A DNA stretch of 64,000 nucleotides from Desulfamplus sp. (GTDB lineage: Bacteria; Desulfobacterota; Desulfobacteria; Desulfobacterales; Desulfobacteraceae). Made by a program: the position numbers and the translations under genes. Every line of letters starts with the position of its first letter. Position 1 is the stretch's first letter. The stretch is taken from positions 31,223 to 95,222 of the forward strand of contig JADFZQ010000012.1 in NCBI GenBank assembly GCA_015232455.1, written 5' to 3'. The notes under the pieces were generated by a model. It was not told where the DNA came from, did no database searches, and saw only the letters and a list, made by a program, of their open reading frames with translations. Below are positions 1 through 64,000 of this stretch, in pieces.

Positions 1-82
1 ACTTGATAGTTAGACTCAATTTGGGGAAGTTTTTTTTGTGTTATTTGAATTCATTAATTAGTAAAGGAGAAAACTAAAGAAA

Positions 83-1399
83 ATGAAGAATTATTTTAGG
101 AGTATTTTTATCAAAAAAAGTTTTACTGGCATTATCTGCCTAATTTTGCTTTATCTCACAGTGGGAGTTGCCGACGCAACAAGTATATTGAATAAATATG
201 GATTTACACTTGATTTTGATTTTGAAGCAGGAGCAATTTATACTAAAAGTACAGATACCTATTTTGGTGCAGGACAAAACGGAACAGGTGAAAAAGATAT
301 TTACTGGACCGAATACTATATGAAGCCATCTTTAAACTCAACCTACATACTTGATAATAAAAGCAGTTTATATGCAAAATTCGCCGCAGTTGGCGAAGCC
401 ACTCGTGGTGATGGCAACATCAACTCTTCTGATAACGGAGACGATATTGCCATTGACAAGGCATACGTAGGTTGGAAATCAGATAAGATGTTTGCTCAAG
501 AAAATATGTTAGATTTCTCAGTTGGACGGCAGGAATTTTTAGTTGGTCGTGGGTTTGTAATGAAAAGGCAGGGGGGCGATGATCCAAGTTCGTATTGGTT
601 AGCTCCTAACGTTCATTTTGATAACACGGCAATTGCTAAAATAAACTGGCAGCCCCTTCGAGCTGATTTTGCATGGGTTCGGACAAACGACAATTCATAT
701 GATACTCAATCTTATGGTGTGAATATCGAATATTTCAATGAAATGTTTAAGGCAATTGATCAGGCTACTTTGGCTGTAGCATACTTTAACACAGCAGAAT
801 CTGATAAATCTGGATGGGACGGACTTGATGTCTATAATGTTCGAGCAAATTTTGCACCTCTTGCAACTATGAACATCAAAGATTTATATATATCAGCAGA
901 GTATGTAAAGCAAAGGAACAATGGGATTCATAATGTTGATGCAAATGCCTACTTTGGAGAAATAGGCTATAATTTTTTAACAGTTTTTTGGACACCTAAA
1001 ATATTTTATCGTTATGAACATTTTAGTGGTGATGATCCTCTTACTAATACTGATGAAAGTTACCAGTACTATTTTGAGGGCGGTACAGGGTGGGGCACAT
1101 GGTATACTGAGATTCTTGGCGATTATTATGGATTCAATAATAATAACCAGAATCAAATTCAACTTGAAGTTCACCCAACAGATTCTATTTCTGCTGGTTT
1201 GATATACTATTCAATGGAAAGTGATGAAGGCAATAATAAAATCGGAGATGAAATCAATTTTTATGTTGATTATGTTATAAACAAATGGGTGTCAGTGGGT
1301 GGTTGCTATGCATGGGCATCTCCAGATACCGTTGTTGAATCAGATTTTGGTACTGATAATGCCCAAAAAATTGAACTCTACACCTATCTTTATTTTTGA
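83..1399 (+). CDS. Outer-membrane beta-barrel porin, alginate-export-like
   Basis: 438 aa; N-terminal signal peptide; alternating aromatic/polar beta-strand pattern; GRQEFLVGRGFVMKR-like motif; C-terminal aromatic residue (YLYF). Confidence 0.7.
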   Translation: MKNYFRSIFIKKSFTGIICLILLYLTVGVADATSILNKYGFTLDFDFEAGAIYTKSTDTYFGAGQNGTGEKDIYWTEYYMKPSLNSTYILDNKSSLYAKFAAVGEATRGDGNINSSDNGDDIAIDKAYVGWKSDKMFAQENMLDFSVGRQEFLVGRGFVMKRQGGDDPSSYWLAPNVHFDNTAIAKINWQPLRADFAWVRTNDNSYDTQSYGVNIEYFNEMFKAIDQATLAVAYFNTAESDKSGWDGLDVYNVRANFAPLATMNIKDLYISAEYVKQRNNGIHNVDANAYFGEIGYNFLTVFWTPKIFYRYEHFSGDDPLTNTDESYQYYFEGGTGWGTWYTEILGDYYGFNNNNQNQIQLEVHPTDSISAGLIYYSMESDEGNNKIGDEINFYVDYVINKWVSVGGCYAWASPDTVVESDFGTDNAQKIELYTYLYF

Positions 1400-1452
1400 T
1401 TATATAAATCCTCTCTATTAACTCAAAATACCATAGACTTGACAACTTTTTG

Positions 1453-1493
1453 AAAGATAGTAGAGACGAACGGCGTGCGTCTCTACTATCTTT
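1453..1493. repeat. Perfect 16-bp inverted repeat (aaagatagtagagacg / cgtctctactatcttt, 9-nt loop)
   Basis: Read directly; lies between convergent genes. Could be a terminator or a palindromic intergenic repeat; no T-tract immediately follows. Confidence 0.85.
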
Positions 1494-1548
1494 GTAGAAA
1501 GTTATGGTGTTACTTTATCCCCATTCCTTATCATGTTTTGGCACAATA

Positions 1549-4500
1549 TTAAGCAATACGTTCCTGTCTATACTGTAGAAATGGGATCACGACTCTGTTC
1601 TTGTTTCCTCCTAAAGCATCGTAGGTAATACTAACTACGGGGACTCCTGTTATTCTCTCAATTTTAGCACTCATAGCCTCTGTAACCAAGCCAGGACAGC
1701 AAAAAGACGGGCTTGTCTGAATAAACAGGGCAAGATCAGGATTCTCTTTAATGGTGTAGTGAATCTTTAAGATATTATCCATTGATTCGCCAGTATGTTC
1801 GGGCAATAATCCATAGGTTGCAAGAACGCTTTTAAAATCATCTGTGTAAGTGTGGTCAGGTTCATTAAAAAAAGGTTCAAAGTAACGGTAATAGCGTTTC
1901 TCAAATTGAGTCATTGTTGCAAGAATCGCTTTATTAGATATAAGACTTAAATATCTTCCCTCTTTAAACCACTTCTTAAAGTATGACTCTGCTATCATTT
2001 TTGCAAAACGATAATATGGAGTTGTTATAACTTCTCCGCCATGCTCTTCAATAAAATGAATCAAATTTTGATTCATAACATCATTATCTCTGACGTAAAA
2101 ATCACCAAAAATACCAACTTTGGGTCGGTTTTCTCTTGGATAGGTCTCTATAGTTTCAAATTGAGATAGTGCAATTTTAAGAGAATCTTCTCTTGTGGTT
2201 CTTCCTTCAAATGCCATATTTAAAATACGAACAGCCTGCTTTATAGCCTCGTCAGTTTGACCTTTTACCTTTTCGTAAGGTCGGATTTTGCAGCCTAATG
2301 ATCTTAAAAGCCCGCCAAACATATATGAAAAATAGGCATTTAATGAGGCACGAACAGAAATTTCACTAAATGAAAGCTCTCCTTTATAAACTCCTGCTTT
2401 TGCAAGATTAGCCTCAATCTCTCTTTTATCTAATGAAGTTTTATTTGATTTAAAGTTAATGCTGCCTAATTCACTGTTAGGGTTTGTTATCTCTTTGTTA
2501 GAAGAGATAATAGATTTTATATGGTGTGGGTAAAGTTTTATGTTGCACGATATTTCAGATTTGCTCATCCAAAGAAGACAATTTTCAGGATTTAGTTTTC
2601 TATTAACTATCGTTTGAATATAACCCGCTGCAATCGCATTTAACGGAATACATTGACCAGTATTTGTTTTAAGGCTTTGTTTAATTGTCTCATCACTCTC
2701 TTCCATTAAAATTGCATCATAACCTTCACCACGCAGGGTTGCTGCCAAAAATGAGCAGGTTATAGAGTCCCAATTTGGCATGATTATTGTTTTGCCTGAA
2801 AGATTATTCTCATCTTGAATGAGTGTTGATATTGACCAACCTCTTTTTTGAGACAAAGCTCTTTTCTGGGGCAGAGTGTTTTCAAGTTGAGGATTAAGAT
2901 GGGAAAGAGTTATAGTTTTATATTTAGAATAAGTTTTTGATTGGCTAAAATTTCTAAATGCCCTTACAGCAGCTTCAATACGTGTTTCATATCCAACACT
3001 TGAGTCATGCTCATCAAGTTCAAGCACAAGATATGGTTTATCGTGTGATTCCATTATTTTCTTAAAATAATCAACTCCAAATGAGTCTGGCGAACATTTA
3101 AAAGAGGTTATATAGACTGGAAATAGATTGTCTGTCCTTGCTGCAATTAAAGCTGCTTTAAGAATGGTTGCAGCGTGTTCCCAATGAATCTCTTTTAAGA
3201 GAGGTTCAATTTCAGTAAAATCGTGGTTCTCAAAATTAAGCATATCTTGAAAAAATGTGTTTATGCGTAAAGATGAGAAAATATCTGGAATTTTGCTGTT
3301 TAAAGATTCTGATAAAATTGTGTATGGTCTTCCTACAAGCAGCACATTAATGTCATTAGATATGTTTATCTGCTCTGCATAAAGTTCTTTAAGCTGATCT
3401 TCTGCACCTTTTTTCCACTCTAAAGCCTTATCATAAGCAGAACTTATATCAAAAAAGCTGATAAGAGAATCATCAAAAAATTTTACAAAATAGTCATCAG
3501 ATATTTTATCCTCAAAATCGCTGGCTGAATTTGTAATATTTTTAAAAGAACGATAAATCTCTATTTTAGTATAAAAATTTGTGTAAAGGTCTTTTACCAC
3601 AGGAGTCAGCAATCGCTTTTTTCTTATATTTGGCAAAGCTGCAATAACTGACGGAACATATTGTGTGTAGTAACAATATTGCCTTCTACCGCTCTTTTCT
3701 CTATTTTTATTTTCAAAATAGTATGGAAGAAAGACATAATCAGCTTTTTCCATAAGATAGTCAACATGACCATGAAGAGATGTGATTGGTGTGCAAAATT
3801 CAGCATTTGCAAGAGATCGACCACGCGTTACAGGCGATTTCATACGTTCACTGGTAATGGTTTTAATCCCAAGGTAGTTGAAAAAAATCTTCCAAAAATC
3901 TAAATCTTCAACAAGATGAAGTGCCGCTGGAATGCCGATTGTAAATGGATATTGAGTCTTGCATGGGTGAGGCAAAGTTACTGCCTTTTTTCTTGCTTTA
4001 AGAAGGTGGAAATTATTCTCTTTTGCTACATAATGATCTGTTTCATAATCTCTTCCGCACAAAAAGCCAAAAGCAACAGTCTCACTATCCATTTCAACTA
4101 TGGTAAGTTTACAGCTGTTTGTGCAAAGCTGGCAGGTCTCTTGACGAACAGGAATCTCTTTTTTCCAAAGATCAAAGCCTCTAAATTTACTCTTTGGATA
4201 CTGCTCTTCGCCAGTTAAACTTATCTTATTATAGTTATTAATCTTGTCATCAATATTAATCTGCTTTTCATCAACTTTTTTTCCTCCTCTATCTCCACAA
4301 ATAGAGCTTAAGGCAGGCATAGAGTCGTATATCTGCTCATTATTGCTTATAAATGCAACATGAGTGTGCATATCTTTTATTGTTAACGCAACACCAAGTG
4401 CACCAGTAAGGTGGCAAAACTTAGATACATGAATAGGTTTTTTAAGTCGTTGTTCAAAAGCCGCAACCAATGCTCTATTTTTTGCAGTTGCCCCTTGAAA

Positions 4501-6357
4501 TAAGATAGTCTCACCAATCTTTGCTTCGGTTGCAACTTTAGTCATATAGTTATCTCTGACTGAATGAAGAGCAGAAGCAAGAACTTCATTTACACTGTAT
4601 CCTTCAGATAGAAAATGGTTCATATCTCTTTCCATGAACACCGTGCATCTATCGCTTGATATTGGTGATTTTACAGATTCTGTCCGTGCTGAATATTCAG
4701 ATAAAGGGCAGCCAAGTTTCAAAGCCTGCTCTTCTATAAAACTGCCAGTTCCAGCAGCACATACAGTGTTCATAAACGATGATGTTACAACACCATTTTT
4801 CATGGTGGTAAATTTTGCGTCCTGACCACCAATTTCAATTATGGTGTCAACACTGTTATTTAGTTCATAAGCAGCTCTTGAGTGTGCTGTTATCTCATCA
4901 AGCACCAAATCAGCACCAATAACTCCAGCAGATAGCTTTCTTCCAGAGCCAGTAGTTCCACACCCAATTATGGTTATGTTGAAATTATAATCAGAGATAA
5001 ATTTATCAGCGGCTTTGAAAATTGACTGAACAGCCTGAACAGGTCTTGATGCAGTTCTTGTGTAAAAACCAGATAGAACAGTCCCTTTTTCTGTGATTAT
5101 AACAGCTTTTGTGCTTGTTGAACCAACATCAAGTCCAAGGTAGCAAGGAATTTGAGTAGTTAAAGAATCAGATTTCACACTTGATAAAGAGGTAGTATTT
5201 GAATGGGAAGAAGTAGTATTGGAAGCAGAATTATAAATAGATAAAAGAGTTGATGGCTCTTCATAAATGTCAACCTCAACCCCTTCAAATATCTCACTCT
5301 TAAACCCTTTAAAATCAGGGTAATCAGACAGCGTGAGAGTCAATTCAGGATAAAAAAATTTCTGCTGTTTCTCTTTTTCTATCAAAAGGTCATTTAGATT
5401 CTTGATATTTATTTTGCTGTATGGAGCAGCGGAATTTATTTGGTTATTTGGGCTGTAAAGCTCATTGTTATTTATATTATTATCTATGCTTTTTAGTTCG
5501 TCAGCCATGCAAAGAGCCGCACCAATTGCTCCATAAAGGTGAGAGTTCTCATCACAGATAAGAGATTCTGTGTTATCAAAATTATCATCTTTAAAGGTTT
5601 CTGTTAGAGATTTATTTTTTATATTTCCACCTGCCTGAGATTTATTAATCAAATCTTCAAGATGCTTTTTAACTGACCTATTTTTAGAAACACCACCACA
5701 AAAAATAATGGGCTTGTTGATGGTTTCATTAGTAAATAAAGTGTTGTAGATATTTCTTGCAAGCCCTTTACACAACCCATCGCATATTTGAGGGACAGAA
5801 AATCCCTCTTGCTGGGCATGTATAAGGTCAGTTTTTGCAAAAACTGCACAACGGGTTGCAATATCAGGAATCCTAAGAGTGTTCTCAAAAGCAGCATTGC
5901 TTAACTCTTCTGGGTGCGACAATCCAAGACGTTTGGATTGCTGGTCAAGAAAACTTCCAGTTCCAGCAGCACATGAGGTGTTGTTTTTAGAGCCGCAATA
6001 TTTTCCACATTCATCAAACAGACTTAAACTAAATTTTTCGCCGCCAACATTTAGAATTGCACCTATATTTTTATGAAAATGGCGAGCAGCCCTTATGATT
6101 GCAACTTGATCATCATAGGTTTGAACTCTTTTAATAGTGTAAGGAGTTGAAGAGGTTGCAGCAATATAATCAAATTTACTTAAATCAACTCCAGATAGTG
6201 CCGCTTCAAGAGCTTTTGATATATCGCCATGGTGAAAAGCACTTCCTTTGCATAAGATAGCTCCCAATTCAGAGTTTTTTATACCAGCATTTATACCAGC
6301 AATAGAAACAGATACAGAACCAACATCAACACCTAAAATATTTATCATTGTGCTCAT
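1549..6357 (-). CDS. Fused double-ASKHA acyl-CoA dehydratase activase (BadF/BadG/HgdC type) with DUF2229 and 2-hydroxyacyl-CoA dehydratase-like regions
   Basis: 1602 aa; two ATPase modules (GVDVGSVSVSIAG and GLDVGSTSTKAVI), each with a CAAGTGSF motif; C-terminal Cys-containing region (CQLCTNSCKL, GQCIPLNA, SPSFCCPGLV). Confidence 0.9.
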   Translation of the reverse strand: MSTMINILGVDVGSVSVSIAGINAGIKNSELGAILCKGSAFHHGDISKALEAALSGVDLSKFDYIAATSSTPYTIKRVQTYDDQVAIIRAARHFHKNIGAILNVGGEKFSLSLFDECGKYCGSKNNTSCAAGTGSFLDQQSKRLGLSHPEELSNAAFENTLRIPDIATRCAVFAKTDLIHAQQEGFSVPQICDGLCKGLARNIYNTLFTNETINKPIIFCGGVSKNRSVKKHLEDLINKSQAGGNIKNKSLTETFKDDNFDNTESLICDENSHLYGAIGAALCMADELKSIDNNINNNELYSPNNQINSAAPYSKINIKNLNDLLIEKEKQQKFFYPELTLTLSDYPDFKGFKSEIFEGVEVDIYEEPSTLLSIYNSASNTTSSHSNTTSLSSVKSDSLTTQIPCYLGLDVGSTSTKAVIITEKGTVLSGFYTRTASRPVQAVQSIFKAADKFISDYNFNITIIGCGTTGSGRKLSAGVIGADLVLDEITAHSRAAYELNNSVDTIIEIGGQDAKFTTMKNGVVTSSFMNTVCAAGTGSFIEEQALKLGCPLSEYSARTESVKSPISSDRCTVFMERDMNHFLSEGYSVNEVLASALHSVRDNYMTKVATEAKIGETILFQGATAKNRALVAAFEQRLKKPIHVSKFCHLTGALGVALTIKDMHTHVAFISNNEQIYDSMPALSSICGDRGGKKVDEKQINIDDKINNYNKISLTGEEQYPKSKFRGFDLWKKEIPVRQETCQLCTNSCKLTIVEMDSETVAFGFLCGRDYETDHYVAKENNFHLLKARKKAVTLPHPCKTQYPFTIGIPAALHLVEDLDFWKIFFNYLGIKTITSERMKSPVTRGRSLANAEFCTPITSLHGHVDYLMEKADYVFLPYYFENKNREKSGRRQYCYYTQYVPSVIAALPNIRKKRLLTPVVKDLYTNFYTKIEIYRSFKNITNSASDFEDKISDDYFVKFFDDSLISFFDISSAYDKALEWKKGAEDQLKELYAEQINISNDINVLLVGRPYTILSESLNSKIPDIFSSLRINTFFQDMLNFENHDFTEIEPLLKEIHWEHAATILKAALIAARTDNLFPVYITSFKCSPDSFGVDYFKKIMESHDKPYLVLELDEHDSSVGYETRIEAAVRAFRNFSQSKTYSKYKTITLSHLNPQLENTLPQKRALSQKRGWSISTLIQDENNLSGKTIIMPNWDSITCSFLAATLRGEGYDAILMEESDETIKQSLKTNTGQCIPLNAIAAGYIQTIVNRKLNPENCLLWMSKSEISCNIKLYPHHIKSIISSNKEITNPNSELGSINFKSNKTSLDKREIEANLAKAGVYKGELSFSEISVRASLNAYFSYMFGGLLRSLGCKIRPYEKVKGQTDEAIKQAVRILNMAFEGRTTREDSLKIALSQFETIETYPRENRPKVGIFGDFYVRDNDVMNQNLIHFIEEHGGEVITTPYYRFAKMIAESYFKKWFKEGRYLSLISNKAILATMTQFEKRYYRYFEPFFNEPDHTYTDDFKSVLATYGLLPEHTGESMDNILKIHYTIKENPDLALFIQTSPSFCCPGLVTEAMSAKIERITGVPVVSITYDALGGNKNRVVIPFLQYRQERIA

Positions 6358-6494
6358 TTTATTATTCTTTATTTTTCAATTTACGTTTATGTTCAAATTC
6401 AGATTTATATTTATTAGATTTCCTGCATAACTAAAACTATATTCAGTAAAATCAAGGGTCAAACCCAAGTTTTGCAGAAAGTCAATTTCTGGAT

Positions 6495-6968
6495 TTATAT
6501 CTTTTCTTTTATCTCATTCCAAAAATCACGAACACCTCTACGCCAGCCATCTAAAAATAGCCTGCCGTATTTACCAATACCATCTGTCTTTTTTTCAACA
6601 AGCTCTTCAGAAGATAAAAGATTATTAAAATAACTGCCAAGAGTATCATCTTTAGCCATCTCTAAAGCTGAAGAGAGTCCAAGTGCATAGATAAGATCAT
6701 TGTAGTGGGCGTTCTTTGCCCATTGAAGCCCTTTTGCATGTCCATTTTCAGAGTAATTTACTTCAGCCTGTTTTTTTTCATTTTTTAGTCTATCTATAAT
6801 CGCTGCCATATCATGGTCTTCTTGCAATCTTCTTTGGAACTCCTCTTTTTTATGTATTGCCTCTGCTAAAGCATCTTGAAACATTTTGGAGAAATTAAAA
6901 GATTGCCGCCACTCTTCCATCTTTTCATAAAGCATGTCTGGAATGCTTAAAGTTATTTTACGTGTCAT
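6495..6968 (-). CDS. Hypothetical protein with RHH/CopG-like N-terminus
   Basis: 157 aa; starts MTRKITLSIPDMLYEKMEEWRQ, like ribbon-helix-helix proteins; upstream of the activase gene on the same strand. Confidence 0.5.
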   Translation of the reverse strand: MTRKITLSIPDMLYEKMEEWRQSFNFSKMFQDALAEAIHKKEEFQRRLQEDHDMAAIIDRLKNEKKQAEVNYSENGHAKGLQWAKNAHYNDLIYALGLSSALEMAKDDTLGSYFNNLLSSEELVEKKTDGIGKYGRLFLDGWRRGVRDFWNEIKEKI

Positions 6969-7073
6969 GTTTTTATCTCCATAACTGTTTTTTTAAGAGT
7001 ATGTTATATGTCGTGTTTCTATGCTTAATCAGTAGCAATACTATTTGAGTGGTGTTAATTTAGTTAATACGTA

Positions 7074-8498
7074 TTATTTTTTTGTGGTAGTGTCAAGAGA
7101 GTTTGTAAAATCGTTAATGTCAATCCCATATTTTTTAATTCGTTTCCATACAGTTACCCTGCTTACTCCAATAGCTTCAGCAACTTTGGATTGATTACCT
7201 TTTTCTTTAATCAACGCTTGTAATAATTCGCTTTTTTCATCAATTTTTATAAACTTACCATAATTACTATTTTTGTTGCTCATATCTTTACAAACATGTT
7301 CAGATGCAGTTTTAATCTCAGTATGTAGAACCTTATCAGGCAGATGTTCAGGTGTTATAATATTGCCATGACACAGCACAAAGGCATATTCTACCGCATT
7401 TCTAAGCTCTCTTACATTTCCAGTCCATTTATACATCATCATTCGTTTCATGGCTTCTGGTGAGAATCCCAAAATATTTTTACCAGTTTTTTTAGTATTG
7501 ATATCAACAAAATGTTGAACAAGAATAGGTATATCTTCATTGCGGGCGGATAAAGGAGGGCAGTTTACAGGAAAAACATTTATCCTAAAAAAGAGGTCTT
7601 CTCTAAATTTTTGTGATTGCATTAAAGATTCAACATCTCTGTTAGTGGCAGTAATAATACGAACATCAACATCAATAGAGCAGTTATCCCCAACTTTTTC
7701 AATTTTTTTCTCCTCAAGAACTCTTAGAAGTTTTACCTGTGTTGACATGGGAATATCTCCGATTTCATCAAGAAATATTGAACCCCCGTGAGCTGCTTCA
7801 AATCTGCCGATACGGTTTCTGTCTGCCCCTGTGTATGCACCTTTAACATGCCCGAATAGCTCACTTTCTAATAGATTTTCGTTAAGTGCTGCACAGTTAA
7901 CCTTTATAAATGGCTTGGAACTTCTAAGACCTGTCTCATGCACAGCTCTTGCAACAAGCTCTTTACCTGTTCCACTCTCTCCAAGAATCATTACAGGAGT
8001 ATCTGAAGCTGCAACATTTTCAATAACCCCAAATAAAGATTGCATAACAGGACTTTTTCCAATAATTCCATGAAATCCATCATCAAGCATATATGTTTTT
8101 TTAAGAGCCATAAGTTCGTTATTATAACGGATACTATCTGACATATCCTTTAAAGTCTCAACAGCACCAACAATATTACCATCATCGTCATATAGGACTG
8201 TGGCACTTTTTAAAATTTGAACAGAACGGTTTTGCTTGTTTGAAATAATGCACTTTTTATCTCTCATCATACCGCGGGAAAAAAGACCGCACCATAGTTT
8301 CCCCTCCCCTTTGCCTATAATTACGCAGCCAGTGCAGTTAAGAGTTCTGCATGATTTTCCCTCAAGCTCTTTTTCAGTGTATCCAGTCATAAGTTGTGCT
8401 GTGCTGTTAGATGCGATAATTTCACCTTTGGCATTAACTATCATCACGCCGTCGTGAACAGCTTCAATTATAGTTCTCCAGTATTTTCCAATATCCAT
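7074..8498 (-). CDS. PAS-containing sigma-54-dependent Fis-family transcriptional activator
   Basis: 474 aa; PAS domain; AAA+ motifs [14 protein letters not shown] variant (GAYTGA), [11 protein letters not shown]; C-terminal Fis-type HTH. Confidence 0.95.
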
Positions 8499-8631
8499 TG
8501 TATATCCTCTGCATGTTGCGTTTTAAGTTGTAAACCATTAACGTCTGTTATTAACACTTAACATTAACATAAGATAATACAGATTAACAATATTATATTG
8601 ATAATATAATATTTACTGATGGTTATCATCA

Positions 8632-8647
8632 TGGCACATTCATTGCT
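8632..8647 (+). promoter_or_regulatory. Sigma-54 (-24/-12) promoter
   Basis: TGGCACATTCATTGCT matches TGGCAC-N5-TTGCW with exact GG-N10-GC spacing; ~70 nt upstream of 8719 and divergent from a sigma-54 activator gene. Confidence 0.85.
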
Positions 8648-8718
8648 ATATAATTAAAAATATAGGAAAAATGTTAATCAGGTATTAACACAAACTTAAA
8701 ATCAATAAGGAGAAAAAG

Positions 8719-10599
8719 ATGGGTCTAAAACAGTGCCAAAAAACAGTGGAAAGGGGGAAAAAGGTTAAACTAAATACAATTTTATTTATACTGCTATTTC
8801 TTTGCCAAGTTTTTGCTGGTCAGAGCGTTTATGCCTCAGATAAAGCAAATAACAAAAAACAGGAGATTACTCAGAAGAAACATATTGAAAAAGAAGATGT
8901 GCAGATGCTCAAAAAACAGCTTGAAGAGATGAGCAAAAGCATGGAGCTGCTTAAGGAGAAACTTAACACTCTTGAGCAAAATAGAGAATCAGATAAACAG
9001 GAGATAGAAAAAGAGAGGCAGGCAGAAAAACAAGATCAAGAGCAAAATAAGCAGGATAGACAAAAGGATAAAGAAGATATTCAATACTTAAGTAAACGTG
9101 TTGACAAAGCAGAGCTGCATACTGCAACTGACAAGCTCTCTCTTGGGTTTGAACTTCGCTCTAAAGCTGATTCTATCCATTATGATGGAATGTTATCTGC
9201 TCCTTCTACGATGATTGGTTCTTTTTTTACACCTGTCTCACAAGGAGGATTTAATGGTGCAACTCTCAGCCAAGTTCAGCAAGGTATGCAAAACATGGCT
9301 ATGGCTGGAATGATTCCAGCTTTAGAGGAGAACGATATTGACAATGATGTCATATTTACAAATAAATTTCATCTTAATATGGAGTCAAAACTAAACTCTA
9401 ATTTAAGTTTTGCAGGAAGAATGGCTGCCTATAAAGTTTGGGGAGACTCTACAGGGGTAAAATTCAATCAAGGAAGTCTAGGAGACATTACCCTTGATGG
9501 TAACACATCATCTCTTCCACATGGAGATACGCTTCATCTTGAGAGAGCCTATTTTCTATACAGCAAATATCTAAATAGTGTCCCAATAAGTTTCTCTCTT
9601 GGCAGACGCCCGTCAACTAACGGTCCTCCTTTGGAATATGGAGAGTATGGCATGGAGGGAGGGTCTCCTTTAGCAACAATAATTAACTGGCAGTTTGATG
9701 GTGCTTCACTCAACTTTGGACTTGAAGATGCAACTGGTATTCCGGGAGCTGCTTTTAAACTCTGTTATGGAGTAGGATTTGAAGGAGATTGGGGAAATTC
9801 TTACTCATTGCAAGAGAGCCAATCTGAAGTTGAAGATGTAAATTTGTTTGGATTTATTGCCACCTTATTTGACAATGACTCTTTTAGTGCAGTTCTAAAT
9901 TATGCTCATGCGTGGGATATTACAGACGGCTTTACAGGGCTGACTGTTATGCCATTTATAGCATCAAAATCAGATCAGAACAAAGATGGCTCTTCTGAAT
10001 ATTATTTTACGCAAAACAGCGGCGGTTATATAACACGTATGGAGCCATCAACTGAAATTGGAGATTGGGACGCTGCAACACTTCTTATGAGAAAAAATCT
10101 TTATGAAGAGACAGAAAAAGATATTGATCTATTTCTTGCTGGCTCATGGAGTAAAACTGATCCTTCAAAAATATCTGCAAATCCATTCTATGAAATGATG
10201 GGAATTGGTCTATTGAGTTCAAATGGTCAACTTGAAGGGCAAGACGGTTATAGTATCTATGCTGGTGCTATATTCCCAATGCCTTTTGATGCAAAACTTG
10301 GACTTGAATACAACTGGGGTTCTAAGTATTGGTTTAACTTCACAGGTGCAGAAGATTCGCTTGTAGGCAGTAAACTTGCCACAAGAGGAAGTGTATATGA
10401 GGGATATTATATTCAACCAATATTTGGACAAAATTTCTTTGTAAGGTTAGGGACAAGGTTCTACGATTATAAATATACAGGCAGTGGTAACCCACTTGGT
10501 GAACCTGTAGAAATATCAGAGGCAAATTCACTAAATGGACTATTCCCAATTGCTGATAAAGTTTGGGATAGCTATTTAGCAGCAACAATGAGGTTCTAA
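8719..10599 (+). CDS. DUF3373-like outer-membrane beta-barrel protein
   Basis: 626 aa; signal sequence, coiled coil, then barrel with LSLGFELRSKADSIHYD and terminal Phe (ATMRF). Confidence 0.8.
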   Translation: MGLKQCQKTVERGKKVKLNTILFILLFLCQVFAGQSVYASDKANNKKQEITQKKHIEKEDVQMLKKQLEEMSKSMELLKEKLNTLEQNRESDKQEIEKERQAEKQDQEQNKQDRQKDKEDIQYLSKRVDKAELHTATDKLSLGFELRSKADSIHYDGMLSAPSTMIGSFFTPVSQGGFNGATLSQVQQGMQNMAMAGMIPALEENDIDNDVIFTNKFHLNMESKLNSNLSFAGRMAAYKVWGDSTGVKFNQGSLGDITLDGNTSSLPHGDTLHLERAYFLYSKYLNSVPISFSLGRRPSTNGPPLEYGEYGMEGGSPLATIINWQFDGASLNFGLEDATGIPGAAFKLCYGVGFEGDWGNSYSLQESQSEVEDVNLFGFIATLFDNDSFSAVLNYAHAWDITDGFTGLTVMPFIASKSDQNKDGSSEYYFTQNSGGYITRMEPSTEIGDWDAATLLMRKNLYEETEKDIDLFLAGSWSKTDPSKISANPFYEMMGIGLLSSNGQLEGQDGYSIYAGAIFPMPFDAKLGLEYNWGSKYWFNFTGAEDSLVGSKLATRGSVYEGYYIQPIFGQNFFVRLGTRFYDYKYTGSGNPLGEPVEISEANSLNGLFPIADKVWDSYLAATMRF

Positions 10600-10641
10600 A
10601 TATTAAACTATATAACAAAATAATAAGAGGAGATTTCTAAA

Positions 10642-11004
10642 ATGGGGAAAAAAGTATTTAGTTCAAAAGTGTGGGTTTCATTTGTAGTGATGGTTGTTCT
10701 TGCATCATTTACAGCAATAACTTTTGCAGGAGAACCAACTGGAGATAAAAGAAAGGGCAAATATTCATATCGTAAGGTTTATAAAGCGTGTATGGAGCGT
10801 GGAGAAGTAGCATCAGAAAGACCATTTATAAACCCTTCAGACAAGACAATGGCACAGTGGCAGAGAGTTTTTGAGACAAAAGATTTTGCAGAGTTTAAAT
10901 GCAGTGCAGAGTGGGGAAAATTAAGTGCAGAGGAGATTGAAGATATTTATTCATACCTTTATGGTGGTGCTGCTGACTCTCCATCTCCAGCAAAATGTAA
11001 ATAA
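10642..11004 (+). CDS. Secreted cytochrome-c-like small protein lacking CXXCH
   Basis: 120 aa; signal peptide; three Cys after the signal, no CXXCH; C-terminal LSAEEIEDIYSYLYGG resembles the last helix of cytochrome c folds; sits in a cytochrome operon. Confidence 0.6.
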   Translation: MGKKVFSSKVWVSFVVMVVLASFTAITFAGEPTGDKRKGKYSYRKVYKACMERGEVASERPFINPSDKTMAQWQRVFETKDFAEFKCSAEWGKLSAEEIEDIYSYLYGGAADSPSPAKCK

Positions 11005-11053
11005 AAATTTCATTTTTAATACAGCCTCCTTTTAAGTAGAGTATTCAACTTGT

Positions 11054-11086
11054 AGATTTGACAACCTTTAAAAGGTTGTCAAATCT
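11054..11086. repeat. Perfect 15-bp inverted repeat (agatttgacaacctt / aaggttgtcaaatct, 3-nt loop)
   Basis: Read directly in the intergenic gap between 11004 and 11138. Confidence 0.85.
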
Positions 11087-11137
11087 GTGGCTTTGGTAAA
11101 AGCTAAACCATAAAACTTAACTAATAGATATGGAGCG

Positions 11138-12871
11138 TTGAGCATGGAAAACCGTAAAATCTCAAATAAGCTATCCATTTTAAATCAATTGATAATAGTA
11201 ATGCTCTTTTCTTTATTTTATTTAGGTGTTGCTGATGCTATTTATGCTTCCACAGAGACACAAGGTAAAAACATAGCTGCTCAAGATACTAATAGAGAAG
11301 ATGCACCGGGTAGAAAATTTGCAAAGCAGGCAGTAAAAAGAGAACATAGGTGGATTACAACAGATCACTCAAAACATGAAGCACTTAAAAAAGATTTCAT
11401 GTCAGGTTATGAGATAACAAAGGCTTGTCTATCATGCCACTCTGAAGCATCATCGCAGTTTCATAAAACAATCCACTGGACATGGCTTGCCTCTGAAAAT
11501 GGAGGAAATTTAGACAATAAAAATATCAGCACTCAAGATAACAAAAAAGATCGCAGATATGGAAAAGCAGGTTATTCAGTAAATAATTTTTGTATATCAA
11601 GCAACAACATGCAAGATAAGGCGTGCCTAAGCTGCCACACGGGCTGGAATGGAAAAAATGGAGAGGTAAACTGCTTAAAATGTCATGGTATGTCAACATT
11701 CAACTATAAAGAGGCTTTTGAAGATATAAAAGCATTTGCAGCAGAAACTGATGACCCAGAAAGTAAAGAGATTATGAAAGAGATTCAGGCAGAAGTTAAA
11801 GAGGCTGTAGGAAAAATAGGGCTGCCTCAGCGAAACAATTGCGGCGAATGCCATTTCAAAGGTGGTGGAGGTGATGGTGTAAAACATGGAGATTTAGATA
11901 CATCTCTTATAAAACCAAATAGAAACCTTGATGTCCACATGGGAGTTGACGGCAAAAATTTTACCTGCACCCGTTGCCACACAACCACTAATCATAATAT
12001 TGCTGGCAGAATTTATACAAACCCCGCTGTTGAGATTAACAAAAGCCTTCTTGAAGATGATCTTGCACCAAAAATCACCTGTGTATCATGCCACAGCGAA
12101 ACACCGCATAAAACAGCTTCTAAAATGAATGATCACACTAATAAAGTTGCATGTCAATCATGCCATATACCTGAATTTGCAAGAGTCAATCCAACTAAAA
12201 TGAGTTGGGATTGGTCAAAAGCTGGAAAAGTTAAAGATGGCAAACCTTATAGTATTGTTGGTGATTTAGGTAAAGATACTTATTTGTCTATCAAAGGAGA
12301 GATGATCTGGGAGAAAAATGTAAAACCTAAATATTTCTGGTCAAATGGTTCGCAAACCAGCACAACTGCTGTAGATGTTATTGATCCGTCAACTGTTGTA
12401 AAGGTGAGCCAGCCGGTTGGAGATATGAATGATCCCAATTCCCGCATATTTCCGTTTAAGCTGCATAAAGGTAAACAGCCTTATGACAAGGTACACAAAA
12501 CACTTCTTGCTCCACTTCTTTCAGGAGAAAAAGGTTATTGGACTACACTTAATTGGGACGAATCAATTAAGATTGGAAATGAAATGGTTGGATTGCCATT
12601 TTCAGGTGAATATGATTTTGTTGAGACAACTTATGTATTTCCAATTACCCACATGGTTGCACCAAAAGAGAAAGCCCTTAAGTGTGTAGAGTGTCATATT
12701 AATAATAGCGGACGACTTGAGGAACTTACAGGATTTTATATGCCGGGAAGAGATAAAGCATCAATTATTGACTCTTTTGGCTGGCTTGCTGTTTTGGCTT
12801 CTTTGGCAGGTGTAACTCTCCATGGATTAGGAAGATTTTTCACTCGAAACGGAAATGGTAAAGATAAATAG
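11138..12871 (+). CDS. Octaheme c-type cytochrome, tetrathionate-reductase (OTR)-like
   Basis: Eight CXXCH motifs (CLSCH, CLSCH, CLKCH, CGECH, CTRCH, CVSCH, CQSCH, CVECH); signal peptide and C-terminal TM helix. The ORF uses TTG; ATG at 11144 is a likelier start. Confidence 0.9.
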   Translation: MSMENRKISNKLSILNQLIIVMLFSLFYLGVADAIYASTETQGKNIAAQDTNREDAPGRKFAKQAVKREHRWITTDHSKHEALKKDFMSGYEITKACLSCHSEASSQFHKTIHWTWLASENGGNLDNKNISTQDNKKDRRYGKAGYSVNNFCISSNNMQDKACLSCHTGWNGKNGEVNCLKCHGMSTFNYKEAFEDIKAFAAETDDPESKEIMKEIQAEVKEAVGKIGLPQRNNCGECHFKGGGGDGVKHGDLDTSLIKPNRNLDVHMGVDGKNFTCTRCHTTTNHNIAGRIYTNPAVEINKSLLEDDLAPKITCVSCHSETPHKTASKMNDHTNKVACQSCHIPEFARVNPTKMSWDWSKAGKVKDGKPYSIVGDLGKDTYLSIKGEMIWEKNVKPKYFWSNGSQTSTTAVDVIDPSTVVKVSQPVGDMNDPNSRIFPFKLHKGKQPYDKVHKTLLAPLLSGEKGYWTTLNWDESIKIGNEMVGLPFSGEYDFVETTYVFPITHMVAPKEKALKCVECHINNSGRLEELTGFYMPGRDKASIIDSFGWLAVLASLAGVTLHGLGRFFTRNGNGKDK

Positions 12872-12916
12872 AATCTTGCTAAAAACCAACCAATCAAAAA
12901 GGAGCTTTAAGATACT

Positions 12917-13579
12917 ATGAGCGATAATAAAATAATCAAAATATATCTTTATACAAAGTTTGAGCGATTCTGGCACTGGCTTCAAGCAGCAATGATCATC
13001 ATTTTGCTTATCACAGGTATTGAGATTCACGGAGCATTTACGCTTCTTGGATATGAAACGGCTGTAGAGGTTCACAATTTCATAGGTCTTTCTTGGCTTA
13101 TACTATTTGCGTTTTTTGTCTTCTGGTTATTTACTACTGGAGAGTGGCGTCAATATATTCCAACAACAAAAAAGCTGTTTTCTGTGATTGTATATTACTC
13201 TGTTGGAATTTTTCAAGGTAAGCCGCATCCTGTGCAAAAATCACCAGGAGCTAAACATAACCCGCTACAGAGGCTTACATACCTTGCACTTTCAGCAATG
13301 CTGCTTCCGATTCAGATGACAACAGGGGTTCTTTATTACACATGGAATCTATGGGGAGGTGCGGCTATCCCGCTTTTATCTGCAATGCCTCTGCTCTTTG
13401 TTGCTATTTTACATACTTTAGTTGCATTTATGCTTTTATCATTTTTGATAGTTCATGTTTATATGACTACAACAGGACATTCACTTTTCAGCCATATATC
13501 TGGCATGATTACTGGTTGGGAAGAGATTTACGAAACTACTAAAGTGCAAGAGTGGGAATTGCCAGCTCGACATAAGTAA
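12917..13579 (+). CDS. Cytochrome b561-like / thiosulfate-reductase-type diheme membrane cytochrome b
   Basis: 220 aa; multi-TM; His-bearing helices (RFWHWLQA, VHNFIGLSW, HTLVAFMLLSFLIVHVYMTTTGH). Confidence 0.85.
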   Translation: MSDNKIIKIYLYTKFERFWHWLQAAMIIILLITGIEIHGAFTLLGYETAVEVHNFIGLSWLILFAFFVFWLFTTGEWRQYIPTTKKLFSVIVYYSVGIFQGKPHPVQKSPGAKHNPLQRLTYLALSAMLLPIQMTTGVLYYTWNLWGGAAIPLLSAMPLLFVAILHTLVAFMLLSFLIVHVYMTTTGHSLFSHISGMITGWEEIYETTKVQEWELPARHK

Positions 13580-13617
13580 AACATTGGTGGCAATTATAAT
13601 TTTTATAGCTAATCGAT

Positions 13618-13662
13618 AAAAATGGGAATTATTGCAATAAAAAGCAATAGTTCCCATTTTTT
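13618..13662 (+). terminator. Rho-independent terminator
   Basis: AAAATGGGAATTATTGC-loop-GCAATAGTTCCCATTTTTT hairpin downstream of the cytochrome b gene. Confidence 0.75.
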
Positions 13663-13814
13663 GTCTCAAAACAGCTAAATTTTCGGATGAATCATGTTTC
13701 ATTTAATCTTGAGTTATAGTATATAACGACCTTAAATTTTTCATAGATGTTATAGAAAATTAGATTGTTTGGAAATTTCTATGAGAAAAATTTTAAGAAT
13801 CTAAAATAGCTACG

Positions 13815-14615
13815 GTGGTATTGATGATAATAAAAAGTGTTGAAAATTTTGGCTTTTGGACAATCCAACAAATTGAAAGCGTTGGCAGAATCTTTATTTT
13901 TCTGTTTATCGGGCTTTTTCATATTTTTACTTTTCCTTTTCAGATATTCAAAATTATTGAACACACATGGTTTATTGGCACTAAATCAATGGTTGTCATT
14001 ATGTTGACGGGTATCTTTACAGGAATGGTGTTGGGTCTTCAGGGATACTACACCCTTATAAAATTTGGTTCTGAAGGAATGCTTGGTTCGGCTGTTGCTT
14101 TGACTCTGATTCGTGAGCTTGGTCCTGTTCTCACAGCAATAATGATTACAGCAAGAGCGGGTTCCGCAATGGCTGCTGAGATTGGAGTTATGCGGATTTC
14201 AGAACAAATAGATGCGCTTGAGACTATGAACATCAATCCAGTTAGATTTATATTCAGCCCAAGAATTGTGGCATCTATAATAAGTTTCCCTCTTCTGACA
14301 GCATTGTTTGATGTGATAGGTATTTTAGGAGGTTATGTTACTGGCTCTCTTATGCTTGGGATTAATGGTGGAATTTATATTTATAGAGTAAATGACAGTG
14401 TTATTATGGCTGACGTTATTGGAGGATTTGTAAAATCTCTTGTATTTGCAGTTGTGGTTACAACAATATGCTGTTCTCAAGGATATTTTACCCATCTTCA
14501 GACAAAAGGCGGGTTTGGTGCAAAAGGAGTAAGTTTTTCAACTACTACTGCTGTTGTAAACTCCTGTGTTATGATTTTAGTATTTGATTATGTAATAACT
14601 TATCTTCTTTTATAG
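13815..14615 (+). CDS. mlaE: MlaE-family ABC transporter permease
   Basis: 266 aa; conserved ELGPVLTAIMITARAGSAMAAEIGVMRISEQIDALETM motif. Confidence 0.95.
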   Translation: MVLMIIKSVENFGFWTIQQIESVGRIFIFLFIGLFHIFTFPFQIFKIIEHTWFIGTKSMVVIMLTGIFTGMVLGLQGYYTLIKFGSEGMLGSAVALTLIRELGPVLTAIMITARAGSAMAAEIGVMRISEQIDALETMNINPVRFIFSPRIVASIISFPLLTALFDVIGILGGYVTGSLMLGINGGIYIYRVNDSVIMADVIGGFVKSLVFAVVVTTICCSQGYFTHLQTKGGFGAKGVSFSTTTAVVNSCVMILVFDYVITYLLL

Positions 14616-14739
14616 AATCTCCTCTCTCAATTCATAAAAGATTTTGATGCTATTTTTTGATATGACAGTATATAGTGTAAATTTTAAAAAAGATAAGTTT
14701 AAATTAGAAAAAGCTAATAAAAAAGATAAATAGATACTT

Positions 14740-15492
14740 ATGAAAGCACCTTTAATTGAATTTATAGATGTTAGAAAAAGTTTTGGAAGCAACCACGTTA
14801 TGCAGGGAGTAAATCTCTCCATATATGAAGATGAAATAACAGTTATCATTGGTAAGAGTGGTTCAGGAAAAAGCGTGCTTTTAAAGCATATTATAGGGCT
14901 TATGCACCATGATTCAGGAAAAGTAATATTTAAAGGAGAAGAGATCTCTTCTATGTCTGGAAAGAGGAAAGAAGAGTTTAAACGCAATTTTAGCTACATG
15001 TTTCAAGAGAATGCACTCTTTGACTCTATGAACATTTATGAAAATATTGCTTTGCCTTTGGCTGAAACTTCCCGTTTTTCCAAGCAAGAGATAAAAAAGA
15101 AAGTTGAGATGAGAATGGAGCAGCTTGAGATTCAAGGTACATCAAACAAATATCCAGCCCAACTTTCAGGAGGTATGAAAAAAAGGGTCGCCCTTGCAAG
15201 AGCTTTAGTAACTGAACCATCAATTGTTCTTTTTGACGAACCAACAACTGGGCTTGATCCTGTAAGAAAAAATGGTGTTCACGCAATGATTAAGTCATAT
15301 CAGCAGATGTTTGGATTTACAGCGGTAATTGTAAGCCATGAGATACCAGATATATTTCAGATAGCTCAAAGAGTTGGTATGATTGAAAAAGGAAAAATAA
15401 TATTTCAAGGCTCTGCTGAGGAAATAATGAAATCTGATTTAAGTGAAGTAAGCAAATTTATTAATGGCAGCGGAGATTTTATGGAGTATTAA
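14740..15492 (+). CDS. mlaF: MlaF-like ABC transporter ATPase
   Basis: Walker A GKSGSGKSV, signature LSGGMKKR, Walker B ALVTEPSIVLFDEPTTGLDP. Confidence 0.95.
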   Translation: MKAPLIEFIDVRKSFGSNHVMQGVNLSIYEDEITVIIGKSGSGKSVLLKHIIGLMHHDSGKVIFKGEEISSMSGKRKEEFKRNFSYMFQENALFDSMNIYENIALPLAETSRFSKQEIKKKVEMRMEQLEIQGTSNKYPAQLSGGMKKRVALARALVTEPSIVLFDEPTTGLDPVRKNGVHAMIKSYQQMFGFTAVIVSHEIPDIFQIAQRVGMIEKGKIIFQGSAEEIMKSDLSEVSKFINGSGDFMEY

Positions 15493-15546
15493 TACAGTTT
15501 AGGTTGCTAATCAAAATAGAACTTAAAATATTTAGGAAAAAATAAT

Positions 15547-16005
15547 ATGAAAAGAGGAATGGTTGAGTTTTATGTTGGAATTTTTATGATTATTGGTATT
15601 GCATGTTCTTCCTACCTTATTATTGAGCTTGGTGGTGCAAGAGTTATAACTACTAATGATTACAGACTTTATGCCTATTTTAGCTCTGTTGCTGGTTTAA
15701 AAAAAGGGGCTGGCGTTGAGATGGCAGGAGTCGAAATTGGTAATGTTGTTTCAATAACATTGGATACTGAAAGATTACTTGCAAAAGTTGAACTTGGAAT
15801 CCATGAAAATATCAAATTAGCTGAAGATGTAATGGCATCAGTTAAAACTTCAGGAGTTATCGGAGATAAATATATTAATCTTTCCCCTGGAGGTTCTGAA
15901 ACTATGCTTGAATCAGGTGAGACTATTTTTAATACAGAATCAGCTATTGATATTGAAGCGTTAGTAAGTAAATATATTTTTGAGAAAGAGGAGAAAAAAG
16001 AATGA
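15547..16005 (+). CDS. mlaD: MCE/MlaD substrate-binding protein
   Basis: 152 aa; N-terminal TM; MCE core YAYFSSVAGLKKGAGVEMAGVEIGNV; GVIGDKYINLSPGG. Confidence 0.93.
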   Translation: MKRGMVEFYVGIFMIIGIACSSYLIIELGGARVITTNDYRLYAYFSSVAGLKKGAGVEMAGVEIGNVVSITLDTERLLAKVELGIHENIKLAEDVMASVKTSGVIGDKYINLSPGGSETMLESGETIFNTESAIDIEALVSKYIFEKEEKKE

Positions 16006-16646
16006 ATAAAGTATCAAAAAACAACAGTCTATTAGCTGCTTTTAGCATTATCTCAATAACCATAATTCTATTATGCCCGTCAATTATAATATCAGCAGAT
16101 TTAGCACCAGAGATTGAGCTGAGAAACGGGGTAAATGCAATTGTAGATACGCTAAACGATCCAGCGTTTGCAGGAGTAGAACAAAAAGAGGCAAAAAAAG
16201 AGGCTTTGTTTAGTAAAGCTGAATCAATTTTTGATTTTAATGAATTTTCTAAAGGGGCACTTGGAAGTAATTGGCAACGTTTTTCAAAGAGTCAGCAAAG
16301 TGAATTTTCTAAATATTTTGCACGTCTAATTGCAAACACATATCTTGAGAAAATTGATGATGAAAATTTTCAGGATTTAAAAATTACTTACCTAAAAACC
16401 GAAATGCTTGACTCTACAAAGTCTGGTATTGAGCGAGCTGATATTCAATCAGAGGTATTTCACGATAAAATTACTACTCCTGTCCATTATAGAATGATGA
16501 AGAAAAAAGGAGGACGTTGGAAAATTTACGATGTAAAAATAGAGGGTGTAAGCTTAGTTGGCAACTATAGAGAACAATACAGAACAAGATTTAACGATTC
16601 ACCAGACAAAATAATCAATGAAATAAAGGAGAAAATTGAGAAATGA
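16002..16646 (+). CDS. mlaC: MlaC/Ttg2D-like periplasmic phospholipid-binding protein
   Basis: 214 aa; FDFNEFSKGALGSNWQ, KKGGRWKIYDVKIEGVSLVGNYREQY; operon position. Confidence 0.93.
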   Translation: MNKVSKNNSLLAAFSIISITIILLCPSIIISADLAPEIELRNGVNAIVDTLNDPAFAGVEQKEAKKEALFSKAESIFDFNEFSKGALGSNWQRFSKSQQSEFSKYFARLIANTYLEKIDDENFQDLKITYLKTEMLDSTKSGIERADIQSEVFHDKITTPVHYRMMKKKGGRWKIYDVKIEGVSLVGNYREQYRTRFNDSPDKIINEIKEKIEK

Positions 16647-17419
16647 TCTCACAAGGTAAAAATGATCTAATAAGATATTTAAAGCAGAGATTATATATAA
16701 ATTGGCTTTTTATTTCGTTTGTTCTGTTTACAATATTTTGCACAAACTCTTTTGCTGGTAGTGAACCTTTAGATAATGAACTTTATGGAGATGAATATGT
16801 AAAATCAGATGCACAATCTGTATCTGATCCTCTGTATTGGTTTAATTATGCAATGTTCTCATTTAACGATAGACTATATTTTTGGGTATTAAAACCCGTT
16901 GCTCAAGGGTATAAATTTATAGCACCTACCAAACTTAGAAATGGTTTGCAAAATTTTTTTCAAAACGCTCTTTTTCCAGTTAGGTTTGTTAATAATATTT
17001 TACAAGGTAAAGGAGAACAAGCTCTTTTGGAAGCTCAAAGTTTTGTAATTAATACAGTTGGAGGAGGATTAGGATTTGCAACACCTTCAGATTATGTATT
17101 TGGAATTAAAAATTACGAAGAAGATATGGGACAGACATTAGGACGATATTCTTTAAAAGAGGGTTTTTATCTGGTTCTCCCTTTAATAGGTCCATCAACA
17201 TTGAGAGATACAGTTGGATTTGCTGGAGATTTTTTTCTCTCACCTACAAGCTATATTGAATCTGCTGAACTTGCTGCGGGAATCGGAGCTTTAGAGCAGG
17301 TTAATGCAATCTCTTTTAGAATTGGAGATTACGAAGCTCTTAAAAAGGCTGCTTTAGACCCTTATATTGCACTAAAAGATGCTTATATCCAAATGAGAAG
17401 AAAACAGGTTAGTGAGTAG
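16643..17419 (+). CDS. mlaA: MlaA/VacJ-family lipoprotein
   Basis: 258 aa; DPLYWFNYAMFSFNDRLYFWVLKPVAQGY and GPSTLRDTVG motifs. Confidence 0.93.
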   Translation: MISQGKNDLIRYLKQRLYINWLFISFVLFTIFCTNSFAGSEPLDNELYGDEYVKSDAQSVSDPLYWFNYAMFSFNDRLYFWVLKPVAQGYKFIAPTKLRNGLQNFFQNALFPVRFVNNILQGKGEQALLEAQSFVINTVGGGLGFATPSDYVFGIKNYEEDMGQTLGRYSLKEGFYLVLPLIGPSTLRDTVGFAGDFFLSPTSYIESAELAAGIGALEQVNAISFRIGDYEALKKAALDPYIALKDAYIQMRRKQVSE

Positions 17420-17459
17420 TCTTACTTACTATTTTATAAAAGAGAAGCAAATAGATATT

Positions 17460-17918
17460 CTATTTTACTTTAAAATTTGCACTTATTTTAAAGACATCTG
17501 TAGCTGGAAGGTTTAAAATATCATCAACTCCTGTTTTTTTTGATATTTCTTTAAGGTTCTTTTCGATAATATTCATAGATTCAGCTATAAACGTAAACCA
17601 TATATTATATCTATGGCTTCTCATATAATTATGTGTAACTCCAGAATATTTATTAACTACGGTTATAAATATTTCCAACTTGTCGTCAGGCACTGATGCT
17701 GCACAGAGTGTGCTGAAAAAACCAAGTTTGTATGGTCCAAAATTTCCTCCAATACGTCTTATAATCCCATCGTTTTTCATTTTTATAAGTCTTTCGAGCA
17801 ACTCATCTTCAGAAATACCAAGCTCTTGAGATATTAATTTGTATGGATTAGGAGCAATAGGGAAAGAGGTCTGCATCCTGTTAAGGATGTTCTTATCTGT
17901 ATCATCAATTTGAATCAT
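17460..17918 (-). CDS. AhbA/AhbB-type siroheme decarboxylase subunit (Lrp/AsnC fold)
   Basis: 152 aa; Lrp-like N-terminal HTH; GIIRRIGGNFGPYKLGF and SHRYNIWFTFIA motifs. Confidence 0.8.
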   Translation of the reverse strand: MIQIDDTDKNILNRMQTSFPIAPNPYKLISQELGISEDELLERLIKMKNDGIIRRIGGNFGPYKLGFFSTLCAASVPDDKLEIFITVVNKYSGVTHNYMRSHRYNIWFTFIAESMNIIEKNLKEISKKTGVDDILNLPATDVFKISANFKVK

Positions 17919-18175
17919 AATGTTATCTCCTAAAAGGATAAATCTTCTTTCATAAAAGGCGAATCGGTTGATCCTTACAAATATTTAGAGTCTAAAAAAG
18001 CCATAGGTGAAAAAAATTTTATTCATACCGTTTATTTTTATAGTTAAAGAATAAATTCAATAATATATTTTATTGCATAGTGGTTAAGTCTGATGTGAGT
18101 GAAAGAATAAATTTTTTATGCACAATAAAAGGGTAAAAGAGGATGGGGTGGGTTAATTTTTCATTGATTTTATTA

Positions 18176-18250
18176 TGGAGGCGGCTTCCAGATTTGAACT
18201 GGAGAATAACGGCTTTGCAGGCCGTCGCCTTACCGCTTGGCCAAGCCGCC
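18176..18250 (-). tRNA. tRNA-Cys (GCA)
   Basis: Reverse complement folds with GGCGGCT/AGCCGCC acceptor stem, GCA anticodon (cctGCAaag), TTCAAAT T-loop, encoded CCA. Confidence 0.95.
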
Positions 18251-18261
18251 TTTTTAGTATC

Positions 18262-18336
18262 TGGAGCGGGAAACGGGATTTGAACCCGCGACTTCGACCT
18301 TGGCAAGGTCGCACTCTACCACTGAGTTATTCCCGC
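18262..18336 (-). tRNA. tRNA-Gly (GCC)
   Basis: Reverse complement folds with GCGGGAA/TTCCCGC acceptor stem, GCC anticodon (cttGCCaag), GGTTCAAATCC T-arm, encoded CCA. Confidence 0.95.
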
Positions 18337-18461
18337 TCAGAAAAGTATCTAATAAATATACCTACCTCACTATTTTGTCAACAATTAATATCAGGATCAA
18401 GTCAATTAAACCACTTGAATAATACTGCCACCACCCTAATAGCTTGGCTACGTTGTGCCAC

Positions 18462-18974
18462 CTATTGCTTATTTCGTTCAAGTAGATTTATCTCTTCTGA
18501 TGTAAGAACCTTATCAATATCAAGAAGTATTTTAACTCCTCCTTCTAATTTTGCCATCCCAAGAATATATTCAGAATCGAGACTTGTGCCAAATGAGGGA
18601 GAATCTTCAATATTTTCTCCTTTTATATTTAAAACTTCAGAAACAGAATCTACAACTATCCCAATAACCATCTCACCATAACTTGCTGTTATTTCAACAA
18701 CAATAATGCAAGTTCTCTCTGTGTATTCACTCTCTGGTATTGAAAAACGAAGTCTTAAATCAATTACAGGAATAACCTTGCCTCTAAGATTGATAACGCC
18801 TTTAACAAAATTTGGAGTTCTTGGCACAGATGTTATCGGCATCATTCCAATAATCTCTTTTACCTGCAATATCCCTATTCCATATTCCTCACGAGCTAAA
18901 GAAAAAGTAAGATATTTTCCTTCTCTATCATTAGAATTAATGTTTAATTTCTCTTTTTCTAATCTTTTTTCCAT
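18462..18974 (-). CDS. cheW: CheW-like chemotaxis adaptor
   Basis: 170 aa; FSLAREEYGIGILQVKEIIGMMPITSVPRTPNFVKGVINLRGKVIPVIDLRLRF is a canonical CheW core. Confidence 0.95.
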   Translation of the reverse strand: MEKRLEKEKLNINSNDREGKYLTFSLAREEYGIGILQVKEIIGMMPITSVPRTPNFVKGVINLRGKVIPVIDLRLRFSIPESEYTERTCIIVVEITASYGEMVIGIVVDSVSEVLNIKGENIEDSPSFGTSLDSEYILGMAKLEGGVKILLDIDKVLTSEEINLLERNKQ

Positions 18975-19056
18975 TTATTTTTTCCCCTAAATTTGTATTT
19001 TGGTTGCTATCTTTCAATTTATTAAAACTTCGCATCTTACGGAACCAAAGTTGATG

Positions 19057-20829
19057 TTACTTCTCGGCAGCCTCTATAAATGTATATATTTTAGCAATCA
19101 TCTTGGTTGTCCATCTGTTCTTACCTGATAGAGGTTTTATCTCTTCGTTGTTCAAAATTTCAGTAGTCTGCTCTACAGTATGCCCATCTTTTCTTAGCTT
19201 TATAATAATATTGATAACTTCAGTTTTATATTGTTCAAAATTCTTCTCAAGTGATGCTTTAGGTTTATCAATCTTAAGTGGATGAAATGGTTCATTTTCT
19301 CTTTCAATAAGAGCTGACAGATCGCTCATAATATCGTCTTGATTTATAGTATCATTTCGTTTATCATCTGAAATAAGCGACATGAGATCATCAACATCGC
19401 TGTCTAAAACAGCGGGCTTAAGGCTGCTCACATCTTCATCAATAAGAGCTGATAGATCGTCCATAATGTCTTTTTCTTTAAAATTATTATCCAAAAACAG
19501 ATTATTAGATGAACTATGTGGGTCATTATCAATAAGTGACATAAGATCATCAACATCACTATCCAGTATCTCTGGCTTTATATCATTATGACGCTCATCT
19601 TGATCTTCAATGAGTAAGGATAGATTATCTAATGTTTCGTCTTGATCTTCAATGAGTGCAGATAAGTCGTCTATCTCATTATCTTTATAATCTCCTTCAT
19701 CCTCAATAAGTTCGGATAGGTCGTCTATCTCATTATCTTTATAATCTCCTTCATCCTCAATGAGTGCAGATAAGTCGTCTATCTCATTATCTTTATAATC
19801 TCCTTCATCCTCAATAAGTTCGGACAGGTCGTCTATCTCATTATCTTTATAATCTCCTTCATCCTCAATGAGTGCAGATAAGTCGTCTATCTCATTATCT
19901 TTATAATCTCCTTCATCCTCAATGAGTGCAGATAAGTCGTCTATCTCATTATCTTTATAATCCCCTTCATCCTCAATGAGTTCGGATAGGTCGTCTATTT
20001 CATTATTTAGGGTATCTTCGAGATCGTTAGTAATATAAGGTGAGTTGGGAATCTCTTCGTCTTGAACTTGAAGCGTATCAGACATTTGTTCGGAAGCAGG
20101 TTTAGTAGCAGATTGTGATTCAGAGAAGATATTGCCAAGAGGTAATGCTTTAAGGAAATCTGCTGATATGTTTTTAATTGCATCTGCAATGTTATTCATT
20201 GCATTGGCTTTATGTTGCTCTGCATCAGCACGCTTTCCAAGGGCGTAAGCTTTCTGCTGTTCGGCTTCTGCTTTTATCTTTTCAGCTTCGGCTTTCTGCA
20301 TCTCAGCCTGAGCTTTTTTCTCTTCAGCTTCGGCTTTACGTTCTTCTGCGGCTGCTTTTCGCTCCTGTGCAGCTATAATCCTCTCTTGTTGGTTATAAAA
20401 TTTTTCAAAAAGAGCAGAAATTAACTGTATGCTATCATTTACCTGTAACGATTGATTTATTGATCTTGAAGGGTCTGGAACATCTTGCATAACAGATTGA
20501 AGTGAGGGGATAAAAGAGTTTAAAGAGGGTGAGATAATCTGGCTTTGTTCGTTTTTTGTCTTGTCATCAAGAGCATTATCAATCTCTGTTGGAAGCATAC
20601 CTGAGTTAATCTTTTCTGAGATAAATTTCAAAGTATGCAAGGACTCTGGCTGGTATAATTTCTCTCCATCTTTATCAATATATGACAACCATTTATTAAA
20701 TCTGCTTAACCAGAACCTTACAGTTGCATTGCCAATATTTAGTTCTTTTGCCAACATTGATGGAGTCATTAAATTATTTGAAAACATTTTTATCCCTTGA
20801 TGTTTATTTGTTGACGAATTATTCATCAA
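19057..20829 (-). CDS. HTH protein with Ala/Glu/Lys coiled coil and acidic DDLSxLIED tandem repeats
   Basis: 590 aa; MerR-like N-terminus (SMLAKELNIGNATVRFWLSRF); (KAEAE)n coiled coil; 12 copies of DDLSxLIED-type motif; C-terminal recombinase/HTH-like region (LRKDGHTVEQTTEILNNEEIKPLSGKNRWTTKMIAKIY). Confidence 0.8.
   Translation of the reverse strand: MMNNSSTNKHQGIKMFSNNLMTPSMLAKELNIGNATVRFWLSRFNKWLSYIDKDGEKLYQPESLHTLKFISEKINSGMLPTEIDNALDDKTKNEQSQIISPSLNSFIPSLQSVMQDVPDPSRSINQSLQVNDSIQLISALFEKFYNQQERIIAAQERKAAAEERKAEAEEKKAQAEMQKAEAEKIKAEAEQQKAYALGKRADAEQHKANAMNNIADAIKNISADFLKALPLGNIFSESQSATKPASEQMSDTLQVQDEEIPNSPYITNDLEDTLNNEIDDLSELIEDEGDYKDNEIDDLSALIEDEGDYKDNEIDDLSALIEDEGDYKDNEIDDLSELIEDEGDYKDNEIDDLSALIEDEGDYKDNEIDDLSELIEDEGDYKDNEIDDLSALIEDQDETLDNLSLLIEDQDERHNDIKPEILDSDVDDLMSLIDNDPHSSSNNLFLDNNFKEKDIMDDLSALIDEDVSSLKPAVLDSDVDDLMSLISDDKRNDTINQDDIMSDLSALIERENEPFHPLKIDKPKASLEKNFEQYKTEVINIIIKLRKDGHTVEQTTEILNNEEIKPLSGKNRWTTKMIAKIYTFIEAAEK
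19650..20008 (-). repeat. 54-bp tandem repeat, ~6.6 copies, in frame
   Basis: Unit caatgagtgcagataagtcgtctatctcattatctttataatctccttcatcct and its agttcgga[t/c]aggtcg variant; encodes 18-aa DNEIDDLS[E/A]LIEDEGDYK. Confidence 0.95.
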
Positions 20830-20885
20830 CTCATATCAAAAACCATAAATACAGTCAAAACTTCTGGAAAATAATTTTTATCCGT

Positions 20886-20914
20886 TTGACACTGTAATAT
20901 GTGGTTGATATAGA
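20886..20914 (+). promoter_or_regulatory. Candidate sigma-70 promoter for prkA-yeaH
   Basis: TTGACA - 17 nt - TATAGA in the divergent intergenic region. Confidence 0.45.
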
Positions 20915-21013
20915 TAACTACATTATAAAAATATAGTTAAAAAAACAGTAATAATATTAAAATCATACTTTATCTTAAAAAAATAGATATAACGCTAACT
21001 AATAGTAGCATCT

Positions 21014-23095
21014 TTGATGCAAGGAGGACAAATGGGTGAAAATAATGATCCAAAATCTCTTTTAAATCATATTGATTCTGTAAAAAAAGGCAAAAGAACA
21101 TTTGAAGATGCTTTTCAAGGTGTTGCAAGAATGATCCTTGAATCAGGCGTTGAGAAGATCAATGTCAAAGGCAGAACTACATACCAATTTGGTCTATTCA
21201 GTAAAGGAAAAAAACACCTTGTTGGAATGTATGATGAGATAAACAGTTTTGTCTCTTTTGTTAAAGATGCTTCAGAAGGCGGCTCATCAAGGGAGATGGC
21301 TTTTGTTCTTGTTGGTGAACCTGGAAACGGAAAAACTTTTTTTGTTGATTATCTTTGCGATGCGTACAGAAATTTTCTCTCAAGACAGGAGAATAAAAAA
21401 TATAGCTTTAGGTTCAAAAAATTAGATGAAATTGAAGGATACGGCAAGATAAAGGTTATTGAATCTCAAACTTATGAAGATCCAATGATTCTTGCAATGA
21501 ATATCATGGAGACTAAAGCTCAATCAAAAGAGTATTTGGCTAAACAGTTTAAATTTTCTGAAAAAGAGATTGACAGCCTTTTTGCCCTTTATCGTCCACT
21601 TGGAGCTTGTTCTGCCTATATTTGGAATCAGATAAGAGAGTATTGCGAAAATGATATTGAAAAGATGCTGTCATTTACTGAAATTACTCAAGTGCCGCTT
21701 ACAGAAAGTCTTGGAACAATTACAGGCAAATATCCTGCGAAAGATAAAATTACATCATCTGCTGTTGATCTTCTTGGTGAGGAATCGATTCAGAGGCTCT
21801 TGCATATTACAGATACCAATAACCCCTACCGTTTTGATTTGCGGCGTGGTGCTTTGGCAAGAGTTGCTGGCGGTGGTATCCATTTTAGCGATGAGATTTA
21901 CAAAAACAAAAAAGACCTTGTGCAGGTCTATTTAGGAGTAATTCAAAATAGAACCATTGAGATTGACGGATATAAATGGCCCATTGACACATTGATTATT
22001 GCGACAAGTAATAACTCTGAGTTTAATACATTTTTGGCTGAAAAAGAGGAAGCACCAATTGTTGACCGCTGCCGTATATGTTATGTGGCACACAACACTG
22101 ACTACAAACTCCAAAAAGAGTTGACAGGTTATGCCATTGGAAATGATGCCAAAAGCACGATTAACCGCGAAAAACTCCATCAAGACCCAAATCTAAATTA
22201 TGCTGCTTCTGTCGGTGTTGTTCTAACACGCCTCCCAAGATCAGAAAAATTAACCCCGGTTGAGACAATGAAGCTATCTGCTGGTGAAGTTGCTGGTGAA
22301 AAGAGCCTTAAAACACTTGGGGAGTTGATTGATACCCTTAATCAAGATACTGACATTACCAGAAGATTTGGACAAAAAGGTCTTGGTCAGAGAAATCTTG
22401 GAAGAGCGATTCAGTTATTGCTTGAAAGTTCTGAAACCAATGAAGGCAACTGTATGTTTGCACTTGATATTTTCAAAACTCTTGAAACAGTGGTTCTTGA
22501 TTATGTTACTGATTCAGGTGATCGGGCAAAATTTATGGAAGATTTAAAAACAGCACGCGGACTTTATCGCGAAAGAATTATGACTGAAATCTTTAACGCT
22601 TATATGGACGAACCTCTTGCAATCAAAAAAGATGTTATGAACTATGTTAATATGATTATTGGAATTGATGCAGAACATCTTGGAGCTGATATGATGTGGA
22701 AATATAAAGACCCGCAATCAGGTGAACTAAAAGCTATGAAGATCGATGAACGGTATATTAAAAATGTTGAAGATCGGCTTGGGCTTAAGACTGAAGAGCA
22801 AAGATCGTCATTTAGAAATACCATCAGAAAGATATATGGGCAAAAACTCTCTCTTGATCCAAATTATGACTTTATGGATAATTTAGAACTGGTAAAGGCA
22901 ATCACTGATGTGAGGCTCAAATCTGACATTGCTGGTGCTGGAAGTCTTGTAGGTGCCCTTGCAAATCGTACAAACGAAGAGAACCAAAAACTCCACGATA
23001 GAATGATAAACACCATGATTAACAAACTTGGTTACTGCAACACCTGTTCTCAAAAGACCATTGAATATTTCTGTAGTCAGGAAGATGATAAATAG
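21014..23095 (+). CDS. prkA: PrkA-family serine protein kinase / AAA+ protein
   Basis: 693 aa; Walker A VGEPGNGKTF; downstream gene is yeaH/DUF444. Start likely at 21032 (ATGGGTGAA, preceded by aaggaggac). Confidence 0.93.
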   Translation: MMQGGQMGENNDPKSLLNHIDSVKKGKRTFEDAFQGVARMILESGVEKINVKGRTTYQFGLFSKGKKHLVGMYDEINSFVSFVKDASEGGSSREMAFVLVGEPGNGKTFFVDYLCDAYRNFLSRQENKKYSFRFKKLDEIEGYGKIKVIESQTYEDPMILAMNIMETKAQSKEYLAKQFKFSEKEIDSLFALYRPLGACSAYIWNQIREYCENDIEKMLSFTEITQVPLTESLGTITGKYPAKDKITSSAVDLLGEESIQRLLHITDTNNPYRFDLRRGALARVAGGGIHFSDEIYKNKKDLVQVYLGVIQNRTIEIDGYKWPIDTLIIATSNNSEFNTFLAEKEEAPIVDRCRICYVAHNTDYKLQKELTGYAIGNDAKSTINREKLHQDPNLNYAASVGVVLTRLPRSEKLTPVETMKLSAGEVAGEKSLKTLGELIDTLNQDTDITRRFGQKGLGQRNLGRAIQLLLESSETNEGNCMFALDIFKTLETVVLDYVTDSGDRAKFMEDLKTARGLYRERIMTEIFNAYMDEPLAIKKDVMNYVNMIIGIDAEHLGADMMWKYKDPQSGELKAMKIDERYIKNVEDRLGLKTEEQRSSFRNTIRKIYGQKLSLDPNYDFMDNLELVKAITDVRLKSDIAGAGSLVGALANRTNEENQKLHDRMINTMINKLGYCNTCSQKTIEYFCSQEDDK

Positions 23096-23156
23096 TAGTC
23101 ATCAGAGTCAGATGGAGGATAAATAATGGTTAGCCAAGTTAGGAGGTCTATAAATC

Positions 23157-24338
23157 ATGATAACTCTTGATGAACTTTTAGAAAAGGACAAGAAGCGTGA
23201 AGAGGACGGATTTAAACGCAAGATTCGTATTGGTCGCATTGTCAAGCCTGTCAGAGGTGGTGGAAAGGAAAAAATTGTAGTTGTTCCAACAACTGTTGAG
23301 GAAAAATTTGTCCACGATGAAATTCAGCTTGGCACAGAAGATGGAGAAGGTGAACCAAACGGTGGCACAGGTGATGGCGAAGAGGGTGATATAATAGGAG
23401 AAGAGAAAATTCGTCCATCTGAAGGAGAGGGCGAAGGACAGGGTCAGGGTGATGGAGAGGGACCTGGTCAAGGTTCAGGTGGTGAGCATGAATTTGAATC
23501 AAATGCCTATGAACTTGGTAAAGTTCTTTCTCAAGACTTTGAGCTTCCAAACCTTGTTGACAAAGGTGGAAAGCGAACTCTTGTAAAATTTACCTATGAG
23601 ATGACAGATAAGCACAGAGGTTTTGGTCAGATTCTTGATAAAAAAGCCACGTTACGCCGTATTGTTGAGACCAATATAAGTCTTGGCAATATTCCTGATG
23701 TATCTGAAATTGACAGTGCCTCATTTATTGTCTCTCCTTCTGATATGATATACAGGATACTTTCAAGAGAAAAACTATATGAATCTCAAGCACTTATCTT
23801 TTTCCTTAGAGATTATTCAGGCTCAATGAGCGGTAAACCTACTCAAACAGTAGTATCTCAGCATGTTATGCTTTATTCATGGCTTTTGTATCAATATCAT
23901 AAGCAAGTGGTTACCCGCTTTATTCTGCATGACACTGATGCTCGTGAAGTTGATGATTTTTATAAATATTACTCATATAAAGTTGCAGGAGGGACAAAGG
24001 TTGCCGCAGCTTACAAAATGGTAAATACTCTTGTGGAAAAAGAAGGGCTTGCAAGAGATTATAATATCTATGTTTTTCATGGCACTGATGGTGATGATTG
24101 GGATACACAAGGCAAGGAGGCTGTTGAAGAATTAAAAAAGATGATCACGTATTCATCACGCATTGGTATTACAGTTGCAAAACATAGTTACTCTAAATCA
24201 AAACCAACAGAGGTAGAAAATTATATAAAGGCATCGGGGCTACTTGAAAAACACCCAAATCATATACGAATGGATGTTATGGACGAAGATGCAGAAGATG
24301 CAAGAATTATTCAAGGTATTAAAAATCTTATCTCTTAA
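23157..24338 (+). CDS. yeaH: YeaH/YhbH-family DUF444 protein (vWA-like)
   Basis: 393 aa; Gly/Glu-rich N-terminal linker; FFLRDYSGSMSGKPTQ MIDAS-like motif; follows prkA. Confidence 0.92.
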   Translation: MITLDELLEKDKKREEDGFKRKIRIGRIVKPVRGGGKEKIVVVPTTVEEKFVHDEIQLGTEDGEGEPNGGTGDGEEGDIIGEEKIRPSEGEGEGQGQGDGEGPGQGSGGEHEFESNAYELGKVLSQDFELPNLVDKGGKRTLVKFTYEMTDKHRGFGQILDKKATLRRIVETNISLGNIPDVSEIDSASFIVSPSDMIYRILSREKLYESQALIFFLRDYSGSMSGKPTQTVVSQHVMLYSWLLYQYHKQVVTRFILHDTDAREVDDFYKYYSYKVAGGTKVAAAYKMVNTLVEKEGLARDYNIYVFHGTDGDDWDTQGKEAVEELKKMITYSSRIGITVAKHSYSKSKPTEVENYIKASGLLEKHPNHIRMDVMDEDAEDARIIQGIKNLIS

Positions 24339-24653
24339 ATATGCTTTATTACGCCAGATAAATAAAATTTAATTCTAATACGCTTTGTAACTGCTTTTGT
24401 TATGTTTTCCACGAAATCTGTTATGATCAGTTTCATTTATCTGGAGACATAGACACGGCTTGAGAAATATATTGATAGAACTAAGTAGTAAGACCAAAAA
24501 GATTTTTTTCAACCAACAAATCTACATATTGACAAGAGTATCTGACTAAGATAATGTGAAAAATTATTAATTCTAAAAGATAAGACGGCAAGCTTACTTA
24601 ATAGAGATACCTTAAAAAGGTAATTATTTTTTTAAACAGGAGGTAGTTTTATA

Positions 24654-24971
24654 ATGGCAACCATAGAGATAAATGGGACCACTTTTGAAGTTGATGAAGA
24701 CGGATTTTTGCTTGATTACAAAACTTTTACAAATGATTGGGTTGAGTATGTAAGGCAGCAGGAAGGTATTGAAGAACTTACTGACGAGCATTGGTCAGTA
24801 GTTAATGTTCTACAAGATTATTATGAAAAAAATGGTATTGCTCCAATGGTTCGTGTTCTTTCTAAATTGACTAAATTCAAGCTAAAACACATATATGAGC
24901 TTTTTCCTTCAGGACCTGGTAAAGGAGCCTGTAAAATGGCTGGTCTCCCAAAACCAACCGGATGTGTATGA
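24654..24971 (+). CDS. dsrC: DsrC/TusE-type sulfur carrier protein
   Basis: 105 aa; C-terminal CKMAGLPKPTGCV (C-X10-C, penultimate Cys), diagnostic of DsrC. Confidence 0.95.
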   Translation: MATIEINGTTFEVDEDGFLLDYKTFTNDWVEYVRQQEGIEELTDEHWSVVNVLQDYYEKNGIAPMVRVLSKLTKFKLKHIYELFPSGPGKGACKMAGLPKPTGCV

Positions 24972-25008
24972 TCCACTCACTTATCTGATATAGTTCTTTT
25001 TATTTATA

Positions 25009-25047
25009 AAAAAAGCCCCGCATATATACTATGCAGGGCTTTTTTTA
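25009..25047. terminator. Bidirectional rho-independent terminator
   Basis: aaaaaaagccccgcata...tatgcagggcttttttt hairpin between convergent dsrC and the 25084 CDS. Confidence 0.85.
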
Positions 25048-25083
25048 TAAAAAGAGTTGGTATCGTTATAGTTGTATATCTTA

Positions 25084-25575
25084 TTACATTACATCAAGTG
25101 CACTAATATCAGGGTGGCTTTTCAATGCTCTCAAAAATTGCTCAGTTCTTTTAATCCATCTTCGATGAAGAACTTTTGCTGCATATTTCATAATGAGATA
25201 GCCCATAGTATGGTCTTGTTCCATAAGATTTAAAAGATCGTTCCTATGAATCATAATAAGAGTTGCTGCTTCATTACAAATAGCTGCCATTGCACGTTGA
25301 TCTCTATGTAGTAAAACAGAAAGCCCAAAGGCTTCACCAGCATTGATAGCACTTATATTCACAAGAATATCTTTTGATATTTTTTGTTCAAGAAGTACCT
25401 GACCCGATTTTACCAAATAAAAATGTTCTGCCAAATCACCCTCATTGAATATAATTTCACGACTCTCAACTTCCATAACTTTTGTGATGGGGATAATCTT
25501 TTCCAACATCTCGTCAGTAAGAAATTGCATAAAATCATTTTTTTTCAGATCTGATTTTTTTATCATATCAATCAA
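25084..25575 (-). CDS. Cyclic-nucleotide-binding-domain protein without an evident HTH
   Basis: 163 aa; IIFNEGDLAEHFYLVKSGQVLL and INAGEAFGLSVLL; ends soon after the helical dimerisation region. Confidence 0.85.
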   Translation of the reverse strand: MIDMIKKSDLKKNDFMQFLTDEMLEKIIPITKVMEVESREIIFNEGDLAEHFYLVKSGQVLLEQKISKDILVNISAINAGEAFGLSVLLHRDQRAMAAICNEAATLIMIHRNDLLNLMEQDHTMGYLIMKYAAKVLHRRWIKRTEQFLRALKSHPDISALDVM

Positions 25576-25578
25576 TCC

Positions 25579-27369
25579 TTATATAAAAATATATAAAAAA
25601 ACAATAAACAGAACTGCACAGGCAGCATAAATACCTGAAGGGGATGTTCCACTCCTAAAAGCAGATGCAATAATTTGCTGATTAGTTTGTTCATTTGTTT
25701 TATCTGCCTGATTATCTTTTAGGTTCATGTTTTCTAGAACAGGATATAGGACAAAATAGGTCAAATTGGCAACTGGTTCAACTGCAAATTTATTAACTGA
25801 GCCTGTAAATTTTTTTACAATAATTTTATCAATAAACTCATTCAATCCATTTAAAATTTTTGCAACTATAAGCTCAAATGAGTTTAATGGCTTTCTGTAG
25901 AACCAGTCAAAGTCAATATTAATAGCCCTCATTTCAGCAGGATAGATGCCTGACAAAAGAAGCAGTGTAAATGCAAGTGCTGAGTAAAAAAGCAGCTCTG
26001 TTTGAGTCATAACGTGAGATAATGTATAAGGCTCATAAATTGCTGGATATGGAAGAATGCTGTAAAGTGGCTTATAAAATGTGCCGTTAAAGATACATAA
26101 AAATGCAGCTAAACCCATTGCAATAAGCATATGTGGTGGTGCTTCCTTTACTCTGTGTCCAGCGTCATGCCCAAAAAATGCAAAAAACGGAATTTTGATA
26201 CCAGCATGGTGGAATACACCAGCAGATGCAAATAGAAGAACTAACCAGACAAAAACCATATTTTTATCCCCAGCAGCAGACATAACCATTGATTTACTTA
26301 CAAAACCGCTAAAAAGTGGAAATGCTGATATAGATGCTGCCCCAACAATGCAAAATATTGCTGTAAAAGGCATAGATTTATAAAGTCCACCAAGGTCTGT
26401 AGCATTTATTTTACCTGTGCGATACATCACAGCACCCATCGACATGAAAAGAAGCCCTTTGAACAAAATATCATTAAAAGCATGGGCGACTGCCCCGTTA
26501 ATGGCCAGTTCAGAGCCAATTCCAATTCCAACAACCATAAATCCAACTTGGTTTACAAGGCTGTAAGCAAGAACTCTTCTTAAATCATTTTCAATAACAG
26601 CATAAAAGATTGGGAACGCAGCCATTGCAACTCCAATCCAGATAAGAAGCTCAGTTCCTGGGAATGCCCTTGCTAAAGCATAAATAGCAGTTTTTGTGGT
26701 AAAAGCACTCAAGAAAACTGTTCCGCCAATTGTAGCTTCTGGATATGCGTCAGTAAGCCATGTGTGTAAGAAAGGCCAAGCACAGTTGATACCCATACCT
26801 ATAAATATGAACCATGATGCAGTATCAGTAAGCCCAATAAAACCAAAATTTATTGAACCGCTTTTAGTTACCATCATCACAATTCCAGCCAAAAGGAGCA
26901 GCCCACCAGTTGCATGAATCATCAAGTATCTAAATCCTGCTGATGTTGATTCTTTAGTTCCTCTTGCCCAAATTAACATAACTGAACCAATGGTCAGAGT
27001 TTCCCAAAATACGAAGAATGTAAATAAATCCCCAGCAAAGATAACCCCAAGTGCAGCACCTGCATAAATAAATCCTGCTACATATTCAAGATTCTTTTTC
27101 ACGTGAAGTATATAGATTACTGTAATAAAAGAAATAATATGAAAAATATAACCAAATGCAAGGCTAAGTCTATCAACTCTCACAAGGGTTAAGTTGTAAT
27201 TCATAAAATGGACGGACATCATTGTTCCAACATCAATTGAAATAAGGTTGCAAAAACCTACAACAGGCAAAAATATTACATAAATTGAACGGATACGCCC
27301 ACTCAAAAACGGAATCAGAAATGCTCCAAGAATAAATATAAATGCGGGCGGAAAGCAACTGTTAGTCAT
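25579..27369 (-). CDS. Proton-conducting antiporter subunit, MrpD/NuoL-like (third copy)
   Basis: 596 aa polytopic; VFWETLTIGSVMLIW; LRRVLAYSLVNQVGFMVVGIG; HAFNDILFKGLLFM. Confidence 0.9.
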   Translation of the reverse strand: MTNSCFPPAFIFILGAFLIPFLSGRIRSIYVIFLPVVGFCNLISIDVGTMMSVHFMNYNLTLVRVDRLSLAFGYIFHIISFITVIYILHVKKNLEYVAGFIYAGAALGVIFAGDLFTFFVFWETLTIGSVMLIWARGTKESTSAGFRYLMIHATGGLLLLAGIVMMVTKSGSINFGFIGLTDTASWFIFIGMGINCAWPFLHTWLTDAYPEATIGGTVFLSAFTTKTAIYALARAFPGTELLIWIGVAMAAFPIFYAVIENDLRRVLAYSLVNQVGFMVVGIGIGSELAINGAVAHAFNDILFKGLLFMSMGAVMYRTGKINATDLGGLYKSMPFTAIFCIVGAASISAFPLFSGFVSKSMVMSAAGDKNMVFVWLVLLFASAGVFHHAGIKIPFFAFFGHDAGHRVKEAPPHMLIAMGLAAFLCIFNGTFYKPLYSILPYPAIYEPYTLSHVMTQTELLFYSALAFTLLLLSGIYPAEMRAINIDFDWFYRKPLNSFELIVAKILNGLNEFIDKIIVKKFTGSVNKFAVEPVANLTYFVLYPVLENMNLKDNQADKTNEQTNQQIIASAFRSGTSPSGIYAACAVLFIVFLYIFI

Positions 27370-27682
27370 AGTAATTCTCCTTCCTTTTCACCAGAGGGCG
27401 TAAAATAAACCTTGAGACAAGAACAAGTAATACACAGGCAACAAATCCAAATACAGCATAAAATCCAGTCCAATTTTCCCATGGAAAATGCCCATGTTTA
27501 TTGACAAAAAAATCAAGAATAAATAACAGAACAACAGAGCTAAAGAAAATTATAAGCAATCGTTTCACATTTTGAGGATCGTCAAATATATGCTTTTCAG
27601 ATTTATCCAATATATCTCTTTCATGGTTATCTGTTAAAGATTCACCTGATGATGTATATTGTTTTTTTTCTTTTATTTCCAT
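27362..27682 (-). CDS. Small membrane protein in the Mrp-like operon
   Basis: 106 aa; two predicted TM segments; 8-bp overlap with the next gene. Confidence 0.65.
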   Translation of the reverse strand: MEIKEKKQYTSSGESLTDNHERDILDKSEKHIFDDPQNVKRLLIIFFSSVVLLFILDFFVNKHGHFPWENWTGFYAVFGFVACVLLVLVSRFILRPLVKRKENYYD

Positions 27683-27718
27683 GTTTAAAATTCCATAATT
27701 TAAGAATAGAGTTTGTAT

Positions 27719-27838
27719 TCATAAAGAGCTTGCAAAAATTACGGCAAGATAAATAACACTTAAAGCAAATACTACAAGAAAAACGGGCTTATAACCCGGA
27801 ACTTCATCATGCGAAAGTTCATATCTTTCTTCTTTCAT
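27719..27838 (-). CDS. 39-aa single-TM small protein (not in the ORF track)
   Basis: Hand translation of the reverse strand: MKEERYELSHDEVPGYKPVFLVVFALSVIYLAVIFASSL*; 6 bp from the upstream gene end. Confidence 0.75.
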   Translation of the reverse strand: MKEERYELSHDEVPGYKPVFLVVFALSVIYLAVIFASSL

Positions 27839-27844
27839 AATTTT

Positions 27845-29329
27845 TTATCCTCCCATAATTATTGAAACTGCAAGTGAGGCAAGTTTTAAAAAAGGCTGCG
27901 GATAGAAAAATAGCAAAACAGAAATTGAGGCTGTTATAACCAATGGAACAACACACCACAGTGGTGCCTCTTCGACTTTATCTTCAAATAACATTTGATC
28001 TTTACTACAGAAAAAAGCGTTGTAAAAAACTGGAAAAAAGTATGCAGCATTTAAAAATGAGCTTCCTAAAAGGACAAAAAGGAGTGCCAAACTTCCTGAT
28101 TCAATAGTGCCAAGAACAAGATACCATTTGCTAATAAATCCACCGCATGGTGGAAACCCCACAACACTTAATGAGCCAACAAAAAAGGCTGTCATTGTAA
28201 TTGGCATTCTTCTGCCAATTCCCTTCATTTGGCTTATATACTTAACTCCTGTTGCACAAAATATTGCTCCCGCACAGAAAAAAAGCGTTATTTTACCAAA
28301 TGCGTGCATCGCAATATGAAGCATTCCACCTGTCATACCAGATTTTGACAATAGAGCAACTCCAAGCACAATATAAGAGAGTTGTCCAATTGTTGAAAAA
28401 GCAAGCCTTCTTTTTAATTCGTCTTGGGAAAGAGCAATTAAAGAGGCAACAATAATTGTAAATGATGCAATAACACATACTATTGCACTGATGTTAAAAT
28501 CAGCAAGGACAGAAGTTCCTACAATACCAGTAAATACTCTGACCACGCTAAACGCTCCTACTTTTACAACTGCCACAGCATGTAACAAGGCACTTACTGG
28601 AGTTGGAGCAACCATTGCTGCTGGAAGCCAAGAGTGCATTGGCATGATACCAACTTTAGCAAAACCAAACAAAAACATCATAGATAGCATTAACGCAAGA
28701 CCTGAATTTATATGACCTGCCATCACTCCGTGAGGTGCGAAATCAAGGGTGCCAGTAAAGTGATATGTTATAAGCATTGCTGGTAGTGCAAAACCTATTG
28801 AGCCGCCAAGTATATAGGTTAGATATTTTCTACCAGAGCTTCTTGCCTCTTTATCTTGATGATGGGTAACTAACGGAAATGTTGCAAGAGAGAGAATCTC
28901 ATAGAAAATATAGAGCGTTAAAAGGTTTGCTGAAAAAGCAACTCCAATAGTTGCTGAAATAGCTGCTGCAAAAAATGAGAAATAACGTGTTTGGCTATGT
29001 TCATCTAATGATCTCATATAACCTATGGAATAGACAGAGGTAACAAGCCACAAAGATGATGCAACTAAAGCAAAGAGCATTCCAAAGGCATCTACCCTAA
29101 AACTTATTCCAATATCAGGAAACACCTGAAAAAGAGTAAAACTTACCACTTTTCCATCTAAGATAACGGGCAACATTGAGATAATAATCAACAGCTTTAT
29201 TCCTGCTGCAACTAATGTCCATGTTTCCCGAATATTTTGAGTTCTGCTTGAAATAATACCGGGAATTACTGCAAGAGAGACGAGAACAGCAACAACAGGT
29301 TTAAGAGAGACTACGGTTTCCATTGACAT
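27845..29329 (-). CDS. mrpD: Mrp/NuoL/NuoN-like antiporter subunit D (second copy)
   Basis: 494 aa polytopic; LTLYIFYEILSLATFPLVTHH; PTPVSALLHAVAVVKVGAFSVVRV; LKRRLAFSTIGQLSYIVLG. Confidence 0.9.
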   Translation of the reverse strand: MSMETVVSLKPVVAVLVSLAVIPGIISSRTQNIRETWTLVAAGIKLLIIISMLPVILDGKVVSFTLFQVFPDIGISFRVDAFGMLFALVASSLWLVTSVYSIGYMRSLDEHSQTRYFSFFAAAISATIGVAFSANLLTLYIFYEILSLATFPLVTHHQDKEARSSGRKYLTYILGGSIGFALPAMLITYHFTGTLDFAPHGVMAGHINSGLALMLSMMFLFGFAKVGIMPMHSWLPAAMVAPTPVSALLHAVAVVKVGAFSVVRVFTGIVGTSVLADFNISAIVCVIASFTIIVASLIALSQDELKRRLAFSTIGQLSYIVLGVALLSKSGMTGGMLHIAMHAFGKITLFFCAGAIFCATGVKYISQMKGIGRRMPITMTAFFVGSLSVVGFPPCGGFISKWYLVLGTIESGSLALLFVLLGSSFLNAAYFFPVFYNAFFCSKDQMLFEDKVEEAPLWCVVPLVITASISVLLFFYPQPFLKLASLAVSIIMGG

Positions 29330-29431
29330 GCTAATAACCCCTTGAAAATTCTAAAAATCCCTTGAGAGTTTTTAAATAATTACAAAAATACTAAATAATT
29401 TGTTTAGCTTGCTAATCGTAGGTAGGATTAG

Positions 29432-30982
29432 CTAAATGATTCCTTTAGGTATCACAAAATGGATAATATTATTTACAATAGCCCCTGAGTATAAACCCAA
29501 CAACACTAATAATAAAGATACAGCAATGAATGGTATTAACATATCAAGAGGGGCTTCTTTAATAATTTCGTTATGGCTTTTAGCTTGATGTTGTTCATCA
29601 CAATGATCGTTATGGGGGTGTTGTTCTTTGAAAGGTTCAAAGTGGGCAATCTCAAATATTCTGAAAAAAAGCACGGCATTAACAAGTGAACTAAAAATTA
29701 ACGCGGCAACAAAGCCATATTGTCCAGCAGAAATACCACCTAAAATTAGATACCATTTGCTAAAAAAACCGCAAGTTGGTGGCACTCCAACCACAGAGAG
29801 CCCAGCCAGAGTGAAGCCCGCCATTGTAAAGGGCATTTTTCCAAACATTCCTTTTAAACTTTCTCTTGAATCTTCACCAGTTTTCCAAAGAAATATTCCA
29901 GCAACCATAAATAGTGCAAGAGTCATCGCAGCGTCATTTACTATATGAAGGATTGCTCCAGATATACCCATTTTGTTTCCAAGAAAAAAACCTCCAACCA
30001 TATACCCAACCTCAGCAATAATTATATAAGAGAGCATCTTTTTATAATCTTTCTGGGAAAGGGCTGAAATAGCACCAAAAACAATGGTTATTACTGACAA
30101 CCAAACCATTACATCAGTAGTTTCTAAGTGTTGGAATGTGTATTGAGGGGTAAAAACGCTAAGACAAAGTCTTATCATAATATAAATAGTTACTTTAGTG
30201 GTAAGAGGGGCAACTAAACTTGCAGCAACAGTTGCTGACTCTGAATATGCTCCGGGAAGCCATCCATGAACAGGGAATATTGCCAATTTAACTAAAAGAC
30301 CTGTTAAGCAGATGATAAATGCAAATAAAATCATTGATGAGTTCATCATCTTAGGAATTATTGATGCAATATCTGCCATATTAAGTGAGCCTGTAGCAAT
30401 ATAGAGATAGCCAACTCCAAGGAGATAAAAAGTTGCACCGATTGTTCCAAGAAATAGATAATTTAATGTAGCAAGTGGAGCTCTGTTGCTACCAAGACCA
30501 ATAAGAGCATAACCTGACAATGATGCAATTTCTAAAAGAACGTATAGGTTAAAAGCGTCTCCAGTTGTTGTCATGCCAATTAGACCCGCTGTAAATAAAA
30601 CATAAAGAGAGTAAAAAGCCCCTTCTTTGTTTCTAAACTGATCGTCAATACGTCTTTTACTTGCAATTAGATTGATAAGAGATACTGAGGAGATAAGCAC
30701 TAAAACTAAAGCCGTTAAATGGTCAATAATATAGACAATACCAATAGGTGCTGCCCAACCAGCCATTCTATACTCAATAACAACTCCTGTTGATGTAACT
30801 TGTAAAAGAAGTAAAATAGATGATATAAAAGAGACAAAAAGAGATGCAATAGCAATTATAAATGGTGCTTTTCTGTTTATCCAGCCAGCTCCAGATGCAA
30901 TAAGGGCGGCAAGAAGCGGCACAGTAACTACTATTGCGGGAAGGTCAGAGAGCAAATTAGAAGCCCTATCAAAGAAAATCAT
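29432..30982 (-). CDS. mrpD: Mrp/NuoN-like antiporter subunit D (first copy)
   Basis: 516 aa polytopic; NLYVLLEIASLSGYALIGLG; ESATVAASLVAPLTTKVTIYIMIR; YKKMLSYIIIAEVGYMVGG. Confidence 0.9.
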   Translation of the reverse strand: MIFFDRASNLLSDLPAIVVTVPLLAALIASGAGWINRKAPFIIAIASLFVSFISSILLLLQVTSTGVVIEYRMAGWAAPIGIVYIIDHLTALVLVLISSVSLINLIASKRRIDDQFRNKEGAFYSLYVLFTAGLIGMTTTGDAFNLYVLLEIASLSGYALIGLGSNRAPLATLNYLFLGTIGATFYLLGVGYLYIATGSLNMADIASIIPKMMNSSMILFAFIICLTGLLVKLAIFPVHGWLPGAYSESATVAASLVAPLTTKVTIYIMIRLCLSVFTPQYTFQHLETTDVMVWLSVITIVFGAISALSQKDYKKMLSYIIIAEVGYMVGGFFLGNKMGISGAILHIVNDAAMTLALFMVAGIFLWKTGEDSRESLKGMFGKMPFTMAGFTLAGLSVVGVPPTCGFFSKWYLILGGISAGQYGFVAALIFSSLVNAVLFFRIFEIAHFEPFKEQHPHNDHCDEQHQAKSHNEIIKEAPLDMLIPFIAVSLLLVLLGLYSGAIVNNIIHFVIPKGII

Positions 30983-31073
30983 AATATTATCAACTCCTTA
31001 AAGTTCTATTGATTCACTATACCATTCTTCAATTTTATCAACATATTATTGTTTTAATGGATAAGTTTTAGTA

Positions 31074-31478
31074 TCAAATATTCCTTAGTTTTTCATTAAT
31101 CTCATCTTCTTCAAGACTACCATATTCTTGATATATCTTCATTGCAAGAGAGAGTGCAACGCCAAGAGTTGCAACCCCAACAACAATTGCTGTGAGCATT
31201 AAAACATGAGGAAGAGGGTTAATGTAGTCAATAGCTTTAATAGCAGCAGACGTAGCACCATGATGAGCTTCATCGTGCATTACTATAGGAATTGTTCCAC
31301 CTTGTTTATAACCCATGGATACATAAAAAAGAATTATGGCGGTTTGGAAGATAACCATGCCAACAATCTTTTTAACAAGATTATTCTTTACAATCATGGC
31401 ATAAAGCCCGACCATTAGAAGAATTACATAAGTCCAATAATTTGCTTTTGCAGCAATAAAAGAGAGCATTTGTTCCAT
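31074..31478 (-). CDS. mrpC: MrpC/MnhC (NuoK-like) subunit
   Basis: 134 aa; three TMs; DPLPHVLMLTAIVVGVA-like motif (NPLPHVLMLTAIVVGVATLGVALSLA). Confidence 0.9.
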   Translation of the reverse strand: MEQMLSFIAAKANYWTYVILLMVGLYAMIVKNNLVKKIVGMVIFQTAIILFYVSMGYKQGGTIPIVMHDEAHHGATSAAIKAIDYINPLPHVLMLTAIVVGVATLGVALSLAMKIYQEYGSLEEDEINEKLRNI

Positions 31479-31536
31479 AGCTTCTTACGTATCCTTAAAA
31501 TTTTGTAAGCCATAGTCTTAAGTTTAATATTATACT

Positions 31537-32361
31537 TTACAATCCTTCGTCTTGTTTTCCAGCAGAAGAAAGGTTGTAATAAATCCATATCATTACAGCC
31601 ATAACAGCAACAGCAACTCCAATTTCAACAATAAATATTCCGTGCGATCTTGCCATTATTCGGTCACTTCCAAGAATAGGTGCTAATGCAGCGTAATCTA
31701 TGAAATTCTCTCCAAGAACCATACAAAGAGCTGCTGTGCCTGCATAAATAAAAACACCAGTAGCACTGAACAAAGCCGCAGTTTTTTCTCCAAATCTCTT
31801 AATTGCAGCTCTTAAATTTCCAGATATTGCAAACAAAATGACAGATGCTCCTAATACTACACCGCCTTGAAACCCACCTCCAGGGCTATGGTGTCCGTGT
31901 GCCACAACATAGAGTGCAAATATCTGAATAAAATGTATTAAGAGACGGCATGTGAAGTTAATGATAATATCATAAGGAACCCAACTCGAGTCAATTCGTT
32001 TAAAAACATCTGACTCTTGAGGATATTTATCTCCCTCAAATCTTAGTGTAACTCCTGTGGGTTCGTGTAGGTAATAGCGATTTTTTACGGCTCTTTTTGG
32101 AATCCTTAAAAGTAAAAAGCAGGCAAGTCCAGCGGTGAGAATAACCGTTGTCTCAAACATTGTGTCGTACCCTCTATAGTCAGCAAGTACAGATGTAACT
32201 ACATTGGGAACAGCAGTATCTTCTAAGGTATGCTCAATAAAATATGGCGAAAGATGGAGCGAAGCAGGAGAGTTGGCATCTCCAAAATCAGGAAAATCTG
32301 AGGTGAAAAAGAGAAGTAATGAGCCGCAAAGTAAAATCGTTATCTTTCCGAGTATCTTCAT
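31537..32361 (-). CDS. mrpB: MrpB/MnhB-like subunit (MbhE + MnhB domains)
   Basis: 274 aa; FALYVVAHGHHSPGGGFQGGVVLGASVILFAI is characteristic of MnhB; YDTMFETTVILTAG. Confidence 0.9.
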   Translation of the reverse strand: MKILGKITILLCGSLLLFFTSDFPDFGDANSPASLHLSPYFIEHTLEDTAVPNVVTSVLADYRGYDTMFETTVILTAGLACFLLLRIPKRAVKNRYYLHEPTGVTLRFEGDKYPQESDVFKRIDSSWVPYDIIINFTCRLLIHFIQIFALYVVAHGHHSPGGGFQGGVVLGASVILFAISGNLRAAIKRFGEKTAALFSATGVFIYAGTAALCMVLGENFIDYAALAPILGSDRIMARSHGIFIVEIGVAVAVMAVMIWIYYNLSSAGKQDEGL

Positions 32362-32381
32362 AATTATCTCAGTCCTATTTT

Positions 32382-32627
32382 TTAATCTTTTGTTCTTCTT
32401 GATGTGTGAAAAATCGCAGCAACGCAGAAAACAGTGCTAACTCCAGCTCCAACTGTTGCCTCAGTAAAAGCTACATCAACTGCACCCATAACAGTCCACA
32501 AAAGGCAGAGAAGAAAACTGTATGCCCCTAAAATTACTGCCGAGCTTAATAAATCTGGAACAGTTATGGCAGCAATAGCACTTACAATAATTAATACTAA
32601 AATAATCAAATCAATTGGTATTATCAT
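32382..32627 (-). CDS. DUF4040/MbhD-like hydrogenase/antiporter subunit
   Basis: 81 aa; DLLSSAVILGAYSFLLCLLWTVMGAVDVAFTEATVGAGVSTVF. Confidence 0.88.
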   Translation of the reverse strand: MIIPIDLIILVLIIVSAIAAITVPDLLSSAVILGAYSFLLCLLWTVMGAVDVAFTEATVGAGVSTVFCVAAIFHTSRRTKD

Positions 32628-32781
32628 CGCGTTTTTTACCTTTTAGATTATCTTAAAAAATAGCTTAAAACTTAAAATAACTTATAGCTTTATGTAGAAG
32701 TTAGAATATTGACCTCTTGCAAAATCCATTTTTTATCCAGTAAAATCAAGGTAACAATTCAAGTTTTACAGGGACTCTATT

Positions 32782-33102
32782 TTAAATATTATTTTTTTGC
32801 CAAGGTTTTAGACCAGCTCTTATACCAGCATCAACAATTGCATGAGTTGCAGTAGGGCTTGTAAGAAACACAAATACAACTATAAATATTATTTTTAGTG
32901 CAGAGAGGAAATTCCCAAGTGTTATTTCGTTTAGAACTAAAATGGCAAGACCAGACATTGAAAGCAAAAGCCCCATAGTGTCAATAATGCCAGCAGCATG
33001 GAGTCTTGAGTAAAAATCTGGAAGACGAATCATTCCTATAGAGCCAACGAGAAAGAAAAACAATCCACAAGCAATCAATATTCCTGAAATATAAACTGTC
33101 AT
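32782..33102 (-). CDS. mrpG: MrpG/MnhG subunit
   Basis: 106 aa; IGMIRLPDFYSRLHAAGIIDTMG is diagnostic. Confidence 0.93.
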   Translation of the reverse strand: MTVYISGILIACGLFFFLVGSIGMIRLPDFYSRLHAAGIIDTMGLLLSMSGLAILVLNEITLGNFLSALKIIFIVVFVFLTSPTATHAIVDAGIRAGLKPWQKNNI

Positions 33103-33199
33103 AAACCCTCTTTATATAATATTTGCCAATTCTAAAATATGTTTAGAATCAAATTGTTAAATTCTATTAAATCTGATCTATCACATTATTCAAAATGAT

Positions 33200-33493
33200 T
33201 TAACTATCTTGGGATTCCATCTCTTCTGTTAAACCTTTACGTTTATGGAAATATCTTGATGCAGCAAGCACGGCTATAAAATTTAGAAGTGCATATGCAA
33301 GTGCAATATCAATGAACATATCGACACGTTTGTATAAAAATCCAATCATAATAAGAAGCACTGTAGTCTGTGTTCCAATAGAATTTACACCCATAAAGCG
33401 GTCAAGAACTGTAGGTCCCATGACCGCCCTATAAAGGGGAATAGCCATTAACAAAGAGAGAACAATTGAAGAATATAAAATTAAATTATCCAT
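33200..33493 (-). CDS. mrpF: MrpF/MnhF subunit
   Basis: 97 aa; YRAVMGPTVLDRFMGVNSIGTQT and IDIALAYALLNFIAVLA. Confidence 0.93.
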   Translation of the reverse strand: MDNLILYSSIVLSLLMAIPLYRAVMGPTVLDRFMGVNSIGTQTTVLLIMIGFLYKRVDMFIDIALAYALLNFIAVLAASRYFHKRKGLTEEMESQDS

Positions 33494-33603
33494 AATATTA
33501 TACCTGTTAACCGCTTTTTGCCAAAATATTAAAAACCAACAATAATTATACTTAAATTATTTGTAGTTATAGCGTGCATTTAAAGAACGAATGCACAATT
33601 TAC

Positions 33604-34104
33604 TCACTCTCTAAACAATGTTTCAACTTTTTTACCCATATCTCCTGGAAGTGAATCTGCACATTCATCATCAATAGCATGAACTGCCATATCACCATAC
33701 ATATTAAGAGCAACTGTTATGGTTCCGGGTGTAAGGGTTATTGAGTTAGCAAATGTTACCAATCCAACGTTGTCTCTCATTTTGCTTCTTATCTTTATAA
33801 TTTTAGGATTAATTTTATTGTTAATATCAGGACTAAAAATAATAGGAAGCATGTGAATAGTGGATAGGACAATCTGCCAAATAAGCCACGGGATATATAA
33901 AATAAAACCGATAAAAAGCCTTATAAATCTCGGAATATCTGATGTTACTATAAGAAGATCAGATGTAACCCATGAGACCAGCAAACATGAAAATACTCCA
34001 AGTGAAATGTGGAATATATCTAATTTACCGGAAAATATAACCCAAAAAAGAAAAAGAATGGAAAAAGTGAGGCAGAAAGTGATGATTCGTTGTTGCGTTT
34101 TCAA
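33604..34104 (-). CDS. mrpE: MrpE/MnhE subunit
   Basis: 166 aa; NSITLTPGTITVALNMYGDMAVHAID. Confidence 0.92.
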   Translation of the reverse strand: MKTQQRIITFCLTFSILFLFWVIFSGKLDIFHISLGVFSCLLVSWVTSDLLIVTSDIPRFIRLFIGFILYIPWLIWQIVLSTIHMLPIIFSPDINNKINPKIIKIRSKMRDNVGLVTFANSITLTPGTITVALNMYGDMAVHAIDDECADSLPGDMGKKVETLFRE

Positions 34105-34315
34105 TATAAACTCTCCAAATAAGGTTTAAGTTTTTTTCCTGAAGACAACTAAATACAACAGCACTTTATAAATAAATATATTACGAATGTTTTATGTTAC
34201 AAATCCTTGAAGAAAGCATAGCTGAGGGATAGGAAATTAATGTGTCTGGTTCATAAAATATGAACCAAATAATTGGTTAATTGACATATAAAAAAAAAAA
34301 GAAAAGGTCAAGTAT

Positions 34316-34333
34316 TTTATTACATGTAATAAA
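34316..34333. repeat. 18-bp perfect palindrome TTTATTACATGTAATAAA
   Basis: Read directly; between the U32 peptidase stop and the Mrp operon promoter region. Confidence 0.8.
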
Positions 34334-34340
34334 AAATATT

Positions 34341-36737
34341 TTATAATAGACCAATTTCCCAATTCCACAAACCGGGACGTTGTTTCATACCAATGTCATT
34401 AGGAATAGGTTCATCAATATTTAAGAATAGCCTATATCCTGCCTGTTTAAGTATCTCTCTGTTATTTGAAAGATCAATTTGCCAATTTGGGAAAACCCAA
34501 AAATCTCCTTTCCTCTTCATAACCCATGAATTCTCACCTCTTGGACTTACAAAAAGTTGATTTGGAATGATTTCATCAGATACTATTCTGGATATAGCAA
34601 GTGGGAAATTGCCTTTTACAATAATGCCAAGCGGAAGAGGCGATTTTGCAGGAAGAGATATAAAATCGTCCTTTCCAAGTTCAGGAGTTACGAATATTCC
34701 TGAAAATCCAGATTTTTTTAAAAACTCTATATAGGCAACATTCCCAACATTACAAAATGGACCTGCCCATAGATTAAGGTTATTTAAGTTATTTTTAATT
34801 TGATGTTTATTGAAAGTACTGCCTTGTTTAGAATCAGATGATTCCTGATTGAGTTTAGTAGATTTTTGAGAAAGAAAGAATCTATTGAAACAAGATATTT
34901 GCCAAGGCATATTCAAAACAAAATTCTTAGCACCTGCCAATAGAATAGTCCGAACTGTCTCATAAAAGCTCTTCTCGTTAGATGGCCAGATAACTGGTGG
35001 AAGAAACCACCAAATCTCTTTAAGCCTTTTAGGGAAACACCGTTTAATTGAATTTTCAGATAGCCACAATCCGTTTTTCATAAATGAGCTACCAACTTTT
35101 TTTATCTTAGATTCATCTCCTTGGCCATAAAGAAATAATTCAGGAAATTTTGAGCTATTTTTAGAAATGGTAGTTCCAAAATTTATCTCATCTAATCCAT
35201 TTTTTTCTAAATAGTGGCTTAAGGGATAATTTTTATTAAAGCTGCCGTTAATCTCCTGTGGTCTGACATCAGGTGAACTATATTTATCAAATTCCGCCTC
35301 AAGCTCATTAATAAGCTGCCAAACCTCTTTTTCACGTCTATCCACAATAAATACAGGAGTGCCTTTTTTGAACCCAATTTTTATATCATGGTTATATCTA
35401 TTTTTTTTATCAACTATTGGTATATCATTAACAGATAATGCTAAATCACTGTTATTAGATTTTAGTTTGGTTTGTTTGTTATGTGTAAATTTATTGGTTT
35501 TACTTTGCTGAAGGATAAATCGTCCTTTTTTGGGAACAGATATTGTAACCTTTTGGATAGTGTGAAAATTGTCATCTTCATATCCTATCCTTATAAGGTC
35601 ATCTTTTAACAACTCTTCTCTTGTTATAAAATTAGGAACATTAGGCTTTAAATTTTCTCCTCCATATCTTATTCTTCCCGCAAAAAGCCCAGAACCAGTC
35701 TCAACATCTTTATCTTTTTTAAGAGGATTAATTGGATTTTGTGTCAAAAGATTATAATGAGTTGCGGGTCTTCCAAGTGCATACTCAAGAAATGAAATAA
35801 CAATCTTTTTTTGTGCGGGATCATCACCATGATCTCTTAGCATCTTGTATGCTTTTACTGTGTAAAAAACATAATGGGGACTCTTTTTTCTCCCTTCTAT
35901 TTTCCATGTTGTTACACCGTTAATAGTCTTTAAAACTTTGACAAGAACATCAGCTGAAAAATCAAGACATGAGAAGAATCGTTCTTCTGTTAGCAGAGAT
36001 TTTAGTTTCTCTTGTTCTTGAGGATTTTGGATTTTTTTAGGCTCTTGGAATTTTTTTAGTTTTGAAGATGATTGAATATCTTGTTTAGGTTCTTGTGATT
36101 GTCTATAGAGTCTTCTGCATGGCTGAACACATCTCCCTCTAAGCCCGCTTCTTCCGCCAAACCAACTGCTCCAGTAGCATCTTCCTGATACAGCGTAGCA
36201 AAGAGCACCGTGAATAAATACCTCAAGGTCAAGTCCATCTGGCTTTTTCTCTGCCATGAGCTTTATTTCGTCAATAGATAGTTCACGAGGTAAGACAACT
36301 CTGCTAAATCCTGCATTTAAAGCAGATTCAAGCCCCATTGAAAATGAGCAGTTGCCAAGGGTGGAGAGATGGAACTCTCCTTTAAATCCAACATTGCGTG
36401 CAATCTCAATAAGCCCCGGGTCTTGTATAATTAAAGCGTGCGGACGGACATATTTAGAGATTTTGGCAATTATTCGTGATGCCTGTTCAAGCTCGTTATT
36501 TTTAACAAATGAGTTAAAAGCCAAATAAACTTGGACATTTTTGCTTCTTGCCAAAGCATTAAGCCTTGAAAGCTCCTCAATACTAAAATTGTCAGCCTCC
36601 ATTCTGGCTGAAAAGTTTTTTAACCCGCAGTAAATAGCATCTGCCCCAGCAGCAATAGCAGCAAAAAATGAATATTTATCACCTGCTGGAGCAAGAATTT
36701 TAGGTTTAACAGTTTTTATATTATTCATTAATTTCAA
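34341..36737 (-). CDS. U32-family peptidase / rRNA-hydroxylase-like protein
   Basis: 798 aa; LAPAGDKYSFFAAIAAGADAIYCGLKNFSARM, FIHGALCYAVSGRCYWSSWFGGRSGLRGRCVQPCRRLYR. Confidence 0.92.
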   Translation of the reverse strand: MKLMNNIKTVKPKILAPAGDKYSFFAAIAAGADAIYCGLKNFSARMEADNFSIEELSRLNALARSKNVQVYLAFNSFVKNNELEQASRIIAKISKYVRPHALIIQDPGLIEIARNVGFKGEFHLSTLGNCSFSMGLESALNAGFSRVVLPRELSIDEIKLMAEKKPDGLDLEVFIHGALCYAVSGRCYWSSWFGGRSGLRGRCVQPCRRLYRQSQEPKQDIQSSSKLKKFQEPKKIQNPQEQEKLKSLLTEERFFSCLDFSADVLVKVLKTINGVTTWKIEGRKKSPHYVFYTVKAYKMLRDHGDDPAQKKIVISFLEYALGRPATHYNLLTQNPINPLKKDKDVETGSGLFAGRIRYGGENLKPNVPNFITREELLKDDLIRIGYEDDNFHTIQKVTISVPKKGRFILQQSKTNKFTHNKQTKLKSNNSDLALSVNDIPIVDKKNRYNHDIKIGFKKGTPVFIVDRREKEVWQLINELEAEFDKYSSPDVRPQEINGSFNKNYPLSHYLEKNGLDEINFGTTISKNSSKFPELFLYGQGDESKIKKVGSSFMKNGLWLSENSIKRCFPKRLKEIWWFLPPVIWPSNEKSFYETVRTILLAGAKNFVLNMPWQISCFNRFFLSQKSTKLNQESSDSKQGSTFNKHQIKNNLNNLNLWAGPFCNVGNVAYIEFLKKSGFSGIFVTPELGKDDFISLPAKSPLPLGIIVKGNFPLAISRIVSDEIIPNQLFVSPRGENSWVMKRKGDFWVFPNWQIDLSNNREILKQAGYRLFLNIDEPIPNDIGMKQRPGLWNWEIGLL

Positions 36738-36817
36738 CTTTATTTATCTATATTCGTAATTAAACCTTAAATATCTCTTATTTTATTTTCTAAGGACTAC
36801 TTAACAGTATGCAGATT

Positions 36818-38764
36818 CTACTTAACTTTTGCGATATTTAGCTTCTGTCCTAAAACTCGCACTTTTTTTAATATCTTGAAGACAGTCTCAGGCATACCCT
36901 CTGGAAGATCAACTGTAGTATAATTTTCGTGAATCACAACATTATTAATGAATTTACCATCTAAACCAGCTTCATTAGCAATTGCTCCAACAATATCTCC
37001 AGCTTTTACATTGTGAATATTACCAACATCTAATTTAAATCGTTCCATTCCTTTAGCAACTTGGGGCATCATTTTATCACTTGCTGAATTAGCTTTACCT
37101 CTCTTTACCTCTTTTTTTATCTTATCTTTTACCTCTTCTTTTATTTTATATTCTATCTCTTGCTTTATCTTGTCTGCTTTTATCTTATCCGCTTTTATCT
37201 TATCTGTTGTCTCATCTTTCACTTCTTCTAATTTTCTTTTTTTAACCTTAACTACTTGAACAGACTCTTTTTTGTCATAAGATTTTTCTTGTAATCTATG
37301 CTTTTTCTTCTTTGGTTCTGATTTCTCTATTGATGTGTGAGCTGTTGTTGCTAAATCAATAGCATTACCAAGACTTTTTTTCTCAGATTCAGTAAGAAAT
37401 AAGGGTTTTCCTCCATTAACCAAAATGGCAAGTGCCGCAGCAATATCCAACAATGGAATATCTTGCTCTTGTTGATACTCTTCAATAAGTTCTCGGAATT
37501 GTAATATTTCTTCAGATGCCACTTTATCTGTAATACGCTGCTTAAAGTCAGAAATACGTTTATTGGTGATTGCTCTTTTACTTGGCAGACTCATCATCTC
37601 AATTTTCTGACGTGTTGTTTTTTCAATAACCTTTAGCATCCACATCTCTCTTTGAGAGACAAATAAAATAGCATCACCACTTCTTCCTGCTCTTCCAGTC
37701 CTTCCAATTCGATGGATATAAGATTCAGCCTCTGTTGGAATATCGTAATTTATAACGTGGCTGATACGATCAACATCTAATCCTCTTGCTGCTACATCAG
37801 TTGCTACTACAATATCGATTTTTCCATTTTTGAACCGCTCGATTGTCCGCTCTCTTGATTTTTGGGCAATATCGCCATTTAACGCCTCTGTTGCATATCC
37901 GCGAGCCTCTAACTTTTCAGCAAGTTCAACAGTTGCAGTTTTTGTGCGGACAAATACAAGAATAGCATCAAAATCCTCAGCCTCAAGAATTCGTGTAAGT
38001 GCATCAAGTTTGTCAGTTCCTTTAACCATCCAGAAACGTTGACGTATTGTGTCAGCAGTCATGGTTTTAACTTGAATCGTAATCTCTTCAGGATTTTTTA
38101 GATATTGACGTGCAATAGAGCGAATTGCTGGTGGCATTGTAGCTGAAAATAGTGCCATCTGACGATTTGGAGGTGTCTGTTCAAGTATCCATTTAACGTC
38201 ATCAATAAAGCCCATTCTGAGCATCTCGTCAGCTTCATCAAGAACCAAACAGGTTAGTTCGCTTAAGTCTAATGTGCCGCGTTTCATGTGATCCATCAAT
38301 CTTCCGGGAGTTCCCACCACAACATGGAGTCCACGCTTTAGCTGCTTAAGCTGGACATCATAAGATTGTCCACCATAAATCGGGAGAACATGAAAATCTT
38401 TCATACGGGCAGCATAACCTTTAAACGATTCTGCTACCTGAATTGCAAGCTCTCTTGTTGGAGTAATTACAAGCACTTGCGGATTTTTCTTTTTAAGATC
38501 AATACGAGATAAAAGAGGAAGGGCAAATGCAGCGGTTTTACCAGTTCCTGTTTGAGCTTGACCCACAACATCTTTTCCAGACATAACATGAGGAATAATT
38601 AAAGATTGAATAGAAGTTGGTGTTTCGTATCCAATGTCATCTAATGCTTTTAATACCGTCTTAGACAAATTCATTGAATTAAAACCAGATTCATCTATGT
38701 TTGATATACTAAGTTCTTTTACACCTGATAAATCAGATTCATTGTTGTTTTCTTCTTTGGGCAT
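36818..38764 (-). CDS. deaD: DEAD-box ATP-dependent RNA helicase (DeaD/CsdA-like)
   Basis: 648 aa; AQTGTGKT, DEAD, SAT, HRIGRTGRAGR motifs; C-terminal DbpA-like RNA-binding domain. Confidence 0.94.
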   Translation of the reverse strand: MPKEENNNESDLSGVKELSISNIDESGFNSMNLSKTVLKALDDIGYETPTSIQSLIIPHVMSGKDVVGQAQTGTGKTAAFALPLLSRIDLKKKNPQVLVITPTRELAIQVAESFKGYAARMKDFHVLPIYGGQSYDVQLKQLKRGLHVVVGTPGRLMDHMKRGTLDLSELTCLVLDEADEMLRMGFIDDVKWILEQTPPNRQMALFSATMPPAIRSIARQYLKNPEEITIQVKTMTADTIRQRFWMVKGTDKLDALTRILEAEDFDAILVFVRTKTATVELAEKLEARGYATEALNGDIAQKSRERTIERFKNGKIDIVVATDVAARGLDVDRISHVINYDIPTEAESYIHRIGRTGRAGRSGDAILFVSQREMWMLKVIEKTTRQKIEMMSLPSKRAITNKRISDFKQRITDKVASEEILQFRELIEEYQQEQDIPLLDIAAALAILVNGGKPLFLTESEKKSLGNAIDLATTAHTSIEKSEPKKKKHRLQEKSYDKKESVQVVKVKKRKLEEVKDETTDKIKADKIKADKIKQEIEYKIKEEVKDKIKKEVKRGKANSASDKMMPQVAKGMERFKLDVGNIHNVKAGDIVGAIANEAGLDGKFINNVVIHENYTTVDLPEGMPETVFKILKKVRVLGQKLNIAKVK

Positions 38765-38910
38765 TATATAATAACCTTATAAAATGTAAAAATATCATTA
38801 AGTAGATTAAAACTTCTTGAAAATTTGCTAATAATATTGTTTTTTTAGTAAATTCACAATGTTTTTTTAATCATACAATCTTTGGATACATTAGGGATTA
38901 GGAGGCTGTT

Positions 38911-41900
38911 ATGAAAAAACGATTATCAAATTTGCTTATACTTTTTTATGTTTTTTTCGCTGTTTTTATTCTCCAAGAGTCGCCTTGTATTGCAGAAGAG
39001 CCTGCTGGAAAATTGATTTTTTCAGAAGGCTCTGTTCTCTTTTCTCTTGATAAGGGTAACTCTTGGAGTGCTGTAAATCCAGCAATGGAGTTTCCTGAAG
39101 GTGCATATATAAAAGTTGGTTCTGACGGACAAGCAGCTTTGATGTTAAATGATAGATCTCAAATACGTCTCTCTGCTGGTTCTGTGCTATATCTAAAAAA
39201 ACGAGGTTCTGCTCCTGATGAAAAGATTAGTAAATCGGGAGTTCTTGAGATGTTTTCTGGTAAATTATGGTTTAGAAATAAACGAAAAGGTTCAAAGCCT
39301 GTGTTTGAAACACCTGTGATTTCAGCAAGTATAAGAGGAACTGAGATGGCTTTAGATGTTGCTGATGACGGTTCTTCCAATATTACAGTGCTTGAAGGTC
39401 AGGTAAGATGCACAAACTCACAAGGCGAGGCTATAATTGCAAGAGGTGAAGGTGTTACATCAAAAAAAGGAGAATCCCCCAAAATAATAAAATTATTAAA
39501 ACCAGAAAAGAGCGTCCAGTGGCTTCTCTTGACACCAGATATAAGAGGACCTGCTGATGAAGATAATAAAGTAGAAAATAAAATTGAAAAAAGTGGTATC
39601 TCTGCTGCTGAAAGAGCTATGGAGCTTTTTATTCAAGGAGAAGAAGGCTCACTTGAAACAGCACAGAATGCAGTAAAACTTGCTCCAAACAGAGCTTCAA
39701 CCCATGTCGCACTAGCAACTATTTTGCAATCAACAGGAAAATTTGAAGAGGCATTAGAGAATGCACAGAAAGCACGAACTTTTGATCCTATTTCTGTACC
39801 AGCTTTAGTAAGAACTGTTGAGCTACTTTTGGGACTTGATAAAGTTAATAATGCGGAAAATTTAGTGTTATCTTATAACAATTCAAATAAAGATGGAGCA
39901 GATAAAGATGTTAGAATATCTATGTTACAAGGCTATATCTCACTTATAAAACTTGATTCAAAAAGGGCTGAAAAGCTATTTAGAGAGGCGATTGAGCAAA
40001 AAAGAGATTTGTCTTCTGCTTACTTAGGGCTTGGACTTGCATTATATCATCAGAAAAGAACTGCTGAAGGTCTTGAAAACATGGAAAAAGCGTGTCTTTT
40101 AGACCCTCTTGCAGCATATCCTCACAACTATCTTGCTAAAGCTCAATACGAGCTTGGAGAAAGATATGAAGCTGAAATTGAGTTAAAGCGTGCGTCAACT
40201 CTTGATCCAAATGATCCAACTCCTCATATCTATCTTGCAACCATTCTTGCAGATACCTACAGAGCTGGCGAAGGTATAAAAGAGTTAGAAAAATCTATTG
40301 CACTTAATGATAACAAGTTGATGAGTCGTTCTGGTTACCTTCTTGATCAAGATAGAGCCTCAAAAAATATCTCTCTTGCGTGGTCTCTTGTAACTATGGG
40401 GCTTTATGAATGGGCAGACGCAAAGGGCGATCAAGCTGTTTGGGACGATGAGTCAAACAGCAGTGCATATCTATTTAGGGCATCAAAATCAGCAATTATG
40501 GGTCAAGTTGACGCTGATACAATTGGAGATATGAAAAGAGCTGACCTCTTAAAGCCAGTTAATGCTAATACTTACGTAAGCTACACTGATTATCAGAATC
40601 TTCTTGAAACTCCTGAAATTAAAGGAAATTTTAACTTAAATATTGGCACAGATAATACAGGAGTTGGTATAGTAAATCTAAACGGTGGCAATTCAACGGT
40701 TGCGTTTAATGGCTCTGGAGGCTATAGAACTACAGACGGACCTTTTGAAGGAACGGGTAAATCATCTTCTCAAGGTATGGTAAGTGTAAAAAAAGAGGTT
40801 GCTTATGGTCATCAGGTGCTTGCAGAAGCTCGTGCTATCAAAGGAAATATTGAAGATATTTCATCATGGCAGGACGCTCTTGTCGAGCCCACAAATATTG
40901 ATAATGACTACGATATGCTTTCAGGCTCAATTGGTTACCACTGGCATCAAGGGGCTGGGCGTGATTTAATGGCTCTTGTGCAGTCTCAAAAAAACGATAC
41001 TGATATAGATGAGTTTACATATAAATATTTGAACCCTGTATACGGGACTATTTTTAACCATAAAAATTCTATTAAAGATGGGGAGATATTTAGAAGTGAA
41101 ATTGTAGAGTTGTTTCAACTCACTAATCAAAAACTTGGAAAACATGCATTTACTGTTGGGATATCTCAGTCAATGAATAGCTCTTCATTGACTGAAAACG
41201 ATGAATCATTTTTTGATGAAAATGATTTGAAACCTTATTATTCAGATAAATCTAATAAAGATAATCCTGACAAAAAAGAGGATAAAATTTTTATAAGGGA
41301 TATATGGGGATTATCTGAAGATTTTAAATTTGATGTAGGTATAGCATGGTGCAATCTTGAGAATATATTTTCATTAAATGGTGAAAATGACGGAAATCAA
41401 CTTGAGGATAGAGATGAGTGGCTTCCGCATCTTGGTTTTATGTGGCAAGTCTCCTCTTCAGATACAATAAGAGCTGGATATTTCAAAGAGTCAGAGCCTG
41501 ATTATTTAAGTGGAACTTTGCAGCCAGTTGAAATGGCAGGATTTTCAAGAATTTTTGGTTCTCCTCAAGGAACTTTGACAGATTTTTATGGTGTAGGTTG
41601 GGATAGACAATGGGCTTCTCAAATTTTTACACGAGCAGAACTCTATCATAAAAATAGAGAATTTCCAGATATGTTCACATCTCACGCTGGTAACTTAGGC
41701 ACTACAGAACAAAGACTTAATCGTTTATGGAATGAAGATACACAAGATATTGCCCGCTTGACATTGGAATATCTTATAACTGACCGTTTGGCAATGGCTC
41801 TGACATATCAATTCACAGACCACAATACAGAGAGTGGTGTTGATAGAAATCGCATAGACAATGATTTTGGCACAACTTTTACTTGGGTTCACCCTTCTGG

Positions 41901-42156
41901 TATCAGGATACAAAATAGCTGGTGGTATATGAATCAGAAAGAAAAGAGTGGTTATCTAAATCCAGTTAATGAAGATTTTATAATTGCGAGCATATCTGCT
42001 GAAAAATCTCTATTGGATAAAAAATTGCTTCTTGTTGCTAAATGGGAAAATATTTTTGATGAAGAATATACTTATCTTATCTCTGACACTACGGAAAGCT
42101 CTCAGCTTCCGTGGCAGGGCTCTTTTGCAAGTATTGGGTTGCAGTGGAATTTTTAG
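38911..42156 (+). CDS. FecR-domain / TPR / C-terminal outer-membrane beta-barrel fusion protein
   Basis: 1081 aa; signal peptide; FecR-like region (TPVISASIRGTEMALDVADDGSSNITVLEGQV); TPR array; barrel-like C-terminus ending LQWNF. Confidence 0.82.
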   Translation: MKKRLSNLLILFYVFFAVFILQESPCIAEEPAGKLIFSEGSVLFSLDKGNSWSAVNPAMEFPEGAYIKVGSDGQAALMLNDRSQIRLSAGSVLYLKKRGSAPDEKISKSGVLEMFSGKLWFRNKRKGSKPVFETPVISASIRGTEMALDVADDGSSNITVLEGQVRCTNSQGEAIIARGEGVTSKKGESPKIIKLLKPEKSVQWLLLTPDIRGPADEDNKVENKIEKSGISAAERAMELFIQGEEGSLETAQNAVKLAPNRASTHVALATILQSTGKFEEALENAQKARTFDPISVPALVRTVELLLGLDKVNNAENLVLSYNNSNKDGADKDVRISMLQGYISLIKLDSKRAEKLFREAIEQKRDLSSAYLGLGLALYHQKRTAEGLENMEKACLLDPLAAYPHNYLAKAQYELGERYEAEIELKRASTLDPNDPTPHIYLATILADTYRAGEGIKELEKSIALNDNKLMSRSGYLLDQDRASKNISLAWSLVTMGLYEWADAKGDQAVWDDESNSSAYLFRASKSAIMGQVDADTIGDMKRADLLKPVNANTYVSYTDYQNLLETPEIKGNFNLNIGTDNTGVGIVNLNGGNSTVAFNGSGGYRTTDGPFEGTGKSSSQGMVSVKKEVAYGHQVLAEARAIKGNIEDISSWQDALVEPTNIDNDYDMLSGSIGYHWHQGAGRDLMALVQSQKNDTDIDEFTYKYLNPVYGTIFNHKNSIKDGEIFRSEIVELFQLTNQKLGKHAFTVGISQSMNSSSLTENDESFFDENDLKPYYSDKSNKDNPDKKEDKIFIRDIWGLSEDFKFDVGIAWCNLENIFSLNGENDGNQLEDRDEWLPHLGFMWQVSSSDTIRAGYFKESEPDYLSGTLQPVEMAGFSRIFGSPQGTLTDFYGVGWDRQWASQIFTRAELYHKNREFPDMFTSHAGNLGTTEQRLNRLWNEDTQDIARLTLEYLITDRLAMALTYQFTDHNTESGVDRNRIDNDFGTTFTWVHPSGIRIQNSWWYMNQKEKSGYLNPVNEDFIIASISAEKSLLDKKLLLVAKWENIFDEEYTYLISDTTESSQLPWQGSFASIGLQWNF

Positions 42157-42229
42157 ATAAGTCTATTAGTTGCATTTTAATATTACAGAGAATTAAGAAC
42201 CAATAATTTATTAATATATAGGAGACACT

Positions 42230-45200
42230 ATGGCTAACATTAATCAACGTTCTAAATGTTTTATCGTTTTTATTTTTCTTGCCTGTTTTGCCACTTCGGC
42301 ATTTGCTAACTCTACAGGTAGTATTTCAGGTACTATTTATGAAAGCGATGGAGTTATTCCAATTACAGGTAATATTATCAATGTTTCACTATATAAAAAA
42401 AATATATGTGATAACTCGATGACATGGCTGCAAACGGTTAGCACTAACACATCATACGGCACATACACGTTTACAGGAGTTAATCAGGGTAGTTACTATC
42501 TAATTGCAGAACCTTACAGTTCTAATCATATAAAAGAGTGGTGGGCAGTAACTCTAAGCCAGCCTATTCAAAGCAATGCTCAACCATTGCAGCTCAATTC
42601 CGGAGATGCACTTACCGGAATTAATTTCCAATTGAATAAAGCAGCGACTCTTTCCGGCATACTCTACAGACCTGATGGGACAACAGCCGTTACAGGAGAA
42701 AACTATATTATAAATATATTTTTAGGAACAAGCTGTAGCAATAACCCCTTTGCAACTACTGTGGCCAGTTCATACGATGGAAGTTTTTTCTTTGATAAAT
42801 TACCAGGAGGGACCTATTATATCAGTGCTAAACCAGCACTTCCTAATACTTACCCTTATGACCAATATCTTGGTCAATGGTGGACATCTTCTATAGGTGC
42901 TTATAGTTGCAGCGATGCCCAGAGCATAGCTGTAGCTTCAGAAGCAAACATTACTGGTAAAAATTTTATTCTTAATCAGAGTACTATAATTTCAGGAACT
43001 TTTTATGAATCTGACGGTACAACGCCTATTACAGGAAAAAATCTATTTGTTGAAATTATAACTGGCAGCCCGTGTTCTGGATATGCTGTGTTTGCTCAAG
43101 TTCCCATAAATACAAATGATGGCCACTACAAGTTCCCTGATATTCCAGCGGGACAATATTATTTAAGAACATCAACTAATGGCAATTCAAATCATATGAA
43201 TGGCTGGTGGGCGTCATCTGGTAACAGTTTGCCTTGCAACAGTGCCGAACCTATTACGGTATCTCAGGGACAAATATATTCAGGCAAGGATTTCAGACTT
43301 AATCAGGGTTCTACCATTTCAGGGACTCTTTATGAGTCCGACGGAATAACTCCAATCACAAACACAGGAAACTACTTAGAAGTTGAACTTATAACAGGTA
43401 GTCCCTGTGGAACAAATAATACGTTTTACTCTGCACCTGTCAATCAAACTACTGGTACATATTCATTTACGGGTCTTCCATCAGGACAATATTATTTGAA
43501 AACAAATATATATACCTATTATGGAAAACATTTAAATGGCTGGTGGGCATCATCTGGTACCAGTGTGCCTTGCAGCAGTGCTGAAATGGTTGATGTTTTG
43601 CAGGTGCAGACATACTCTGGTAAAGATATAAAACTGAGTAGAGGAGGTACAATATCAGGTAGAGTATATGCAAGTGATGGTACAACTCCTATAACCACGG
43701 GGTGCGATATCCAAGTATTTAGTGGCTCTTCGTGTACCCCTACTTTTGTAAAAGGAACGAGTAGCAACATTTCTGATGGCACTTATTCAGTAAGCGGACT
43801 TCTTCCAGGAACCTACTATATTAAAGCAAATGGATATAATAATTCTGTTTCAGAATGGTGGAATCTTTCTGCAAGCAGTTTTGATTGCGGCGGTGCAGGT
43901 TCCATTACCATTACGGGTCAAGAGACTTTGACAAACAAGAATTTTCAGCTTGATTCAGGTGGTGCAATATCTGGCACACTCTTTGGAGCTGATGGAGTAA
44001 CGCCGCTAACATGTGACTCATCTTCGATAGAGGTATGGTCAGGAGATCCCTGCGGAAGTTCTCAATATATAGCGAGTGTGAGTGTAAATGATCAAACAGG
44101 TGCTTATTATCTTACTGGTATTCCTGAAAATACTTCGGTCTATCTGAAAGCATATAGCAACCACTACCAGCAATATGTTTGGTGGACATCTTCGGGCAGC
44201 TCCTCTCTTTGCAGTGGAGCAGAATATCTCACCCTTACAAATGGGCAAAATCTTACTGGCAAAAACTTACAAATGGGAGTTGGAGGGTCATCTATATCTG
44301 GAACACTATATCAGAGTGATGGCATTACACCTATTACAGGAATAACTGTCCCAATAATACTCTATTCAGGCTCTGCATGTAATTCAATGACACAGATTAG
44401 GTCTATCTCTTCTACCTCTTCAGGAACTTATAATATTTCAGGACTTTCTGCAGGTACATATTTTTTAAAAACTGAAAGTAATACCTACATAAACGAATGG
44501 TGGGGTTCTCCAGCGAGCAGTGTTGATTGCAGCGGAGGGCAATTCATAACGGTCGGGACAAACGAGCAGGTTACAGGAAAGAATTTTCAGTTGGATCTTG
44601 GTGCCTCAATATCAGGTACACTCTATCAAAGTGACGGTACTACACCCCTTATCGGTACTGCTGTAACAATAAACGTCTATTCAGGTTCACCCTGTGGAAC
44701 AATTCAGTTAGTAAAGTCTGGCTACAGTAGTTCATATTACGGAACTTATAACATAACAGGGCTTCAACCTGGCACCTATTATATTCAGACGAATAATAGT
44801 AATTACACCAGCGAATGGTGGGCATCTCCAAGCAGTAGCTTAAGTTGTGCTTTAGGCCAATCAATAACTGTGGGAGCTGGACAACAGATAATAGGAAAGA
44901 ATTTTCAGTTGGAGAGCGTTAGCGATGGCTCAATAGCCGGAACACTTTATCAGACCGACGGCATTACACCTATTACTTACGCTAACGTAGAAATTCACGT
45001 TTATTCAGGTAGCCCATGTGGAACAACCCAACTTGTTAAATATGGGTATTCAGACTCTTCTGGTAACTATCTTATATCAGGACTTGTATCTGGCACATAT
45101 TTTCTCCAAACTTCAAGTAGTAATTATATCAGTGAATGGTGGGCATCTCCAAGTAGCAGCGTAAGTTGCGCTTCAGGTCAATCAATAGCTGTGGGAGCTG

Positions 45201-47446
45201 GACAACAGATAACCGGAAAGAATTTTCAGTTAGAATCTTATACTCCTCCACCCGTAACACCAGACAACGGTGGAACTACAAATCCGCCTGTAACTCCACC
45301 AGACAACGGAGGCACAACAAATCCGCCGGATAATAAACCAGCTGATATTACAGACATAAAAGATGTTAGTGATGTTATTAGTGATGTTAACAACACAACT
45401 GATGCAAACAATGCTGTAGAATCTTTGACTGACGATATTAATGTAATTAAGAATGAGATACCAACCTCAACAACAACTCCCCCTTCTGATGATCTTGTAG
45501 AAGCAATTAATACGACTACACAAAATATTGGAACTTTAGTAGATGTTTCTTTGAATCTTTTACAGGAGGGAACTATTAGTGTAGAGCAAGCATTAAAACC
45601 TGTAGAACTTCTTACTGGTATAATTGAGCTTGGTGCACAAGTAGCTGCTGCAGGCGGTGCAATAAGTATTGAACAAGTTGCTGGAAGTATTGAATCTGTA
45701 GAAGGAATTGTTACTGAAATTGCCTCTCAAAATGCAACATCAGAACAAATGAGCAATATTGCTGGCAATATAAACAATATTTTGGGTAATATGCCAGACA
45801 TTATGGAAGCTGTTTTGATAACAGATGATGTTATGAATATTCTTGGTTCTATAAAAGGGCTTGCAGGTGCTGGTATAGCATCCTCAATTGCAGGTAATAA
45901 TGAACCATCACAAACTGTTGACACTCTGGGGTCCATTGTTGTCAAAGGGTTACAAACAGCTTCAGATGCAGGTATCATTCACGATACAGGAAGAATAATA
46001 AGTGGTGCTGGAGATATTGTGGATCATGCAATAAATGTGTTGCAGACAGGCACTAATCAACAGACAGTTCTACAGGACACATTAGCTCAACTTCAAGTTG
46101 AGATAAGTGAGATGTTTGGTCAAACAGCTTCAAATATAAAAGATAAACCTGTATTGAACTCTTTTGCAGTCTCATCAGACGGAAGTGTCAGCCTGAAGGA
46201 TTTTAGCTATGTTATGGATAATGCTTCTGGTCTTACAACATCCATGATTAAAGCAAAATCTGTTTTAGGCTCCAAACTTTCAGGTTCAATGCAATCATTA
46301 AGCCGTGAAACTTTGAAGAATGTTCTGCCAGCATTTATTCCAGCTAACAAGTTCGCATCAACAGAACAAGATAGCGATATACAGAAACTTTTGACCAACT
46401 ACCCGCAGCTACTTAATGAGGTAATAAAGTTTGCATCTATAAATCTGACATCTGGAATGCTTATAACAAAAGATAATATTTCAGAGATTATTAACAATAA
46501 CACATCCCTTACCCAATCAGAGAAGACAAGATTAATCAAAGGGTTGCCTGAACTTCCATCGTTTGATCAAGATATTATACAATCAGACTCTACTGCACTA
46601 TCCCTTGTTGACCTTTTAAGTAAAGAGGTTGAAACATTGCTTCCTGGCACAACCGTTGAAGTTATCTCTTCAAAAGGTCTATCCCTTGTGGTTATGTTGA
46701 AAAATGAAGCAAAAGGGATAAAGATACCACTTTATATTCAAGATGCTCGTGTAGTATCTAATATTATTCCTTCAGGTCTTCATGCTTTACCAGAAGGCAC
46801 TTTTATTCTGGTTCGCAATGGAATTGCAGGTATTATAACACCAGCACCATTGGATGCTGTAGATACTCTTTTGTCTGCTGATGGTTTGCTAAACATTGAG
46901 AACCTTTTTGGTTCTAACAAAAAAGAAATTTCAGATGTAAAGATTAATAACTCTGGCAATCTTACCATCAAATTTAAAGATGGAACGAAATTTTCAGGCT
47001 CTTTTGGATATGGAGTATCAAAAAATGGAGATGGAGAATTTGATGCTGGAACGTCAAGTTTTGAAATGCAAATGACTGATCCTGCAAGCGAAGCATATTC
47101 AGTTTTGGTTACATATAACGATGGCACAACACAGACCCTCTCACCTTCGATTGCAGCTATTGAGCAGTTGGTAAAAGTGTTAGATACCCTTGCTGCTGGA
47201 AGTTATACCCTTGATAAAGCAACAGGTATTTTCACTGTCTTGGGTATGCGTTTTAAGCCGAGCTATTTTATAGAACCTATTACTGCAAGTGAAGAAAGTT
47301 GGTTTGTAGCCAATAAAGATGGATATGGAATCGCGTGGGAAACCAATGACTACAATAATGATGGTGCTGTAGATTTAAAGATGTGGACATCTGAGATACT
47401 TGGGATAGTTAAAGGAAAACAAATAATTTATACTGTTATACAGTAG
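42230..47446 (+). CDS. Giant secreted protein: nine SGTLYxSDGxTPIT repeat domains + Pro-rich linker + shared C-terminal region
   Basis: 1738 aa; signal peptide; nine ~105-aa carboxypeptidase-regulatory/SdrD-B-like repeats; TPDNGGTTNPP linker; C-terminal ~650 aa similar to the 47561 CDS. Confidence 0.85.
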   Translation: MANINQRSKCFIVFIFLACFATSAFANSTGSISGTIYESDGVIPITGNIINVSLYKKNICDNSMTWLQTVSTNTSYGTYTFTGVNQGSYYLIAEPYSSNHIKEWWAVTLSQPIQSNAQPLQLNSGDALTGINFQLNKAATLSGILYRPDGTTAVTGENYIINIFLGTSCSNNPFATTVASSYDGSFFFDKLPGGTYYISAKPALPNTYPYDQYLGQWWTSSIGAYSCSDAQSIAVASEANITGKNFILNQSTIISGTFYESDGTTPITGKNLFVEIITGSPCSGYAVFAQVPINTNDGHYKFPDIPAGQYYLRTSTNGNSNHMNGWWASSGNSLPCNSAEPITVSQGQIYSGKDFRLNQGSTISGTLYESDGITPITNTGNYLEVELITGSPCGTNNTFYSAPVNQTTGTYSFTGLPSGQYYLKTNIYTYYGKHLNGWWASSGTSVPCSSAEMVDVLQVQTYSGKDIKLSRGGTISGRVYASDGTTPITTGCDIQVFSGSSCTPTFVKGTSSNISDGTYSVSGLLPGTYYIKANGYNNSVSEWWNLSASSFDCGGAGSITITGQETLTNKNFQLDSGGAISGTLFGADGVTPLTCDSSSIEVWSGDPCGSSQYIASVSVNDQTGAYYLTGIPENTSVYLKAYSNHYQQYVWWTSSGSSSLCSGAEYLTLTNGQNLTGKNLQMGVGGSSISGTLYQSDGITPITGITVPIILYSGSACNSMTQIRSISSTSSGTYNISGLSAGTYFLKTESNTYINEWWGSPASSVDCSGGQFITVGTNEQVTGKNFQLDLGASISGTLYQSDGTTPLIGTAVTINVYSGSPCGTIQLVKSGYSSSYYGTYNITGLQPGTYYIQTNNSNYTSEWWASPSSSLSCALGQSITVGAGQQIIGKNFQLESVSDGSIAGTLYQTDGITPITYANVEIHVYSGSPCGTTQLVKYGYSDSSGNYLISGLVSGTYFLQTSSSNYISEWWASPSSSVSCASGQSIAVGAGQQITGKNFQLESYTPPPVTPDNGGTTNPPVTPPDNGGTTNPPDNKPADITDIKDVSDVISDVNNTTDANNAVESLTDDINVIKNEIPTSTTTPPSDDLVEAINTTTQNIGTLVDVSLNLLQEGTISVEQALKPVELLTGIIELGAQVAAAGGAISIEQVAGSIESVEGIVTEIASQNATSEQMSNIAGNINNILGNMPDIMEAVLITDDVMNILGSIKGLAGAGIASSIAGNNEPSQTVDTLGSIVVKGLQTASDAGIIHDTGRIISGAGDIVDHAINVLQTGTNQQTVLQDTLAQLQVEISEMFGQTASNIKDKPVLNSFAVSSDGSVSLKDFSYVMDNASGLTTSMIKAKSVLGSKLSGSMQSLSRETLKNVLPAFIPANKFASTEQDSDIQKLLTNYPQLLNEVIKFASINLTSGMLITKDNISEIINNNTSLTQSEKTRLIKGLPELPSFDQDIIQSDSTALSLVDLLSKEVETLLPGTTVEVISSKGLSLVVMLKNEAKGIKIPLYIQDARVVSNIIPSGLHALPEGTFILVRNGIAGIITPAPLDAVDTLLSADGLLNIENLFGSNKKEISDVKINNSGNLTIKFKDGTKFSGSFGYGVSKNGDGEFDAGTSSFEMQMTDPASEAYSVLVTYNDGTTQTLSPSIAAIEQLVKVLDTLAAGSYTLDKATGIFTVLGMRFKPSYFIEPITASEESWFVANKDGYGIAWETNDYNNDGAVDLKMWTSEILGIVKGKQIIYTVIQ

Positions 47447-47483
47447 TTAATTATAGCAATTCTAATTTAGAATCATTAGATAG

Positions 47484-47523
47484 AACGTCAATAATTAGGC
47501 TAATTTTCCTAATTATTGACGTT
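47484..47523 (+). terminator. Hairpin terminator
   Basis: Perfect 16-bp stem aacgtcaataattagg / cctaattattgacgtt followed by GTTTTTGG. Confidence 0.7.
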
Positions 47524-47560
47524 GTTTTTGGTAATAATTAGAGAGTGAGAGGAGTATTTT

Positions 47561-50500
47561 ATGATTAATTTTTTTGATAATTTGGTTTGGTTAATAAGGA
47601 TTGCAGTAATTTTATCCACTTTAACTATTATACCATCTTTAGAGGCTTTTGAACCTATTTCAGCTGGGAATGACTATATACTTATCAAAAAAAATGATAG
47701 CACTGTTTGGGGTTTGGGTTGCAATCAGTTTGGAAATTTAGGCAATGGTGTTGTATTACCAGGTGGTAGTAGCAGCACATTAGTGCAAGCTGTAGGCTTA
47801 GGCGGCCTGTCAGGGATAAATATTAGTGCAGTAGAAACGGGATTTAAAAGCTCAATTGCATTAGATGATACAGGACAAGTTTGGACTTGGGGATACAATT
47901 CTTCTAAGCAGCTTGGTGATAATACAACAACTGATAGAAGTACTCCAGTTATTGTGTCTGGATTACCAACTATTTCAGATGTAAGCATGGGTTTAAATTA
48001 TACTGTTGTGCTTAAAAGTGATGGTAGCTTATTATCATGGGGAGACAACACTTCTGGTCAGCTTGGTGATGAAACTAATAATAATAGCGGTATTCCTGTA
48101 TCAGTTAGAGGATTATCAAGCATAATAAGCATCTCTTGCGGTGCTTCTCATACAGCAGCATTAAAAGAAGATGGAACTGTTTGGACTTGGGGAGATAATA
48201 CTTCTGGACAGCTTGGTGATGGAACTATTACAAATAGCAATATCCCTATTCAAGTAACAAATTTGTCAAATATCAAAAAGATTGCTGCTGGTGATGGTTT
48301 CACAATGGCATTGAAAGAAGATGGAACTGTTTGGACTTGGGGAGATAATACTTCTGGACAGCTTGGTGATGGTACAACTTCAGGCAGTAATATACCTATT
48401 CAGGCAATGAATTTATCAAATATTCTTAAAATTGCTGCTGGAGATGCTTTTGCAGCCGCATTGAGAGATAATGGTACAATCTGGACATGGGGAAACAATT
48501 CTTATGGGCAACTTGGAGATAATACAACAATTGATAAGAGTATTCCTTCACCAATAACGGGGATATCAAGTGCTACTTCAATTGCAGCAGGAAATGGTCA
48601 TTTAGTTTTTTTGAAAAATGATAATACCTGCTGGGCTGTTGGAAACAACAATTTTGGACAGTTAGGTGATGGAACTACTACCAATAGTAGCATACCTGTT
48701 CAGGTAGTAGGTTTATCAATATCTTCTCCTCCCACGGTTTTAACAGGCATTACTAACCCATCACCACCAAATTCTACTACATTTAATGGCAGTATTAATC
48801 CAAATGGTTTGGATACAATATATTACTTTGAATATGGAACTACATCTGCTTATGGCTATATAACATCAACTCAAAATACTGGCGTAAGTACATCTTTTAT
48901 TTCAGTTGCTATAAATCATTCAGGTTTAGACCCTAATAAGATATATCACTATAGATTAGTTGCAAATAACAGTGCAGGAAATCAAATAGGAGATGATAAA
49001 AAGTTTATTATCTTTGATTTTTCTAAATTAGATTCATTTGGAAATTTACTTCCCAACAATGCATTGAATTGGACAATGGTTAGAGATAATATCAATGGGA
49101 TTATATGGGAAGTAAAAAATGATCTAGATTATAGTTCGATTTATACGAATCCTCATGACTCAGATAATACATATACTTGGTATGATAGCAACCCGGTTAC
49201 AAATGGCGGGGATCAAGGTGTTTCAGGAACTGAAACAGATACTGAAGATTTTATAACAGCAGTTAATAATGAAAATTATGGTGGTTTTAACAATTGGCGT
49301 ATGCCAACAATAGACGAAATGCGTTTAATTGCTAATGTTTTTATTTATGATCCTGCCGTTTATAATCAATTTTTTCCAAATACTTCATCTGGATATTATT
49401 GGACATCTACAACTTACAGTATTTTTGCAGCTTATAAGGTTAATATTTTGGATGGCTATGATGGAACAAATGGTAAAGGCAATAGCTATCACGCTATTGC
49501 AGTCCGGTCAGGACCAGTTGTATTTACAAATAGTGCAACTGAAGTTACATCAAGCACAGCAACATTAAATGGTTCGGTGAATCCCCATGGTCTTTCAACT
49601 AACTATTATTTTGAATATGGCATAAATGTAAATTATGGAAGTGTGACGCCAACAATATCAGCAGGTTCTAATACGACAAATGAAGTTGTTTCAACAGATT
49701 TAATTTCGCTAATGCCAAATACAATTTATCATTTTAGAGTGGTTGCTATAAACAGTGCGGGTACAACCAATGGTAACGATCAGATATTTACGACAACATC
49801 TACCCCTATCACTCATACAGCAACAACAACATCAGCAAATGGAATAACCTCAAATTCAGCTACATTGAATGGTTCAATAAATCCCAATGGTGATGATACA
49901 AACTGGTATTTTGAGTATGGTTTAAGTATTTCTTATGGTTTTACATCTCCAATACCAAGTCAAAATGCAGGTTCTGGAATAACTTTAATTCCAGTAGCAG
50001 CAAATTTGATTGGTCTGATTCCCAATACCACATATTTTTTTCGATTAGTTGCGACTAACAGCACTGGTAACATCTATGGTGATGATATGACATTTACCAC
50101 TCTTGGTACTACAGGAGATAATGGAGGAATAGTAACGCCACCAGATAATGGAGGAATAGTAACGCCACCAGATAATGGAGGAATAGTAACGCCACCAGAT
50201 AATGGAGGAATAGTAACGCCACCAGATAATGGAGGAATAGTAACGCCACCTATTACTTCACCCGATGATACCAAACCTCCTGTGATAGATGATCCTACAG
50301 ATATAATTGATATTAGTGATGATATTGACAATATTGAAAATGAAGAAGATGTTATTAAAATAACCGACAATATTGGAAATGAAATTGATTTTATTCAAGA
50401 AAATATACCTGACAATTCAACCCCTCCTTCTGACGCATTTGTAGAGGCAATTAACACGACCACTCAAAATATCGGAATTATTCTTGAAGAGTCTATTAAT

Positions 50501-52399
50501 CTTTTTAAGGAAGGAACCATAAGTTTAGAACAGGCCTTAAAGCCATTGGAGCTTCTTGATAGCATAATTGGTATTGGGGCAAATGTAGCAAAATCAGGAG
50601 GGGCTGTAAGTCTTGACAGTGTTGCTGGAAGTATTGGAAAGATTGAAGGAATTATAAATGAAGCTATTTCTCAGAACGCAACATCAGAGCAGATGAACAA
50701 AAGCTCTAACAATATAAATAATATCTTAGGTAATATGCCTGATATTATGACTACTGTTTTAATAACAACTGATGTTATTAAAATTCTTGAACCTATTAAA
50801 GGACTGGTTGCTGCTGGTATAACTTCTGCAGTTGCGGGCAGCAACGATCCTGTAAAAACAGTTGAGAATATAGGAGATATTGTTGTCAAGGGTTTGAGTG
50901 AAGCATCAGATGCTGGAATGATTTTAAATACTGCTAAAATTATCAATAGTGCTGGAGAAATTGTCAACTATGCAGTCAACGTATTAGGAACAGAAACTAC
51001 AAATAATATAGTTATTGGCAATACATTTGAACAACTTCAGATTGAACTAAGTGAAATGATAGATCAGACAGCATCAAATATAAAAGACAAACCCGTATCT
51101 AACTCTTTTGCAGCATCATCAAGCGGAAGTTTTACCACTAACGATTTTAACTATGTTATGGATAAAGTTGCTGCTCTTACAACTTCAATGGTTAAGGCAA
51201 AATCAGTTCTAAATACTACACTGACAGGCTCTATGCAGAATTTAAGCCGTGAGACGCTAAATAACATTTTGCCCTCTTTTATTCCAAAAAATAGATTTGC
51301 ATCGATTACAGAGGAATCAGATATACAGAAACTTTTTACCAATTACCCGCAGTTACTTAATGAGGTAATTAAAATTGCCTCTGTAAATTTGACATCTGGA
51401 ATGCTCATAACAAGAGATGACATTTCAGAGATTATTAAAAATAACACTTCTCTTACCTCAGCAGAGAAGACAAGATTAATAAAAGGGTTACCCGAGCTTC
51501 CAGCGTTTGACCAAGACATTATACAATCAGGTTCTACTGCACTATCCCTTGTTGAGCTTTTAAGTAAAGAGCTTGAAAATCCAAAATATCAACTACCTAA
51601 TACAACTATTGAAGTTATATCTTCAAAAGGTCTGTCTCTTATGGTTATGTTGAAAAATGAAGCAAAAGGGATAGAGATACCACTTTATATTCAAGATGCT
51701 CGTGTAGTATCTTCAATTATTCCATCTGATTTGTATCGTTTGCCAGAAGGACCTTTTATTCTTGTTCGCAATGGAATTGCAGGTATTATCACACCTGCAC
51801 CATTGGATGCTGTAGATACTCTTTTGTCTGCCGATGCTTTGATAAACATTGAGAACTTGTTTGGTTCTGACAAAAAAGAGATTTCAGATTTAAAGATTAA
51901 TAATTCTGGCAATCTTAATATCAAGTTTAAAGATGGCAGCAAGTTTTCAGGCTCTTTTGGATATGGAACATCAAAAAATGGAGAGGGAGATTTTGACGCT
52001 GGCACATCAAGTTTTGAACTGCAAATGACTGATCCTGCAAGCGAAGCATATTCAGTTTTGGTTACATACAGCAATGGCACAACACAGACCCTCTCACCTT
52101 CAATTGCAGCTATTGAGCAGTTGGTAAAAGTGTTAGATACCCTTGCTGCTGGCAGTTATACCCTTGATAAAACAACAGGTATTTTTACTGTCCTAGGTGC
52201 ACGTTTTAAGCCAAGTTATTTAATAGAACCAATTGCGACAAGTGAGCAGACTTGGTTTAAAAACAATAAAGATGACAATGGAATTGCATGGGAAACTAAA
52301 GACTATAATGGTGATGGTGCTGTAGATTTAAAGATGTGGACAGCCGGAATACTTGGAATAGCTGAAGGGAAGCAGATAATTTATACTGTTGTGCAATAA
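47561..52399 (+). CDS. Giant secreted protein: seven RCC1 repeats, Fn3-like domains, DUF1566/Lcl-like domain, DNGGIVTPP linker, shared C-terminal region
   Basis: 1612 aa; seven xLKxDGTVWTWGxNxxGQLGDGTT units; YYFEYGxTxxYG domains; C-terminus paralogous to the preceding CDS. Confidence 0.87.
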   Translation: MINFFDNLVWLIRIAVILSTLTIIPSLEAFEPISAGNDYILIKKNDSTVWGLGCNQFGNLGNGVVLPGGSSSTLVQAVGLGGLSGINISAVETGFKSSIALDDTGQVWTWGYNSSKQLGDNTTTDRSTPVIVSGLPTISDVSMGLNYTVVLKSDGSLLSWGDNTSGQLGDETNNNSGIPVSVRGLSSIISISCGASHTAALKEDGTVWTWGDNTSGQLGDGTITNSNIPIQVTNLSNIKKIAAGDGFTMALKEDGTVWTWGDNTSGQLGDGTTSGSNIPIQAMNLSNILKIAAGDAFAAALRDNGTIWTWGNNSYGQLGDNTTIDKSIPSPITGISSATSIAAGNGHLVFLKNDNTCWAVGNNNFGQLGDGTTTNSSIPVQVVGLSISSPPTVLTGITNPSPPNSTTFNGSINPNGLDTIYYFEYGTTSAYGYITSTQNTGVSTSFISVAINHSGLDPNKIYHYRLVANNSAGNQIGDDKKFIIFDFSKLDSFGNLLPNNALNWTMVRDNINGIIWEVKNDLDYSSIYTNPHDSDNTYTWYDSNPVTNGGDQGVSGTETDTEDFITAVNNENYGGFNNWRMPTIDEMRLIANVFIYDPAVYNQFFPNTSSGYYWTSTTYSIFAAYKVNILDGYDGTNGKGNSYHAIAVRSGPVVFTNSATEVTSSTATLNGSVNPHGLSTNYYFEYGINVNYGSVTPTISAGSNTTNEVVSTDLISLMPNTIYHFRVVAINSAGTTNGNDQIFTTTSTPITHTATTTSANGITSNSATLNGSINPNGDDTNWYFEYGLSISYGFTSPIPSQNAGSGITLIPVAANLIGLIPNTTYFFRLVATNSTGNIYGDDMTFTTLGTTGDNGGIVTPPDNGGIVTPPDNGGIVTPPDNGGIVTPPDNGGIVTPPITSPDDTKPPVIDDPTDIIDISDDIDNIENEEDVIKITDNIGNEIDFIQENIPDNSTPPSDAFVEAINTTTQNIGIILEESINLFKEGTISLEQALKPLELLDSIIGIGANVAKSGGAVSLDSVAGSIGKIEGIINEAISQNATSEQMNKSSNNINNILGNMPDIMTTVLITTDVIKILEPIKGLVAAGITSAVAGSNDPVKTVENIGDIVVKGLSEASDAGMILNTAKIINSAGEIVNYAVNVLGTETTNNIVIGNTFEQLQIELSEMIDQTASNIKDKPVSNSFAASSSGSFTTNDFNYVMDKVAALTTSMVKAKSVLNTTLTGSMQNLSRETLNNILPSFIPKNRFASITEESDIQKLFTNYPQLLNEVIKIASVNLTSGMLITRDDISEIIKNNTSLTSAEKTRLIKGLPELPAFDQDIIQSGSTALSLVELLSKELENPKYQLPNTTIEVISSKGLSLMVMLKNEAKGIEIPLYIQDARVVSSIIPSDLYRLPEGPFILVRNGIAGIITPAPLDAVDTLLSADALINIENLFGSDKKEISDLKINNSGNLNIKFKDGSKFSGSFGYGTSKNGEGDFDAGTSSFELQMTDPASEAYSVLVTYSNGTTQTLSPSIAAIEQLVKVLDTLAAGSYTLDKTTGIFTVLGARFKPSYLIEPIATSEQTWFKNNKDDNGIAWETKDYNGDGAVDLKMWTAGILGIAEGKQIIYTVVQ
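50117..50250 (+). repeat. 27-bp tandem repeat x5 (gataatggaggaatagtaacgccacca)
   Basis: Five near-identical tandem copies encoding DNGGIVTPP. Confidence 0.97.
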
Positions 52400-52443
52400 A
52401 ATGTTAGATGGTTGAGTGGCAAAACAGCTCAACCTGCTTTTGA

Positions 52444-52479
52444 TTTCAAAACCCCGACTCAAGTGGCGGGGTTTTGAAA
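52444..52479. terminator. Bidirectional hairpin terminator
   Basis: Perfect 13-bp stem tttcaaaaccccg / cggggttttgaaa between convergent genes. Confidence 0.75.
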
Positions 52480-52545
52480 ATATTACAACGTCCAAATGTA
52501 CGGAAGAAACCCGAGCTTCACAATCAAAATGATCCTCATATTGTA

Positions 52546-54444
52546 TCAGTTCTTTTTTCCTTCGCTTAGCTTCATCTTCTCAAATCGATTTACTTGTTCT
52601 TGATAATAATCTTTATTATCAGTGGCATTTTTTAGAGCCTCTTTTGCTGCCTCAAGAGCCTCTGCATAAAGCCCATTAAGAAAACATGCTTCTGCATAAG
52701 TATCTAAAATATGGGACGGTATAGCCAAAGGAGATGAGAACTTCTCGGACTCTAATTTTGCGGATTCTAAAGCTCTTGTAGCAAGTTCTAATCCTTTTTG
52801 AGGATTTTTAAATTCAATATTAGGGCAGGTTGTGTAAAGCCACGCAAGATTATTGAGAGCATGGCTGTTATTAGGGGCAATTAATATAACTTTACTGTAA
52901 TAATAGACTGCTTTATTAAATCTCTCTTTACTGTAGTAATAATCTGCTGCTATAAGCATATTATCAATATTTTTAGGTTCACCTTCAACCTGTTCGCTTA
53001 TAATCTTCTCTGCAAGATATTCGTTTATCTTATCTTTTCCTTGCCCAATATTAAAATAATACCCAACTAAGCATATAGAAATCATAACAACAATATAGGT
53101 TTGCATCATCAACCTAACTCTTTTGTGATGTCTCTGAATATATTCTGGATTTAATTCGCACAAATTGAGAAAATCAACCCTCTCTTTTATGCTGTAATGA
53201 TGCCAATTTGGCTTATCCCAAGAGTGGCGATTTATCCCCGCAATCTTGTAAAAAGTTCTTATAAGAGCAGAAGCATCGGGCAGATAACGATAAACGTGAA
53301 TATCTGCTTGACGTTCAAAGTTTCTCATAAAAAATCCAAATATATAACGAAAATAGATCAAAAACATGACAATCATAATAATGCTCAATATAAGCATTAT
53401 GCCAGTATCATGGTTTATACCAACAAATGAGATAGCTTTGATAATTGGCTCAAAGTAGTAGATAAGAAGAATTGGGTCGAATAGTGAATAGATAGATGCA
53501 ATATATCCAGCAAAAAAAAGAAGATAAAAATGGATATGTCTATTTTGGATATGACCAATTTCATGGACAATAACAGCATCTATCTCTTCAGGTAAAAGGC
53601 TCTTTAACATTGCAGGCGTTACAAGAATATATCTAAATCTTCCCCAAAGACCCATAACTCCAGCAGTGATCATTGAGCCGCCAAAAAGCTCCCATTTAAG
53701 AATATCTGCGTATTTAAGTTTTGCCCTTTTACAAAGTTCTTCTATTCTTGTTCTTATAAAACTATCCTCAAGAGATGTGCAGCCCCATATCTTCTGAATT
53801 AAAAGTGGTCCAAAACACGCAACTGCAACCATAAACGCCAGCACGTATAATATTTCACCTTGAGGCGTTGCAAGAAAGCCTTTAGGCTGTTCAAATGGGA
53901 TAAGTTCAATAATATCCGCTGTAAAAGAGAGTATAAACCAAGGTAACAAGGCGGGTAAAGAAAAGGATATATTAGATATAACAAAGCTCTTTTTTGAGAC
54001 ATAACCAGCAAAATATCTCTTTTGAATATTCCACGCAGAGTTCCAGACAATAACGAGATATAACAAAAAAATAGATAATAAAATTATTGCTTCTATGGTG
54101 GGGAATATTTTGAAAAGCCAGATATTATCAAGTAAAAGGTTAAGCCTTAAAAAATATAGATCACAGGCAAATATTAGAAGTGCTAAAATTGAGAGTCTTG
54201 ACAAGCTCTTTTCTAAATGGTGATCTAAATTTGATACATCACCTGAATTAGCAGCATGACGCTCTAACCTCTTGAAGGTAGTATAACAAATTAACCAAAA
54301 GAGAAGAAAAAGAATTGTAGCTATTGATATAGAAAAAGTATTTAAAGCTAAAGAGCTATCAGCAGTATGCTCTGCTGTAATTTGAAATTCGCTTGTAGAA
54401 TATAGGATAAGGGCGACAAGAAGATATATAAAATTAGAAAACAT
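52546..54444 (-). CDS. M48-family membrane metallopeptidase with C-terminal TPR
   Basis: 632 aa; VIVHEIGHIQNRH zinc motif; multiple TMs; TPR motifs near the C-terminus. Confidence 0.92.
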   Translation of the reverse strand: MFSNFIYLLVALILYSTSEFQITAEHTADSSLALNTFSISIATILFLLFWLICYTTFKRLERHAANSGDVSNLDHHLEKSLSRLSILALLIFACDLYFLRLNLLLDNIWLFKIFPTIEAIILLSIFLLYLVIVWNSAWNIQKRYFAGYVSKKSFVISNISFSLPALLPWFILSFTADIIELIPFEQPKGFLATPQGEILYVLAFMVAVACFGPLLIQKIWGCTSLEDSFIRTRIEELCKRAKLKYADILKWELFGGSMITAGVMGLWGRFRYILVTPAMLKSLLPEEIDAVIVHEIGHIQNRHIHFYLLFFAGYIASIYSLFDPILLIYYFEPIIKAISFVGINHDTGIMLILSIIMIVMFLIYFRYIFGFFMRNFERQADIHVYRYLPDASALIRTFYKIAGINRHSWDKPNWHHYSIKERVDFLNLCELNPEYIQRHHKRVRLMMQTYIVVMISICLVGYYFNIGQGKDKINEYLAEKIISEQVEGEPKNIDNMLIAADYYYSKERFNKAVYYYSKVILIAPNNSHALNNLAWLYTTCPNIEFKNPQKGLELATRALESAKLESEKFSSPLAIPSHILDTYAEACFLNGLYAEALEAAKEALKNATDNKDYYQEQVNRFEKMKLSEGKKN

Positions 54445-54481
54445 ATTGAGAATATTTTCACCCGTTAAAATTTCAGATTAC

Positions 54482-55120
54482 TTAAATCTTACCTGTTTGG
54501 GCAAATATTGAAAGAACAATCCAAGACTTGACATCAAACTTTATTGCACGATTTTGAAGAAGAGATTGTGCCTCTTCATGCGATACCATTAAAACTGTAA
54601 TATCTTCAGATTCTTCATTCCATTTAATAGAAGGTTCTCCTTTGCAAGTTGCGTAAACCAACGAGATAGATTCATCTGTCATTCCAGAAGATGAGTATAT
54701 AGTTGGACTTTTTTTTATGATGCTGACAATCTCAAGACCTGTCTCCTCTTTAAGTTCTCTGGCTGCTGTCTCTTCAACCTCTTCTCCTCTATCCATAAGC
54801 CCAGCAGGAAAACCGTATTGATAGTTACCAAGAGGCACGCGGAACTCTTTTATGATTACTAATTTTTGATAATATACATGAAATGGGACAATAATAACCG
54901 CATTAGGTTTGTAAATGCCCGACATATCCGCAGAAACCAGATTATCAGCTATTGGAACGTTTTTTTCTGAAATATTGGTTATTTTTCTCATAACATCAGG
55001 GGAATCTGATCTTGATGCAAATATCCATGACTTTATATTGCCTATTTTATCCTTGTATTTGGTTGAAAATAGATTCAGATGTTTAAAGTCTGTTAATTTA
55101 TTTACTTCAAGAATTTTCAT
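54482..55120 (-). CDS. NUDIX hydrolase (ADP-ribose pyrophosphatase-like)
   Basis: 212 aa; Nudix box GLMDRGEEVEETAARELKEETGLE. Confidence 0.93.
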   Translation of the reverse strand: MKILEVNKLTDFKHLNLFSTKYKDKIGNIKSWIFASRSDSPDVMRKITNISEKNVPIADNLVSADMSGIYKPNAVIIVPFHVYYQKLVIIKEFRVPLGNYQYGFPAGLMDRGEEVEETAARELKEETGLEIVSIIKKSPTIYSSSGMTDESISLVYATCKGEPSIKWNEESEDITVLMVSHEEAQSLLQNRAIKFDVKSWIVLSIFAQTGKI

Positions 55121-55132
55121 ATCAAGATACCT

Positions 55133-56698
55133 TTAAGATGTAACATAATGACAACCAATTGATCTTTTATGTCTCATTGCTGCATTTACTATAATTGAGG
55201 CATTTACAACACCATTTCTGAGTTCGATGATTTGGCGATTTAGTTTGGCTGTTCTATAAAATTGGAAAATTCTGTGTGCGTGATAGTTGAGATCAGCATT
55301 AGCACGCTCTAAACCTTTTAGGTTTCTCACAATTCCAGCATAATTCCACATAGTAAGTTTAATTAGCTTCCAATCTTGATGAAAAAGAAGTGGATCAAAC
55401 TCCTCTGAATAGTTAGGAGACTCCCAATCTGGAATGTTATCAAACCTTTTCTTAGATATTTCACTAAAATTTGAATTTATATGATCTGCTGCCTGTTTTG
55501 CCCACATAAGCCCCTCAAGCAATGAAGTTGAGGCTAAACGATTTGCACCATGAAGACCTGTGCAGCTACTCTCTCCAATTGCATAAAGGTTTGGCAAAGT
55601 AGATTTTCCAAAAAGATCAACTTTTATTCCACCGCAAAAGTAGTGGGCTGCTGGCACAACTGGAATTGGCTCTTTAGTTATATCAATTCCACCTTTAAGG
55701 CATGTGCTGTAAACTTTGGAAAATCTAACTGGAATAGGAGATTCTCCTTTATAATGGGAAGCAAGATTTAATTTCATAAATTCTGTGCCTGTCTTTCCCA
55801 TCTCTTCGTAGATACCGCGTGCTACAACATCACGAGGGGCAAGATCACCAAGCTCTGAATAAGATTCCATAAAATATTCACCTTTATGGTTCATCAATCT
55901 TGCACCTTCGCCTCTTAAAGATTCTGAAATAAGAAATCTTTTAATATCACGATGATAAAGAGATGTAGGATGAAACTGAACAAACTGAGCATTGATAATA
56001 TCTGCACCTGCTCTGTATGCCATACTCATTCCATCACCAGTTGCAGAGGCTGGATTTGTGGTGTGTTGATAAAGCTCTCCAAGTCCGCCAGTTGCCAATA
56101 TCACTCTATTAGCAAAAAATGTTTCTACCCTTTTCTCTTCATTATTGAGAGCATAAAGCCCCATAACTTCGCATGGTTTATAAAGTTCTTGAGTATCTCT
56201 TGATTGATGGTTGTTTGTTATAAGGTCAATTGTGGTAAACCCACTTAAAATCGGAAGATTAATCTTATTTGCATAATCAATTAGAGCCTTTTGTATGGTG
56301 TCACCAGTGTGATCTGAATAGTGGAGAATGCGTCTTCTTGAGTGAGCAGCTTCTTCAGTGTAATCAAGCTCTCCTGCTAATGTTCTTGTAAACTCAATCC
56401 CAATTTTATTGATTAGAAAATCAAAAACCAATTCAGGACCTTTGTTTGCAAGAAGTTTTACAGCTTCAAGATTATTATAACCACAGCCAGCTCTTAAAAT
56501 GTCAGATTCAAGAAGCTCTGGGGTATCTGCCTCTTCCCACGCAATAATACCACCTTGTGCATAGTAAGTTGCTGTTTTATTCGCCGCATCTTCTTTAGTG
56601 ATTGCAACAGTATTAAGCCCATGTTCTTTTAACATAATTGCAGCCGAAAGCCCTGCAATACCTGTTCCAACAACCAAAACATCATAAAAATGTCTCAT
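55133..56698 (-). CDS. nadB: L-aspartate oxidase
   Basis: 521 aa; FAD motif VVGTGIAGLSAAI; HTGDTIQKAL; QFHPTSLYH; GLHGANRLASTSLLEG. Confidence 0.95.
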   Translation of the reverse strand: MRHFYDVLVVGTGIAGLSAAIMLKEHGLNTVAITKEDAANKTATYYAQGGIIAWEEADTPELLESDILRAGCGYNNLEAVKLLANKGPELVFDFLINKIGIEFTRTLAGELDYTEEAAHSRRRILHYSDHTGDTIQKALIDYANKINLPILSGFTTIDLITNNHQSRDTQELYKPCEVMGLYALNNEEKRVETFFANRVILATGGLGELYQHTTNPASATGDGMSMAYRAGADIINAQFVQFHPTSLYHRDIKRFLISESLRGEGARLMNHKGEYFMESYSELGDLAPRDVVARGIYEEMGKTGTEFMKLNLASHYKGESPIPVRFSKVYSTCLKGGIDITKEPIPVVPAAHYFCGGIKVDLFGKSTLPNLYAIGESSCTGLHGANRLASTSLLEGLMWAKQAADHINSNFSEISKKRFDNIPDWESPNYSEEFDPLLFHQDWKLIKLTMWNYAGIVRNLKGLERANADLNYHAHRIFQFYRTAKLNRQIIELRNGVVNASIIVNAAMRHKRSIGCHYVTS

Positions 56699-56727
56699 TT
56701 TTCTGCCTATATTTCCTTTTTTCTTAA

Positions 56728-57834
56728 CTATTTACCTGACTCCACAATTTCAATCATTAGTTTTAGAGCTTTTTTTGCATTTTCTTTATACTCTTCTGCA
56801 ACTGTAATAATATCTGATGGTGATTCTGCTGTTTTGTTGTTAAGGATAACGGTCAGGGTGTTTTTAAGTTTTTCAAGAGTTATTTTACTCATATTATGGC
56901 AAACAGATTTTTTAAGAGGCACAACTGTTTTATCTTTAAACTCATTCGCCATTCTCTCCACAAATCTTAATTCTGTGCCAACTGCCCACACACTTCCAGC
57001 TTTGCCAGCCTTAACAGTTTTCCATATCATAGATGTAGAACCTGAATAATCAGAGGCATTTACAACATCTTCGCTGCACTCAGGGTGAACTATTACATTA
57101 ATATTTTTTTCGCTTATTGCATTTGGATCGTCTTGACTTTGGCTGTAAGTTTGTCTGAATGAATTAATATCGTCTAAAGTAAAGACTTTATGCACATGAC
57201 AAAATCCGTCCCATACAAACATTTTAGCATTTTTGCAATCCGACAAACTAGAAAAACTATCATTATCAAAAGAGAGTTTTTTATCTACTGTAACTATTTC
57301 GTTTTTATTGATATTTAGCTGATTGGCGGTGTTTATTCCTAAATTATAATCAGGGGCAAAAAGTACTGATTTGCCCTGATCTAAGAAATGTTTAACAATT
57401 TTAGCTGCATTAGAACTTGTGCAGACAGTCCCACCTCTTTTTCCACAAAAAGCCTTCATATCAGCATAAGAGTTCATATAAACTATTGGGATTATTTCAC
57501 GGTCGCACAAATTAGATAGCTTTGAATAGATTTTTTCAGCTTGAATAGCATCAATCATCTCAGCCATTGGACAGCCAGCACTTTTGTCTGGAATTAGAAC
57601 TTTTTGATGTGGTTTTGCAAGAAGTGATGCTCCTTCTGCCATGAACATCACTCCGCAAAACACTATATATTCAGCTTCAGTGGCAGCACAATCAACAGCT
57701 AATTTATAAGAATCTCCAAGAAAATCTGCCAATTTGACAATCTCGTCCATTTCATAATGGTGAGCTGGTATTACAACTGATTTGCCAAGCTCTTGCTTTA
57801 TCTCCATTACCTCTTTAAATAATTGGTCTTCCAT
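56728..57834 (-). CDS. nadA: Quinolinate synthase
   Basis: 368 aa; IPAHHYEMDEIVKLADFLGDS; CGVMFMAEGA; VHPECSEDVV; Fe-S cysteines. Confidence 0.95.
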   Translation of the reverse strand: MEDQLFKEVMEIKQELGKSVVIPAHHYEMDEIVKLADFLGDSYKLAVDCAATEAEYIVFCGVMFMAEGASLLAKPHQKVLIPDKSAGCPMAEMIDAIQAEKIYSKLSNLCDREIIPIVYMNSYADMKAFCGKRGGTVCTSSNAAKIVKHFLDQGKSVLFAPDYNLGINTANQLNINKNEIVTVDKKLSFDNDSFSSLSDCKNAKMFVWDGFCHVHKVFTLDDINSFRQTYSQSQDDPNAISEKNINVIVHPECSEDVVNASDYSGSTSMIWKTVKAGKAGSVWAVGTELRFVERMANEFKDKTVVPLKKSVCHNMSKITLEKLKNTLTVILNNKTAESPSDIITVAEEYKENAKKALKLMIEIVESGK

Positions 57835-57864
57835 TTTAATTATTATCCCTAAATTTTTATAACT

Positions 57865-58713
57865 CTACTCTAAAATTTTACGTAAAGAGAAATCAAATGC
57901 AGTTACACTGTGCGTTAATGCACCAACAGAGATATAATCAACTCCAGTTTCAGCAACTGCTTTTAGCCTTTCAAGATTCATGTTGCCTGACGCTTCGGTT
58001 TTTATTTTGCCTTGTGTTCTGCTATTGATAAATTTCACAGCCTCTTTCATTGTATTAATATCCATATTATCAAGCATTATTATATCAACATTAGCATCTA
58101 ATGCCTCTTGGACCTCTCTTAATGATCTTGTCTCAACCTCAATTTTAAATTGTTTATCCCATTTAGAGCGTACTATTTCAACAGCTTTTGTTATGCTGCC
58201 AATGCCATCAATATGGTTATCTTTAATCATAACCATATCATAAAGCCCCATTCTATGGTTAGCCCCCCCCCCACATTTTACTGCGTATTTTTGGAGTTGC
58301 CGCCACCCAGGAAGTGTTTTACGGGTATCTAATATCTTTGTGTTATTGTTTGGAATCAATGAAATTATATCTATCCATCTTTTAACCTCTGTAGCAATAC
58401 CACTTAAATGAGAGATAAAGTTGAGTGCTACCCGTTCAGCCTTAAGGAGGCTATTGATTGAACCTTCAACCTTAGCAACTTTTTGACCAATTTTTAAATT
58501 ATCTCCATCTGAAACGTAAAAATTGACATTACACTCTTTGTCAATATAATGAAATGCACAAGCAAAAATATCCGCACCACAAAGAACACCGTCCTGTTTT
58601 GCCACAAGATAGTAATTATCAAGTTTGTTATCTGTGAATATGGCATCACTTGTAATATCTCCAATGTCGCCCAAATCTTCTAAAAATGCCATCTCCAATA
58701 GTTTCTGGATCAT
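57865..58713 (-). CDS. nadC: Nicotinate-nucleotide diphosphorylase (carboxylating)
   Basis: 282 aa; LDTRKTLPGWRQLQKYAVKCGGGANHRMGLYDMVMIKDNH. Confidence 0.96.
   Translation of the reverse strand: MIQKLLEMAFLEDLGDIGDITSDAIFTDNKLDNYYLVAKQDGVLCGADIFACAFHYIDKECNVNFYVSDGDNLKIGQKVAKVEGSINSLLKAERVALNFISHLSGIATEVKRWIDIISLIPNNNTKILDTRKTLPGWRQLQKYAVKCGGGANHRMGLYDMVMIKDNHIDGIGSITKAVEIVRSKWDKQFKIEVETRSLREVQEALDANVDIIMLDNMDINTMKEAVKFINSRTQGKIKTEASGNMNLERLKAVAETGVDYISVGALTHSVTAFDFSLRKILE
58263..58272 (-). repeat. G10 homopolymer tract inside nadC (C10 on + strand)
   Basis: Read directly: ttagCCCCCCCCCCacatttt. Confidence 0.95.
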
Positions 58714-58759
58714 TTAATTAACTCTCTTTTTCTGTGTGTTAAAGCTATTTATACTCAAT

Positions 58760-59686
58760 TTATGACCTTGAACAGTATAGCATTTTTGGTCTCTGCCAAT
58801 TAGTATCAAAACCCGCACTTCTTAAAATATCTATACCTTTCTCAATATTAACACCAATATCTTTTACTCCATGAGAATCATCGCCAATAACTACACTAAT
58901 ACCCATCTTTTTTGCCTCTGCAAGAATTGGAGCAGATATATATGGCTCTTTAGCACCTTTCATCAATGCCCTTAAGTTAAAGTCCATAATAAGATTCTTC
59001 TTTTTAATCAATTCAAGATTTCTTGTAATACGCTGCCAAATAACAGGGTTCTTAATTCTTTCAGGATAATCTTGATCAAAAATCCTTATAAGATCAAAAT
59101 GACCAACAACAGAAGGCTCAATAGCCTCGATCATCTCATGTTGAATATCAAAATATCTACAGTATAGATTTTCAACTCCACCAAGTGCATCTGCTGCATT
59201 ATCGTAATACTCTTTTGAGTAATCAATACAGACATCTTCATATTTATTATATTCACTATGAATAGACTTGCTATTAACAGGCAGATGGTGAATAGAACCA
59301 ACTACATAATCAGGTCTAAATTGCTGTATCAGAGCTGGGATAAACTTCTTGTATCCGCTATAAGTTTCTGTTTCAAAGGCTGTCAGTACAGTGATACTAT
59401 CTTGATATTTTTCTTGAAGCATTCTACATGTTTGTATGTAGTCAGTAAATCTTTTGGCAAGAAGAGAGACATCAATACCAGCAGCAGCTTCGTCAGGGTA
59501 TCGTAATTCATTAGAAATAGGATATATATGCTCTGTAATACCAACCCACTCAAATCCAGATTCAATATACTTTATAACAATCTCTTCAAGGGTATTTTGA
59601 GCATGATTGCAAAATTGCCCACTATGTCCGCCATGAACTGATACAGGTTTGATTTTTTTGAGATTATCTCTTTGGTAATTTTTCAT
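58760..59686 (-). CDS. PHP-domain histidinol-phosphatase-like protein
   Basis: 308 aa; VHGGHSGQFCNHA, GITEHIYP, VGSIHHLP, DFNLRAL, GDDSHGVKDIG. Confidence 0.88.
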   Translation of the reverse strand: MKNYQRDNLKKIKPVSVHGGHSGQFCNHAQNTLEEIVIKYIESGFEWVGITEHIYPISNELRYPDEAAAGIDVSLLAKRFTDYIQTCRMLQEKYQDSITVLTAFETETYSGYKKFIPALIQQFRPDYVVGSIHHLPVNSKSIHSEYNKYEDVCIDYSKEYYDNAADALGGVENLYCRYFDIQHEMIEAIEPSVVGHFDLIRIFDQDYPERIKNPVIWQRITRNLELIKKKNLIMDFNLRALMKGAKEPYISAPILAEAKKMGISVVIGDDSHGVKDIGVNIEKGIDILRSAGFDTNWQRPKMLYCSRS

Positions 59687-59915
59687 CTTCTGATAGCTTT
59701 TTATCTAATGTTCTTCCACATTTTTATAGTAAATTCAGGTATCATGGTTGCATTATAAAATCAAGTTTTATGCCTGCCATAATAAATCATCAATATTACA
59801 GAATATCTATAGTGCGGCTAACTCAACATAACGATTTAAAATGGCTTGACACTTATTAAATAGAATGTTTAGAGTCCCACACTATTGAAAAAAGGAGGCT
59901 AACTGAAGAGTTACT

Positions 59916-61454
59916 ATGGAAGATAAACTTCTCATTGTTGATGATGACCCTGATGTCTTACTCTCTTTATCTGATTTATTAAAAGATGAAGGTTTTGATG
60001 TAAAAGCTGTTAGTTCTGGAGAAGAGGCTCTTAAAGTATTTTCAGATTTTCATCCATCTGTTGTTATCACAGATATGAAGATGTCGGGAATGAGTGGTCT
60101 TGAGCTTATTCATAAATTGAGAAAAATAAACTCTTATGTTCAAATTATAATTCTTACAGGGTATGCAAGCGTTAAAAATGTTACAGAAGCAATGGCAAAT
60201 AACGGTGCATTTGCCTATTTTCAAAAGCCACTATCTGACTTTGAGATGTTTTTTGGATCAATTCGTCAGGCTTTTGAAAAAGAGAGACTTATCAGAGAAA
60301 ATTATCATTGGGAAGAGCGGCTAAAGCTTGCAAATGCCCGATTTGAGACAATATTTGAAAATATGGACGCAGTTATATATGTTGCAGATATGGAGACATA
60401 CGAACTTATCTACGCCAACTCAACATTTAAAGAGCTTTTTGGAGATTACAGCAATGAAAACGAAAATAAAAACAATATTAGCAAGAGGAAAAAATGCTGG
60501 GAGTTACTGCAAAAAACTAATAACGGTCCGTGTTCTTTTTGTACCAATCCAAAACTTGTTGACGTAAATGGCAAACCTTTTAATCCATATACTTGGGAAT
60601 TTTATAATCCAGTAGTTAAAAGATGGTTTAGTATCAAGGATCAGGCAATTTATTGGCATGATGGTCGCGTTGTGAGGCTTGAGACGGCAATGGATATTAC
60701 ACCTTATTATAAGCTATCTCGCGAAGTTGAAAAATCCAAACGGTTTCAGGCAATCGGAGTTCTTGCTGGAGGAATAGCACATGATCTTAACAATACACTT
60801 GCAGCAATACTTGGAAATATAAATCTTGCTCAACTTATCTCTCCTGATCCAGATTCAGATGAGTATTTTGTTGCAGCAGAAAATGGAATCATGCAGGCAA
60901 AGACACTATCTGGTAAACTTTTAGCTCTTGCTAAAGGCGATACTCCTGTAAAAAAAATAGTGAATATGGAGGAACTTCTTAGGAATTTTATAAGTGAAAA
61001 TCAATTTGGCTCTAAAGTTGAGTTCACAGTTTTAAATGGTAACTCAAATTTTGAACAGATAGATAACGATAAAACCCCAAATTTCACTATTGATGTTGAT
61101 GCGGAACAGATTAAAACAGCTTTTTATAATATTTTCATAAATGCAAGCGAAGCTATGAACTCTCGTGGTACTATCAAGGTAAATCTAAAATATCACTACA
61201 GTTCAACAAAAAACTGCAATTATGTGATGACAAGCATTTACGATAATGGAAAAGGTATTGCATCATCAAATATTGATAAGATATTTGATCCATATTTTAC
61301 TACAAAATTCCCGGGCAAAGAGAGAGGAACTGGTTTGGGTCTTTCAATTGCATACTCTATAATTAAAAAACATGGTGGATATATTGATATTGATTCTGTT
61401 GAGGGAAAGGGAACTCAGGTTGATGTCTGTTTGCCAATAACTAAAACCTTTTAA
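59916..61454 (+). CDS. Response regulator receiver - PAS - histidine kinase
   Basis: 512 aa; receiver [26 protein letters not shown] with GPCSFCTN; H-box [18 protein letters not shown] boxes GTGLGLSI. Confidence 0.95.
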
Positions 61455-61465
61455 GGAGATTAGAG

Positions 61466-63793
61466 ATGTTGACTGACACGTTATTGCTAAAAGCAAGACA
61501 AGGAGAACTTAATATTACTGGGCTTATTTCAGAAGCTGAAAAACTTGCCTCTGAAGGACTGATAAAGCAAATGATCACTCTTTATCGTGAATGGATAGAA
61601 AATACAAAGTCTCCATTGGTCTATGCAGCATATTTCAACTTAGGAGTTGCATTAAGCAACTCTGGAGATATGATCGGGGCTGAAGATGCTTATCGTAGAG
61701 CTATATTATTCAGGCACGATTTTATTCAGGCACGCTTTAATTTAGGTCTAATTTTTGAACTTCAAGATAGAGTTAATGAGGCTTTAGAGCAGTGGAAACT
61801 TATTCTAAATGCTGGGGATTCAATTTTATCAACAGAAAAAAATATCCACTTAATGGCTTTAAGTAAAATAGCACAATATCAACCTGATTTTAAAATACCA
61901 TCTATTAAAGATAAACCTTTAGAGTTATCACAATCAAAATTAGAAGAGATCAACCAAAAAACCTTGCTTGCCTTAGAACTACAAGAACAGGATAATATTG
62001 TTGAGGCAACAAAGCTATTTAAAGAGATTTTGCTTGTAAATCCTGCCCACTTTCCTTCATTATATTCGTTAGGTGTTATTGCATCTAAAAATGAAGAGAA
62101 TACAGAGGCTTTGTCTTTAATAGAAAAAGCAATTCAAGTTATACCAACTTATGCACCAGCTCATTTTGCAAAAGCTGTAATATTACAAGCTCTGAAAAGA
62201 TACAATGATGCGTTGGTTAGCTACCAACAGGCATTAACGATTAATCCTGATTATCTTGATGCCATGAATAATCGTGGTAATCTCTTACATGAGATGAAGC
62301 AATATGATTTAGCTTTTGCAAGTTTTGCCGAAATTATCAAAAGGAACCCAAATGCTGACAAAGCTCTATCTAACTCTGGTATTATTCTCACGTTAAAGAA
62401 TCAGTATGAAGAGTCTATTGACTTTTTTGATCGACTCCTTAAAGCAAACCCTGATTTTGATTATGCACGTGGTCTGCTTTTCTATTCGCAACTGCATTGC
62501 TGCGATTGGTCAGAGTATGACAAACACAGTGAGCTGATTAATAGAGGTATTCAAGATGGTAAAAGAGAGTGTAAGTCATTGGCATTTATGGCATTTTCAA
62601 ACTCTGCAAGCGACTCCTTAGAGTGTGCTAAGATATTTGCTTCCCATTTCTTTCCAAAAAAATCCAAAACTTTGTGGAATGGAGAACGCTACAACCACAA
62701 AAAAATCCGTATTGCATACGTCTCTCCCGATTTTAGACAGCACCCAGTAGGTCATCTTATGGCTGGAGTTATTGAAAACCATGATAAATCAAAGGTTGAG
62801 ACAATAGCTATCTCGATTGGTATTGATGATAAAAGTATTTTACGAAACCGTTTTATAGCTGCATTTAGTCAATTTTACGATGTTCAGATGAAAACATCGT
62901 TTGAAATTGCACAGTTAATCAGAAATCTTGAGGTAGATATTTTGGTTGATTTAGCTGGTTATACCGCAGACTCAAGAACAGATATTTTTGCCTATCGTCC
63001 AGCTCCTGTACAGGTAAACTATTTAGGCTATCCTGGTACAATGGGGCTTGATTATATAGATTATATATTAGCTGACCGTTATGTGATTCCAGAAGAGCAT
63101 AAGAGATTTTACACTGAAAAAGTTGCCTATATGCCCCATACCTATCTTCCAACTGATGGAAATTTAAAAGTTTCTGAACGAACTCCAACAAGAGAGGAGA
63201 TGAATCTTCCGCCTCAAGGTGTGATCTTTTGCTCCTTTAACCACGATTATAAGATCAATCCACAGATGTTTTCAGTTTGGATGCGTATTTTAGAAAAAGT
63301 TGAAGGAAGTGTTTTATGGCTTATGAAGTTAAATGAGGCAGCAGAGCGAAACCTTAAAAAAGAGGCTAAAAACAGGGGAATTAATCCAGATCGTCTTATC
63401 TTTGCAACACGAATTCCACTTATTGAAGACCATTTAGCTCGCTATCGTTTGGCTGATATATTCTTGGATACTTCACCATACAATGCCCATACTACGGCAA
63501 GCGATGCTCTATTTGCTGGATTACCAGTTTTAACTTATATGGGAGATACTTTTTCAGCAAGAGTTGCTGGAAGCCTTTTAAATGCAATAGGAGTGCCTGA
63601 ATTAATTACACATTCACTTGAGGAGTATGAAGAGTTGGCTGTTAAACTTGCGTTAAATAGTCAAATGATTTCTGAACTTAAGGAAAAACTTATAGCAAAT
63701 AAAGAGAGTTATCCTCTATTTAAAACAAAGCTGTTTGCCGAGAATCTTGAGGAAGTGTTTATAGAAATAGTAAATTTAGAAACTGCATTGTGA
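61466..63793 (+). CDS. TPR-containing SPINDLY/GT41-like O-linked N-acetylglucosamine transferase
   Basis: 775 aa; N-terminal TPRs; RIAYVSPDFRQHPVGHLM, VDLAGYTADSRTDIFAYRPAPVQVNYLGYPGTMGLDYIDYILADRYVIP. Confidence 0.93.
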   Translation: MLTDTLLLKARQGELNITGLISEAEKLASEGLIKQMITLYREWIENTKSPLVYAAYFNLGVALSNSGDMIGAEDAYRRAILFRHDFIQARFNLGLIFELQDRVNEALEQWKLILNAGDSILSTEKNIHLMALSKIAQYQPDFKIPSIKDKPLELSQSKLEEINQKTLLALELQEQDNIVEATKLFKEILLVNPAHFPSLYSLGVIASKNEENTEALSLIEKAIQVIPTYAPAHFAKAVILQALKRYNDALVSYQQALTINPDYLDAMNNRGNLLHEMKQYDLAFASFAEIIKRNPNADKALSNSGIILTLKNQYEESIDFFDRLLKANPDFDYARGLLFYSQLHCCDWSEYDKHSELINRGIQDGKRECKSLAFMAFSNSASDSLECAKIFASHFFPKKSKTLWNGERYNHKKIRIAYVSPDFRQHPVGHLMAGVIENHDKSKVETIAISIGIDDKSILRNRFIAAFSQFYDVQMKTSFEIAQLIRNLEVDILVDLAGYTADSRTDIFAYRPAPVQVNYLGYPGTMGLDYIDYILADRYVIPEEHKRFYTEKVAYMPHTYLPTDGNLKVSERTPTREEMNLPPQGVIFCSFNHDYKINPQMFSVWMRILEKVEGSVLWLMKLNEAAERNLKKEAKNRGINPDRLIFATRIPLIEDHLARYRLADIFLDTSPYNAHTTASDALFAGLPVLTYMGDTFSARVAGSLLNAIGVPELITHSLEEYEELAVKLALNSQMISELKEKLIANKESYPLFKTKLFAENLEEVFIEIVNLETAL

Positions 63794-63890
63794 TAATTTA
63801 GCTCTGAGATTTATTTTCAGGAGATTAAAAGGTTAAAATATTATAATTCTAAAATTCAAATTCCTCTAAATAAGGCAGGGCTGTTAAGTT

Positions 63891-64000
63891 CTACACTAGT
63901 TTTTTTAAAAGCTCTTTGACATTACTTGCAAAATAAATTGACGCTGCTTTGATGGAATCAAAGCCAATTTCACGACAGATGTTAATGGCTATGTTTTTGA
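63891..64000 (-). CDS. Partial CDS (C-terminus only), possibly a transposase end
   Basis: Open reverse frame to the window edge: ...KNIAINICREIGFDSIKAASIYFASNVKELLKKLV*; too short for firm assignment. Confidence 0.35.
   Translation of the reverse strand, partial: KNIAINICREIGFDSIKAASIYFASNVKELLKKLV

Follow-up and report, generated by a model that had tools for sequence, protein, structure and literature searches.

What might a DNA-binding protein do with a disordered acidic tail that repeats one short motif a dozen times? The question is raised by a gene in a 64,000-nucleotide stretch of a Desulfamplus sp. contig (JADFZQ010000012.1), the whole of which is referred to here as the window. The open reading frame at this locus runs on the minus strand from a TTG at 20829 to a stop at 19057 (590 aa), and this is the span that the original prediction assigned to the protein. 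The stop at 19057 stands, but the TTG is simply an upstream in-frame codon, and translation of what we call the array protein most likely begins with the ATG at 20787, giving 576 aa, because AAGGGATAAAA lies 5' of this ATG and the conserved part of the aligned orthologues starts there. The gene and the parts of its product are as follows.

19057 to 20787, minus strand: array-protein gene, 576 aa, ATG start at 20787, stop at 19057
20548 to 20775, minus strand: N-terminal MerR/RacA-type winged helix, residues 5-80 (Pfam, AlphaFold and VIA-align)
20173 to 20454, minus strand: single long Ala/Glu/Lys helix, about 93 residues, 112-205 (AlphaFold)
19306 to 19995, minus strand: disordered acidic region with 12 DDLSxLI-type motifs (sequence patterns; pLDDT mostly under 50)
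19060 to 19239, minus strand: C-terminal three-helix, HTH-like domain, residues 517-576 (AlphaFold; weak match to Pfam Recombinase)

Two folded ends joined by a helix and a disordered array

It is clear from our results that the array protein is real and is built of four parts, a winged helix, a long helix, a disordered acidic array, and a C-terminal bundle, and that each of its ends falls in a known fold class. The N-terminus, originally described as looking like a MerR-type DNA-binding domain, does score above the Pfam MerR_1 threshold (PF13411; 27.8 bits, cut-off 21.6, E 2.8e-6), is modeled by AlphaFold with a pLDDT of about 90, and superposes in VIA-align on both RacA (5i44_B; Z 9.9, rmsd 1.6 over 68 residues, 25% identity) and TnrA (4r24_B; Z 10.5, rmsd 2.3 over 82 residues), so that Pfam and fold comparison alike place the winged-helix DNA-binding domain of the MerR family here. 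The RacA DNA-binding domain occupies ranks 2-4 of 568 in the Foldseek search with this domain, the best sequence-profile match of the head is of the TnrA/GlnR type (E 0.0036), and the NCBIfam RacA model matches one orthologue weakly (E 0.042; 13.9 bits against a cut-off of 165). RacA, which anchors the chromosome in B. subtilis, likewise has a DNA-binding head followed by a helix, but it is much shorter than the array protein and is not known to carry an acidic motif array. The classical MerR proteins CueR, CadR, PbrR, and BmrR also resemble it, in that a long helix comes after their winged helix (Z 9-11). Such regulators, however, carry a C-terminal effector-binding domain (PMC5859096), in place of which the array protein has the disordered array and the HTH-like bundle.

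In the MerR family, a long helix comes immediately after the winged helix and forms an antiparallel dimer. In the array protein, a low-confidence linker (residues 82-114 in the AlphaFold model) separates the winged helix from the Ala/Glu/Lys segment, the predicted coiled coil of the earlier account, which AlphaFold models as one long helix spanning residues 112-205. This helix is encoded by 21-nt (7-residue) direct DNA repeats, and its length differs between orthologues in the alignment. At the other end, the C-terminal domain folded alone is a three-helix bundle with a pLDDT of 93, which bears out the HTH-like half of the earlier description, whereas the label "recombinase-type" is weak by sequence, since the match to Pfam Recombinase (PF07508) scores 15.9 bits, under the cut-off of 21.1. 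The Recombinase domain of large serine recombinases does align with this domain, but the array protein has no catalytic domain; one relative (L061) exceeds the same cut-off (25.1 versus 21.1 bits). Seven of the 10 best Foldseek rows for the C-terminal domain are DNA-binding proteins (five serine-integrase chains, SETMAR, and Pax-6), all of them non-significant (E at least 1.8), the best VIA-align Z of 6.6 is not decisive, and PDB sequences gave no significant match.

The original prediction recognized no family with this architecture, and there is indeed no named one in Pfam or NCBIfam, nor did PDB sequences yield a family with the full arrangement; NCBIfam matches to TolA and similar proteins are driven by the coil and fall below cut-off. 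The protein is not described among the matches listed in literature searches on the motif and on MerR combined with acidic, Desulfobacteraceae, or PrkA.

Conservation of the motif and distribution of the protein

The acidic region (34% D+E, 5% K+R) holds 12 motifs by a looser pattern, in agreement with the count first given, and 11 by the strict pattern D-[DN]-L-[SGTAMN]-x-L-[IVL], whereas 2,000 shuffles of the region averaged 0.02 and never gave more than 1. AlphaFold places 4-residue helices at some motifs within the disorder. Seven motifs lie inside a 54-nt DNA tandem, a recent expansion, and the remaining five lie in unlike linkers; the 14-residue tandem arrays in the orthologues of two other genomes (G016 and G029) are recent expansions as well.

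The original prediction would have been refuted had the repeats been absent from all orthologues, but they recur: all 35 full-length orthologues, each from a distinct genome, keep 3-12 motifs, set in unlike linkers at spacings of 10-109 residues. These 35 comprise 19 aligned copies, with 4-12 strict motifs each against shuffle means of at most 0.02, and copies from 16 further genomes, once the G021 duplicate and the G033 gene, which is split, are set aside. The alignment leaves out G033 (split by a stop), G001 (assembly gap), L040 (cut by a contig end), and L058 (start unclear), the last of which, from G032, is included in the later motif count of the further genomes, and duplicate loci (L005/L034, L006/L035, and L008/L033/L036) were counted once. 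Among 127 distinct motif 12-mers, Ser occupies the pattern-free position 4 in 92, the residue just before the motif is L, M, I, or V in 114, and the residue just after it is D or E in 91, while the near-invariance of the D, L, and hydrophobic positions arises partly by construction, as the search pattern required them. Selection maintains this short hydrophobic-acidic motif while its copy number varies.

The array protein is present in 57 of 86 Desulfobacteraceae genomes, the family to which Desulfamplus belongs, and its closest named relatives are Desulfamplus records. A full copy also occurs in one genome from another family of the same order (G051). In a phylum-wide sample of 395 genomes, the full architecture appeared only in the window's own genome, and the other 21 genomes with matches had only the MerR-like head, the coil, or the C-terminal domain. 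Coil-only, array-like, or C-terminal-only proteins (G052, G054, G055, and G057) were not counted as orthologues. Three small proteins (L126, L129, and L130) have an MDDFLHxLR- or MNEFLKQLR-like start and a coil but no MerR head, two of them share the C-terminal domain of the array protein, and the three are likely a sister family. Within the host genome, a DNA pattern for DDLSxLI gave 11 matches, eight in the array gene and three in short non-coding frames, against two for a reversed-pattern control; a further protein search for other copies of the array there returned weak coil matches only, as did a search of PHROGs (coil-driven or weak), and plasmids returned no match.

Genomic neighbors

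The genes and the upstream block flanking the array gene in the window are listed below.

20788 to 20912, minus strand: upstream block conserved in four Desulfamplus copies (alignment)
21014 to 23095, plus strand: prkA (yeaG-like AAA+ protein), Pfam PrkA 124.4 bits, divergent neighbor
23157 to 24338, plus strand: DUF444 (yeaH-like), Pfam DUF444 104.3 bits, downstream of prkA
18462 to 18974, minus strand: cheW, Pfam CheW 136.6 bits, same strand as the array gene and 82 bases downstream of it

The prkA gene adjoins the array gene in 20 of 25 orthologue genomes, divergently in 19, and is followed by DUF444 and then SpoVR in the loci inspected. Two genomes with the array gene gave no PrkA match (G015, 99% complete, and G051, 97%), eight of 34 other family genomes have PrkA without the array gene, and the two genes are on different contigs in G009 and G011. 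As each is found without the other, we reject PrkA as an obligate partner. Within the upstream block, about 65 bases (20845-20912) are nearly unchanged across the four Desulfamplus copies and possibly form an operator or promoter; the block may hold a promoter of the form TTGACT-17-TATGAG, the hexamers having been picked out by eye, and it has no second copy in the window at up to 3 mismatches.

On the downstream side, cheW follows on the same strand in six of the seven Desulfamplus contigs that show this side; in G007 a PrkA fragment stands there instead, and the G008 contig ends inside the array gene. This adjacency is confined to Desulfamplus, and the adjoining CheW is the order's ordinary CheW, with 65-78% identical counterparts in many genomes that lack the array protein, so cheW was rejected as a general conserved partner. 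Nor does the 61% likeness between it and the CheW portion of a receiver-NMT1_2-CheW fusion amount to a specific link, ordinary CheW proteins being closer. Further downstream, the minus strand carries tRNA-Cys and tRNA-Gly genes (window positions 18176-18336).

Outside Desulfamplus, the most constant neighbor is a 312-aa NMT1_2 solute-binding-like protein, which has no signal peptide evident by eye and is taken as cytosolic. In every one of the 48 family genomes outside Desulfamplus that have both, its gene is convergent with and adjacent to the array gene (gap 20-254 bases), and it is likewise the convergent neighbor in G051, where no prkA was found. Of 86 genomes, 54 have the two proteins together and 26 have neither, so that presence agrees in 80, with three discordant in each direction. 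NMT1_2 is found without the array protein in G003, G004, and G020 in this comparison, and separately in G047. Co-presence is not independent evidence of function, however, because adjacent genes are lost together: within genera g13 and g14, the pair is gone as one block from between prkA and ispD in G027 and G030. Desulfamplus has the two genes at separate places, and there their presence is uncorrelated (six genomes with both, two with the array protein only, and two with NMT1_2 only, several of them incomplete), which implies that joint loss explains much of the correlation elsewhere.

Cytosolic NMT1-like domains can be regulatory: among the PDB sequences that the NMT1_2 protein matches are the nitrate transporter ATPase NrtC and one entitled "C terminal regulatory domain." For this reason and for its constancy as a neighbor, NMT1_2 is the first candidate for a partner of the array. 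The host genome also encodes NMT1_2 relatives fused to a receiver (L121:4984-6354) and to a receiver plus CheW (L119:4225-6234), resembling a CheV-like coupling protein with a solute-binding-like domain, a combination not described among the literature matches listed. A conserved protein of about 436 aa (L120:7641-8948) lies by ispD and the NMT1_2 gene (L120:5754-6689) and holds the same place in other genera; its host copy has no Pfam match, and another copy has a faint HPr match.

Possible roles of the array

The multivalent docking platform that was originally proposed for the tail is a plausible idea that fits the retention of the motif and gains strength from the orthologues, with docking itself a step that we infer. 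The explanation we currently favor, and only tentatively, is that the array protein is a DNA-tethered multivalent docking regulator comparable to TnrA/GlnR, most likely coupled to NMT1_2 or chemosensory signaling. The Bacillus nitrogen regulators TnrA and GlnR share the MerR-like winged helix and have, without a coiled coil, an unstructured C-terminus that docks a partner protein, glutamine synthetase (PMC5859096), and GlnR senses nitrogen by binding the feedback-inhibited form of that enzyme (PMC9249791). The long helix, the array of 3-12 motifs, and the C-terminal HTH-like domain set the array protein apart, none of them being described for TnrA/GlnR in the sections of PMC5859096 drawn on here. 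Under the docking regulator model, the array protein would dimerize and sit on DNA via its terminal domains, DNA binding being predicted from their folds, and the long helix would act as a rod. On binding, each motif would form a short amphipathic helix against its partner, a single array protein could thereby gather several partner copies, and motif number would tune avidity or capacity. With less assurance, we suggest that the partner may be the cytosolic NMT1_2 neighbor or its receiver/CheW-fused relatives, that the ligand or signaling state of this partner may set the activity of the regulator as glutamine synthetase sets that of TnrA/GlnR, and that the output may be chemosensory or motility related, or may concern neighboring genes. 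It is rather improbable, by our estimate, that the protein goes further and serves as a chromosome-bound scaffold whose variable-number array brings cytosolic solute-binding sensors, and thereby receiver/CheW components, together on DNA and so links the sensing of metabolites to taxis or transcription.

Among the alternatives, the one that comes next after the docking regulator, still unlikely in our judgment, is a local regulator of the divergent prkA-yeaH-spoVR stress operon, with the acidic motifs serving in the manner of an activation tail to contact RNA polymerase or a co-regulator. The frequent divergent arrangement with prkA, the MerR-type winged helix, and the 5' block conserved in the shared intergenic region of the four Desulfamplus copies all fit such a regulator; array genes without PrkA, PrkA without array genes, and the separate contigs of G009 and G011 speak against it, as does PMC5859096, which in the sections drawn on here describes no such tail on MerR regulators. 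Slightly less probable is a RacA-like protein that binds, bridges, or anchors the nucleoid through two DNA-binding ends, a rod, and a flexible tail, with the motifs bringing it to a polar or chemosensory structure. The RacA domain is among the closest folds of the head, the NCBIfam RacA model weakly matches an orthologue, RacA is itself an architectural protein (PMC5859096), and nucleoid-associated chemosensory arrays exist (PMC6952110), but TnrA, GlnR, and classical MerR proteins match the head about equally well and the C-terminal fold matches to DNA-binding proteins are non-significant. That the array is a functionless low-complexity expansion through replication slippage seems very unlikely: seven near-identical 54-nt units in the window and the 14-residue tandems elsewhere are what slippage would leave, yet the motif persists across genera in unlike linkers and at irregular spacing. 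We give the least credence of all to the array as a multi-site substrate of the neighboring PrkA in which the motif serine would accept phosphate, a notion suggested by the prevalence of Ser at position 4 and by the prkA neighbor, as array genes occur without PrkA and Ser is found in only one of 10 motifs in G024 and none of seven in G007; the same two genomes led us to reject a serine phospho-site array as a general reading.

Another candidate is a sink or dock for phospho-CheY (receiver) built from many copies of a motif related to the N-terminus of FliM. That FliM motif, LSQxEIDALL, is a CheY-P-binding segment that stays disordered in the unbound state (PMC6700473, PMC9126983), the host FliM carries LSQDEVDSLL, and both motifs are short, disordered, amphipathic, and acidic-hydrophobic, following a similar pattern, D-D/E-hydrophobic-D/S-x-L-hydrophobic. 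Besides the cheW neighbor, FliM and the array protein tend to occur together, both in 86 genomes (50 with both, seven with the array protein only, 11 with FliM only, and 18 with neither; Fisher 3e-6, a test that ignores kinship) and in the 42 better ones (29, two, three, and eight; Fisher 5e-5, again ignoring kinship). The resemblance is attractive by eye but failed a profile test: with a profile of the 127 motif 12-mers, the host FliM site ranks only 3,903 of 110,233 windows, against a background of 267 ORFs (113,170 residues) drawn from the window and 18 host-genome stretches rather than the whole proteome, and membership of the FliM motif class is therefore unsupported. In addition, FliM has a single copy of its motif, the SQ before its core is missing from the array motif, and seven genomes have the array gene and no FliM match. 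G451, G452, and G475, each at least 92% complete, have the array protein but no FliM match, which weighs against the docking regulator too, as the co-occurrence with FliM weighs for it. The host genome does encode another acidic protein with SQDDIDxLL arrays, but this true array is a different sequence. Taken together, we consider a phospho-CheY dock improbable, a shade more so than the chromosome-bound scaffold. The other acidic protein (L190:3885-5660, minus strand, 592 aa) lies on host contig C1, upstream of L182, the stretch with fliM. It carries five or more FliM-type SQDDIDxLL motifs, a segment that looks transmembrane, and a C-terminus weakly resembling FliL (PF03748, E 0.013, below cut-off); it is itself a candidate multi-copy CheY-P dock in a flagellar locus.

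Eukaryotic regulation makes routine use of disordered tails that carry multivalent arrays of short motifs, but such arrays have seldom been recognized on bacterial DNA-binding proteins. As the motif of the array protein is kept while its copy number varies naturally, avidity, partner choice, and DNA tethering are directly testable in this family, which also points to a signaling module of NMT1_2 solute-binding, receiver, and CheW components in sulfate reducers.

Follow-up and report, generated by a model that had tools for sequence, protein, structure and literature searches.

A C-terminal domain on exchangeable heads is coupled to one clade of FecR-TPR-barrel proteins in Desulfobacterota

Results

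The window analyzed in this study is a stretch of 64,000 nucleotides from a draft genome of Desulfamplus sp. (4.35 Mb, 98.5% complete; contig JADFZQ010000012.1, positions 31,223 to 95,222). It contains three consecutive genes on one strand (+), a barrel gene followed by ORF A and ORF B. The first (38911..42156, +) encodes a FecR-TPR-outer-membrane beta-barrel protein of 1081 aa, a putative translocon or anchor partner as judged from its signal peptide, domain matches, and synteny. ORF A (42230..47446, +; 1738 aa) and ORF B (47561..52399, +; 1612 aa) are separated by a terminator-like hairpin with a 16-bp stem (47484..47523, +), defined by its match to a consensus only, which looks strong and may result in separate transcription or attenuation of B. 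A protein combining TPRs with a glycosyltransferase family 41 (O-GlcNAc-transferase-like) domain is encoded 9 kb downstream of B (61466-63793).

The product of ORF A comprises a signal peptide, a head, a Pro-rich linker, a stalk (residues ~1035-1359; 45332..46306, +), helical in the model, and a C-terminal domain, hereafter CTD (residues 1360-1738; 46307..47443, +), whose last ~300 aa are conserved across genera. Its head (42311..45226, +) is built of nine repeats of ~105-112 aa each, matching CarboxypepD_reg, SdrD_B, and SpaA and starting near residues 33, 143, 255, 364, 476, 581, 690, 795, and 902; seven were located with a regular expression and two by eye. The orthologue of A in another genome (G005, L020:11011-15630) is ~200 aa shorter, apparently within the head, so the number of repeats in A-type heads may vary between orthologues. 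In ORF B, the signal peptide is followed by an RCC1 propeller, an Fn3-like domain, Lcl_C (residues 506-649), a second Fn3-like domain, a linker, a stalk (50279..51250, +), and a CTD (51251..52396, +). According to family matches, RCC1 repeats occupy six stretches of this head (47693..50104, +). The nine beta repeats of A and the RCC1/Fn3/Lcl head of B, both proposed in a preliminary description of this locus, are supported by these matches.

Beyond the heads, the two proteins are closely related: A 1011-1738 and B 870-1612 share 525 of 744 aligned positions (71%; 867 bits, E = 0, blastp), with the PPDNGG linker included in the shared region, and at the DNA level identity amounts to 79% over 1981 bp. 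Between the heads, blastp gave matches at chance level only. The preliminary description of twin proteins with unrelated N-termini and a near-common C-terminal region therefore holds, the region being slightly longer than claimed, and both proteins contain the tail motifs quoted there and end in KQIIYTV[I/V]Q. The tail consists of two parts, the helical stalk and the CTD, with different histories. A and B are the only two proteins with this tail in the genome from which the window comes.

Scans against Pfam and NCBIfam assigned families to the heads and left the shared tail outside any curated family; the earlier suggestion that the tail may be a new domain is consistent with this result. Two partial resemblances were rejected, since neither covers the domain: a MiiA motif/atypical Rib at A 1562-1587 was found in 5 of 19 CTDs (MiiA passes the cut-off on the isolated domain only, and aRib stays below it), and FG-GAP matches (E ~0.07-0.14) were found in 2 of 19. 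A search of the CTD profile against PDB sequences gave chance-level matches only (E >= 0.013), a tblastn search of plasmids gave none, and our literature search retrieved no paper describing this CTD family. An AlphaFold model of the tail from three sequences (pLDDT 51) was too poor to assign a fold to the CTD, while the first ~150 residues of the stalk reached block pLDDT values of about 70-89.

Among 58 relatives, the tail was found in nine genomes, all of one genus. Profiles built from the last 300 residues of the CTD (A1, later A3 with 19 sequences) extended this range to a second genus of the family (G073, G079, and G081), to another family of the order, in which one genome (G151) contains four long CTD copies and fragments, and to another class, in which two genera of one family carry it (G429 and G781). 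The tail is thus present well beyond the two proteins of the window: in 14 further genomes, nearly all drafts, belonging to at least three families and two classes of the phylum, with one more genome from a further family giving a marginal match (G288, E 1e-4). These counts are lower bounds, as a 396-genome sample of the phylum was searched with the narrower profile A1 only. The profile search detected no CTD in seven congeners of G073 (G025, G030, G034, G083, G092, G093, and G095).

Eight columns of profile A3 are invariant over its 19 sequences, mostly within the terminal motif DxN...D...G.Q; the part conserved across genera ends in DxNxDGxxDLK...GKQxxYxV. The CTD is always terminal: in all intact proteins the stop codon lies 0-6 residues past its end, and the only larger gap, of 15 residues, belongs to a frame-broken copy (G008 C268). 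In that copy (L027:10634-14047 and an adjoining frame), profile positions 15-211 are matched in one frame and 201-281 in another, which reflects either a decaying gene or a sequence error. According to a simple hydrophobicity heuristic, which is not a trained predictor, nearly all CTD proteins inspected begin with a signal-peptide-like segment; a 702-aa copy in G005 is without one.

CTD proteins are modular. Across genomes, Pfam distinguishes about nine types of head on this domain: CarboxypepD_reg/SdrD_B repeats; RCC1 with Lcl_C and Fn3; Lcl_C alone; Lcl_C with Calx-beta; Calx-beta after an Fn3-like stretch; PKD; MopE metal motifs with PKD; divergent InlB B-repeats; and HYDIN-type Ig. These are typical extracellular kinds of domain. 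For one protein of G151 (L104), no head was recognized, as the region preceding the CTD gave no family matches. InlB B-repeat heads are carried by two giants of G001 (L028:4058-13795 and L029:1827-12647), each followed by a near-identical gene of ~510 aa (MTKFPYGIADFKTV...). The proposal that a common tail carries exchangeable heads is therefore well supported across several families, with the CTD always at the C-terminus and a tail swap observed (see below); the suggested role of the tail in toxin delivery was rejected, since none of the heads scanned contains a toxin domain.

The swap is visible when A is compared with its G005 orthologue. Sliding identity between them is 84-98% (mostly ~97%) over A1043-1343 and 72-92% past residue ~1360, i.e., down to the level of paralogues, whereas at the same point the identity of A to B rises from ~70% to 81-93%. 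Sites uniting A with the G005 protein fall from 144 of 153 (A1040-1200) to 14 of 72 (A1395-1500), with a maximum chi2 of 230.9 at A residue 1360 (permutation maximum 17.5, n = 2000; p <= 0.0005). Synonymous divergence changes in the same way across the junction, dS increasing from 0.19 to 0.47 between A and the G005 orthologue and decreasing from 0.99 to 0.36 between A and B. A lowering of synonymous divergence by codon constraint was rejected as an explanation for the similarity of the CTDs, because the comparison of A with its orthologue moves in the opposite direction at the same point. The identity shift, the maximum chi2, and dS together show that exchange or conversion between tails has affected the C-terminal ~380 residues separately from the stalk and the head; recombination has homogenized the CTD, and neither the stalk nor the head. 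The junction coincides with the SRETL motif, one of those quoted in the preliminary description.

The barrel protein of the window contains, after its signal peptide, a FecR domain (67-166), TPRs (250-445), and a region resembling TonB_dep_Rec_b-barrel (658-858), the latter match being below the curated cut-off (22.3 vs 27 bits). Its terminal residue is Phe, as in all ten barrel proteins aligned; a C-terminal Phe is also typical of outer-membrane barrels assembled by BAM. A beta-barrel fold is predicted from these weak Pfam matches and the terminal Phe. The AlphaFold model (two sequences, pLDDT 28) was too poor for a fold, and the profile of the barrel protein gave only TPR cross-hits among the PDB matches listed.

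In the window, the barrel gene directly precedes a CTD gene on its 5' side, as it also does in G004, G005, G008, and G009, the last with two such pairs, in which the CTD genes are apparently split over contigs (C106/C80 and C73/C132), as judged from where the reading frames end. The same arrangement occurs, at 40% identity, in the other genus of the family (G073, G079, and G081). In G151 (C138 and C85) and G429, the barrel gene is located in the neighborhood of a CTD gene, the G429 reading frame being in two parts (668 and 413 aa), which may reflect a frameshift or sequence error. Other CTD genes are distant from a barrel gene (G005 C166, G429 C10, and all of those in G781), and the ratio of barrels to CTD clients is 1:2 in the genome of the window, G005, and G429, and 1:at least 3 in G781.

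In the class, 390 genomes were searched with a profile (E <= 1e-40), and 46 of them contain members of the barrel superfamily. Ten of the 46 have a best match above 1190 bits and all ten encode a CTD; in the other 36, the best match is at most 410 bits and none encodes a CTD. The score gap alone is biased, because the barrel profile was seeded with CTD-linked loci. The second class provides an independent check, as its genomes G781 and G429 were outside the seed: strong barrels occur in 2 of 46 genomes, exactly these two, which are likewise its only CTD genomes (chance of coincidence 1/C(46,2), i.e., about 0.001 if relatedness is disregarded). In a tree of 42 barrel sequences, 12 of the 13 with a CTD link form one clade (SH-aLRT 100) spanning both classes and met in CTD genomes only, and barrels of the same classes without a CTD link, including others of the class of G429, fall outside it. 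The exception is a long-branched barrel of G151 (L101). The CTD is thus coupled, in genomes and in phylogeny, to one barrel clade, and the neighbor link indicated in the preliminary description is upheld by synteny, co-occurrence, and phylogeny. Some genomes depart from this pattern: G001 (97% complete) encodes two CTD proteins, 3245 and 3606 aa long, and a full-length FecR-TPR-barrel was found neither in this genome nor in G002 (72% complete) and G003 (63% complete). In G001, either a second partner exists or the CTD functions independently of the barrel.

Discussion

We put at about even the chance that A and B are surface proteins exported via Sec and that their CTD serves as a recognition module for the FecR-TPR-barrel protein encoded upstream. 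The CTD appears to be a tag used in a route of surface display not described before, and the barrel most likely exports or anchors the proteins carrying it, which would involve binding of the CTD, translocation or anchoring, and a surface location of the head. In such a pathway, Sec would carry the CTD protein into the periplasm, the periplasmic FecR/TPR part of the barrel protein would capture the CTD, and the barrel would pass or anchor its client, the head being displayed outside. Variable extracellular heads would thus ride on a common stalk and a CTD of ~300-380 aa, and recombination may keep the tails alike while the heads diverge because one barrel serves several clients. Of the anchoring or secretion tail suggested in the preliminary description, the modular build and the coupling to a barrel stand as observed, and secretion or anchoring itself is our prediction.

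Another, rather unlikely explanation is trans-envelope signaling, with the barrel protein acting as a receptor and signaling through its FecR/TPR part to a CHASE2 cyclase, and with the CTD protein as an extracellular ligand or co-receptor rather than cargo. It draws on the presence of CHASE2-cyclase genes adjoining CTD-linked barrels in six genomes (G073, G079, G081, G151 (C138), G429, and G781; the cyclase domains were scanned in G079, G151, and G429, and the other genes were named by sequence similarity), as well as of CHASE2-like genes, named from sequence, beside several barrels without a CTD link. The Burkholderia BiofilmReg operon, in which a FecR gene neighbors a CHASE2 kinase gene, offers a precedent for the pairing (PMC5192318), although the present loci differ from it in that FecR forms one protein with TPRs and a barrel, CHASE2 forms one with a cyclase, and genes for CTD clients are a new element. 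In contrast, neither the window nor the Desulfamplus-type loci inspected with intact flanks have a CHASE2 or cyclase gene beside the barrel, yet barrel and CTD occur together there, and signaling alone leaves unexplained why several clients share a homogenized terminal domain on unrelated heads. Since the barrel superfamily pairs with CHASE2-type genes also where no CTD is linked, its ancestral role may be signaling; in our reading, an older FecR/CHASE2 envelope-sensing unit had one branch later tied to CTD proteins. The loci L106 (G429) and L128 (G781) share the order CTD gene, GAF gene, and second GAF-like gene, but only in G429 are the two GAF genes separated by the CHASE2 and barrel genes; in G781 these are absent from that place and the barrel is on another contig.

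It is also possible, though improbable, that the barrel exports polysaccharide, as do PgaA, BcsC, and AlgK/AlgE, exopolysaccharide porins that likewise combine TPRs with a barrel, and that the CTD binds the polymer and holds the heads in an extracellular matrix. Some genes near CTD genes fit this idea: they encode Wzz-like (G429 and G781) and glycosyltransferase-like (G079 and G081) proteins, all named from their sequences and not by family search. However, synthase or polysaccharide genes do not adjoin the barrel in the Desulfamplus loci, and the barrel protein gave generic TPR matches only and none to the PgaA or BcsC families. In both G429 (L107:2386-12119) and G781 (L130:3577-10343), a CTD gene heads a conserved block of three further genes and the Wzz-like gene, which suggests a link to polysaccharide export. 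Least probable is that the tail is simply a domain conserved within an adhesin family that duplicated recently and has only locus ancestry in common with the barrel, as the tandem of A and B, the synteny partly inherited within one genus, and the barrel-free CTDs of G001 might indicate, since the coupling is seen repeatedly, across several families and in both classes, in differing neighborhoods, and with a single barrel clade.

The proposed recognition of the CTD by its barrel partner invites comparison with known secretion systems. Type XI secretion systems (T11SS; Slam/NilB, DUF560) employ a TPR barrel and cargo in which the N-terminal domains vary and the C-terminal ones are conserved (PMC8406197, PMC12282271), and similarly place a gene for a TPR and outer-membrane barrel protein beside cargo genes. 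In contrast to them, the barrel described here has an extra FecR domain and its clients are very large. PF04575 (DUF560) was absent from the matches listed for the window barrel (E up to 1) and its ten homologues. TPRs precede the barrel in a Slam-like manner (TPR_2 and others in all ten members), but such repeats are common to other families too, and TPR_Slam itself appears as a generic TPR cross-hit (E = 0.02). None of 19 CTDs has a Pfam match to TbpB_B/lipoprotein_C, the 8-stranded barrel at the C-terminus of Slam cargo. The type IX system (T9SS) of Bacteroidota resembles the present one in joining a Sec signal peptide and a conserved C-terminal domain to many unrelated heads; it differs in phylum and in using a multi-protein machine, whereas a single TPR-barrel partner is proposed here. 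No Por-type sorting domain was found in the CTDs, and a Por_Secre_tail match inside the head of A (E = 0.0075) is below the cut-off. In these family searches, the barrel/CTD pair showed the defining features of neither T11SS nor T9SS.

For two-partner secretion (T5b), POTRA and ShlB/FhaC domains are absent from the barrel protein and the N-terminal TPS domain of clients from A and B; for type I export of RTX adhesins, A and B have no RTX match and carry instead Sec-like signal peptides, according to the heuristic. The weak match in the barrel region recalls TonB-dependent receptors, which combine a plug domain with a 22-stranded barrel and from which the protein differs in having no plug-domain match, with FecR and TPRs at the N-terminus instead.

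Conclusions

We propose, as a possibility we rate somewhat below even, that Desulfobacterota possess an undescribed CTD-guided system of outer-membrane export or anchoring, in which a single FecR-TPR-barrel protein acts as a dedicated translocon for giant clients with freely swapped heads. To our knowledge, little has been described of the way in which sulfate-reducing bacteria move their giant surface proteins across the outer membrane. The CTD tag and its linked barrel constitute a two-gene candidate route that is directly testable, and the CTD profile flags clients in unannotated genomes. The terminal-domain swap suggests that heads and tags are already exchanged naturally. If confirmed, this would be a CTD-guided display system outside Bacteroidota, where T9SS is found, and outside the DUF560 barrels of T11SS.
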